Positions 1 to 33,092 of a stretch of 33,092 bases of DNA are shown here, in pieces (the first letter of the stretch is position 1; each line of letters opens with the position of its first letter). The DNA comes from Nitrospira sp. (GTDB taxonomy: Bacteria; Nitrospirota; Nitrospiria; Nitrospirales; Nitrospiraceae), in assembly GCA_016873395.1 (NCBI GenBank), contig VGXG01000025.1, positions 1 to 33,092 on the forward strand. Direction: 5' to 3'. The position numbers were made by a program, and so were the translations under genes. A model generated the notes under the pieces. That model ran no database searches, was not told where the DNA came from, and saw only the letters and a list, made by a program, of their open reading frames with translations.

Positions 1-1
1 C

Positions 2-193
2 ACCTACGACACCCTCACGCTGACCCGGATCGACCGCCTCCTGGATAACCTCGTTCTCCTCTTGTATCTGAGCCTGCTGGGTGTACTGATCGTGCTGACG
101 GCGAGAGCCGATCTGGCCGGGCAGGCCTCGCGGTTCGACCGGCGCCTTCCTGACCACCCATTCAACTCCCTCCGAAGGACTCCTTTACGATAG
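2..193 (+). CDS. C-terminal fragment of an unknown membrane protein
   Basis: The frame is open from the window edge to a TAG at 191-193 (63 residues), so the 5' part lies outside. The codons are strongly GC-ending, as in the sure genes here. A hydrophobic stretch at about residues 18-35 of the fragment, rich in Leu and Val, looks like one transmembrane helix, followed by a basic, Arg-rich tail that would be expected on the cytoplasmic side. I do not recognise the family and assign no function. The gene ends about 100 bases before the convergent zinc-ribbon gene. Confidence 0.5.
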   Translation, partial: TYDTLTLTRIDRLLDNLVLLLYLSLLGVLIVLTARADLAGQASRFDRRLPDHPFNSLRRTPLR

Positions 194-297
194 CAGACAA
201 GGTAAAGCGCGCGTCAACGGATGCGCGGGGCTGCGCTCTTCGTCAGGAGAAGGAATGCTGGACCTGACCAAGGGTGACAGGCCTACAAGCGGCCCGG

Positions 298-480
298 CTA
301 TTTTTTCTCCCGCTTGGTCGTGTGCTGGAAGATGCACTTGGGGCAGGTGTAATGGATGTACCGGCCGCCGCCGACCAGACGCTTTCCCATCGGCACCTTG
401 CACCAGGTACAGTTGCGATCCGGTACGTCCGCCAGCGCGGCGGTAGAGGGATCGGGCTGATTCATCGACGTTTCGGCCAT
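298..480 (-). CDS. small zinc-ribbon protein, function unknown
   Basis: This 60-residue protein carries two CxxC knuckles, C24-x-x-C27 and C46-x-x-C49, spaced as in a treble-clef or zinc-ribbon fold, so it very likely binds one zinc ion. The N-terminal 20 residues are polar and look disordered, and the C-terminus is a lysine-rich tail that could contact nucleic acid. The start at 480 is preceded by a GGAGA motif about ten bases upstream; an in-frame ATG five codons later is the alternative. It stands alone, divergent from the SCP2-like gene. A role in RNA or DNA binding is only inferred from the fold and charge. Confidence 0.72.
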   Translation of the reverse strand: MAETSMNQPDPSTAALADVPDRNCTWCKVPMGKRLVGGGRYIHYTCPKCIFQHTTKREKK

Positions 481-577
481 GCGGCCATTCTCTCCGAGCG
501 GTCTTCACGTTGTCAACGTGAGCACGCCGAGCATCGGTCATTGCAACGGCTCTGCCGATCCGTTAGACTGACGCCCC

Positions 578-910
578 ATGCAACCACGGACCGTCAAGGA
601 ATTTTTCCGGGATCTTCCGGCCAAGCTCGATGTCGCAGCGGCGGACGGCGTCGAAGCGGTCTATCAGTTCGACCTGAGCGGTCCCGAGGGGGGCCAGTAC
701 TACCTCACGATCAAGGACGGAGCCTGCTCGGTGCAGGAAGGAGTCCATCAGGACCCGCACGTGACTCTGTCTCTGTCGGGGGCGGACTGTCTGGGCATCC
801 TGGAAGGACAGCTCGACGGTCCGTCGGTTGCCCTCTCCGGCCGCCTGCGCGTCAGCGGAGACCTTGGTCTGGCGATCCAGTTGAAGGTCCTGTTCCCGTC
901 CGTCCGGTAA
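578..910 (+). CDS. SCP2 sterol-binding-domain protein
   Basis: The 110 residues match the small stand-alone SCP2 fold. An N-terminal helix (KEFFRDLPAKLD) leads into strands with the pattern YQFDLSG...YYLTIKDG...DVTL-type, here with HVTLSLSGADCLGILEG, and ends with a hydrophobic helix (LAIQLKVLFPS). Proteins of this family hold lipid-like or acyl ligands in a hydrophobic tunnel; the bacterial stand-alone members have no settled function. Length is about that of a minimal SCP2 domain, so nothing seems missing. The gene is convergent with the RND pump gene, with only three bases between the two stop codons, so the two transcripts probably overlap at their 3' ends. Confidence 0.8.
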   Translation: MQPRTVKEFFRDLPAKLDVAAADGVEAVYQFDLSGPEGGQYYLTIKDGACSVQEGVHQDPHVTLSLSGADCLGILEGQLDGPSVALSGRLRVSGDLGLAIQLKVLFPSVR

Positions 911-913
911 CGG

Positions 914-3900
914 TCAACCCCGCGCGGCGCTCTCCGCCAGGGTCTGAGGCTCCCTCGTCCAGGAGGCTGCCGCATTCCCGCCGTCACTGCGTATTTCCGG
1001 GTCCGCTTTCCGCGGGAACCGTTCTTCCAAAATCAGGTACAGGGTCGGGATCAGAAACAGCGTCAGGGTCGTGGAGACGCTCAGGCCGCCGATCACGGCG
1101 CGGGCCAACGGCGCGTTGGTCTCGCCGCCGGTGCCCAGCCCAAGCGCCATCGGCAGCAGGCCGAAGACGGTTGCCAGCGAGGTCATCAGAATGGGCCGCA
1201 GCCTCGTCCGCGCGCCCAGCACCACCGCCTCGCGCAGGGCCATTCCACGTCGCCGCAGCACGTTGGTGTAGTCCACCAGCAGCACCCCGTTGGACACCAC
1301 GATCCCCAGCGTCATAATCACACCCATAAAGGATGTGGTGGACAGCGTCGTGTTGGTCAGGAACAGGATCCAGATGACGCCCGGCAGCCCCATCGGGATG
1401 GCGAACATGATGATGAAGGGGTCCACCAGCGACTTGAACTGGGCCGCCATGACCATGTAGACGAGCAGGAGGGCGAGGATCGTGGCGAAGATCAGACCCT
1501 CGAAGGTCTCGCGCTGCTGCTGGATCTGGCCCGCGAGGCGGATGCTGAAGCCGGGCGGCAGTTGCAGGTCCGCGAACCGCTCTTCTAATTCTTCCGCGAT
1601 GCCCCCCAGATCGCGGCCCACCGGGTTGGCGGTGACGTGGACGATCCGCTGGAAGTACTTGCGCTCGATCTGCACCGGTCCGGCGTTGAACCGGACCGAG
1701 GCCACGTTCTTGAGCAGGACCGGCTCGCCGGCTTTGGTCGTCAGCAGGATGTTGTCGATGTCGGTCAGGTCCTGCCGGTACGGCTCGGCCAGCCAGGCGC
1801 TGATGTAGTATTCGTTGCCGTTTTGCGGGTCGGTGTAGATGATCGGATCGGTCTGTCCGTTCCCGTTCAGCGAGAAGAGGACCGCGTTTGCCACGTCGGT
1901 CTCGCTGATCCCCAGCAGGGCGGCCTTTTCCCGGTCCACCTCGATGTCGAGCTCCGGATAGTTCTCCTCCCGGCTGACCTCGATGTCGGCGATCCCGTGG
2001 GTCTGGTGCATGGCGGCCTCGACCTGCCGGATGACCCCGCGGGCCTTTTCCATATCATAGCCGTAGATCTCCACATCCACGGCCTTCTGCGAGCCGAAGC
2101 TGGTCACGCGCTTGACGAGCCCGCCCGGATCGAAAAAGGTCGCCACGCCGGGGAACAGCTTGACGACTTTGGGCCGCACCTCGTTCATGATCTGGACCTG
2201 GCTGCGCTTGCCGAACGGGAGCGTCAGCTCGAAGTCGGTCCCGGGCACCGTGAGTCGGAGATAGTTGGGCCGGCGACGGTCCGGCGGCACCAGATACACC
2301 TGGATGACCGACGCATGGGGGCCCGTGTTGCGGTTGAACAGGGATGATCGGCCCTGGGCCAGGACACCGGTGCTGGACACGATGGTCTCCAGCTCGTCGG
2401 GCGGAATGGTCTCGCGGAGCACACGCTCGATCTCCGCGACCTGCTGCTCCGTCTTTTCCACCCGCTGACCCACCGGAGCCCGCACGTTGATCCGGAACTG
2501 GCTCTCGTCCGTGACCGGGATGAACTCGCTGCCGATCAGCGGGACCAGCGCCAGCGAGACGATGAAGACCGTTGCGACGCCGCCGACCAAGGCTTTTTTG
2601 TGTCCCAGCACCCACACCAGCGCCCGCTCGTACTGCTCGTCCAAGGCCGCGTACTTCGCCTCGCTCCACTCCATCATCCGCACGAACCAGGCCGGCATGG
2701 AGCGGTGGGCCTCCTTTTCCGGCTTGAGAAACTTGTAGCAGAGGGCCGGCGTCACGGTGCGGGAAATGAAAAACGAAGTGAACAGCGCGATGGCGATCGT
2801 AATCGTGAGCGGAATGAACAGCAGCTTCGCGATGCCGACGACGAACAGGATCGGCAGGAAGACGACGACGGTCGTCACGGTGGAGGCGAAGATCGGCATG
2901 GCCACCTCGCGGGCCGCCTCCAGGAGCGCTTCCCATTTGGTCGGGATCGCGACGTTGATCGCGGCGCCCGGGGCCAGCTCGCGCGCCTCGGCCTGGACCG
3001 CCGTCCACTGTTGCTGGCTCTTGTTCAAGTGCCGCTGGATGTTCTCCAGCTCCACGATCGAGTCGTCCACCAGGCGGCCGATGCCCAGGGCCAGCCCCCC
3101 CAGCGTGAACACGTTCAGGGTCTGCCCGCTGAAGTAGAGAATGATAAACGTCACCATGATCGAGAGGGGGATCGCCACAGAGATGATCAGCGTGCTGGTC
3201 AGGTTGCGCAGGAAGACCAGGATCACGGCGGCCGCCAGCAACGAGCCGTGCAGGGCCTGTTCCACGAGATTCTTGATGGACTGGCGGATGTACACCGACT
3301 GGTCGAAGGAGACGCCGAGCTTGACGCTGGGTGGGATGCCGATCATCTTCGGCATGGCCTTCCGGAGCGCGTCCACCACCTCCACCGTGTTCGCGGTGGG
3401 CTGCTTGTTTACGCGCAGGTAGACCGAGTGCAGGCCGTCGGTCCGGACGATGTTGGTCTGGATATCCGAGGAGTCGGTCACCGTGCCCAGGTCGCGCACG
3501 CGCACGGGGTTGCCTAGTGGGTTGACCTTGACGACCACGTCGTTGATCGGCTCGACGGTCTTGAACTGGTTGTTGGTGAAGACGTTGTAGTCCAGGTTGC
3601 CGGCCTTGATGTCGCCCGACGGGAGAATCAGATTGGCCGCCTTGACGGCGCGCACCACGTCCAGGATCGAGAGCCCCCGCGCCTGCAGCAGGGCCGGGTC
3701 CAGATTGATGTTGATCTGACGGATCTTGCCGCCCTCCACGGTCGCGGCGGCCACGTTGGCGATCTGCTCGATCTGCGGCGCGATCGTGTTGTAGGCCAGG
3801 TCGTAGAGCCCCCGTTCGTCCAGATTAGGGTCCGTGACGGTCACGAAGGCGACCGGGATGTTCGAGACGTCGAATTTGACGATGAAGGGCTGGAGGATGC

Positions 3901-4264
3901 CGGGCGGGAGGCTGTTCAGGATTTGGGTGACGCGCTGCATCACCTCCATTTGCCCGACGTTGATGTCGGCCCCCCAGTTGAACCAGATCTGGATCGAGCC
4001 GAAGCCGTGCTTGGCGAAGGACTCCACGTGCTCCACGTTGGAGGCGGAGCTGACGGCTTTCTCGATCGGATAGAGGACGCTCTGTTCGATGTCGAGCGGC
4101 GGGGCGCCCTTGTAGATGACGCCGACGAAGGCGACGGGAACCTGAATGTTCGGGAACAAGTCCACGGGCAGGCGGTCCAGCGAGGTCGCGCCCAGCACCA
4201 CCATCGCCAGCGACAGCATCAGGATGCCGATGCGATTTCTGAGCGCGAGAAGGGTCAGCCACAT
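914..4264 (-). CDS. RND (AcrB/HAE1-type) efflux pump, inner-membrane subunit
   Basis: The 1116-residue protein has the full RND layout. TM1 is at about residues 10-28. The first periplasmic porter loop contains the typical start GAPPLDIEQSVLYPIE. A TM2-TM6 block at about 335-530 follows, then the second large loop and TM7-TM12 to about residue 1085. The proton-relay aspartates are visible in GRLVDDSIVELEN (about residue 400), and the conserved GVVSNGVLLVDYTN-type segment precedes TM11. The pump would export drugs, solvents or lipophilic compounds using proton influx, together with the adaptor encoded just upstream and an outer-membrane TolC-type channel that is not in this window. The linker after TM4 (about residues 415-445) is some 20 residues longer than in AcrB. 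Third gene of the tetR-adaptor-pump operon; substrate unknown. Confidence 0.95.
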   Translation of the reverse strand: MWLTLLALRNRIGILMLSLAMVVLGATSLDRLPVDLFPNIQVPVAFVGVIYKGAPPLDIEQSVLYPIEKAVSSASNVEHVESFAKHGFGSIQIWFNWGADINVGQMEVMQRVTQILNSLPPGILQPFIVKFDVSNIPVAFVTVTDPNLDERGLYDLAYNTIAPQIEQIANVAAATVEGGKIRQININLDPALLQARGLSILDVVRAVKAANLILPSGDIKAGNLDYNVFTNNQFKTVEPINDVVVKVNPLGNPVRVRDLGTVTDSSDIQTNIVRTDGLHSVYLRVNKQPTANTVEVVDALRKAMPKMIGIPPSVKLGVSFDQSVYIRQSIKNLVEQALHGSLLAAAVILVFLRNLTSTLIISVAIPLSIMVTFIILYFSGQTLNVFTLGGLALGIGRLVDDSIVELENIQRHLNKSQQQWTAVQAEARELAPGAAINVAIPTKWEALLEAAREVAMPIFASTVTTVVVFLPILFVVGIAKLLFIPLTITIAIALFTSFFISRTVTPALCYKFLKPEKEAHRSMPAWFVRMMEWSEAKYAALDEQYERALVWVLGHKKALVGGVATVFIVSLALVPLIGSEFIPVTDESQFRINVRAPVGQRVEKTEQQVAEIERVLRETIPPDELETIVSSTGVLAQGRSSLFNRNTGPHASVIQVYLVPPDRRRPNYLRLTVPGTDFELTLPFGKRSQVQIMNEVRPKVVKLFPGVATFFDPGGLVKRVTSFGSQKAVDVEIYGYDMEKARGVIRQVEAAMHQTHGIADIEVSREENYPELDIEVDREKAALLGISETDVANAVLFSLNGNGQTDPIIYTDPQNGNEYYISAWLAEPYRQDLTDIDNILLTTKAGEPVLLKNVASVRFNAGPVQIERKYFQRIVHVTANPVGRDLGGIAEELEERFADLQLPPGFSIRLAGQIQQQRETFEGLIFATILALLLVYMVMAAQFKSLVDPFIIMFAIPMGLPGVIWILFLTNTTLSTTSFMGVIMTLGIVVSNGVLLVDYTNVLRRRGMALREAVVLGARTRLRPILMTSLATVFGLLPMALGLGTGGETNAPLARAVIGGLSVSTTLTLFLIPTLYLILEERFPRKADPEIRSDGGNAAASWTREPQTLAESAARG

Positions 4265-4270
4265 AATCGG

Positions 4271-4358
4271 TGAGTGATGGGTGATAGGTAATGGGTGATG
4301 GGTAAGGAAAGGTCAAGGCTGCTTTGACGTATCACTCATCACCCTTCACGCTTCACGG
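4271..4358. repeat. heptamer inverted-repeat spacer element 1
   Basis: The left arm is made of 7-nt words of the GTGATGG type (with GTGATAG and GTAATGG variants). The right arm has the complementary 7-nt words ATCACTC, ATCACCC, TTCACGC and TTCACGG. The right arm runs into the adaptor gene and encodes its last residues (VKREG) and stop codon. It sits between the adaptor and pump genes and could fold into an imperfect hairpin in the operon mRNA. Confidence 0.75.
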
Positions 4359-5529
4359 GTTCAAGAGGGCGGGCCTGCACGTCGATTCCTTCGTGGACCA
4401 GGTCCTTCCCGGAGACGATGACCCGCTCCGTCCCGGTCAGCCCCTTGGTGATCTCGATGCGGTTTTCCACCCGGGCGCCGATCTCCACCGGCACCTGGTA
4501 GGCCTTGCCGTCCCGTACCACGTAGACGTACTGGCTGTCTTCGAGCCGGGTCAGGGCGTCGATGGGAATCTGGATCGCATCCTTGTGCAGGCCAACCAGC
4601 ACCTCGACGCGCGCGAACATGCCGCCCTTCAGCGCGAGGTCGGGATTGGAGAGGTCCACCTCCACGGCCATGGTGCGGGTGCCTCGATTCAGAGCTTGAA
4701 ATACCCTGGTCACCTGGCCGGTGAAGACCCGGTCTGGGTAGGCCTCGGCCCGCACCTCCGCCGTCTGGCCGATCTTGATCAGCGGGACATCCTTCTCCAC
4801 GACCTCGATCAGGATGCGGACCCGGTGGATGTTGTGGAGAGTCAGGATGCCGCGCGACATGGTCGAGGTGCTCGCGGTGGAGCCGGTGACGTAGGCTCCC
4901 TGGTCCAGGTTGCGCTCGGCGATGTAGCCGGCGAAGGGGGCCCGGATGTACGAGTACGTCAGGTTCGTCTCGGCCTGCTGCAGGGCGACCTCCATCTGCT
5001 GGACCTGCGCGCGCACGGACTCGATTTGAGCCACCGCCATGTCGTAGTTGACCTGGGCGTTGTCCAGGTCCTGCTGCGAAACGAACTGGTCCTTGATGAG
5101 CGCCTTCATCCGGTCGAAGGTTAGCTTGGCGTTGCGGATGTTGGCGTCCTGCCGCAGGACGTCGGCCCGCGCGGCGGCCAGGTTGGCCTTGGCCCGGTTC
5201 ACCGAGTGCACGTAGTCCGTGTGGTCGATCTCGACCAGCAACTGGTTGGCCTTGACGAAATCGCCCTTGTCGACGTGAAACTTGGCGATGTGGCCGTCCA
5301 CCCGGGAAAACAGGTTGACCTGCTGGTCCGGCTGAATGTCCGCCGTGAAGGGCAGGTGCACGTTGAGATCCTGGCGGATGGGCGCGACGGTGCCGACCGT
5401 GATGGTGCGGCCCTTGCGGCCGTCGCTCTTGGCGCCGCTGCTCGTCAGGCGGAGGGCCGCCAGGCCGGCCAGCACCAGTGCCAGGACGACCAGGAGCGAG
5501 AGCGCCGGATGTTGGCGGATGCGGTTCAT
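4339..5529 (-). CDS. RND efflux periplasmic adaptor (membrane fusion protein)
   Basis: This 396-residue protein has an N-terminal uncleaved or signal-anchor helix (about residues 8-26). A lipoyl/barrel-sandwich half motif follows at about 65-95 (SRVDGHIAKFHVDKGDFV), then an alpha-helical hairpin (about 105-190) rich in Ala, Gln and Asp. The second lipoyl half is at about 195-215 (IRAPFAGYIAERNLDQGAYV), followed by beta-barrel and membrane-proximal domains. This is the order expected for HlyD/AcrA-type adaptors, which link an inner-membrane RND pump to an outer-membrane channel. Its start ATG overlaps the tetR stop (ATGA), so translation is probably coupled. The last five residues and stop come from a spacer repeat element, so the C-terminus may differ from relatives. 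Confidence 0.93.
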   Translation of the reverse strand: MNRIRQHPALSLLVVLALVLAGLAALRLTSSGAKSDGRKGRTITVGTVAPIRQDLNVHLPFTADIQPDQQVNLFSRVDGHIAKFHVDKGDFVKANQLLVEIDHTDYVHSVNRAKANLAAARADVLRQDANIRNAKLTFDRMKALIKDQFVSQQDLDNAQVNYDMAVAQIESVRAQVQQMEVALQQAETNLTYSYIRAPFAGYIAERNLDQGAYVTGSTASTSTMSRGILTLHNIHRVRILIEVVEKDVPLIKIGQTAEVRAEAYPDRVFTGQVTRVFQALNRGTRTMAVEVDLSNPDLALKGGMFARVEVLVGLHKDAIQIPIDALTRLEDSQYVYVVRDGKAYQVPVEIGARVENRIEITKGLTGTERVIVSGKDLVHEGIDVQARPLEPVKREG

Positions 5530-6206
5530 GGATGTTTCTTACGCTCGCCTCGTGGGCGCCCCTTTTTGTCCGGTTCCGGTTCGGCTCTCAGCCCGTCCAA
5601 AAACAGGGTCACATAGTCCGCCACGGCGTCTTCCGGGCTGCGATGGGCCGGCACCTGGAAAATCTCGTGGAGCAGCCGATGGTGGACGACCATGCCGGCG
5701 AAGGCTCGGGCCGCCAGCAGCGGATCCACCGGTCGGAACACCCCGTCGCGGATGCGGGTCGTGATATACCCGGCTAAGTAATCGTAAAACACGCGGTGCT
5801 GATTCCGGAAAAACATGTCCGAGAGATCGTGCCCCTCCAGCGAGCTGAAGAGGAGCAGCCGGAGCAGGGTGGGGTCGGAGGCCCGGCGGATACGGTGGCT
5901 CGCGATCAAACTGAAGACCCGGTCGTCGTCCCCCTTGCGGGCCGCCTCCTCCACGACGGCCAGCAACTGAGCGAGGGGCGCCTTTTCGGCCAGGATGGCG
6001 GCGTACAGGGCGCGCTTGGTGGGGAAATATTTAAAGACCAGCGCTTCGCTGATGCCAGCGGTCCGGGCGATCTCGCGGGTCGTGGTGCCCTTGAAGCCCT
6101 TGGCGGCGAAGAGCGAGGCGGCGGCCGAAATGATGCTGGCCTGCCGTTCCTGCCCGGATGACCGGGCAACGGCGGAGGGAATTTTCTGTCCGCGAGCGGT
6201 CTTCAT
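5526..6206 (-). CDS. TetR-family repressor of the RND operon
   Basis: The 226 residues begin with a basic tail, then a canonical TetR DNA-binding domain at about residues 20-68. It contains AASLFAAKGFKGTTTREIARTAG as helices 1-2, then the recognition helix in SEALVFKYFPTKRALY. The remaining part is helical and would form the ligand pocket and dimer interface. It is the first gene of the tetR-adaptor-pump operon and overlaps the adaptor gene by four bases. Directly upstream lie a promoter and a perfect palindrome, so the protein most likely represses its own operon and is released by a pump substrate. The inducer cannot be told from the sequence. Confidence 0.93.
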   Translation of the reverse strand: MKTARGQKIPSAVARSSGQERQASIISAAASLFAAKGFKGTTTREIARTAGISEALVFKYFPTKRALYAAILAEKAPLAQLLAVVEEAARKGDDDRVFSLIASHRIRRASDPTLLRLLLFSSLEGHDLSDMFFRNQHRVFYDYLAGYITTRIRDGVFRPVDPLLAARAFAGMVVHHRLLHEIFQVPAHRSPEDAVADYVTLFLDGLRAEPEPDKKGRPRGERKKHP

Positions 6207-6213
6207 GATGGCA

Positions 6214-6235
6214 GGTGAGTAAGTGTTTACTCACC
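6214..6235. promoter_or_regulatory. probable TetR-family operator (perfect palindrome)
   Basis: Half sites GGTGAGTAA and TTACTCACC form a perfect 9+9 bp inverted repeat with a 4-bp centre (GTGT). It begins seven bases before the tetR start codon. The TGAGTAA/TTACTCA core is a common shape for TetR-family operators. On the minus strand it covers the expected transcription start, so binding would block initiation or early elongation. Confidence 0.8.
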
Positions 6236-6241
6236 AAAAAT

Positions 6242-6270
6242 AAGATACCACAAGTGCGGATGGTGAGCAA
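6242..6270 (-). promoter_or_regulatory. sigma70-type promoter of the tetR-RND operon
   Basis: Read on the minus strand, TTGCTC (6265-6270) and TATCTT (6242-6247) are separated by 17 bases, close to the sigma70 consensus. The predicted start site is near 6235, at the edge of the palindrome, which fits simple autorepression. Confidence 0.6.
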
Positions 6271-6295
6271 TTCCAAAGGGGGGAACAGCCGTGCG

Positions 6296-6883
6296 CTAAA
6301 GCTGCAAGAGGAACAGGCCGGGCCGGGCTTCTTGATCGGGGTCGGCGATCGGCAGGAACTCGTTGAACTTGGGGGCAAGGGTGCGGCTGTCGATGAAGAC
6401 GAAGCCCCGCTCCCCCCTGGCCTCGTAGGTCAGGTTGATCTCCGTGTCGGTTCCGCGCCAGTTGAACTGCTGGTTCAGGCCGCGCATCATCGAGCCGGGA
6501 GTCCGGTCGATCGGCCCGTATTGCGCTTGCAGGTAGACCAGAACCTGTTCGTGGGTTTTCTTGCCTCGATACCGGACGGACACCCGGGCGAATTCCCCAT
6601 CGTAGGCGAGAAACTTCATGTACTCGACCTTGGCCTCGCCCAGCGGCAGCGGGCCCTGTTTGAGTTGGTACTCCTGGATGTGTTCCTCGGAGTTGACCAG
6701 TTGCAGGTCCGGCGCCTTTGCCAGCGACGAGCCCCACTGGATGCCGTGAAAGCCCTTGGGGTCGTTTATCATATTGCCGGCGGAGGTGAGCGGCGGGCCG
6801 ACGAGCGCGAAGGCGCCGCCGAGGACAGCCAGGAGGCGAATGAGGGCGGGGGCACGAGATGGACGCAGACGCTGATAACTCAT
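6296..6883 (-). CDS. secreted protein of unknown function
   Basis: Starting at 6883 gives 195 residues that open with a basic stretch and a hydrophobic core ending in PPLTSAGN, a plausible Sec signal peptide. An upstream in-frame ATG at 6937 would add 18 polar residues before the signal and is less likely. The mature part begins NDPKGFHGIQWGSSLAKAPDLQLV, a pattern I associate with periplasmic proteins having a 'G-I-x-W-G-x-x' opening. It then has alternating strand-like segments (VEYMKFLAYDGEFARVSVRYRG, EINLTYEARGERGFVFIDSR). I do not recognise a catalytic motif. It is transcribed away from the ThDP-enzyme genes and lies between them and the tetR operon. Confidence 0.75.
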   Translation of the reverse strand: MSYQRLRPSRAPALIRLLAVLGGAFALVGPPLTSAGNMINDPKGFHGIQWGSSLAKAPDLQLVNSEEHIQEYQLKQGPLPLGEAKVEYMKFLAYDGEFARVSVRYRGKKTHEQVLVYLQAQYGPIDRTPGSMMRGLNQQFNWRGTDTEINLTYEARGERGFVFIDSRTLAPKFNEFLPIADPDQEARPGLFLLQL

Positions 6884-6947
6884 GGGTGCTCGCGACTTGT
6901 CGGGGCACAACCTAACACGATTGCCGCATGAAGACAACCGGCGTTGC

Positions 6948-6977
6948 TTGTGAATCTTTTCCTCCCTTCGCTATAAT
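6948..6977 (+). promoter_or_regulatory. sigma70-type promoter before the ThDP-enzyme genes
   Basis: TTGTGA (6948-6953) and a perfect TATAAT (6972-6977) are separated by 18 bases. The expected start is near 6984, giving an untranslated leader of about 70 bases before the decarboxylase alpha gene at 7056. Confidence 0.6.
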
Positions 6978-7055
6978 GCGAGCCGTTTTGCGATCGGTCG
7001 TTGGACTCTTGTCCGTGACGGAGCATCAGGTGCGGGGAGAGCGCAGGAATCAGCC

Positions 7056-7553
7056 ATGATCGAGAGCGAGGAGTTTGTCCAGGCCCTCCAGGACAGTGGG
7101 TTCGATTTCTTCACCGGCGTGCCGGATTCCATCCTGGCGGGGATCATCGCCACACTCATGGAGCGGCGGCTCTACCAGCCGGCGGTGCGGGAGGATGAGG
7201 CAGTGGCGATGGCAGCCGGCGCCTACCTGGGGGGCAAGGTCCCGGCGGTCCTGATGCAAAATGCGGGACTGGGGACTTCTCTGAATACCCTCACGTCCTT
7301 GAACCTGCTCTATCGGCAGCCCTGTTTGCTGATCGTCTCGTGGCGTGGCTTCGAGGGCAAGGATGCGCCGGAATATCGTGTGATGGGCCAGACTATGACG
7401 CAGCTCCTGGACACGGTGCGTCTGCCCCACCGCACCCTGTCGGAGCAGACCGTCACGGAAGACCTCAAATGGGTGGCGCAGACCTTCATGAAAGAGCGTA
7501 TCCCGGTCGCCTTGCTGCTCAAGCATGGCGTAGTCAGGGGGCTCCAACCATAA
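7056..7553 (+). CDS. ThDP-dependent decarboxylase alpha subunit (phosphonopyruvate/sulfopyruvate type)
   Basis: These 165 residues correspond to the N-terminal (pyrimidine-binding) half of phosphonopyruvate decarboxylase or to ComD of sulfopyruvate decarboxylase. Visible family marks are FTGVPDSILAGI near residue 20, the catalytic-glutamate region REDEAVAMAAGAYLGG near 50, and MQNAGLGTSLNTLTSL near 70-85, all typical of this subfamily. With the beta subunit encoded downstream it should decarboxylate a 3-substituted pyruvate using thiamine diphosphate at the subunit interface. In phosphonopyruvate decarboxylases both halves are usually one chain; the split form is usual for ComDE. No PEP mutase or sulfopyruvate-forming enzyme lies in the window, so the substrate is open. 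The start has AGGA upstream. Confidence 0.85.
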   Translation: MIESEEFVQALQDSGFDFFTGVPDSILAGIIATLMERRLYQPAVREDEAVAMAAGAYLGGKVPAVLMQNAGLGTSLNTLTSLNLLYRQPCLLIVSWRGFEGKDAPEYRVMGQTMTQLLDTVRLPHRTLSEQTVTEDLKWVAQTFMKERIPVALLLKHGVVRGLQP

Positions 7554-7576
7554 GGCGGGTCAATGACGATTGGAGC

Positions 7577-7672
7577 AAGCTGACAAGTTGCAAGTAGCCA
7601 AGTAACAAGTTTCGGACCCTTGCTACTTGGTCACTTGCCACTTGTGCCTTGTTGCTTGTCACTTGTCAGCTT
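7577..7672. repeat. heptamer inverted-repeat spacer element 2
   Basis: The outer ends AAGCTGACAAGT and ACTTGTCAGCTT are perfect 12-bp inverted repeats. The left arm has 7-nt words of the CAAGTAG type, and the right arm words such as TTGCCAC, TTGTTGC and TTGTCAC. It separates the two decarboxylase subunit genes and ends just before the AGGGTG that serves as ribosome-binding site of the beta gene. The same outer word recurs at 19392-19441. Confidence 0.8.
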
Positions 7673-7683
7673 AGGGTGAAAGA

Positions 7684-8265
7684 ATGAGGCCAGAAGAAGG
7701 CACGATCCAAAGCCGGGCGCGAGCCATCGAGACCCTGTTCGGGCTCATCCCCGACAATGTGCCGGTCATCATCTGCGGCGGGTTCCCCTCGCGGGAGGCG
7801 TTCAGGATTGGGGACCGTCCGACGCACTTCTACATGCTCGGCTCCATGGGCATGGCCGCGGCGATCGGGCTCGGGGTGGCCCAAGCGAAGCCGGACAAAA
7901 AAGTGGTCGTGCTGGACGGGGACGGCAATGTCCTGATGGGGCTGGGCACGCTGGCCACCGCCGGTGCCCTCAGGCTCAAGAACTTCATCCACGTGGTGCT
8001 GGACAACGAGGTGTACGGAAGCAGCGGCAACCAGCCGAGCTATTCGCAAGTCGTCCGACTGGATCAGGTGGCCAAGGCGGCCGGCTATGTCAACGTCGAG
8101 CGGGTGCGGGAGCGCGAGGACCTGGTCTACGAGTTCAGGGACATGCTGGGCAAGGATGGGCCCAGCTTCCTGCTGGTCAAGGTTACGGAACAGGCGGAGG
8201 ACGTGGGCTGGGTGCCGCTCGAACCGGCGCAGATCGCCGAACGATTTAGAAAGGCGATTGAATAA
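7684..8265 (+). CDS. ThDP-dependent decarboxylase beta subunit (phosphonopyruvate/sulfopyruvate type)
   Basis: The 193 residues are the C-terminal, diphosphate-binding half of the same enzyme. The signature SREAF near residue 38 and LGSMGMAAAIGLGVA near 57-72 match phosphonopyruvate decarboxylase and ComE. The ThDP/Mg motif GDGN...(about 25 residues)...LDN starts near residue 79. AAGY and a C-terminal strand-helix unit close the Rossmann-like fold. The protein should pair with the alpha subunit encoded 130 bases upstream. AGGGTG eight bases before the ATG is the likely ribosome-binding site. It is followed by a PhnW-like gene, as would suit a pathway making or degrading a 2-aminoethyl phosphonate or sulfonate; this is inference. 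Confidence 0.85.
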   Translation: MRPEEGTIQSRARAIETLFGLIPDNVPVIICGGFPSREAFRIGDRPTHFYMLGSMGMAAAIGLGVAQAKPDKKVVVLDGDGNVLMGLGTLATAGALRLKNFIHVVLDNEVYGSSGNQPSYSQVVRLDQVAKAAGYVNVERVREREDLVYEFRDMLGKDGPSFLLVKVTEQAEDVGWVPLEPAQIAERFRKAIE

Positions 8266-8272
8266 CGTCGCG

Positions 8273-8440
8273 CGTGAAGCGTATTTCGTGAAGCGCGAGC
8301 AAAGGGTTTTCAGTCATCAGTTCTCAGTCGTCATGGTTCGACCTCTGCTCACCATGACCCTGAGCCTGTCGAAGGGTCAGTTCCGGAAACTGAACACGGA
8401 ATACTGACAACTGACGACTCATTGTGAACAACGCTTCACG
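8273..8440. repeat. nested heptamer inverted-repeat element 3 with a palindromic core
   Basis: The outermost words are CGTGAAGCG (8273-8281 and again at 8288) and CGCTTCACG (8432-8440). Inside are 7-nt words CAGTCAT, CAGTTCT and CAGTCGT facing AATACTG, ACAACTG and ACGACTC. The centre (8333-8378) holds a different element with the core CCCTGAGCCTGTCGAAGGG, a palindromic repeat type seen in many environmental bacterial genomes. It appears that one repeat has landed inside another. Confidence 0.72.
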
Positions 8441-8458
8441 ATCAACGGGAGATTATTC

Positions 8459-9550
8459 ATGATTCTTTTGAACCGGGCGATGACAGTCTCGGCGCGGGTG
8501 ACCGCAGCCTTGCAGCGGCCTGCGATCGATCACGGGGGGCCGGAGTTTGCGGTGCTCCTGCAGGGTATCCGAGAAAAGCTTCTCAAGGCCTTCGTGCCGG
8601 GAGCCGAGTCGGACTATACGGCAATCCTTTTGACCGGTTCAGGCAGCGCGGCGGTTGAGGCGGCGCTGCTCTCTTCGTTGCCGTACGGGAAACGACTGCT
8701 GGTCATCAACAACGGCATCTACGGCGATCAGATGGCATCCATGATCGGCGTGCACCGGCTCGGTGCGGCGGAGTTCAAGCTGGACTGGGGCGCAAGGCCT
8801 GATCCGGAAAAACTGCGACTGGCGCTCCGGCAGCACCCCGAAATCTATGCGGTGGCGATGACGCACCATGATCCCTCGACCGGCCTGCTCAATCCGGTCA
8901 GGGAGATCGCGGAAGTGGTGGATAGCCAGAACCGCGCCTTCATCGTGGACTCGGTGAGCAGCCTGGGGGGAGACGCGCTGGATATCGCCGGGGCGCACCT
9001 CTATATGGTGGCAGGAGCGCCGCAGGAATGTATCCAGGGGGTGCCCGGCGTCTCCTTCGTGCTGGTCCGCAAGGGCTTCATGGAGCGGATGAAGACCTAT
9101 CCCAAACGGTCCTGGTACCTGCACCTCCCCCATTATTACGAGTCCGAGGAGCAGGGGAGCATCCCCTTCACGCCGGCGGCGCAAGTCTATGCTGCGTTCG
9201 ACGAGGCTCTGACCGAGTTGCTGGACGAAGGGGTTGCCAACCGCATCCAGCGCTATAAAAAGGCCGCCGCCGTAATCCGTCAAAAGATGAACACGTTGGG
9301 GCTGAAGCCGCTCCTGCCGGTTGAATTCCAATCCAATAGCCTCACGGCCTATCACCTCCCCTCGGGCCTGACCTACCAGTCGCTGCACGACCGTCTGAAG
9401 GAGCAAGGCTATCTCATCCATCCCGGCCAGGGGCCGCTGGAGTCCAAGATCTTCCGGGTGGCCCACATGGGCGCCTTGAGCCCACAGGATGTCGAAGGCT
9501 TCCTCACGGCCTTCCAGCGAGCGCTGGAATCCGCTGCCGTCCGGTCGTAA
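8459..9550 (+). CDS. PhnW-like class V aminotransferase homologue lacking the PLP lysine
   Basis: The 363 residues align end to end with 2-aminoethylphosphonate:pyruvate transaminase (PhnW, 367 residues in Salmonella). Conserved features are LLTGSGSAAVEAAL (PLP phosphate loop) near 60, the THHDPSTGLLNP segment near 140, the PLP-N1 aspartate in FIVDSVSSLGG near 163, and the substrate arginine in IFRVAHMG near 338. In PhnW the Schiff-base lysine sits in SANKCIQGVPG. Here the same spot reads APQECIQGVPG, so Lys is Glu (codon GAA). The N-terminal TPGP motif is also changed, to NRAM. The frame is otherwise intact, so this may be a lysine-less PLP/PMP enzyme, a structural partner of the decarboxylase, or an early pseudoenzyme. 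GGGAGA precedes the ATG. Confidence 0.82.
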   Translation: MILLNRAMTVSARVTAALQRPAIDHGGPEFAVLLQGIREKLLKAFVPGAESDYTAILLTGSGSAAVEAALLSSLPYGKRLLVINNGIYGDQMASMIGVHRLGAAEFKLDWGARPDPEKLRLALRQHPEIYAVAMTHHDPSTGLLNPVREIAEVVDSQNRAFIVDSVSSLGGDALDIAGAHLYMVAGAPQECIQGVPGVSFVLVRKGFMERMKTYPKRSWYLHLPHYYESEEQGSIPFTPAAQVYAAFDEALTELLDEGVANRIQRYKKAAAVIRQKMNTLGLKPLLPVEFQSNSLTAYHLPSGLTYQSLHDRLKEQGYLIHPGQGPLESKIFRVAHMGALSPQDVEGFLTAFQRALESAAVRS

Positions 9551-9603
9551 CGATCGGCTTGCCGGGACGAGTGCCGTTCCAACTCTCTTCGACGAGATTC
9601 TCG

Positions 9604-9690
9604 CCCCCCTTACCTTCATCCTCTCCCCCCGGGAACCCGTTGCTCTTTCTGATGCAACGGGTGATGGGGAGAGGGTTAGGGTGAGGGGGC
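9604..9690. repeat. nested inverted-repeat element 4 (CCCTCTCCCC type with ACCCGTTGC core)
   Basis: The outer arms are CCCTTACCTTCATCCTCTCC and GGGGAGAGGGTTAGGGTGAG, of the CCCTCACCCTAACCC-like class common in bacterial spacers. Nested inside is ACCCGTTGC (9635-9643) and its exact complement GCAACGGGT (9654-9662). The same inner pair occurs in element 10 at 25211-25237. It may also act as terminator of the upstream genes. Confidence 0.75.
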
Positions 9691-10327
9691 ATTTTCAAAG
9701 CAACCGGCAACAAATGGAGCAGTCTTTTCCCGAATTCCGACCGCACTTGGTCGGAATGGAGATTGATGCAAAAAGGACAGAGGACATGCACAAAAGGATA
9801 ATGCCGGGAAGAACAGCAATTGAGTGGGAAAGCTGGCAGACTCTATAAGTGGTTAAAACTGAGCGTATTTTTAGCCGAAGGGAACAGTCCGGCAAGTGTG
9901 GCATAGTCATTGCTGTCTATTCAGCGCAACGGAACGCTCAGCGTCAGCGCAGCCGAAGGGCAAGCCCCGCTCGTTCGACCCCGAGGCTCTCGACGGGCCG
10001 GGATGGCAGGGTAGTCGAAGGATTGACATCGGGGGAGGATGAGAATACAAATGCACTGCCGGTCCTGCCAGGGGAGTTGCTCAACGATGCTCCACGACTT
10101 GGCCGATAGGCAGGCGTTCCGCTTGCACTCACTCACTCACTCTAACCATCTAAATCCTTCGCTCGCCCTCTCGCCAGTAGCCGCCGGCGCTGCCTGGCAT
10201 GCGCCCGCGATCTGCGCTCTCTCACCTGCTTCGACAGCTACCGGGGATGCCTCTGGTCCGATGGGCCGAGCGAATAGAGGTGATGTTAGGCTGAGCATGC
10301 ACATGGTTCAGTGAGGAAGGATTAACT
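9691..10327. other. long stretch without a convincing gene
   Basis: About 640 bases hold no reading frame with codon use like its neighbours. What can be seen is a perfect 9-bp hairpin at 9734-9757 (ATTCCGACC and GGTCGGAAT, loop GCACTT), a degenerate GTTCGACC...CTCTCGACGGG palindrome-like segment near 9980-10000, and a short CACT tandem run near 10125-10140. The last bases before 10328 contain GAGGAAGG, the ribosome-binding site of the next gene. It may be decayed mobile DNA, but I cannot identify a source. Confidence 0.5.
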
Positions 10328-11407
10328 ATGTGGACAGACAGAAAACGCTCCTTCAGCACTTCTCGGCTTCTCGTGGGTGTTGCGGTGTGCCTGATGGTGA
10401 ACAGTCTGTCGGCCTGTGCGACCCAACGTCTCAGCTTTACGATGCAGGCGCCGGCTAACACGAACTTGAAGGCGAAGGGCGTGCAGTCGCTCGCTGTGTC
10501 CGATTTTGATGGACCGGGGGAAGCAGGACAGAAGGTGGCGGAATTTTTCACGGCGAAGCTGGCCGAAGGCCAATACTTCAAGGTGGTCGAGCGTGAGAAA
10601 CTCCTGGCTATGGAGAAAGAACAAGCGCTGGGTATGACCGGGGTGGTGGATGAAAAAATGGCAGCCAAAGCAGGGAAACTGCTGGGAGTTGACGCGCTTG
10701 TGGTTGGCAAAGTGCCAGCCTACTCGGTGAAGGATGGTCAATATACCAGAACTGTCATGCAGTCCAGAGCGACGGGGACCTATCGAACTGAGTGCAATGA
10801 CGAGGGGAAATGTTACAAAGTTCCGAACTATGAGGAGGTCCCGGTGCAGGAACACCATCATATCCGCAACGGGGTGGTCACTGTGTCTTACCGAGTCATT
10901 CGAGCGGAGACCGGGGAGGTTCTGGTCGGGAGGCAAGAGACGGAAACATACAAGTATGACACGGGCAACCCCCCTTCGGCGGGCTTCCTGCTAGGCAGTC
11001 AGCGGGAGCTCGGACAGGAGGAAGTGCTGACCGCGCTGGCCCAAAATGTGGTTGCCAAGCTTGCTACTGACGTTCAGCCGCATCAGATCCGGGTTGACCG
11101 GGAGTTTGAGAACGGCGGTTGGCTCTTCGGTGACAGTGCTGTCAAGCAAGGGATTGAATTCGTCAGAGCGAACCGACTGGAAGATGCCATCCAGCGATGG
11201 GAAGCAGTTGTGAAAAACGATCCACAGAACAGCTCAGCCCACTACAATCTTGGCCTTGCCTATGAACTGGCGGGCAATTTCGAAAAAGCCGAACAGGCCT
11301 ATCGGGTCGCTGAGCAGATCAGCCCTGAGGCCAGATACATCCATGCCGTATCGACGGTAAAAAAATCTGCTGAGGCGCAAAAGAAACTCGAAACGCAGAC
11401 GAAATGA
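10328..11407 (+). CDS. CsgG-like lipoprotein with C-terminal TPR unit
   Basis: The 359-residue protein starts with a basic n-region and hydrophobic core ending in the lipobox L27-S-A-C30, so it should be lipidated at Cys30. Residues about 50-250 resemble the CsgG/LpoB-type fold: SLAVSDFDGPGEAGQKVAEF, then FKVVEREKLLAME, LLGVDALVVGKV and a pair of strands ending VSYRVIRAETGEVL. Residues about 275-335 form TPR-type helices (AVKQGIEFVRANRLEDAIQRWEAVVKNDP, SAHYNLGLAYELAGNFEKAEQAY). CsgG proper forms an outer-membrane secretion pore for curli; many relatives only share the fold. No curli genes lie nearby, so a pore role is doubtful, and a scaffold or regulator of an envelope machine is as likely. 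Ribosome-binding site GAGGAAGG. Confidence 0.85.
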   Translation: MWTDRKRSFSTSRLLVGVAVCLMVNSLSACATQRLSFTMQAPANTNLKAKGVQSLAVSDFDGPGEAGQKVAEFFTAKLAEGQYFKVVEREKLLAMEKEQALGMTGVVDEKMAAKAGKLLGVDALVVGKVPAYSVKDGQYTRTVMQSRATGTYRTECNDEGKCYKVPNYEEVPVQEHHHIRNGVVTVSYRVIRAETGEVLVGRQETETYKYDTGNPPSAGFLLGSQRELGQEEVLTALAQNVVAKLATDVQPHQIRVDREFENGGWLFGDSAVKQGIEFVRANRLEDAIQRWEAVVKNDPQNSSAHYNLGLAYELAGNFEKAEQAYRVAEQISPEARYIHAVSTVKKSAEAQKKLETQTK

Positions 11408-11462
11408 GCGCAAAGGGTCATGGCAGGGAACCACTTAAAGAGACGAAGACCAGGAGACTGAA

Positions 11463-11798
11463 ATGCGCACCCCACTATTCTGGATGAAATTCATTTGCTG
11501 GTACAAAGGACGGCAAGATGGGAAGGATGGGATTCCGCCAAAGAATGCGACGGCCTCACCGCAGTGGGAAACGGAATTGCGCAACCGTTACGAAAGCACG
11601 GTGAGAGAAATTGCAGAGAGGTTTGATTCCGAAGAATCAGTCCTCTGCCAGAAATACAAAGCGACAATCGAGAAGGCGGTCCGGACAGAAATGGAGTGCA
11701 AAGAGATTGCGGCAAGCCTAAAGAAGCACGGTCGGAATCAGCTTGATTCCAAGATTAGGGTAGCGAGGATGGGGTCAGGTCTTGACTTTGCCAATTGA
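11463..11798 (+). CDS. hypothetical coiled-coil-like protein, 3' end formed by a repeat
   Basis: A 111-residue frame begins at an ATG with AGGAG six bases upstream, 55 bases after the CsgG-like gene, so it may be in the same transcript. Residues about 35-95 are charged and helical (RNRYESTVREIAERFDSEES, KYKATIEKAVRTEME), consistent with a coiled coil. The N-terminus has an aromatic, mildly hydrophobic segment (PLFWMKFICWYK). The last residues, MGSGLDFAN, are encoded by a GGGGTCAGGTCTTGAC repeat of the RAYT-associated kind, so the true C-terminus was probably lost. I do not recognise the family. Confidence 0.5.
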   Translation: MRTPLFWMKFICWYKGRQDGKDGIPPKNATASPQWETELRNRYESTVREIAERFDSEESVLCQKYKATIEKAVRTEMECKEIAASLKKHGRNQLDSKIRVARMGSGLDFAN

Positions 11799-11862
11799 GG
11801 GACCTACCCTGCCAGCATCAGATGTCAACAGAGAAATGGGGACAGGCTGATTTGTTGGAGGG
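11769..11862. repeat. RAYT/IS200-associated REP-like motifs
   Basis: ATGGGGTCAGGTCTTGACTT (from 11769) and AAATGGGGACAGGCTGATTT (from 11833) are two words that commonly flank REP-associated Y1 transposase (RAYT) genes in many bacteria. No transposase is present, so these are probably leftovers. The first copy supplies the end of the hypothetical gene at 11463. Confidence 0.45.
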
Positions 11863-11925
11863 GGAGAGGATTGCAGGGATAAGGAGGGAGGAGTTTTTAG
11901 GGGGAGGAAAGGTTTCTGGAGTCTT

Positions 11926-12045
11926 TCACTCCTCGGGTAGGCGACATCCCCCTTTGTCGCTGAAGCGCTCGTACACCTCGAATTTCGTTTCCAGTTTCAG
12001 GAGCCGATGGTCCGGATCGCAAACGATCCGGCCGAGTTCCCGCAT
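11926..12045 (-). CDS. small or decayed protein fragment
   Basis: From an ATG at 12045 the minus strand reads 39 residues (MRELGRIVCDPDHRLLKLET and on to RLPEE) and then stops. The same frame stays open upstream to about 12187, adding protein-like sequence (TSDSELVVILTDA) but without ATG, GTG or TTG, so the gene may have lost its 5' end. The upstream open part overlaps the 3' end of the 37-residue membrane peptide gene. No family is recognised. It follows the minus-strand cluster of small genes and might be its last, truncated member. Confidence 0.35.
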   Translation of the reverse strand: MRELGRIVCDPDHRLLKLETKFEVYERFSDKGGCRLPEE

Positions 12046-12160
12046 AGCATCAGTCAGGATTACGACAAGCTCCGAATCGCTAGTTTGCCCCGTGACAGGA
12101 TGACCGAAAGCGGGTGTAAAGAGGGGGACCGACCAACGCCCAGGCGATATGAGGGCGACC

Positions 12161-12274
12161 CTACTTTTGGTGGCGTTTCTTGTAGTCCCTATACAGCGTC
12201 GGGCCAGCTAAAATGAGCGCGATGACCAGGACGCCAACCATGAGGACCACCAGATTAAGTTCCCGCAGGTCCAT
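12161..12274 (-). CDS. 37-residue single-pass membrane peptide
   Basis: The ATG at 12274 is preceded by a strong ribosome-binding site (AAAGGAGATAGCAACA). The product opens MDLRELN, has one hydrophobic helix at about residues 8-25 (VVLMVGVLVIALILAGPTL) and ends in a basic cytoplasmic-type tail (YRDYKKRHQK). This is the positive-inside pattern for an N-out small membrane protein. Its start lies inside the 3' end of the 69-residue gene upstream (20-bp overlap), so the two are likely co-translated. Such peptides often modulate larger membrane complexes; nothing here shows the partner. Confidence 0.7.
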   Translation of the reverse strand: MDLRELNLVVLMVGVLVIALILAGPTLYRDYKKRHQK

Positions 12275-12464
12275 TGTTGCTATCTCCTTTCAGGAGCCAC
12301 AAGCCCGTTGCGAGGAGCCCGACATATACCAGCAGCCCCAAAAGAAACACTCCGAGTTGAAAGGGCTGATCGCTGAGGAATTGACCAACTGCAAGGCCGC
12401 CCAACATGATATTGGCTGTCCCTGCGAGCTTGTCGGCCAGGAATTCCCGCTGCTCTTTGTTCAC
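12255..12464 (-). CDS. 69-residue two-helix membrane protein
   Basis: From a GTG at 12464 the product starts with a polar amphipathic helix (NKEQREFLADKLAGTAN). It then shows two hydrophobic helices, at about residues 18-32 (IMLGGLAVGQFL) and 37-58 (LGVFLLGLLVYVGLLATGLWLL), and ends with a short polar tail. Size and layout recall small two-helix bacterial proteins of unknown function whose first line reads 'lgk..d.ak....g'. No ATG is available near the conserved-looking N-terminus, and no strong ribosome-binding site is visible. It overlaps the downstream 37-residue gene and lies in the minus-strand small-gene cluster. Confidence 0.65.
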   Translation of the reverse strand: MNKEQREFLADKLAGTANIMLGGLAVGQFLSDQPFQLGVFLLGLLVYVGLLATGLWLLKGDSNNGPAGT

Positions 12465-12570
12465 ACTGCCAAATCGTACTCCGGTTTCCCAACCCCGTCA
12501 AATCAGGTTCGGCATTTGCTGCTGTGAGGCTGTGTTGCGCGGGGTTCTTGCTTCTTTCCTCTATGGCTAC

Positions 12571-12843
12571 CTACTCCTCCGGCATCCGATCCACCACGCG
12601 GTCCCATTCTTTGATGGCAGGCTTCACATGGTGGTCCAGGTGGGTGAGGGCCACGTAGAGGCGGCCTTCGTACACGTCCCGCTTTTCGTCGTCGAGAGGA
12701 AGCACGTTCAGCACACCGGCAAGATTGTGAACCTCCTCGACCGCTTCCAGGATGTCCTGCATGTGATGCTCCAGCGCTACGCTGGAAGCGGATAGTAAGG
12801 ATGTTTTCTCAACCAGCGTGGTCTGGGTTCTTTTCTTAATCAT
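12571..12843 (-). CDS. hypothetical helical protein, 90 residues
   Basis: The ATG at 12843, with AAGGG about nine bases upstream, is preferred over one at 12903 that would sit inside the neighbouring gene. The product is soluble and helical: a basic start (MIKKRTQTTLVEK), then ALEHHMQDILEAVEEVHNLAGVLNVL and a second helical half with HLDHHVKPAIKEWDRVVD. The His- and Asp-rich helices could bind metal, but this is only an impression. It overlaps the 67-residue gene by eight bases, showing translational coupling. No family recognised. Confidence 0.68.
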   Translation of the reverse strand: MIKKRTQTTLVEKTSLLSASSVALEHHMQDILEAVEEVHNLAGVLNVLPLDDEKRDVYEGRLYVALTHLDHHVKPAIKEWDRVVDRMPEE

Positions 12844-13039
12844 GGTGTTTTCCCTTCTTGAGCCGCCGCTCGATGTTTTCCGCGGTGCGCTTCCATGCAG
12901 CAATCTCGATCTTCCAGTGCCTGATCAGTCCTTCATCCGGAGAGAGCCGGCTGAGTTCCGCTTCGACCTTTTTCTGGTGCAGCCGGATCATCTCACGTAA
13001 GCCTTCGAGCCTGGCCCGCAGTTGCTTATTCTTTCCCAT
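12836..13039 (-). CDS. hypothetical coiled-coil protein, 67 residues
   Basis: The start at 13039 has GAAGG a few bases upstream and a consensus-like promoter right behind it. The 67 residues are highly charged and helical, with a heptad-like run (LRARLEGLREMIRLHQKKVE) and a basic C-terminus (ENIERRLKKGKHHD). This suggests a short coiled coil or helical hairpin that may dimerise with the 90-residue product. Its stop overlaps the next start by eight bases. It is the first gene of the minus-strand small-gene cluster. Function unknown. Confidence 0.65.
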   Translation of the reverse strand: MGKNKQLRARLEGLREMIRLHQKKVEAELSRLSPDEGLIRHWKIEIAAWKRTAENIERRLKKGKHHD

Positions 13040-13059
13040 GTTGCCTTCAAGGTGGAGCT

Positions 13060-13088
13060 ACTCTAACGGTCCTTACTCAGGGTGTCAA
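13060..13088 (-). promoter_or_regulatory. sigma70-type promoter of the small-gene cluster
   Basis: On the minus strand a perfect TTGACA (13083-13088) is followed after 17 bases by TAGAGT (13060-13065). The start would fall near 13053, leaving a very short leader that contains the GAAGG ribosome-binding site of the 67-residue gene. The cstA gene starts in the opposite direction 74 bases away. Confidence 0.6.
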
Positions 13089-13161
13089 TTCCGTGGCTAC
13101 TGGGACGACGGCATGAGGCCCATTTACAGCACCCGACCGGCTTGTTAGGATACCGCTCGCT

Positions 13162-15156
13162 ATGAAGCGTGGCCTGATGCTTGCGTGGCTCTTCCTCGCT
13201 GTGCTCTGCGCAGTGGCCTTCGGCTTCGTCACGGGCCTCTTCAACCCGGATGAGAAGGTGAACGGCCTGTGGCTGGTCGTGGCCGCTGCCTGTTTCTACG
13301 TCCTGGCCTTCCGTTTTTACGGCCGCTTTCTGGCGCGCCGCGTGGTCGAGTTGGACGATCAGCGCGTGACCCCCGCGCACCGGCTGCAGGACAACAAGAA
13401 TTTTTATCCCGCGAACAAGTACGTGCTTTTCGGCCACCACTTTGCAGCGATTGCCGGGGCCGGGCCTTTGCTGGGGCCGGTGCTGGCCGCGCAGTTCGGC
13501 TATCTCCCCGGATTCCTCTGGCTGGTGATCGGAGCGGTCCTGGCCGGGGCGGTGCAGGACTTCATCGTCCTTGTCGCCTCAATGAGACGCAACGGCCGGT
13601 CCTTGCCGGAGATCGCGCGGGATGAGGTCGGGGTCATCACCGGCACGACGAGCGCGGTCGCGGTCCTGTTCATCGTGGTGGTGGCCTTGGCGGGATTGGG
13701 CCTGGCCGTCGTCAACGCCCTGTACCGGAACGCCTGGGGGACCTTCACGATCGCCATGACAATTCCCATCGGGTTCCTGATGGGGTTTTATCTGGAAAAG
13801 TTCCGCCCCGGCCGCGTCGGGGAGATGACGGCCATTGGCGTGGTCCTGCTCCTGCTGGCGGTGGTGGCTGGGCGGATCGTGGCTCAGTCCGACTTTTCCG
13901 GTTGGTTTCATTTCGAGCGTCCCACGTTGGTCTGGCTGCTGGCCGGCTACGGGTTCCTGGCTTCCATCCTGCCCGGCTGGATGCTGCTGGACCCGCGCGG
14001 CTATCTCTCGACCTTCATGAAGATCGGCGTGGTCCTGCTGCTGGGCCTGGGGGTCATTGCGATGGCGCCGACAATCGAGATGCCGCGGGTCACCACGTTC
14101 GTACAGGGCGGCGGGCCGATCATTCCCGGCACGCTCTTCCCTTTCCTGTTCGTCACGATCGCCTGCGGGGCGATCTCCGGCTTCCATTCATTGGTTGCAT
14201 CCGGCACGACCCCGAAGATGATTGCGCGGGAGTCCTACGCCGTCGTCGGGTACGGGGCGATGCTGATGGAAAGCTTCGTGGGCGTGATGGCGCTGATCGC
14301 CGCTTCCGTCCTGGTGCCCGGCGATTACCTGGCCATCAATACCCTCCTGTCGGCCGATGCGCTGGCCGCGATGGGCTTTCCGACGGAGCGGCTGACGGAG
14401 CTGTCCCGGCTGGTGGAGGTGGAGATCGCAGGCCGGCCCGGCGGGGCCGTGTCGCTGGCCGTCGGCATGGCTTCGATCTTTTCCGGTCTGCCCGGCATGG
14501 CGCACCTGATGGCCTACTGGTATCAGTTCGCGCTGCTGTTCGAGGCCCTGTTCATCCTGACGACGATCGACGCCGGCACGCGGGTCGCGCGCTATCTGGT
14601 CCAGGAAATGGGCGGACGCCTGTACGCGCCGTTACGCCGGTTTACCTGGTGGCCGGGCGTGATCGCCAGCAGCGCCGCCGTCGTGGGCGCCTGGGGCTAC
14701 TTGATCGGGACCGGCAGCATCTCCACGATCTGGCCCATGTTCGGCGCGGCGAATCAATTGCTCGGCACGCTGGCCCTCTGCATCGGGACGACGGTGCTGA
14801 TCAAGATGCGCAAGGCCCGCTACCTGTGGATCACCGTCGGACCCATGCTGTTCGTGGGCGCCATCACGCTCACCGCCTCCTACGAGCTCTTGATGCTGTT
14901 CCTGAACGAGGCTGCGGCAGCCGGGGACTCCGGGCAGGTCGTGGCCCTCTACTTGGACGCGGCGCTGGTCGGGGTCGTCGCGCTCCTTGCCGTGATCGTG
15001 CTGGTGGACAGTGTCCGGCAATGGTACGGGTACCTGGTGCAGGGACGGCCCTTCACCTCGAGCGAAGTGGTCTTTGGCACGGACATGGCGCCGCTCGGAG
15101 GCGGGGCGCCGGCCGGACGCGAGGGATTGACGATCACGATTGATCGGTGTTGTTAA
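13162..15156 (+). CDS. cstA: CstA-family carbon-starvation transporter
   Basis: The 664-residue polytopic protein has about 16 hydrophobic segments. It shows the CstA N-terminal block: FYGRFLARRVVELDD, the TPAHRLQDNKNFYPANKYVLFGHHFAAIAGAGPL-type region at about residues 73-105, and AGAVQDFIVLVASMRRNGRSLPEIARDE. GAISGFHSLVASGTTPK at about 335-350 and the closing TM block are also typical. Family members import peptides or pyruvate in starving cells. Length is slightly below E. coli CstA (701). It is preceded by a weak AGGA and shares a 122-bp divergent spacer with the small-gene cluster. No btsSR-type sensor pair is next to it. Confidence 0.93.
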   Translation: MKRGLMLAWLFLAVLCAVAFGFVTGLFNPDEKVNGLWLVVAAACFYVLAFRFYGRFLARRVVELDDQRVTPAHRLQDNKNFYPANKYVLFGHHFAAIAGAGPLLGPVLAAQFGYLPGFLWLVIGAVLAGAVQDFIVLVASMRRNGRSLPEIARDEVGVITGTTSAVAVLFIVVVALAGLGLAVVNALYRNAWGTFTIAMTIPIGFLMGFYLEKFRPGRVGEMTAIGVVLLLLAVVAGRIVAQSDFSGWFHFERPTLVWLLAGYGFLASILPGWMLLDPRGYLSTFMKIGVVLLLGLGVIAMAPTIEMPRVTTFVQGGGPIIPGTLFPFLFVTIACGAISGFHSLVASGTTPKMIARESYAVVGYGAMLMESFVGVMALIAASVLVPGDYLAINTLLSADALAAMGFPTERLTELSRLVEVEIAGRPGGAVSLAVGMASIFSGLPGMAHLMAYWYQFALLFEALFILTTIDAGTRVARYLVQEMGGRLYAPLRRFTWWPGVIASSAAVVGAWGYLIGTGSISTIWPMFGAANQLLGTLALCIGTTVLIKMRKARYLWITVGPMLFVGAITLTASYELLMLFLNEAAAAGDSGQVVALYLDAALVGVVALLAVIVLVDSVRQWYGYLVQGRPFTSSEVVFGTDMAPLGGGAPAGREGLTITIDRCC

Positions 15157-15161
15157 CAAAA

Positions 15162-15230
15162 GGCTAGGGGCGAGAGGCGAGAGGTAAAAGATCGGACCTT
15201 CCCCAAGCCACTAGCCACTAGCCCCGCGCC
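15162..15230. repeat. heptamer inverted-repeat spacer element 5
   Basis: Left-arm words AGGCTAG, GGGCGAG, AGGCGAG and AGGTAAA face AAGCCAC, TAGCCAC and TAGCCCC. It fills the spacer between cstA and yajQ, and the same vocabulary occurs in the elements at 27932 and inside murG at 31266. Confidence 0.72.
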
Positions 15231-15254
15231 CGTTAGGAATTGAAGGAGAGCAAT

Positions 15255-15752
15255 ATGGCTGAGCAGAATTCATTCGACGTGGTCTCGCAGGTCAACATGC
15301 AGGAAGTGAAGAACGCGGTGGATCAGACCCTGAAGGAGATCAAGCAGCGATTCGACTTCAAAGATTCCAAGACCGAGCTCACGCTGAAAGAGAAGGAAAA
15401 AGAGCTGGTCGTCGTCTCGGATGATGACTACAAGCTCAAGGCGGTGCTGGAAATCCTGAAAGGCAAGTTCGTCAAGCGCAACGTCTCGCTCAAGGCCATG
15501 ACCTACGGGGCGGTGGAGGAGGCTCTGGGCGGGACGGTGCGGCAGACCATCACGGTGCAAAGCGGCATCGCCGCCGACAAGGCCAAGCTGATCAGCCAGG
15601 CGATCCGCGACGGGAAATTCAAAGCGCAGCCGCAGATTCAGGGGGACCAGGTCCGCATCCAGAGCAAGAGCCGGGACGAGCTGCAGGCGGTGATCGCGTT
15701 CCTCAAGCAGAAGGATTTCGGGATTGACTTGCAGTTCATCAACTATCGGTAA
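15255..15752 (+). CDS. yajQ: YajQ-family nucleotide-binding protein
   Basis: The 165 residues cover the whole YajQ family (about 163). The N-terminus reads NSFDVVSQVNMQEVKNAVDQ, followed by RFDFKDSKTELTL. The second ferredoxin-like domain carries KRNVSLKAMTYGAVEEALGGTVRQ, and the C-terminus ends in KQKDFGIDLQFINYR. Members bind nucleotides; XC_3703 from Xanthomonas binds cyclic di-GMP and works with a LysR regulator. The ATG at 15255 sits behind GAAGGAGAG and is preferred over an in-frame upstream ATG at 15240. Confidence 0.93.
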   Translation: MAEQNSFDVVSQVNMQEVKNAVDQTLKEIKQRFDFKDSKTELTLKEKEKELVVVSDDDYKLKAVLEILKGKFVKRNVSLKAMTYGAVEEALGGTVRQTITVQSGIAADKAKLISQAIRDGKFKAQPQIQGDQVRIQSKSRDELQAVIAFLKQKDFGIDLQFINYR

Positions 15753-15761
15753 AGGGTCATT

Positions 15762-15789
15762 CGTGAAGCGTGAAGCGTGAAGCGTGAAG
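15762..15789 (+). repeat. four exact tandem copies of CGTGAAG
   Basis: The heptamer CGTGAAG is repeated four times without mismatch (15762-15768, 15769-15775, 15776-15782, 15783-15789). The GTG start of the following lipoprotein gene lies in the third copy, so the repeat provides the initiation codon. Unlike the other elements there is no complementary arm here. Confidence 0.85.
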
Positions 15790-16844
15790 AGACACCCGTC
15801 CTTGGTAGAGGGAATTTTCTTGGCCTCTCTCTAGGCCTCGTCATCCTGCTTGTTACCCTCGCCGGATGCGGTCGCAGCGACGCGATCGTCGTCATCACCC
15901 TGCATCCCACCAACCCCAACATTCTGTATATTGCGACCAACGACTACATCTACAAGACCCGCAACGGGGGAGAGACCTGGGAAAACCTCTCCAGGGGAAT
16001 GACCCACTCGCGCGTGATCGCGATGGCCGTCGATCCCGCCTACCCGGCCACGGTCTACGCGGGCACGAAGGGGGACGCGGTCTTCAAGAGCTACGACGGC
16101 GGGCAACGGTGGGTCTCGCTGCGGGCCGGGCTGGAGGACGTGACGATCACGTCGGTGGTCAATCAGTTCGTGTTCGATCCGGCCGAGAGCCGCCGCCTGT
16201 TCGCGGCCACCACGATGGGGATCTTCGAGACGCAGAACGGCGGGGAGCAGTGGCAAAAGCAGATGGAGGGCATGAAGGAAGTGCTCATGGTGGTGACGCT
16301 GGCCTTGGACCCCACGCGGCCCGCGATCATGTACGCGGGAACCAGCGGAGGCGTGTACAAGACCGTGGATCGCGCCCAGCATTGGGAAAAGGCCAACAAC
16401 GGTCTGGTGCCGCCTGATGTGCTCAAGTCCTCCCGCGCGCTCGGCGTGACCGTGATGCAGGTGGACCCCCGGACGCCCGACCGGGTCTATGCCGCCACCT
16501 TGAGCGGGATCTACAAATCGACGGACCAGGCCAAGTCCTGGGTCCGGATCGCCCAGTCGCTGCCGGACCAGATGATCAGCGCGATGCTCCTGGATCGCTC
16601 TCGGCCGGATACCCTGTACGTGGCCAGCCGGGAGGGGGTCCACAAGAGCCAGGACGGGGGAGCTACGTGGAAGGCTATGAATGAGGGGCTGGCGACGTTG
16701 AACGTCCGCTCACTGGCTCAGAGCCAAGTCGATCCACGGGTCTGGTATGTCGGCACGAACGGGAGCGGGATCTACCGCAGCCGGGACGGCGGTGAAAAAT
16801 GGACTGCCATGCCGCCGGTGCGGGAGACTAGGCCAGAGAGCTAA
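15777..16844 (+). CDS. Ycf48-like / BNR-repeat lipoprotein
   Basis: A 355-residue protein from a GTG start. A hydrophobic signal segment ends in the lipobox L28-A-G-C31, so it is probably a lipoprotein. The rest consists of seven blades with the BNR/Asp-box pattern: YKTRNGGETWENL, FKSYDGGQRW, FETQNGGEQW, YKTVDRAQHW, YKSTDQAKSW, HKSQDGGATW and YRSRDGGEKW. Each is followed by a VYAGT- or LYVAS-type strand, giving a seven-bladed beta propeller. Relatives include Ycf48/HCF136, an assembly factor, and sialidase-like surface proteins. No catalytic residues of sialidases are evident. A binding or assembly role in the periplasm is inferred. No other in-frame start exists near the signal peptide. Confidence 0.85.
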   Translation: MKREETPVLGRGNFLGLSLGLVILLVTLAGCGRSDAIVVITLHPTNPNILYIATNDYIYKTRNGGETWENLSRGMTHSRVIAMAVDPAYPATVYAGTKGDAVFKSYDGGQRWVSLRAGLEDVTITSVVNQFVFDPAESRRLFAATTMGIFETQNGGEQWQKQMEGMKEVLMVVTLALDPTRPAIMYAGTSGGVYKTVDRAQHWEKANNGLVPPDVLKSSRALGVTVMQVDPRTPDRVYAATLSGIYKSTDQAKSWVRIAQSLPDQMISAMLLDRSRPDTLYVASREGVHKSQDGGATWKAMNEGLATLNVRSLAQSQVDPRVWYVGTNGSGIYRSRDGGEKWTAMPPVRETRPES

Positions 16845-16881
16845 TAGCTGATAGCTGACGGCGTCTCTGCTGATCGTCAGC
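16838..16881. repeat. short heptamer element 6 between convergent genes
   Basis: Three 7-nt words AGCTAAT, AGCTGAT and AGCTGAC begin at the stop codon of the propeller gene, followed by a stem GCTGACG (16854-16860) and CGTCAGC (16875-16881). It covers both convergent stop codons, so it may act as a two-way terminator, though no T run follows. Confidence 0.6.
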
Positions 16882-17887
16882 GGCGGTTGGTGCTGGAGTC
16901 GCCGATGGCTGGACCGGCCCTGGTCGGGAGCGAGGATGACCCGGTCGGCCCTTGTGAGGTTCCGATCTCGAAGCCGGTCGTATTGGAGAGCGTCGTGTCC
17001 CCGGTCGCAGTTCCCGAGCGGGTGGGCAGGGTGGTGTCCTGGGTGCCCAGTCCCTTCCGTAGCTGGAGATCCCTCCGTTGGTCGCTGCCCGGTGAGCCCA
17101 CGTCCCCGATGTCGGCGCCGAAGGCGTTGCGCAAGGTTGTATCGTCGTTCGCGGTACCGACGCGGCTGGGCAGCGTTGAGGCCGGAGGCCCCTGGGTGGT
17201 GCCGGGTGCGCCGATGTCCGTGCCGGTCGGGGCCGATTGCGGCAGTTTGGTGGACTTGAATTCCTGCTGGAGCGAGGCTTCCTCTCCTTGAATCCGGCGC
17301 TGCTCGCGCCCGGCCGTTTCGTAATCCGAGGTTTCCAGCTTCTCGTAAGCTTTGTCCAGCGAGCGCAGGCGCTTTTTCAACTGGCGGAGGTCGTCCCGCG
17401 TGCGGGCTACCGGCGCCACAAGCTGGCTCAACGTGATCCCCCGCTGCCCCGTGCCGATGTTGAGGAAGCCGGACTGCTCCATGAACCGCAGGAGATGGGA
17501 AGCCTGATCCTCCAGGTCTTCGAGGTCACCCAGGGAGCCGGGGTCGCTGGCACAGCACGCGAGGAACTGGCTGGCCTCTTCCAGGAACTTGGAGACCTCG
17601 CTCTGGATGTCCTGGGCCTTGATCGGTGCCCGCTCTACGGCTTTCTTGCCCGGTACTACAACCTTGGGCTTCTCTTCCTTCTCCACGAGCGGGGTGCAGC
17701 CCGGCTCAGGGTTGGCGGCGTACTGCCGATCCGGCGTTCGATTCGGACACCAGTAGATCGAAGCCTGGGGGTTGAGCGGGTTGTCCAGGCTCAGGTCTTT
17801 GGCGTCGCCGGCAGAAACCCCCGCCGCGACGGAGAACGCCAGCGTCACCACACTCACCCGGTTCATGCGAAGTGTCATCGTCGGCAT
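16877..17887 (-). CDS. secreted protein with C-terminal repeats, unknown function
   Basis: From the ATG at 17887 the product has 336 residues. It begins with a signal peptide (MNRVSVVTLAFSVAAGVSAG) and a short motif IYWCPNRTPDRQYAANPEPGC with two cysteines. A helical part follows at about 90-200, with FLEEASQFLACC and DDLRQLKKRLRSLDKAYEKLE, likely a coiled coil. The C-terminal third holds about three copies of a 25-40-residue unit with the pattern LPTRxGTAxGDTTL...F.IG, low in complexity and rich in Thr, Gly and Ser. Starts at 17923 (TTG), 17878 or 17866 are possible. It looks like an envelope or extracellular protein; no enzyme motif is seen. Confidence 0.75.
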   Translation of the reverse strand: MPTMTLRMNRVSVVTLAFSVAAGVSAGDAKDLSLDNPLNPQASIYWCPNRTPDRQYAANPEPGCTPLVEKEEKPKVVVPGKKAVERAPIKAQDIQSEVSKFLEEASQFLACCASDPGSLGDLEDLEDQASHLLRFMEQSGFLNIGTGQRGITLSQLVAPVARTRDDLRQLKKRLRSLDKAYEKLETSDYETAGREQRRIQGEEASLQQEFKSTKLPQSAPTGTDIGAPGTTQGPPASTLPSRVGTANDDTTLRNAFGADIGDVGSPGSDQRRDLQLRKGLGTQDTTLPTRSGTATGDTTLSNTTGFEIGTSQGPTGSSSLPTRAGPAIGDSSTNRR

Positions 17888-18048
17888 GATGTTTATTGTG
17901 ACCACGGAATGGGTGAAAGTCAATCAATCGCTCATTCGGCGGGGAGTTCCGGGAGTACAAGCTTGCAAACGCAATTCGTAATCAGATAGGCTGCAACACC
18001 GTTGGAAAAACGAGCCGTTCCCCTCTCAGACAAGATCCGCAGGCAACC

Positions 18049-19341
18049 ATGCCATTTATTTCCATAGAAGAAGTCGCCCGCCACGTCGGGCGGGAGGTGA
18101 CGATCCGGGGCTGGCTGCGACACCGCCGCAGCAGCGGCAAGATCCACTTCCTGGTGGTGCGGGACGGCACCGGCGATCTCCAGGCAGTCGTCAGCAAGGG
18201 TACGGTGGGGGAGGAACAGTTTGCCGAATCGGCCAAGCTGACCCAGGAGTCCTCCCTGATCCTGACCGGCAATCTGAAGGCCGACGCCCGTGCGCAGGGC
18301 GGCTACGAGTTGGAAGTCACGCGCATCCAACCGCTGCAGATCGCCGAGCCCTTTCCGATCCAGCCCAAGGAGCACAGCGTGGGGTTCCTCATGGAGCACC
18401 GCCACCTGTGGCTTCGCTCACACCGTCAGCATGCGGTGCTGCGGATCAGGCATGAGATCATCCGGGCCTGCCGCAACTTCTTCGATGAGCGCGGGTTCGT
18501 CCTGGTGGATGCGCCCATCTTCACGCCCAACGCTTGCGAAGGCACCACGACCCTGTTCCAGACGGACTACTTCGACGAGAAGGCCTACCTGACCCAAAGC
18601 GGCCAGCTTTACAGCGAGGCGACGGCCGCGGCCTTCGGGAAGGTCTACTGCTTCGGACCGACTTTTCGCGCGGAGAAGTCGAAGACGCGCCGGCATTTGA
18701 TGGAGTTCTGGATGGTGGAGCCGGAGGTGGCCTTCGCGGAGCTGCCCGACATGATGGATTTGGCCGAGGCCTTCCTCAGCTACATCGTGGAGCGGGTGCT
18801 GACCGCGCGCCGGGCCGAGCTGGCCGTGCTGGAGCGGGATGTCGCCAAGCTGGAGCGGGTGACCCCACCCTTCCCGCGCATCACCTATGAGGAGGCGGTG
18901 GCGCGGCTGCAGCAGAAGGGCAATCCGATGCAGTTCGGCGATGATTTCGGCGGCGATGAGGAGACCTTGCTGTCGAGCGAGTTTGACCGTCCGGTGATCG
19001 TGCATCGCTATCCGACTGCGATCAAGGCCTTCTACATGCAGAACGATCTCACTCGTCCGGATTTAGCGCTCTGCATGGATGTGCTGGCCCCTGAAGGCTA
19101 CGGCGAGATCATCGGCGGCGGGCAGCGCATCCACGAGCACGACAAGCTGCTGGCCCGGATTCGCGAGCACAAGCTGCCGGAAGAGGCCTTCCGTTGGTAC
19201 CTGGACCTGAGAAAGTTTGGGTCCGTCCCCCATGCCGGCTTCGGGATGGGCATCGAACGGGTGGTGGCTTGGATCTGCGGGCTGGAGCACGTGCGCGAGA
19301 CGATTCCGTTCCCACGGATGCTGTACAAGCTCTATCCGTAG
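18049..19341 (+). CDS. asnS: asparaginyl-tRNA synthetase
   Basis: The 430-residue class IIb synthetase has an OB-fold anticodon-binding domain at about residues 1-105 ([26 protein letters not shown]). The catalytic domain follows, with motif 2 [21 protein letters not shown] near 205 and motif 3 [20 protein letters not shown] near 400. Asn-type features are the segment [18 protein letters not shown] and the missing GAD insertion of bacterial AspRS. It loads asparagine onto tRNA-Asn in the cytoplasm. It is slightly shorter than the E. coli enzyme (466). The gene stands alone; a repeat element with a T run after it probably ends transcription. Confidence 0.93.
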
Positions 19342-19370
19342 TCGGATGCTATAAAAGCTTCATTTGTAGT

Positions 19371-19446
19371 AGTGACAAGTAACAAGTGAACAAGCTGACA
19401 AGGAGAACTTGTCAACTTGAAACTTGGCTGCTTGTCAGCTTTTTTC
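19371..19446 (+). repeat. inverted-repeat spacer element 7, terminator-like
   Basis: Words GTGACAA and GTAACAA lead into AAGCTGACAAG (19392-19402), which is exactly complementary to CTTGTCAGCTT (19431-19441). The right arm runs straight into TTTTT, so the element probably ends the asnS transcript. The outer word is the same as in element 2 at 7577. It abuts the remains of an IS1595-type transposase. Confidence 0.75.
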
Positions 19447-19775
19447 ACGCGATATCCCTGACTGGCAGGGTCGCGGCCGATGGATTCCCAACATCCAACA
19501 ATCCCAGTAAGTTTGCCAATTGAAGAACGCTTGGCCATCGCGTATCGTATCCGATGCGCCATGAACCACGCGCTCTTGTAGGTCTTGATCCCCAGCATCC
19601 GCTGAAGCTGGAGAGCACTGATCCCTTTCTTGGACGCGCACATGAGGTGAATGGCCGCTAGCCAGTACGTGAGCGGCACATGCGAGTCCTTAAAGATCGT
19701 TCCGACCGTTACCGAGAGCTGCCTCCGATACGCGCCACACTTCAGGGCGCGCCGTCCTGCGCTAGACACCTTCAA
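19447..19775 (-). pseudogene. decayed IS1595-family transposase
   Basis: The minus strand encodes a recognisable core, LSVTVGTIFKDSHVPLTYWLAAIHLMCASKKG, followed by QLQRMLGIKTYKSAWFMAHRIRYAMAK, typical of IS1595 transposases. The following KLTGIVGCWESIG corresponds to the family's GxVEVDETYIGG, but the first catalytic Asp is gone. In the N-terminal zinc ribbon the second Cys of CxxC is Tyr (KCGAYRRQ). The rest of the DDE domain is missing; the frame runs into the neighbouring repeat. It is not functional. It lies exactly where mraZ would be expected upstream of rsmH. No clear terminal inverted repeats were found. Confidence 0.8.
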
Positions 19776-19917
19776 GCGGTAAATTTTGTTCGCTCCCCGG
19801 TGAGGGCATATCTGGCCATCAGGCCATCTGGTGCTCCCCAGGGGTTGTGGGCCTCGACCTCACCGATCTGTGGATATCTTTTTAATGGCATATCCTATTA
19901 AGAACAAAAGATTTTTC

Positions 19918-19945
19918 TTGACAATTCTGCTCCGAAAGGTATATT
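19918..19945 (+). promoter_or_regulatory. strong sigma70-type promoter of the dcw cluster
   Basis: A perfect TTGACA (19918-19923) and TATATT (19940-19945) are separated by 16 bases. The expected start is near 19952, about 17 bases before the rsmH GTG. The surroundings are AT-rich compared with the rest of the window. Confidence 0.75.
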
Positions 19946-19959
19946 CCAGCAAAAATTAG

Positions 19960-19984
19960 TGGGAAAAAGTGGGAGTGAATGGTT
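19960..19984 (+). promoter_or_regulatory. MraZ-box-like TGGGN repeats
   Basis: TGGGA (19960), TGGGA (19970) and TGGTT (19980) stand with exact 5-base spacers, the arrangement described for MraZ binding upstream of dcw operons. Here the array overlaps the rsmH start codon (19969) and lies just downstream of the promoter, but no mraZ gene is adjacent. Binding would block transcription or ribosome access. The third repeat is imperfect. Confidence 0.6.
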
Positions 19985-20919
19985 TAGACGATGAAGATAA
20001 AGCTCTTGATCAGGTTCATATCCCCGTGTTGGTCAACGAGATTCTCTTTTGGCTGGCCTGCCGGCCAGGAGGGCGATACGTGGACTGTACGATCGGGCAA
20101 GGGGGCCTAGCCTCCCGCATCCTTGAGACCAGCGGACCCGACGGGATTGTGATCGGGATTGACCGGGACGAAGCGGCCATTGTAGCGGCCCGTGCCAAGC
20201 TCGAGCGGTACGGCGGCCGCGCGCGGTTCATTCAGGGAAACTTCCGCGAGCTCAAGCAGCACCTCGCGTCGGTGGGCGTCTCGGAGGTTGACGGCGTGGT
20301 CTTTGATCTCGGAGTGTCGTCGGCGCAACTGGACCAGCCCGAGCGGGGTTTCAGCTTTCTCGCCGATGGGCCGCTCGATATGCGGATGGATCGAAGCGGC
20401 GGGTTGACCGCCGCCGATCTGGTGAACCGGCTTTCGGAGCCGGAGCTGGCGGACCTGATTTATCGCTACGGCGAAGAACGGTATGCCCGCCGCATCGCCC
20501 GCGCGATCGTGCGGGCGCGCGAGACGCACCCCCTCCGGACCACCTTCGACTTGGTAGGAGTGATCCGCGCTACGGTCCCGCCTCCCTACCGCCACGGGCG
20601 CCTGCACTGTGCCACCCGAACGTTCCAGGCTCTCCGGATTGCCGTGAACCGCGAGCTCGATGGGCTGGAAGAATCCCTGCGGGATGCGGCCGAGGTGTTG
20701 GCGCCGGCGGGGCGGCTGTGTGTCATCTCGTTCCACTCGCTCGAAGATCGGATCGCAAAGCAGACCTTGCGTTCCCTGTCGCAGGGCCCTGATCCCTGCT
20801 TGATCACGCTCACCAAAAAACCGCAGACGCCCACGGAAGAGGAGCGTCGGGGCAACCCGCGCGCCCGCAGCGCCAAATTGCGCGTGGCGGAGCGGTATTC
20901 CATGAGGGGACCATCATGA
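19969..20919 (+). CDS. rsmH: 16S rRNA m4C1402 N4-methyltransferase RsmH
   Basis: The 316 residues (E. coli 313) begin after a short leader with HIPVLVNEIL. They contain the SAM-binding motif DCTIGQGG near 45, the family signature GVVFDLGVSSAQLDQPERGFSF near 105, TFQALRIAVNREL near 220 and SFHSLEDRIAK near 255. The enzyme methylates N4 of C1402 in 16S rRNA using S-adenosylmethionine. It is the first gene of the dcw cluster. GTG at 19969 or 19975 could be the start, both inside the MraZ-box-like array. Its stop overlaps the start of the receiver gene (ATGA). Confidence 0.95.
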   Translation: MGVNGLDDEDKALDQVHIPVLVNEILFWLACRPGGRYVDCTIGQGGLASRILETSGPDGIVIGIDRDEAAIVAARAKLERYGGRARFIQGNFRELKQHLASVGVSEVDGVVFDLGVSSAQLDQPERGFSFLADGPLDMRMDRSGGLTAADLVNRLSEPELADLIYRYGEERYARRIARAIVRARETHPLRTTFDLVGVIRATVPPPYRHGRLHCATRTFQALRIAVNRELDGLEESLRDAAEVLAPAGRLCVISFHSLEDRIAKQTLRSLSQGPDPCLITLTKKPQTPTEEERRGNPRARSAKLRVAERYSMRGPS

Positions 20920-21338
20920 GCACTGTCCTGATCGTCGACGACGAGCCCCAATTGCGATTGCTCTATGCGGAGTTCCTGGACCTGCTGGGCTATCGGACCT
21001 GTACGGCGCGGAACGGCACGGAGGCCTTAACCATGGTCGAGCAGGAACGACCTCAGCTCGTCTTGCTCGATGTTGAGATGCCGGGCATGAACGGCATTGA
21101 AGTCCTCGGCCGGTTACGGGCCGAACACTTCGGCGGCAAGGTTCTGATGATCAGCGGCTCCTGGAGCGAGGCCGTGCTGGACCGGGCGCACGAGTTGGAG
21201 GTGGCCGGTGTGGTGAGCAAGCCGTTCGGGTTGGGCCAGTTGGAGCAAGCGGTCCGGGACAGCCTTTCGCCGACGGGCGCGCGGGTGGGGTTGGATGAGG
21301 AAGATGCGCAGATGGCCCTGGCAAAAGCGCCGTTGTAG
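20916..21338 (+). CDS. receiver-only response regulator within the dcw cluster
   Basis: The 140 residues form one CheY-like receiver with all key residues: acidic pair D8/D9, phosphoacceptor D52 in LLDVEMPGMNG, S80 and K102 in SKPF. A short polar tail of about 20 residues follows and no output domain is present. The gene overlaps rsmH by four bases, so the two are translationally coupled, and it lies between rsmH and ftsL. No histidine kinase is nearby. By analogy with single-domain regulators it would act through protein contacts; a link between a signal and cell division or wall synthesis is inferred only from position. Confidence 0.92.
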   Translation: MSTVLIVDDEPQLRLLYAEFLDLLGYRTCTARNGTEALTMVEQERPQLVLLDVEMPGMNGIEVLGRLRAEHFGGKVLMISGSWSEAVLDRAHELEVAGVVSKPFGLGQLEQAVRDSLSPTGARVGLDEEDAQMALAKAPL

Positions 21339-21394
21339 GAGAAATCTAAGCCTACTGGTGGTAAAAAACTCTCCGCTCACAGTAAAGGAGAAGT

Positions 21395-21458
21395 TGTCAG
21401 TCTTCAGTGCTCGGTTCTCAGTTTCATGACTGAAGACTGATGACTGGAAACTGATTAC
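21395..21458. repeat. heptamer inverted-repeat spacer element 8
   Basis: Left words TCAGTCT, TCAGTGC, TCGGTTC and TCAGTTT face ATGACTG, AAGACTG, ATGACTG and GAAACTG. CAGTCTTCAGT (21398-21408) and ACTGAAGACTG (21429-21439) are exact complements. It fills the spacer between the receiver gene and ftsL. Confidence 0.8.
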
Positions 21459-21488
21459 TCTTAAGCGAAGTTTGGTATGGAGGGTCGC

Positions 21489-21845
21489 ATGAAGGCCGTT
21501 GCTGTCATCGTCGGAGTCGCTCTGTTGCTGCTGTACGTGTGGGAGCGGAACGAGATCGTGCGGGCCGGGTACCACATCGAGCGGCTGAAGGAGAAAAAGG
21601 TGGTCCTGCAGCGGGAGCGCGATGGGCTGCGCGTGAAGGTCTCGGCCTTGACCGCGCCGGAGCGGATTGCGCGGGCCGCCTCGGAAAAACTGGAGATGAT
21701 GCCGCCTCGGCCCGGGCAGGTGGTGCTCGTGCGGGCGAGGCCGGATATTCCGGTTCAGGCCGAGGACAAGGACAAAGACAAGGATAGACCGGCCGGGGCA
21801 GAGCTCCGGTTGGCCAAGTACGACGCCGTGGGGAAAATGCCGTGA
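21489..21845 (+). CDS. ftsL: cell division protein FtsL
   Basis: Small bitopic protein of 118 residues: a short basic start, one transmembrane helix at about residues 3-18 (VAVIVGVALLLLYVWE), then a periplasmic coiled coil (IERLKEKKVVLQRERDGLRV). The segment LTAPERIARAASEKLEM is characteristic of FtsL. The charged tail is low-complexity (EDKDKDKDRP). It would form the FtsQLB complex that activates FtsWI at the septum. GGAGG stands six bases before the ATG at 21489, so this is preferred to the ATG at 21477. The stop overlaps the ftsI start. ftsQ and ftsB are not in the window. Confidence 0.88.
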   Translation: MKAVAVIVGVALLLLYVWERNEIVRAGYHIERLKEKKVVLQRERDGLRVKVSALTAPERIARAASEKLEMMPPRPGQVVLVRARPDIPVQAEDKDKDKDRPAGAELRLAKYDAVGKMP

Positions 21846-23557
21846 CGACGAAAGATCCCTATCGCGGTCGCCGGATCGTTGCCGCGTTTCTTTTGATGAT
21901 GGGGTTTGTCCTGGTGCTGTTCCGGCTGTTCAGTCTGCAAGTGCTTCAGGCTGAGGAGCTCACAGCCAGGGCGGACCGGCAGCATCGCAAGACCGTGACC
22001 GTGGAAGGGGGGCGGGGGGGCATCTATGACCGGCAGGGCAATCCCCTGGCGATCAACATGGATGTCCCGTCGGTCTTCGGCGTCCCGGCTTCGCTGGAGA
22101 ACCCCTCCGGCGTCGCGCGCGATCTGGCCCGCGTGCTCCACATCCGGGCCGATGAGATCGAGAAGAAGCTCAAGCAGGAGCGGAGTTTCGTCTGGATCGC
22201 CAGGAAGGTGGATCCTGAGCAGGGGCGCAGCCTGGAGCGCCTGTCGCTGGATGGGATCGGCACGGTGCTGGAAGGGCGGCGCTTCTACCCCAAGGGGCCG
22301 CTCCTGGCTCACGTGCTCGGGTTTGCCGGGATGGACGGGCAGGGGCTGGAAGGCATCGAGCGCCGCTACGAGTCCTATCTGCGTGGTGAGAAGCAACTCG
22401 TCGTGTTGCAGCGCGATGCCCTGGGCCGCACGGTGTTTCCCAAGGGGCTCAACGAGCAGGCGCCGGCGGCGGGGCACACGATCATGCTGACGATCGACGA
22501 GGTGATCCAGTACATCACCGAGAAGGAGCTGGACGAGGCGGTTGCGGCGTCCAAAGCCAAAGGCGGCATCGCGATCGTCATGGAGCCGCGGACCGGCGCG
22601 ATCCTCGCCTTGGCCATCAGTCCGAAGTTCGATCCGAATATCGTCAAGGGCATCTCGGCGGACCGCTGGCGGAACCGCGCCCTGACCGATGCCTATGAGC
22701 CTGGGTCCACGATGAAGGTCTTCATCGCGGCCGCGGCGCTCGAGGAAAAGGTGATGGAGCCCGGCACGATGGTCTATGCAGAGAACGGCCGGATGACGGT
22801 GGCCAACACGGTCATCCACGACCATGAGAAGTCCGGCTGGATCACCTTCGCCCAGGTGATCCAGAAGTCCAGCAACATCGGGGCGGCCAAGACCGCGATG
22901 GCGCTGGGAGAAGAGCGGGCCTACCGCTACCTCAGGGCCTTCGGCTTCGGCGAGCGGACTGAAATCGACCTCCCCGGCGAAGCGGCGGGTCTCGTCAAGG
23001 AGCCGAGGGACTGGGGACGCCGGTCGCTGGCGTCCATCGCAATCGGCCAGGAGATCGGAGTCACCGCCTTGCAGCTTGTCACGGCCGCCTCCGCCGTAGC
23101 GAACGGCGGCTGGCTGATGAAGCCCTATGTGGTCTCGGACATACGCAGCAGCCAGGGCCAAGTCGTCGCGCAGTTCGGTCCGCAGGTGAGGCGGAGGCCG
23201 ATCTCGGCCGAGACGGCTCGGACCCTGACCGGCATCATGGAGGGCGTGGTGACGAACGGAACCGGCAGCCGCGCGGCCGTGTCGGGCTTCCGAGTGGCGG
23301 GGAAGACGGGGACCGCGCAGAAGATCGATCCTCAGACCGGCGCCTATTCATCGACGCTCTTCGTCGGGTCCTTCACAGGGTTCGTCCCTGCCGAGGACCC
23401 GCGTCTGGCCATCGTCGTGATCGTCGATGAGCCCCACGCAGAGGCCTGGGGCGGCGTCGTGGCGGCCCCGGTGTTTCGGAAGATCGCCGAACAGGCGCTG
23501 CCCTATCTCGGCGTGTCGTCTCGCGCGCCGGTCAGGCTGGCCATGGCGAGCTATTAA
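21842..23557 (+). CDS. ftsI: septal peptidoglycan transpeptidase FtsI (PBP3 type)
   Basis: A 571-residue class B penicillin-binding protein. A short cytoplasmic tail and one transmembrane helix (about residues 12-32) are followed by the pedestal domain with RGGIYDRQGNPLA near 60. The transpeptidase domain carries S289-T-M-K292 (SxxK), S343-S-N345 (SxN) and K488-T-G490. It cross-links stem peptides at the division site together with FtsW, which is encoded further along the cluster. Length matches E. coli FtsI (588). The GTG start overlaps the ftsL stop (GTGA), indicating translational coupling. No PASTA domain is present. Confidence 0.95.
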   Translation: MTTKDPYRGRRIVAAFLLMMGFVLVLFRLFSLQVLQAEELTARADRQHRKTVTVEGGRGGIYDRQGNPLAINMDVPSVFGVPASLENPSGVARDLARVLHIRADEIEKKLKQERSFVWIARKVDPEQGRSLERLSLDGIGTVLEGRRFYPKGPLLAHVLGFAGMDGQGLEGIERRYESYLRGEKQLVVLQRDALGRTVFPKGLNEQAPAAGHTIMLTIDEVIQYITEKELDEAVAASKAKGGIAIVMEPRTGAILALAISPKFDPNIVKGISADRWRNRALTDAYEPGSTMKVFIAAAALEEKVMEPGTMVYAENGRMTVANTVIHDHEKSGWITFAQVIQKSSNIGAAKTAMALGEERAYRYLRAFGFGERTEIDLPGEAAGLVKEPRDWGRRSLASIAIGQEIGVTALQLVTAASAVANGGWLMKPYVVSDIRSSQGQVVAQFGPQVRRRPISAETARTLTGIMEGVVTNGTGSRAAVSGFRVAGKTGTAQKIDPQTGAYSSTLFVGSFTGFVPAEDPRLAIVVIVDEPHAEAWGGVVAAPVFRKIAEQALPYLGVSSRAPVRLAMASY

Positions 23558-23561
23558 CGAT

Positions 23562-23627
23562 GGATTCATTTGGTGATTGGTTCATTGAGTCAGGAGCAAT
23601 TCCCTCAAATGATTCAATCATGAAATC
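23562..23627. repeat. octamer-period spacer element 9
   Basis: This spacer between ftsI and murE has the same plan as the others but an 8-nt step: TGGATTCA, TTTGGTGA, TTGGTTCA and TTGAGTCA, then TCAAATGA, TTCAATCA and TGAAATCG. The arms are only partly complementary. It ends a few bases before the murE start, where no clear ribosome-binding site is visible. Confidence 0.55.
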
Positions 23628-23639
23628 GCGCAATTCTTA

Positions 23640-25166
23640 ATGATGACCCTGGGTGAGTTGATCGCTCCGCTCTCCGTGCTGGAACAGCAGGGGAGGTTGG
23701 ACGTCGAAGTGACCGGCCTGACCGATGACTCGCGGGCGGTGCAGCCGGGCTGCCTGTTCGTGGCGGTCAAGGGAGGCAAGGCGGACGGCCATGCCTTCCT
23801 GCGACAGGCCGTGGCCGCCGGGGCTTCAGGGCTGGTCGTGCAAGAGCGGCCTGCGGCTTCGCTGGAGGCGGGGGCGGCGGGTTCCCCTGTGCCGATTGTC
23901 CGCGTCCAGGATTCGCGGCGCGCGTTGGGGCTGCTGGCCGGCCGGTTCCACGGGAACCCCTCTTCCCGGCTCAGCTTGATCGGGGTCACGGGGACGAACG
24001 GCAAGACCACGATTACCTACCTCTGCAAAGGGGTGCTCGAGGCGGCGGGGCGGAAGGTCGGCATCATCGGCACGGTGGCCTACCAGATCGGGGCGGAGCG
24101 TCTGGCCGCGTCACACACGACGCCGGGCGCCGTGGAGCTGCAGGCTCTCCTGGCCCGCATGGTGGAGGCAGGGCTGGACAGCGCGGTCATGGAGGTATCC
24201 TCGCACGCGCTCGCGCTGGACCGGGTCGTGGGCTGCGAGTTCGATGCGGCGATCTTTACGAACTTGACCCAGGACCACCTGGATTTTCATGCCGACCTGG
24301 AGGACTACTTCCAGGCCAAGTTGCGCCTCTTCACGGGCCTCACCCAGGGGCTCAAGTCCGGTTCCAAACGGGCGATCGTGAACGTGGATGATGAACGCGG
24401 CGAGCGCGTGTGCCGAGCCAGCCGGGTCCCGGTCTGGACCTACGCCGTGAAACGGGCGGCCGACCTGAAGGCCGAGGACGTGCGGCTTTCGCTGGCCGGC
24501 ACCGGGTTCACCGCCGTGACGCCGGCGGGACGGTTTCACGTGGACAGCCGCCTGGTAGGGGAACACAACGTCTACAACCTGCTGGCGGCGATCGGGGTGG
24601 GGCTCCACGAGGGCCTGTCTCCGGCCCAGATCCAGGCCGGCCTCGAGTCGGTCGTCAACGTTCCGGGCCGGTTCGAGCGGGTGGACGCGGGACAGGACTT
24701 TACCGTGGTGGTGGATTACGCCCACACGGAAGATGCGCTCGAGCGGCTCTTGACTGCCGCCCAGCAACTCAAGACCGGCCGCATCATCACGGTCTTCGGG
24801 TGCGGCGGAGACCGTGACCGGGGCAAGCGGCCCAGGATGGGGAGGGTCGCAGCGCGGTTATCCGACCTGGTCATCGCCACGTCGGACAATCCCCGCAGCG
24901 AGGATCCGCTGGCTATCCTGAGGGAAGTGGAGGCGGGGCTCCGGTCCGCCATCGAGGCCCAAGAGACGCAGGCTCGCTACGAGGTGATCGCGGACCGTCG
25001 CCTGGCCATCGAGGCGGCCATCCGCGCGGCTCGACCGGGCGACATGGTCCTGCTCGCGGGCAAGGGGCACGAGGACTACCAGATCATCGGCTCCCAGCGG
25101 GTGCACTTTGACGACCGCGAGGTGGCGAGAGCTGCCGTACAAAAAATAGTGATGAATGATGAGTGA
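23640..25166 (+). CDS. murE: UDP-MurNAc-L-Ala-D-Glu:meso-DAP ligase MurE
   Basis: The 508 residues show the three Mur-ligase domains. The N-terminal UDP-binding part has TGLTDDSRAVQPGCLFVAVKG. The ATPase domain begins with the P-loop GTNGKTTITYL near 120 and HTTPGAVELQ. The C-terminal domain carries the amino-acid signature DNPRSEDP near 420, which in this family selects meso-diaminopimelate. It adds the third residue of the stem peptide in the cytoplasm. The last codons (MNDE) and the stop come from the following heptamer element. Two adjacent ATGs (23640, 23643) are possible starts. Confidence 0.95.
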   Translation: MMTLGELIAPLSVLEQQGRLDVEVTGLTDDSRAVQPGCLFVAVKGGKADGHAFLRQAVAAGASGLVVQERPAASLEAGAAGSPVPIVRVQDSRRALGLLAGRFHGNPSSRLSLIGVTGTNGKTTITYLCKGVLEAAGRKVGIIGTVAYQIGAERLAASHTTPGAVELQALLARMVEAGLDSAVMEVSSHALALDRVVGCEFDAAIFTNLTQDHLDFHADLEDYFQAKLRLFTGLTQGLKSGSKRAIVNVDDERGERVCRASRVPVWTYAVKRAADLKAEDVRLSLAGTGFTAVTPAGRFHVDSRLVGEHNVYNLLAAIGVGLHEGLSPAQIQAGLESVVNVPGRFERVDAGQDFTVVVDYAHTEDALERLLTAAQQLKTGRIITVFGCGGDRDRGKRPRMGRVAARLSDLVIATSDNPRSEDPLAILREVEAGLRSAIEAQETQARYEVIADRRLAIEAAIRAARPGDMVLLAGKGHEDYQIIGSQRVHFDDREVARAAVQKIVMNDE

Positions 25167-25275
25167 TGAGTGATGAGTAACGGGTCAGGAAGCCTCACCC
25201 ATCACTGGGGACCCGTTGCTCCAAGATTGCAACGGGTGCCCCCCGTCACCCATTGCGGATCACTCATCACGGATT
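25151..25275. repeat. nested heptamer inverted-repeat element 10
   Basis: The left arm has GATGAAT then three GATGAGT words; the right arm has CCGTCAC, GGATCAC and TCATCAC. In the centre stands ACCCGTTGC (25211-25219) with its exact complement GCAACGGGT (25229-25237), flanked by GGGG and CCCC. The same inner pair is found in element 4 at 9635. The left arm encodes the end of MurE. Confidence 0.8.
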
Positions 25276-25283
25276 ACCGAGGG

Positions 25284-26723
25284 ATGCCGCTCTTTACCGT
25301 CGAAGAGGTGCTGGAGGTGACCGGCGCGCGCCTGGTGTCCGGCGAGGCTCCGCGTCCGCTGCGGGGCGGCGTCCGTCGGCTCTGCACCGATTCGCGCGCG
25401 GCGCGCCGAGGCGATCTTTTCATCGCGCTCAAGGGCGAGCGCTTCGACGGACACCGGTTTGTGGCGATGGCTCTCCGTCGTGGCGCGATGGGGGCGATCG
25501 TCCAGGATCAGGTGACCATCGGACCGCCTGCGGCGAGATCAAGCGGTCGGGTGCGCGGCCGGGGGCCGTCCGCTCCTCTGCTGTTGAGAGTGCCGGATAC
25601 GCTGGCGGCCTTTCAGCAACTGGCCTCCTATCACCGGAGCCGTTTCCAGATGCCGCTCGTGGCTGTGACCGGAAGCAACGGTAAGACCACGACCAAAGAA
25701 ATGGTGGCCCTTGTGCTGGCGGAGCGGGGAACGGTGCTCAAGACCGAGGGCAACCTCAACAACCGCATCGGAGTTCCCCAGACCCTGCTCCGACTGACCG
25801 CCCGGCATGAGGCGGCGGTGATCGAGATGGGAGTGGATCGTAAGGGACAGACCCGGCGGCTCTGCGAGATCGCCCGGCCGACCATCGGCGTGATCACGAA
25901 CATCGGGCCCGACCATCTGGAGTTCTTCGGCACCCTGGACGCCTCCGCGCAGGCCAAGGGAGAGTTGCTGGATCTGCTGCCGCCGGACGGCACAGCCGTG
26001 CTGAACGCGGACGATGCCTATTTTGACTATCTCGCCTCCGGGGCCCGCTGTCGGTTGGTCTCCTTCGGCCTCGCGCAGTCCGCGCAGGTGCGGGCCGTTG
26101 ATGTCGCGACCGGTCCGAACGGTGTGACCTTCCAACTCCTGCTGCCCGCGCAGACCCGCGGCACGCGCGTCCTGTTGCCGGCGCACGGCGCGCACAACCT
26201 GTCCAACGCCCTGGCTGCGGCCGCTGTCGGACAAGCGCTGGGCCTGAGCGGGGCGGCGATCGCGCGGGGGCTCGCCCGCTTCAAGCCGGCCGCGATGCGG
26301 TCGCAGGTGACGGTCCGAAAAGGGGTCCGGATCATCAACGATTGCTACAACGCCAATCCGGCTTCGATGAAGGCGGCCATTGCGCTCCTGGTCGATCTGG
26401 CCGCCGGGAGCAGGACGATCGCGGTTCTGGGAGACATGCTGGAGCTGGGCCCGGAGACGCACGCCCTGCACCGGGAAGTCGGGGCCTACCTGGCCGATCG
26501 GGGCATCTCCCGCCTGATCGCCTGCGGGGTCCTGGGCCGGAGTCTGGCAAAGGGCGCCCGGGCGGCGGGCCTGGCATCCGATCGAATTGAGGAAGCGGCG
26601 GACGCAGCAGCAGCCGCGAAGATCGTGAAGAAGCTCGTGCAGCCGGGCGATGTGGTCCTGGTCAAGGCCTCGCGGGGCATGAAAATGGAACAGGTCATCG
26701 AACAACTGAAGAATGATGAGTGA
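25284..26723 (+). CDS. murF: UDP-MurNAc-tripeptide:D-Ala-D-Ala ligase MurF
   Basis: The 479-residue protein has the MurF N-terminal domain (PLFTVEEVLEVTGARLVSGE, then VRRLCTDSRAARRGDLFIALKGERFDGH). The P-loop GSNGKTTTKEMVA is near residue 130, followed by NLNNRIGVPQTLL and EMGVDRKGQ typical for the family. NDCYNANPASMKAA is in the C-terminal domain. It adds D-Ala-D-Ala to complete the pentapeptide. The frame is open further upstream to 25170, but that part is repeat DNA; homology starts at 25284. Its C-terminus (LKNDE) and stop are formed by the next repeat element, as in murE. Confidence 0.94.
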   Translation: MPLFTVEEVLEVTGARLVSGEAPRPLRGGVRRLCTDSRAARRGDLFIALKGERFDGHRFVAMALRRGAMGAIVQDQVTIGPPAARSSGRVRGRGPSAPLLLRVPDTLAAFQQLASYHRSRFQMPLVAVTGSNGKTTTKEMVALVLAERGTVLKTEGNLNNRIGVPQTLLRLTARHEAAVIEMGVDRKGQTRRLCEIARPTIGVITNIGPDHLEFFGTLDASAQAKGELLDLLPPDGTAVLNADDAYFDYLASGARCRLVSFGLAQSAQVRAVDVATGPNGVTFQLLLPAQTRGTRVLLPAHGAHNLSNALAAAAVGQALGLSGAAIARGLARFKPAAMRSQVTVRKGVRIINDCYNANPASMKAAIALLVDLAAGSRTIAVLGDMLELGPETHALHREVGAYLADRGISRLIACGVLGRSLAKGARAAGLASDRIEEAADAAAAAKIVKKLVQPGDVVLVKASRGMKMEQVIEQLKNDE

Positions 26724-26827
26724 TGAATGCTGAAAAGTGAACAGTTCTCAGTTTACAGTTCTCAGTTTCGGAATTGTCAGGAACTGAAAACTGATCACTG
26801 ATGACTGACAACTCAAATTCAGCATTC
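26711..26827. repeat. heptamer inverted-repeat spacer element 11
   Basis: It opens with GATGAGT-type words that close murF, then GAATGCTGAA (26725-26734), exactly complementary to TTCAGCATTC (26818-26827). Inside, words ACAGTTC and TCAGTTT (two copies each) face GGAACTG, AAAACTG, ATCACTG and ATGACTG. It separates murF and mraY. Confidence 0.8.
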
Positions 26828-26854
26828 GGCGGTCATCGTTTCCCACGGTGGTAA

Positions 26855-27931
26855 ATGCTCTATCTCTGGCTCTACCCGCTGCATACAGAGTTCTCCTTTC
26901 TGAACGTCTTCCGGTATCTGAGCTTCCGGATCATCTATGCGGCCGTGACGGCGTTTCTGCTGGCCTTTGTCCTGGCGCCGCCGATGATCCGCAAGCTGCA
27001 GGAGATTCGCATGGGGCAGCAGGTGCGTGAGGACGGTCCCAGCACCCACTTAGCCAAGACCGGTACGCCGACCATGGGGGGGCTCCTGATCCTGTTCGCG
27101 GTCCTCCTCTCCACCCTGCTCTGGGCGAACGTGTCAAACCGCTACGTGTGGCTGGTGATCTTTGCCACGGTCGGGTTCGGGTTGGTGGGGTTTGCCGACG
27201 ATTACCTGAAATTCGTCGGGGGTCGGTCGAAAGGCCTGTCGGCGTCCCAGAAATTCATGGCGCAGGGCCTGGTGGCGCTCGGCATCGGGCTCTACTTTTA
27301 CTTCCTGCCCGGCTACTCCACCCAGCTCAGCGTGCCCTTCTTCAAAAACTTCACGCCGGACCTGGGTCTCTTCTACATCCCCTTTGCGATCCTCGTCATC
27401 GTCGGGAGCTCCAACGCGGTGAACCTGACCGATGGGCTGGATGGCCTGGCGGTAGGGCCGGTGATGATTGCCACGCTGGCCTATACGATCGTGGCCTACG
27501 TGGTCGGCAACAAGATCATGTCCGACTATCTCCTGATCCCCTACATCGAGGGGGCGGGAGAGCTCGCCGTCTTTACCGCGGCCATCTTCGGGGCGAGCCT
27601 GGGATTCCTCTGGTTCAACACGTACCCGGCCTCCGTCTTCATGGGAGACGTGGGCTCGCTTCCGCTCGGCGCGGCGCTGGGGACGGTCGCGGTTGTGAGC
27701 AAGCATGAGCTGCTCCTCCTCCTGGTCGGGGGGGTCTTCGTGATCGAGGTCATCTCGGTCATCTTTCAGGTCGCCTCCTATAAGTCTCGCGGAAAACGGA
27801 TCTTCTTGATGGCGCCCATCCATCACCACTTTGAAATGAAAGGGTGGGAGGAACCGAAAGTCGTGGTGCGTCTCTGGATCGTCGCAATCTTGCTGGCGCT
27901 GCTGAGTCTGAGCACGTTGAAACTGCGGTGA
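26855..27931 (+). CDS. mraY: phospho-MurNAc-pentapeptide transferase MraY
   Basis: A 358-residue integral membrane protein with about ten helices and the MraY signatures. These are TPTMGGLLIL near 73, FADDYLKFVGGRSKGLSASQK near 115 (the DD pair binds Mg), NLTDGLDGLA near 190 and the HHH motif in MAPIHHHFEMKGW near 325. It transfers phospho-MurNAc-pentapeptide to undecaprenyl phosphate, making lipid I at the inner face of the membrane. Length equals the E. coli enzyme (360). The ATG follows GGTGG. It lies between murF and murD, as in most dcw clusters. Confidence 0.95.
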   Translation: MLYLWLYPLHTEFSFLNVFRYLSFRIIYAAVTAFLLAFVLAPPMIRKLQEIRMGQQVREDGPSTHLAKTGTPTMGGLLILFAVLLSTLLWANVSNRYVWLVIFATVGFGLVGFADDYLKFVGGRSKGLSASQKFMAQGLVALGIGLYFYFLPGYSTQLSVPFFKNFTPDLGLFYIPFAILVIVGSSNAVNLTDGLDGLAVGPVMIATLAYTIVAYVVGNKIMSDYLLIPYIEGAGELAVFTAAIFGASLGFLWFNTYPASVFMGDVGSLPLGAALGTVAVVSKHELLLLLVGGVFVIEVISVIFQVASYKSRGKRIFLMAPIHHHFEMKGWEEPKVVVRLWIVAILLALLSLSTLKLR

Positions 27932-28026
27932 CGGGCAAGGGGCGAGAGGCAATGGGTGAAAGGCAAAAAAGAAGGCGCAGGTCATTCTTGCCACTCGCCG
28001 CTGGCCTCTCGCCACTAGCCTGTACC
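27932..28026. repeat. heptamer inverted-repeat spacer element 12
   Basis: It starts right after the mraY stop codon. Words GGGCAAG, GGGCGAG, AGGCAAT, GGGTGAA and AGGCAAA face TTGCCAC, TCGCCGC, TGGCCTC and TCGCCAC. GGCGAGAGGC (27941-27950) and GCCTCTCGCC (28004-28013) are exact complements. Confidence 0.8.
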
Positions 28027-28051
28027 GGTTGACGGCTGATGGCTAAAGGCC

Positions 28052-29452
28052 ATGAGTTCATGGACAACGATGGACCTCAGGGGGGCGCGGGTGACGGTCG
28101 TCGGTCTGGCCAGAAGCGGGGTGGCAGCGGCGCGGTTGCTCCAAACGGTCGGCGCGCAGGTGACGGTGGCGGATGGCAAGGAGGAAGATTCCCTGGCGGA
28201 CGCGTTGGCGCAACTGGACCGGCGCACCCTCAGGGTCAAGGCCGGCGCCGGCTACGAGTCGTCGCTAGACGGGGCGGAGTTGGTCGTGATCAGCCCCGGT
28301 GTCCCCTTCAGGCTGGAATCCTTGCAGGCGGCTCGTCGCCGAGGGGTCCCGGTGATCGGAGAGCAGGAGCTGGCCTCCCGGTTTGTGACGGCGCCGCTTC
28401 TCGCCGTGACCGGCACCAACGGCAAGAGCACCACGGTCACGCTGGTGGGGCTGCTGCTGGAGCGGAGCGGCAAGCGGGTCTTCGTGGGAGGGAATCTCGG
28501 CCAGCCGCTCTGCGAGGCGGCCCTGGCTTCCTATCAGTGGAAGGGCCAGGAAGGCAGCGCGCCGGGGCCCTATGACTATGTCGTCGCGGAGGTGTCCAGT
28601 TTTCAACTCGAGACGATCGCGCGGTTTCATCCCTGGGTGGCGGCGATCTTGAACGTGACAACGGATCATATGGACCGCTACGACTCGGTCGAAGACTATG
28701 TGGCAGCCAAGGCCAGGATTTTTGAGAACCAGACACCCGACGATTTCGCGCTTGTGAATCTGGATGATGCCCGGGTCGCGGGGCTCGCGCAGCGATCGCG
28801 CGCCAGGGCGGTGGCCTTCAGCAGGACCCAGCCGGTTACAGAAGGGGCCTTTCTGGACGGGGATCGGCTCTTGGTGACGATCGGAGGACGTACCCAGGAG
28901 GTCTGTCGGCTTGAGGAGATTCGGATTCCCGGGAGCCACAATCAGGCCAATGCGATGGCGGCCGCGACCATCGGCCTTCTCTGCGGCTGTCCGGTGGACG
29001 GCATCCGCGACGTATTGCGGACCTTTCCCGGACTGGAACATGCCCTGGAGATCGTCCGGGAGCGGCGGGGCGTGAAGTTCGTCAACGACTCCAAGGGCAC
29101 GAACGTGGATGCCACCCTCAAGGCCCTTGAGAGCTTTGATGCACCGATCGTGTTGATCGCCGGCGGGCGAGACAAGGGCGGCGACTTCGCCCGGCTGCGG
29201 GAGTCGATCCTGCGGCGCGCGAAGCGGGTGATCCTGATCGGAGAAGCGGCCGGCCGTCTCAGGGCGGCGCTGAGCGGGTTCGACCGGATCAGCGACGCCG
29301 GATCGCTGCATGAGGCGGTCGAAGCGGCGGCCCGCGAGGCGGTTCCCGGCGATGTGGTGCTGCTGTCGCCCGCCTGCGCCAGCTTCGACATGTTTGTGGA
29401 TTATCGGGACCGGGGGCAGCAGTTCAAGGAATTGGTCAACGCGCTGCCGTAA
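28052..29452 (+). CDS. murD: UDP-MurNAc-L-Ala:D-Glu ligase MurD
   Basis: The 466 residues have the MurD N-terminal Rossmann-like domain ([19 protein letters not shown] and VISPGVPF), the P-loop [13 protein letters not shown] near 117 and [17 protein letters not shown] near 178, [10 protein letters not shown] near 203 and the C-terminal [15 protein letters not shown] and [12 protein letters not shown] follow. It adds D-glutamate to UDP-MurNAc-L-Ala. Length is a little above E. coli MurD (438). The start at 28052 has AAAGG nearby; an ATG six codons later is also possible. Confidence 0.94.
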
Positions 29453-29458
29453 CGAACG

Positions 29459-29547
29459 TGACGGGTGACGAGTGACGAGTGATGAAGTCGAAGAAATGTG
29501 GGGTGAATCAGTTGTCCCCTGTCACGCGTCACGCGTCACTTGTCACT
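29459..29547. repeat. heptamer inverted-repeat spacer element 13
   Basis: A very regular copy: GTGACGG, GTGACGA (twice) and GTGATGA face GTCACGC (twice), GTCACTT and GTCACTG. It fills the murD-ftsW spacer and ends just before the ftsW ribosome-binding site. Confidence 0.85.
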
Positions 29548-29566
29548 GAATCGGGAGAGCGGATAA

Positions 29567-30757
29567 ATGTCACGCAGGGGTGGTCTCCAAGCCGGCACCT
29601 TAGCGCTTCCCTGGCCGATGGGCGGTGCGTCGGCGAAGGGGGGTGCGGCGGCCGACCGGAGCGTATTGGCGGTGACGGTGGTCCTGGCCTTGGTCGGGCT
29701 CGTGATGGTGTTCAGCGCCAGCGCGGTCGTGGCCGGGAACCGATATCACGACTCGATTTATTTTCTCAAACGTCACCTGGTCTGGCTGGCCTTCGGGTTT
29801 CTGTTGCTCCAGGCCAGCTCTCGTCTCGACTACACGGTCTGGCGGAAGCTGGCCCTGCCGATCCTGGCAGTGACGTGCCTGTTGCTGGTGCTGGTCCTGA
29901 TTCCGTCCTTGGGCGTCGTGGCCAAGGGAGCCAGGCGCTGGCTCAGGTTGGGGCCCATCTCCGTGCAGCCGGCCGAGATGGTCAAGCTGGTCGTCGTGCT
30001 GTATCTGGCCGGCTATCTCACCAGGAAGGAGGGGCGCATCACGGAATTCGCGCGGGGCTTCCTCCCGCCCCTGCTGGTCGTCGGCCTGCTGGCCGGGCTG
30101 GTGCTGCTGCAGCCGGACCTGGGGACGGTGGTGGTGATCGGCCTCGTGACGCTCGGCTTGCTGTTCCTGGCCGGGGCCCGGCTCGTTCATTTGTTCGGGT
30201 TGGTGCCGTTTGTCTTGCCGGCGGCGGCGGTGCTGATCTGGAAGTCCCCGTACCGTCTGCAGAGGCTCATGACGTTCCTGGATCCCATGAAGGATCCGAC
30301 GGGGGCCGGCTTCCAGGTGAACCAGTCGTTTCTCGCCTTCGGGAGCGGGGGACTCTTCGGCGTCGGGTTGGGCGAGGGGGAGCAGAAGCTGTTTTTCCTG
30401 CCGGAGGCCCACACGGATTTTGTGCTGGCTCTGGCAGGGGAGGAGCTGGGGCTCGTGGGCACCGGCGCGATCATGCTGTGCTATGCGGCCCTGGTGCTGA
30501 AGGGCTTTCAGATCGCGGCAAGGGCGCGCGAGCCCTTCGGCCGCCACTTGGCTCTGGGCATCACCCTGCTCATCGGGCTCCAGGCGCTCATCAACGCCGG
30601 CGTGGTCACCGGCATGTTGCCGACCAAGGGGTTGACGCTGCCGCTGGTCAGCTATGGGGGCTCCTCCTTGATGGTCAATCTATTAGCGATCGGGATCCTC
30701 CTGAGCGTGTCACGGGACCGGCAAGGGGGGCAGGGCGGTGGAATCGGCGGGCGATGA
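29567..30757 (+). CDS. ftsW: septal peptidoglycan glycosyltransferase FtsW
   Basis: A SEDS-family protein of 396 residues with about ten transmembrane helices. Family marks are VMVFSASAVVA in TM1, GARRWLRLGPISVQPAEMVKL near 125, LLQPDLGTVVV near 183 and GLGEGEQKLFFLPEAHTDFVLALAGEELG near 270. The closing LPLVSYGGSSL lies near 357. It polymerises lipid II at the septum with FtsI as partner. GGGAGAGCGG stands before the ATG at 29567. Its stop overlaps the murG start (ATGA). The N-terminal 30 residues are Gly/Ala-rich and cytoplasmic. Confidence 0.95.
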   Translation: MSRRGGLQAGTLALPWPMGGASAKGGAAADRSVLAVTVVLALVGLVMVFSASAVVAGNRYHDSIYFLKRHLVWLAFGFLLLQASSRLDYTVWRKLALPILAVTCLLLVLVLIPSLGVVAKGARRWLRLGPISVQPAEMVKLVVVLYLAGYLTRKEGRITEFARGFLPPLLVVGLLAGLVLLQPDLGTVVVIGLVTLGLLFLAGARLVHLFGLVPFVLPAAAVLIWKSPYRLQRLMTFLDPMKDPTGAGFQVNQSFLAFGSGGLFGVGLGEGEQKLFFLPEAHTDFVLALAGEELGLVGTGAIMLCYAALVLKGFQIAARAREPFGRHLALGITLLIGLQALINAGVVTGMLPTKGLTLPLVSYGGSSLMVNLLAIGILLSVSRDRQGGQGGGIGGR

Positions 30758-31941
30758 ACATCGTGATCGCGGCCGGAGGGACCGGCGGGCACCTCTATCC
30801 GGCGGTGGCGCTGGCGAGGGAGTTTCTCCGGCAGGTGCCGCATTGCTCGATTCTGTTCGTGGGCACGGAGCGGGGGATCGAGGGCAAGGTGCTTCCGCAC
30901 GAAGGGTTCGAGTGGGAAAAGATCGCGGCCAAGCCGGTCATGGGGCGAGGGGTGCGGCAAGCCCTCAAAGCCTTTGCGTCGTTGCCGGTGGCGTGCTGGC
31001 AATCGGTGCGGCTTTTGCGAAAGCGGCGCGCCGACCTGGTTATCGGCATCGGCGGCTATACCAGCCCGCCCGTGCTGGCGGCGGGATTTCTGCTGAGAAT
31101 CCCACGCGTGATTCTGGAGCCGAATGCCTATCCGGGCATGGCCAACAAGGCGCTGGGGCCTCTCGCCGATCGGGTGTTTCTGGGTTACGAAGCGGCCAAG
31201 CCGTATTTTCGTGCCAGCAAGGTCCGGGTCGTGGGGACCCCCGTCAGGCGGGCGTTTTTGGAAACAGGCGAGAGGCAAGAGGCGAGAGGCAAGGGGCAAG
31301 CTGAAAGCCAAGAATTTCGACCTCTCACCTCTAGCCCCTCGCCTCTAGCCCCTCGCCAGACATTGCTGGTGTTCGGTGGAAGCCAGGGGGCCCATGCGAT
31401 CAATCAGGCGATGGTAGAGGCCTTGTCGCTCTTGCAATCGATGCCGACCGGCCTCTCGGTGATTCATCAGACTGGAGAGGCGGACTATGTCTCCGTCAAG
31501 AAGGCTTATGAGAGAGCCGGGTTGGGAACGGATCGGGTGGAGGTGGTGCCCTTCTTGTTCGATATGCCGCGAGCCTTGAAGCAAGCGGATCTGGTCGTCT
31601 CCCGCTCCGGGGCCGTGACCCTGGCGGAGCTGACGGCTTGCGGGAAGCCGGCGATTCTGATTCCGCTTCCACAGGCTATCTATCAGCACCAGGAACGCAA
31701 CGCCCGGGTGCTGGAGGAAGCGGGTGCGGCGATGGTGCTGCTCCAGCATGGCCTCACGGGATCAAAACTGGCGCAGACGATCGATTCGTTATTGGACTCC
31801 GCGGATCGCTTGCGGGTGATGGGCGAGCGGAGCGCGGCAATGGGCAAGACCGACTCGGCGGAAGTCATCGTCAGGGACTGTCTTGCGCTCGTGGGAGGTG
31901 GCCATGACAACAAGTTCGGTGCTGGAGCCGCGAGGTCGTGA
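30754..31941 (+). CDS. murG: lipid II-forming N-acetylglucosaminyltransferase MurG with a repeat-derived linker
   Basis: A GT28 enzyme of 395 residues, about 40 longer than E. coli MurG (355). The N-terminal Rossmann domain has the G-loop [16 protein letters not shown] and [13 protein letters not shown], and the second domain begins [46 protein letters not shown] and QHQERNA follow. It adds GlcNAc to lipid I on the inner membrane face. Residues about 171-201 in the linker between the domains are encoded by a heptamer inverted repeat and are rich in Glu, Arg, Gln, Ser and Pro. The frame stays open there, so the enzyme is probably active with an enlarged linker. Start overlaps the ftsW stop. 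Confidence 0.94.
31266..31357. repeat. heptamer inverted-repeat element 14 inside murG
   Basis: Words AGGCGAG and AGGCAAG alternate twice, then GGGCAAG. The right arm has CCTCTCA, CCTCTAG, CCCCTCG, CCTCTAG and CCCCTCG. It is the same vocabulary as the spacer elements at 15162 and 27932, but here it is translated as part of MurG. Confidence 0.88.
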
Positions 31942-32014
31942 GCGTGACGCAATCAGCCCGGACAGCCGCGTCAGACTCTACGGGCAGGAGGGATTGACAG
32001 GGAGACACCGCAGC

Positions 32015-33092
32015 ATGTTCCGGAAGATTCAGCATATCCACCTGGTCGGGATCGGCGGCTCCGGCATGAGCGGCATTGCCGAGGTGCTGCTGACCCTGGG
32101 CTACAAGGTCACCGGCTCCGACCTCCAGTATTCGGACACGGTTCGCCGGCTGGAGGAGCTGGGGGGGCGGATCTTCATCGGCCACCAGGAATCAAATATC
32201 GGGGAGGCGCAGGTGGTGGTCATTTCCTCGGCCGTGTCTGCGACCAATCCCGAGGTGCTTGCCGCCAAGGCCAAGGTCATCCCGGTTATTCCGCGCGCCG
32301 AAATGCTGGCCGAGTTGATGCGCCTGAAGTACGGGGTCGCGATCGCCGGCGCCCACGGGAAGACCACGACCACTTCGATGGTGGCGTCGGTGCTGGCTCA
32401 GGCCGGCCTGGACCCGACCATCGTGATCGGCGGGAAGGTCAATGCCCTCGGCAGCCATGCCCGGCTCGGGCGCGGCGACCTGCTGGTGGCGGAGGCGGAC
32501 GAGAGCGACGGGTCTTTCTTGAAGCTCTCCCCCTCCATCATCGCGGTGACCAATATCGACCGCGAGCACCTGGACCATTACGGAACCGTGGAGCGGCTGC
32601 AGGAAGCCTTCCTGGAGTTCATCAACCGGATTCCCTTCTACGGGCTGGCCGTGCTCTGCGCGGACGACGAGCGGATTCGCGCACTGCTCCCCCACGTCGT
32701 CAAACGCTACCAGACCTACGGCCTCCACGCGCAGCCGGGCACGCCGCCGCCCGACTTCCGCGCCGGCGAGATCACGCTGAACAAGTGGGAATCGGAATTT
32801 CGCGCCTATTTCCGCGAGAAAAGCCTGGGGCCATTCCGCCTGTCCATCCCCGGCGTCCACAACGTGACCAACGCGCTGGCTGCCATTGCGGTGGGGATGG
32901 AGCTGGATGTGCCGGTGGATTTGATCCGCAAAGGACTCGCGTCGTTTGCCGGGGTGGAACGGCGATTCCAGTTGCGGGGGGAGAAGGCCGGCATCATGGT
33001 CGTGGACGACTACGGCCATCATCCCAGCGAGATCCGGGCGACGCTGTCGGCGGCCAAGCAGGGATGGGAGCGGCGCCTGGTCGTGCTCTTCC
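32015..33092 (+). CDS. murC: UDP-MurNAc:L-alanine ligase MurC (3' end outside window)
   Basis: The first 359 residues of MurC are present. The N-terminal domain reads [21 protein letters not shown] and continues [12 protein letters not shown]. Next come VISSAVS, the P-loop [13 protein letters not shown] near residue 112, and [26 protein letters not shown] and [11 protein letters not shown] near the window end follow. It starts the stem peptide by adding L-Ala to UDP-MurNAc. GGGAG stands ten bases before the ATG at 32015. An in-frame ATG at 31904 has a stronger ribosome-binding site (GGGAGGTGG) and would add 37 residues overlapping murG; which one is used is open. Confidence 0.93.

Follow-up and report, generated by a model that had tools for sequence, protein, structure and literature searches.

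The murG gene of the genome analysed here, which its relatives place in the Nitrospiraceae, contains a complete hairpin of degenerate heptamers that is read in frame between the two domains of the encoded enzyme. We consider it likely that this insert is tolerated repeat DNA in a permissive linker, and that it represents one copy of a dense class of heptamer hairpins with rapid turnover. The gene and the parts of its element lie as follows in the window, by which we mean the whole stretch of 33,092 nucleotides that was analysed:

30754–31941, plus strand: murG, 395 aa, intact and the sole full match in the genome (single-copy).
31266–31357, plus strand: complete MurG heptamer hairpin, 92 bp, in frame in murG.
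31266–31308, plus strand: left arm of the element (AGGCGAG, AGGCAAG, AGGCGAG, AGGCAAG, GGGCAAG and trailing bases), translating to 15 residues.
31309–31319, plus strand: loop of the element (caagaatttcg), non-homologous to those of the elements that match best elsewhere in the genome.
31320–31357, plus strand: right arm of the element, complementary heptamers (CTCACCTCTAGCCCCTCGCC...), translating to 13 residues.
31264–31353, plus strand: codons 171–200 of murG, predicted to be disordered, between strands 157–159 and 202–207.

The left arm is built from GGCNAGN words, variable at positions 4 and 7, and the right arm from their complement, its array terminating in CTCGCCTCTAGCCCCTCGCC. TRF reported arrays of period 7 or 14 at 31266–31300 and 31324–31357, and over 30 nt (31267–31296 against 31328–31357) the arms show 83% complementarity. 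Folding of the DNA strand yielded −24.4 kcal/mol compared with −15.4 ± 2.6 for shuffled sequences (z = −3.5; 0/200 as good), and when the codons of the linker were shuffled neither the period score nor the hairpin score was reached (0/200 each). An Rfam search of the window gave no match to a known RNA family. Two of the three sense frames through the element are interrupted by stops, and the open one is the frame in use; as 92 is indivisible by three, however, a clean insertion is not demonstrated. Pfam assigns residues 3–142 to the GT28 N-terminal domain and residues 203–370 to the GT28 C-terminal domain, and the AlphaFold2 model of MurG has a mean pLDDT of 88.6 with values of about 50 over residues 171–200 (block means 53, 48 and 55). 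These residues are predicted to form a disordered linker joining two confident domains, which fits tolerance of an insert and agrees with the inter-domain position given in the initial annotation.

Period-7 arrays are abundant throughout the genome and concentrated between genes. Within 1.19 Mb, about half the genome taken in stretches from a fragmented assembly (97 contigs) and with genes called by a simple codon-usage script rather than a published caller, 223 such arrays lay in spacers, a density of 118 per 100 kb, and a further 34 overlapped coding sequence (3.4 per 100 kb). A first-order Markov control of 433 kb of the genome contained none compared with 79 in the real sequence, and period 7 and its multiple 14 stand far above all others, periods 5, 6 and 8–13 being rare. 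Many of the arrays pair as hairpins of 60–120 bp, drawn from word families such as GGCNAGN (30 hairpins), GTGANNN/TCACNNN and CAGTNNT. The MurG element is of the same class as these spacer arrays, in keeping with the earlier observation that a full spacer-type element had become part of the murG frame. Chance and low complexity as a source of the arrays are excluded by the Markov and codon-shuffle controls. We likewise give almost no credence to ordinary linker drift or an assembly error having produced low-complexity coding sequence that is merely heptamer-like. The fragmentation of the assembly and the variation of linker length where repeats are absent are in line with such an origin, but neither control generated arrays of this kind, both arms match words from the genome's own spacers, and orthologues in independent assemblies carry similar hairpins.

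Further arrays in the window, none of them assigned to a strand, are as follows:

4271–4357: hairpin in a spacer, made of GTGATGG/CATCACC heptamers, with the right arm entering the 3' end of the adjoining efflux-adaptor-like gene.
15162–15231: spacer hairpin of the GGCNAGN family, as in MurG.
15762–15789: perfect heptamer array in a spacer (CGTGAAG, four times).
25150–25185: GTGATGA array over the end of a murE-like gene, whose stop codon lies within the array.
26707–26813: GTGATGA array fused in register with a CAGTNNT hairpin (one of 13 conserved-loop copies).
29458–29547: spacer hairpin of GTGACGA/TCACGCG heptamers between murD-like and ftsW-like genes.

Arrays lying over the 3' ends of genes provide the last codons and the stop in the window (4331–4357, 25150–25178) and at two other loci (L146:2638–2669, L147:478–522). 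Word families may also be joined in a single array with the 7-bp register kept (window 26707–26767; L130:4165–4240). An open frame on the minus strand at 19332–19775, which we take to resemble a remnant of an IS1595-type transposase, is accompanied by imperfect repeats at 19315–19441.

Two observations would suit a ready-made mobile unit, MITE- or REP-like and copied from another site in the genome by a transposase acting in trans. Firstly, 61 other sequences in the genome match the MurG element, the closest with 77% identity over 85 bp. Secondly, the CAGTNNT hairpins are a dispersed repeat family that has spread as a unit, with 13 copies in the 1.19 Mb in which both the loop (TTCCGGACAATTCCGAA) and the outer flanks are conserved (for instance window 26752–26818, L132:6009–6075, L138:15988–16054 and L169:11666–11732). 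For the MurG element itself we nevertheless judge such an origin unlikely. The elements most like it have arms in common but not loops; loops compared among its best matches and among all 30 GGCNAGN hairpins were unrelated, and the GGCNAGN family was rejected as copies of one conserved unit on this ground. The sole match to a Y1 transposase is a single truncated copy among unrelated repeats, and a target-site duplication is not demonstrated, the boundaries being fuzzy and the relatives too divergent to read one. The truncated Y1_Tnp frame, which is RAYT-like (L150:5905–6189, contig C57), is flanked by GGGGACATTCTACTTTT repeats with no heptamers beside it; as no intact transposase is linked to the arrays, RAYT-driven REP spread was also rejected. 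Across the 30 GGCNAGN hairpins (loci L129–L199 of this genome) the two arms agree at position 4 less often than expected by chance (0.19 vs 0.32, P 0.002), as though perfect pairing of the stem were avoided. An origin of one arm by inverted duplication of the other was discarded because arms that agree less than chance at the variable positions are not recent copies of each other. The initial annotation had held that the elements move or arise in genes: their occurrence inside genes stands, whereas moving and arising are inseparable here, since the arms are common and the loops are not, and yet the CAGTNNT copies keep theirs.

A comparison of MurG linkers, measured from G[TM]P[VI]R to GGSQG, revealed 41 aa in this genome and mostly 19–25 aa in relatives and more distant bacteria. 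The nearest relatives without an array have linkers of 22, 24 and 27 aa, which corresponds to a net gain of about 14–19 residues rather than the roughly 30 first estimated. Among full MurGs the closest in sequence are those of G025 and G035 (72–73% identical), which have linkers of 27 and 22 aa without heptamers, and heptamers were found in none of the linkers read from true Nitrospira. Relatives do not, therefore, share one heptamer-free linker of uniform length, the finding that would have spoken against an insert: lengths differ, and several linkers lack heptamers. Linkers of 31–34 aa without heptamers (L005, L007, L013, L033) indicate that linkers also grow independently of heptamers, so that length alone is no marker. 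It had further been expected that some relatives would lack residues 171–201 precisely. The divergent linkers give no clean empty-site alignment, and a close strain pair with clean empty and filled murG sites was not found, the linkers of the nearest relatives being unalignable base by base at this level of identity; the insertion itself is thus something that we infer.

Besides the array described here, different hairpins, of heptamers or octamers, occupy the same MurG linker in six further lineages, the full set of array-bearing linkers being those of G000, G007, G030 with L055 and L058, G019, G011, G002 and G023. In G007, which belongs to the same genus as G025 and G035, four GGCGAGG words pair with words of the TCACGCT type; the linkers of G030, L055 and L058 contain words of the GGCAGAA type, that of G019 an octamer hairpin (GACGCGGG), and those of G011, G002 and G023 other hairpin words. 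On a MurG tree calculated with the linker cut out, the presence of an array changed at least five times (bootstrap 5–6), four of these changes being forced by starred branches, counts that do not separate gain from loss. G007, which carries an array, is sister to G025, which does not (93% identity), and the octamer carrier G019 is nested among heptamer carriers. The flanks of the G007 linker are closer to those of G000 than to those of its sister G025, a likeness between sequences that suggests a shared or recombined element and not two gains.

A different origin, growth in place, would have a native GGCGAGGGG (codons for GEG) at the site expanded through slippage during replication and template switching at the hairpin. 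Consistent with this, G035 has GGCGAGGGGGCG at the same codons in the absence of an element, GGCGAGGGG also occurs in G002, and the four GGCGAGG words of G007 start at the same codons; moreover, elements have no loops in common, and words and periods vary by lineage. The GGCGAGGGG of G035, however, may be a remnant as well as a seed, and that of G002 may likewise be the remnant of a lost element. Furthermore, the GGCNAGN grammar recurs at 30 unrelated loci, whereas random local seeds would yield many grammars, and at their variable positions neighbouring words show hardly more similarity than pairs drawn at random. Growth from a local seed is therefore an explanation about which we are doubtful.

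The repeat period itself is lineage-specific. In samples from G019 (L290–L294) and G004 (L300–L304), octamer (GACGCGG, AAAGTCNN) and nonamer (GTTNNNNCN) hairpins replace heptamers: the sampled DNA of G019 holds octamer arrays of the GACGCGG kind, as does its MurG linker, and that of G004 holds both octamers and nonamers. No arrays were found in 100 kb sampled from true Nitrospira (G001). These period samples from relatives are small, at 30–100 kb each.

MurG is not the only protein affected. In the half of the genome sampled, at least 12 other genes contain in-frame arrays located at least 36 bp from either end. They encode XerC, MutS (in its C-terminal region), CobQ, two paralogues of NuoG, a NuoM-like protein, an AddA-like helicase-nuclease, an ACT-domain protein, an NMT1-type binding protein, a radical SAM protein and a PMT-family transferase, among others. 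The arrays mostly occupy linkers or positions close to a terminus, on strands free of stops, and complete in-frame hairpins were found in the genes for MurG and the PMT-family transferase. CobQ is the cleanest case, with linkers of 37 aa in G000 and 34 aa in G011, built from different words, and of 27–28 aa without an insert in the other 23 orthologues. Words also differ between genera in the XerC and PMT linkers, and two NuoG-like paralogues that are 41% identical carry arrays of different words at the same point (L161:8705–8734, L198:9420–9447).

The initial annotation had also stressed that the element kept the frame of an essential gene. The frame in use is indeed open, but this needs no special property of the element, as a filter against stops and frameshifts suffices. 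Heptamers of the GTGA strand place a TGA in frame every 21 bases, and among spacer arrays 23% of frames are open on the purine-rich strand and 80% on the pyrimidine-rich strand. Arrays inside genes are read on the pyrimidine-rich strand or consist of TGA-free GGCNAG or GCGCGAG words, and the sole in-gene array in GTGA sense, in the NuoM-like gene, has TTA at the position of the expected in-frame TGA. Frame conservation is thus what the filter leaves.

Retention of the linker heptamers for a function, either as a longer tether or partner-binding segment of MurG or as a DNA or RNA hairpin (for example one causing translational pausing between domains), appears very unlikely to us. The same linker is hit in several genera, and in the genus-20 clade the insert is of constant length over three species with pN of 0.03–0.075 against 0.04–0.08 in the flanks, values based on few sites; strict neutrality is for this reason not demonstrated. 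Sequence, length, words and period nevertheless all vary between genera, close relatives and true Nitrospira do without an array, the linker is predicted to be disordered, and equivalent inserts occur in many unrelated proteins.

Taken as tolerated repeat DNA, the MurG insert would be explained by degenerate heptamer hairpins that populate this Nitrospiraceae genome chiefly between genes and also appear in or near them. Genic copies would persist only where they leave an open frame and a harmless peptide, which restricts them to disordered linkers between domains, loops on the surface and the termini. The copy between the N-terminal and C-terminal Rossmann domains of MurG would be translated into a linker of low complexity, probably without a role in the enzyme. 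We posit that this linker is a site of turnover, where hairpins differing in words and period have been gained, lost or exchanged several times in the family, and that new copies would come in through insertion, or through repeat growth driven by a template, and not by gradual ordinary drift.

Short palindromic repeats that lie in spacers and, in frame, in conserved genes without breaking them are established for Rickettsia and Wolbachia (PMC2229807, PMC3767692). Orthologues can share the position of such a Rickettsia palindromic element (RPE), and the product of a gmk gene carrying an RPE is made and has enzymatic activity (PMC2229807, PMC3767692). The arrays described here resemble RPEs as palindromic repeats in frame in conserved genes (MurG and the PMT-family gene), and MurG-type hairpins may work like them, although we do not claim membership. 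RPEs form families of 100–150 bp with family-wide sequence, whereas MurG-type elements combine degenerate heptamer arms with unrelated loops; the hosts are Rickettsiales in one case and Nitrospirota in the other, and words and period are here lineage-dependent, a distinction drawn from descriptions of RPEs, not their sequences. Abundant intergenic heptamers without explanation are equally well established: the authors of the SPADE survey rank tandem heptamers first in abundance among intergenic repeats across many prokaryotes, without a clue to their function (PMC6344855), and TAACTGA arrays of Beggiatoaceae and Cyanobacteria are mostly intergenic, with a few within small hypothetical ORFs (PMC4679880). 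Our arrays share the dominant 7-bp period and the preference for spacers. Their units, however, are degenerate at fixed positions and often hairpin-paired rather than near-identical and direct, and, unlike TAACTGA-type arrays, several lie within conserved genes including murG. REP/RAYT systems and MITEs are likewise small, palindromic and mostly intergenic, but the present arrays have neither the conserved tetranucleotide head and linked intact RAYT of the former nor a shared core or internal sequence as in the latter, their arms being inverted repeats with fuzzy boundaries. Among the open-access papers searched, none described degenerate heptamer hairpins within Nitrospirota core genes.

The present findings take in-frame palindromic repeats beyond the Rickettsiales, into a lineage that is free-living and a repeat grammar of another kind. 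As known from Rickettsia, repeat DNA appears to come and go inside working genes, and the linkers of MurG, XerC, CobQ, PMT and NuoG over about 20 genera offer a natural series for the birth, exchange and loss of repeats in essential genes. Copies in orthologous coding linkers provide fixed anchors by which heptamer turnover can be dated and given a direction, which spacers do not offer. As a tentative proposal, in which we place less than even confidence, an undescribed process in the Nitrospiraceae may write hairpins of 7-, 8- or 9-bp words, with both period and words set by the lineage, and repeatedly overwrite the permissive linkers of these core proteins. If so, such a process would place unrelated hairpins in orthologous and even paralogous linkers, and would frequently supply new disordered linkers.
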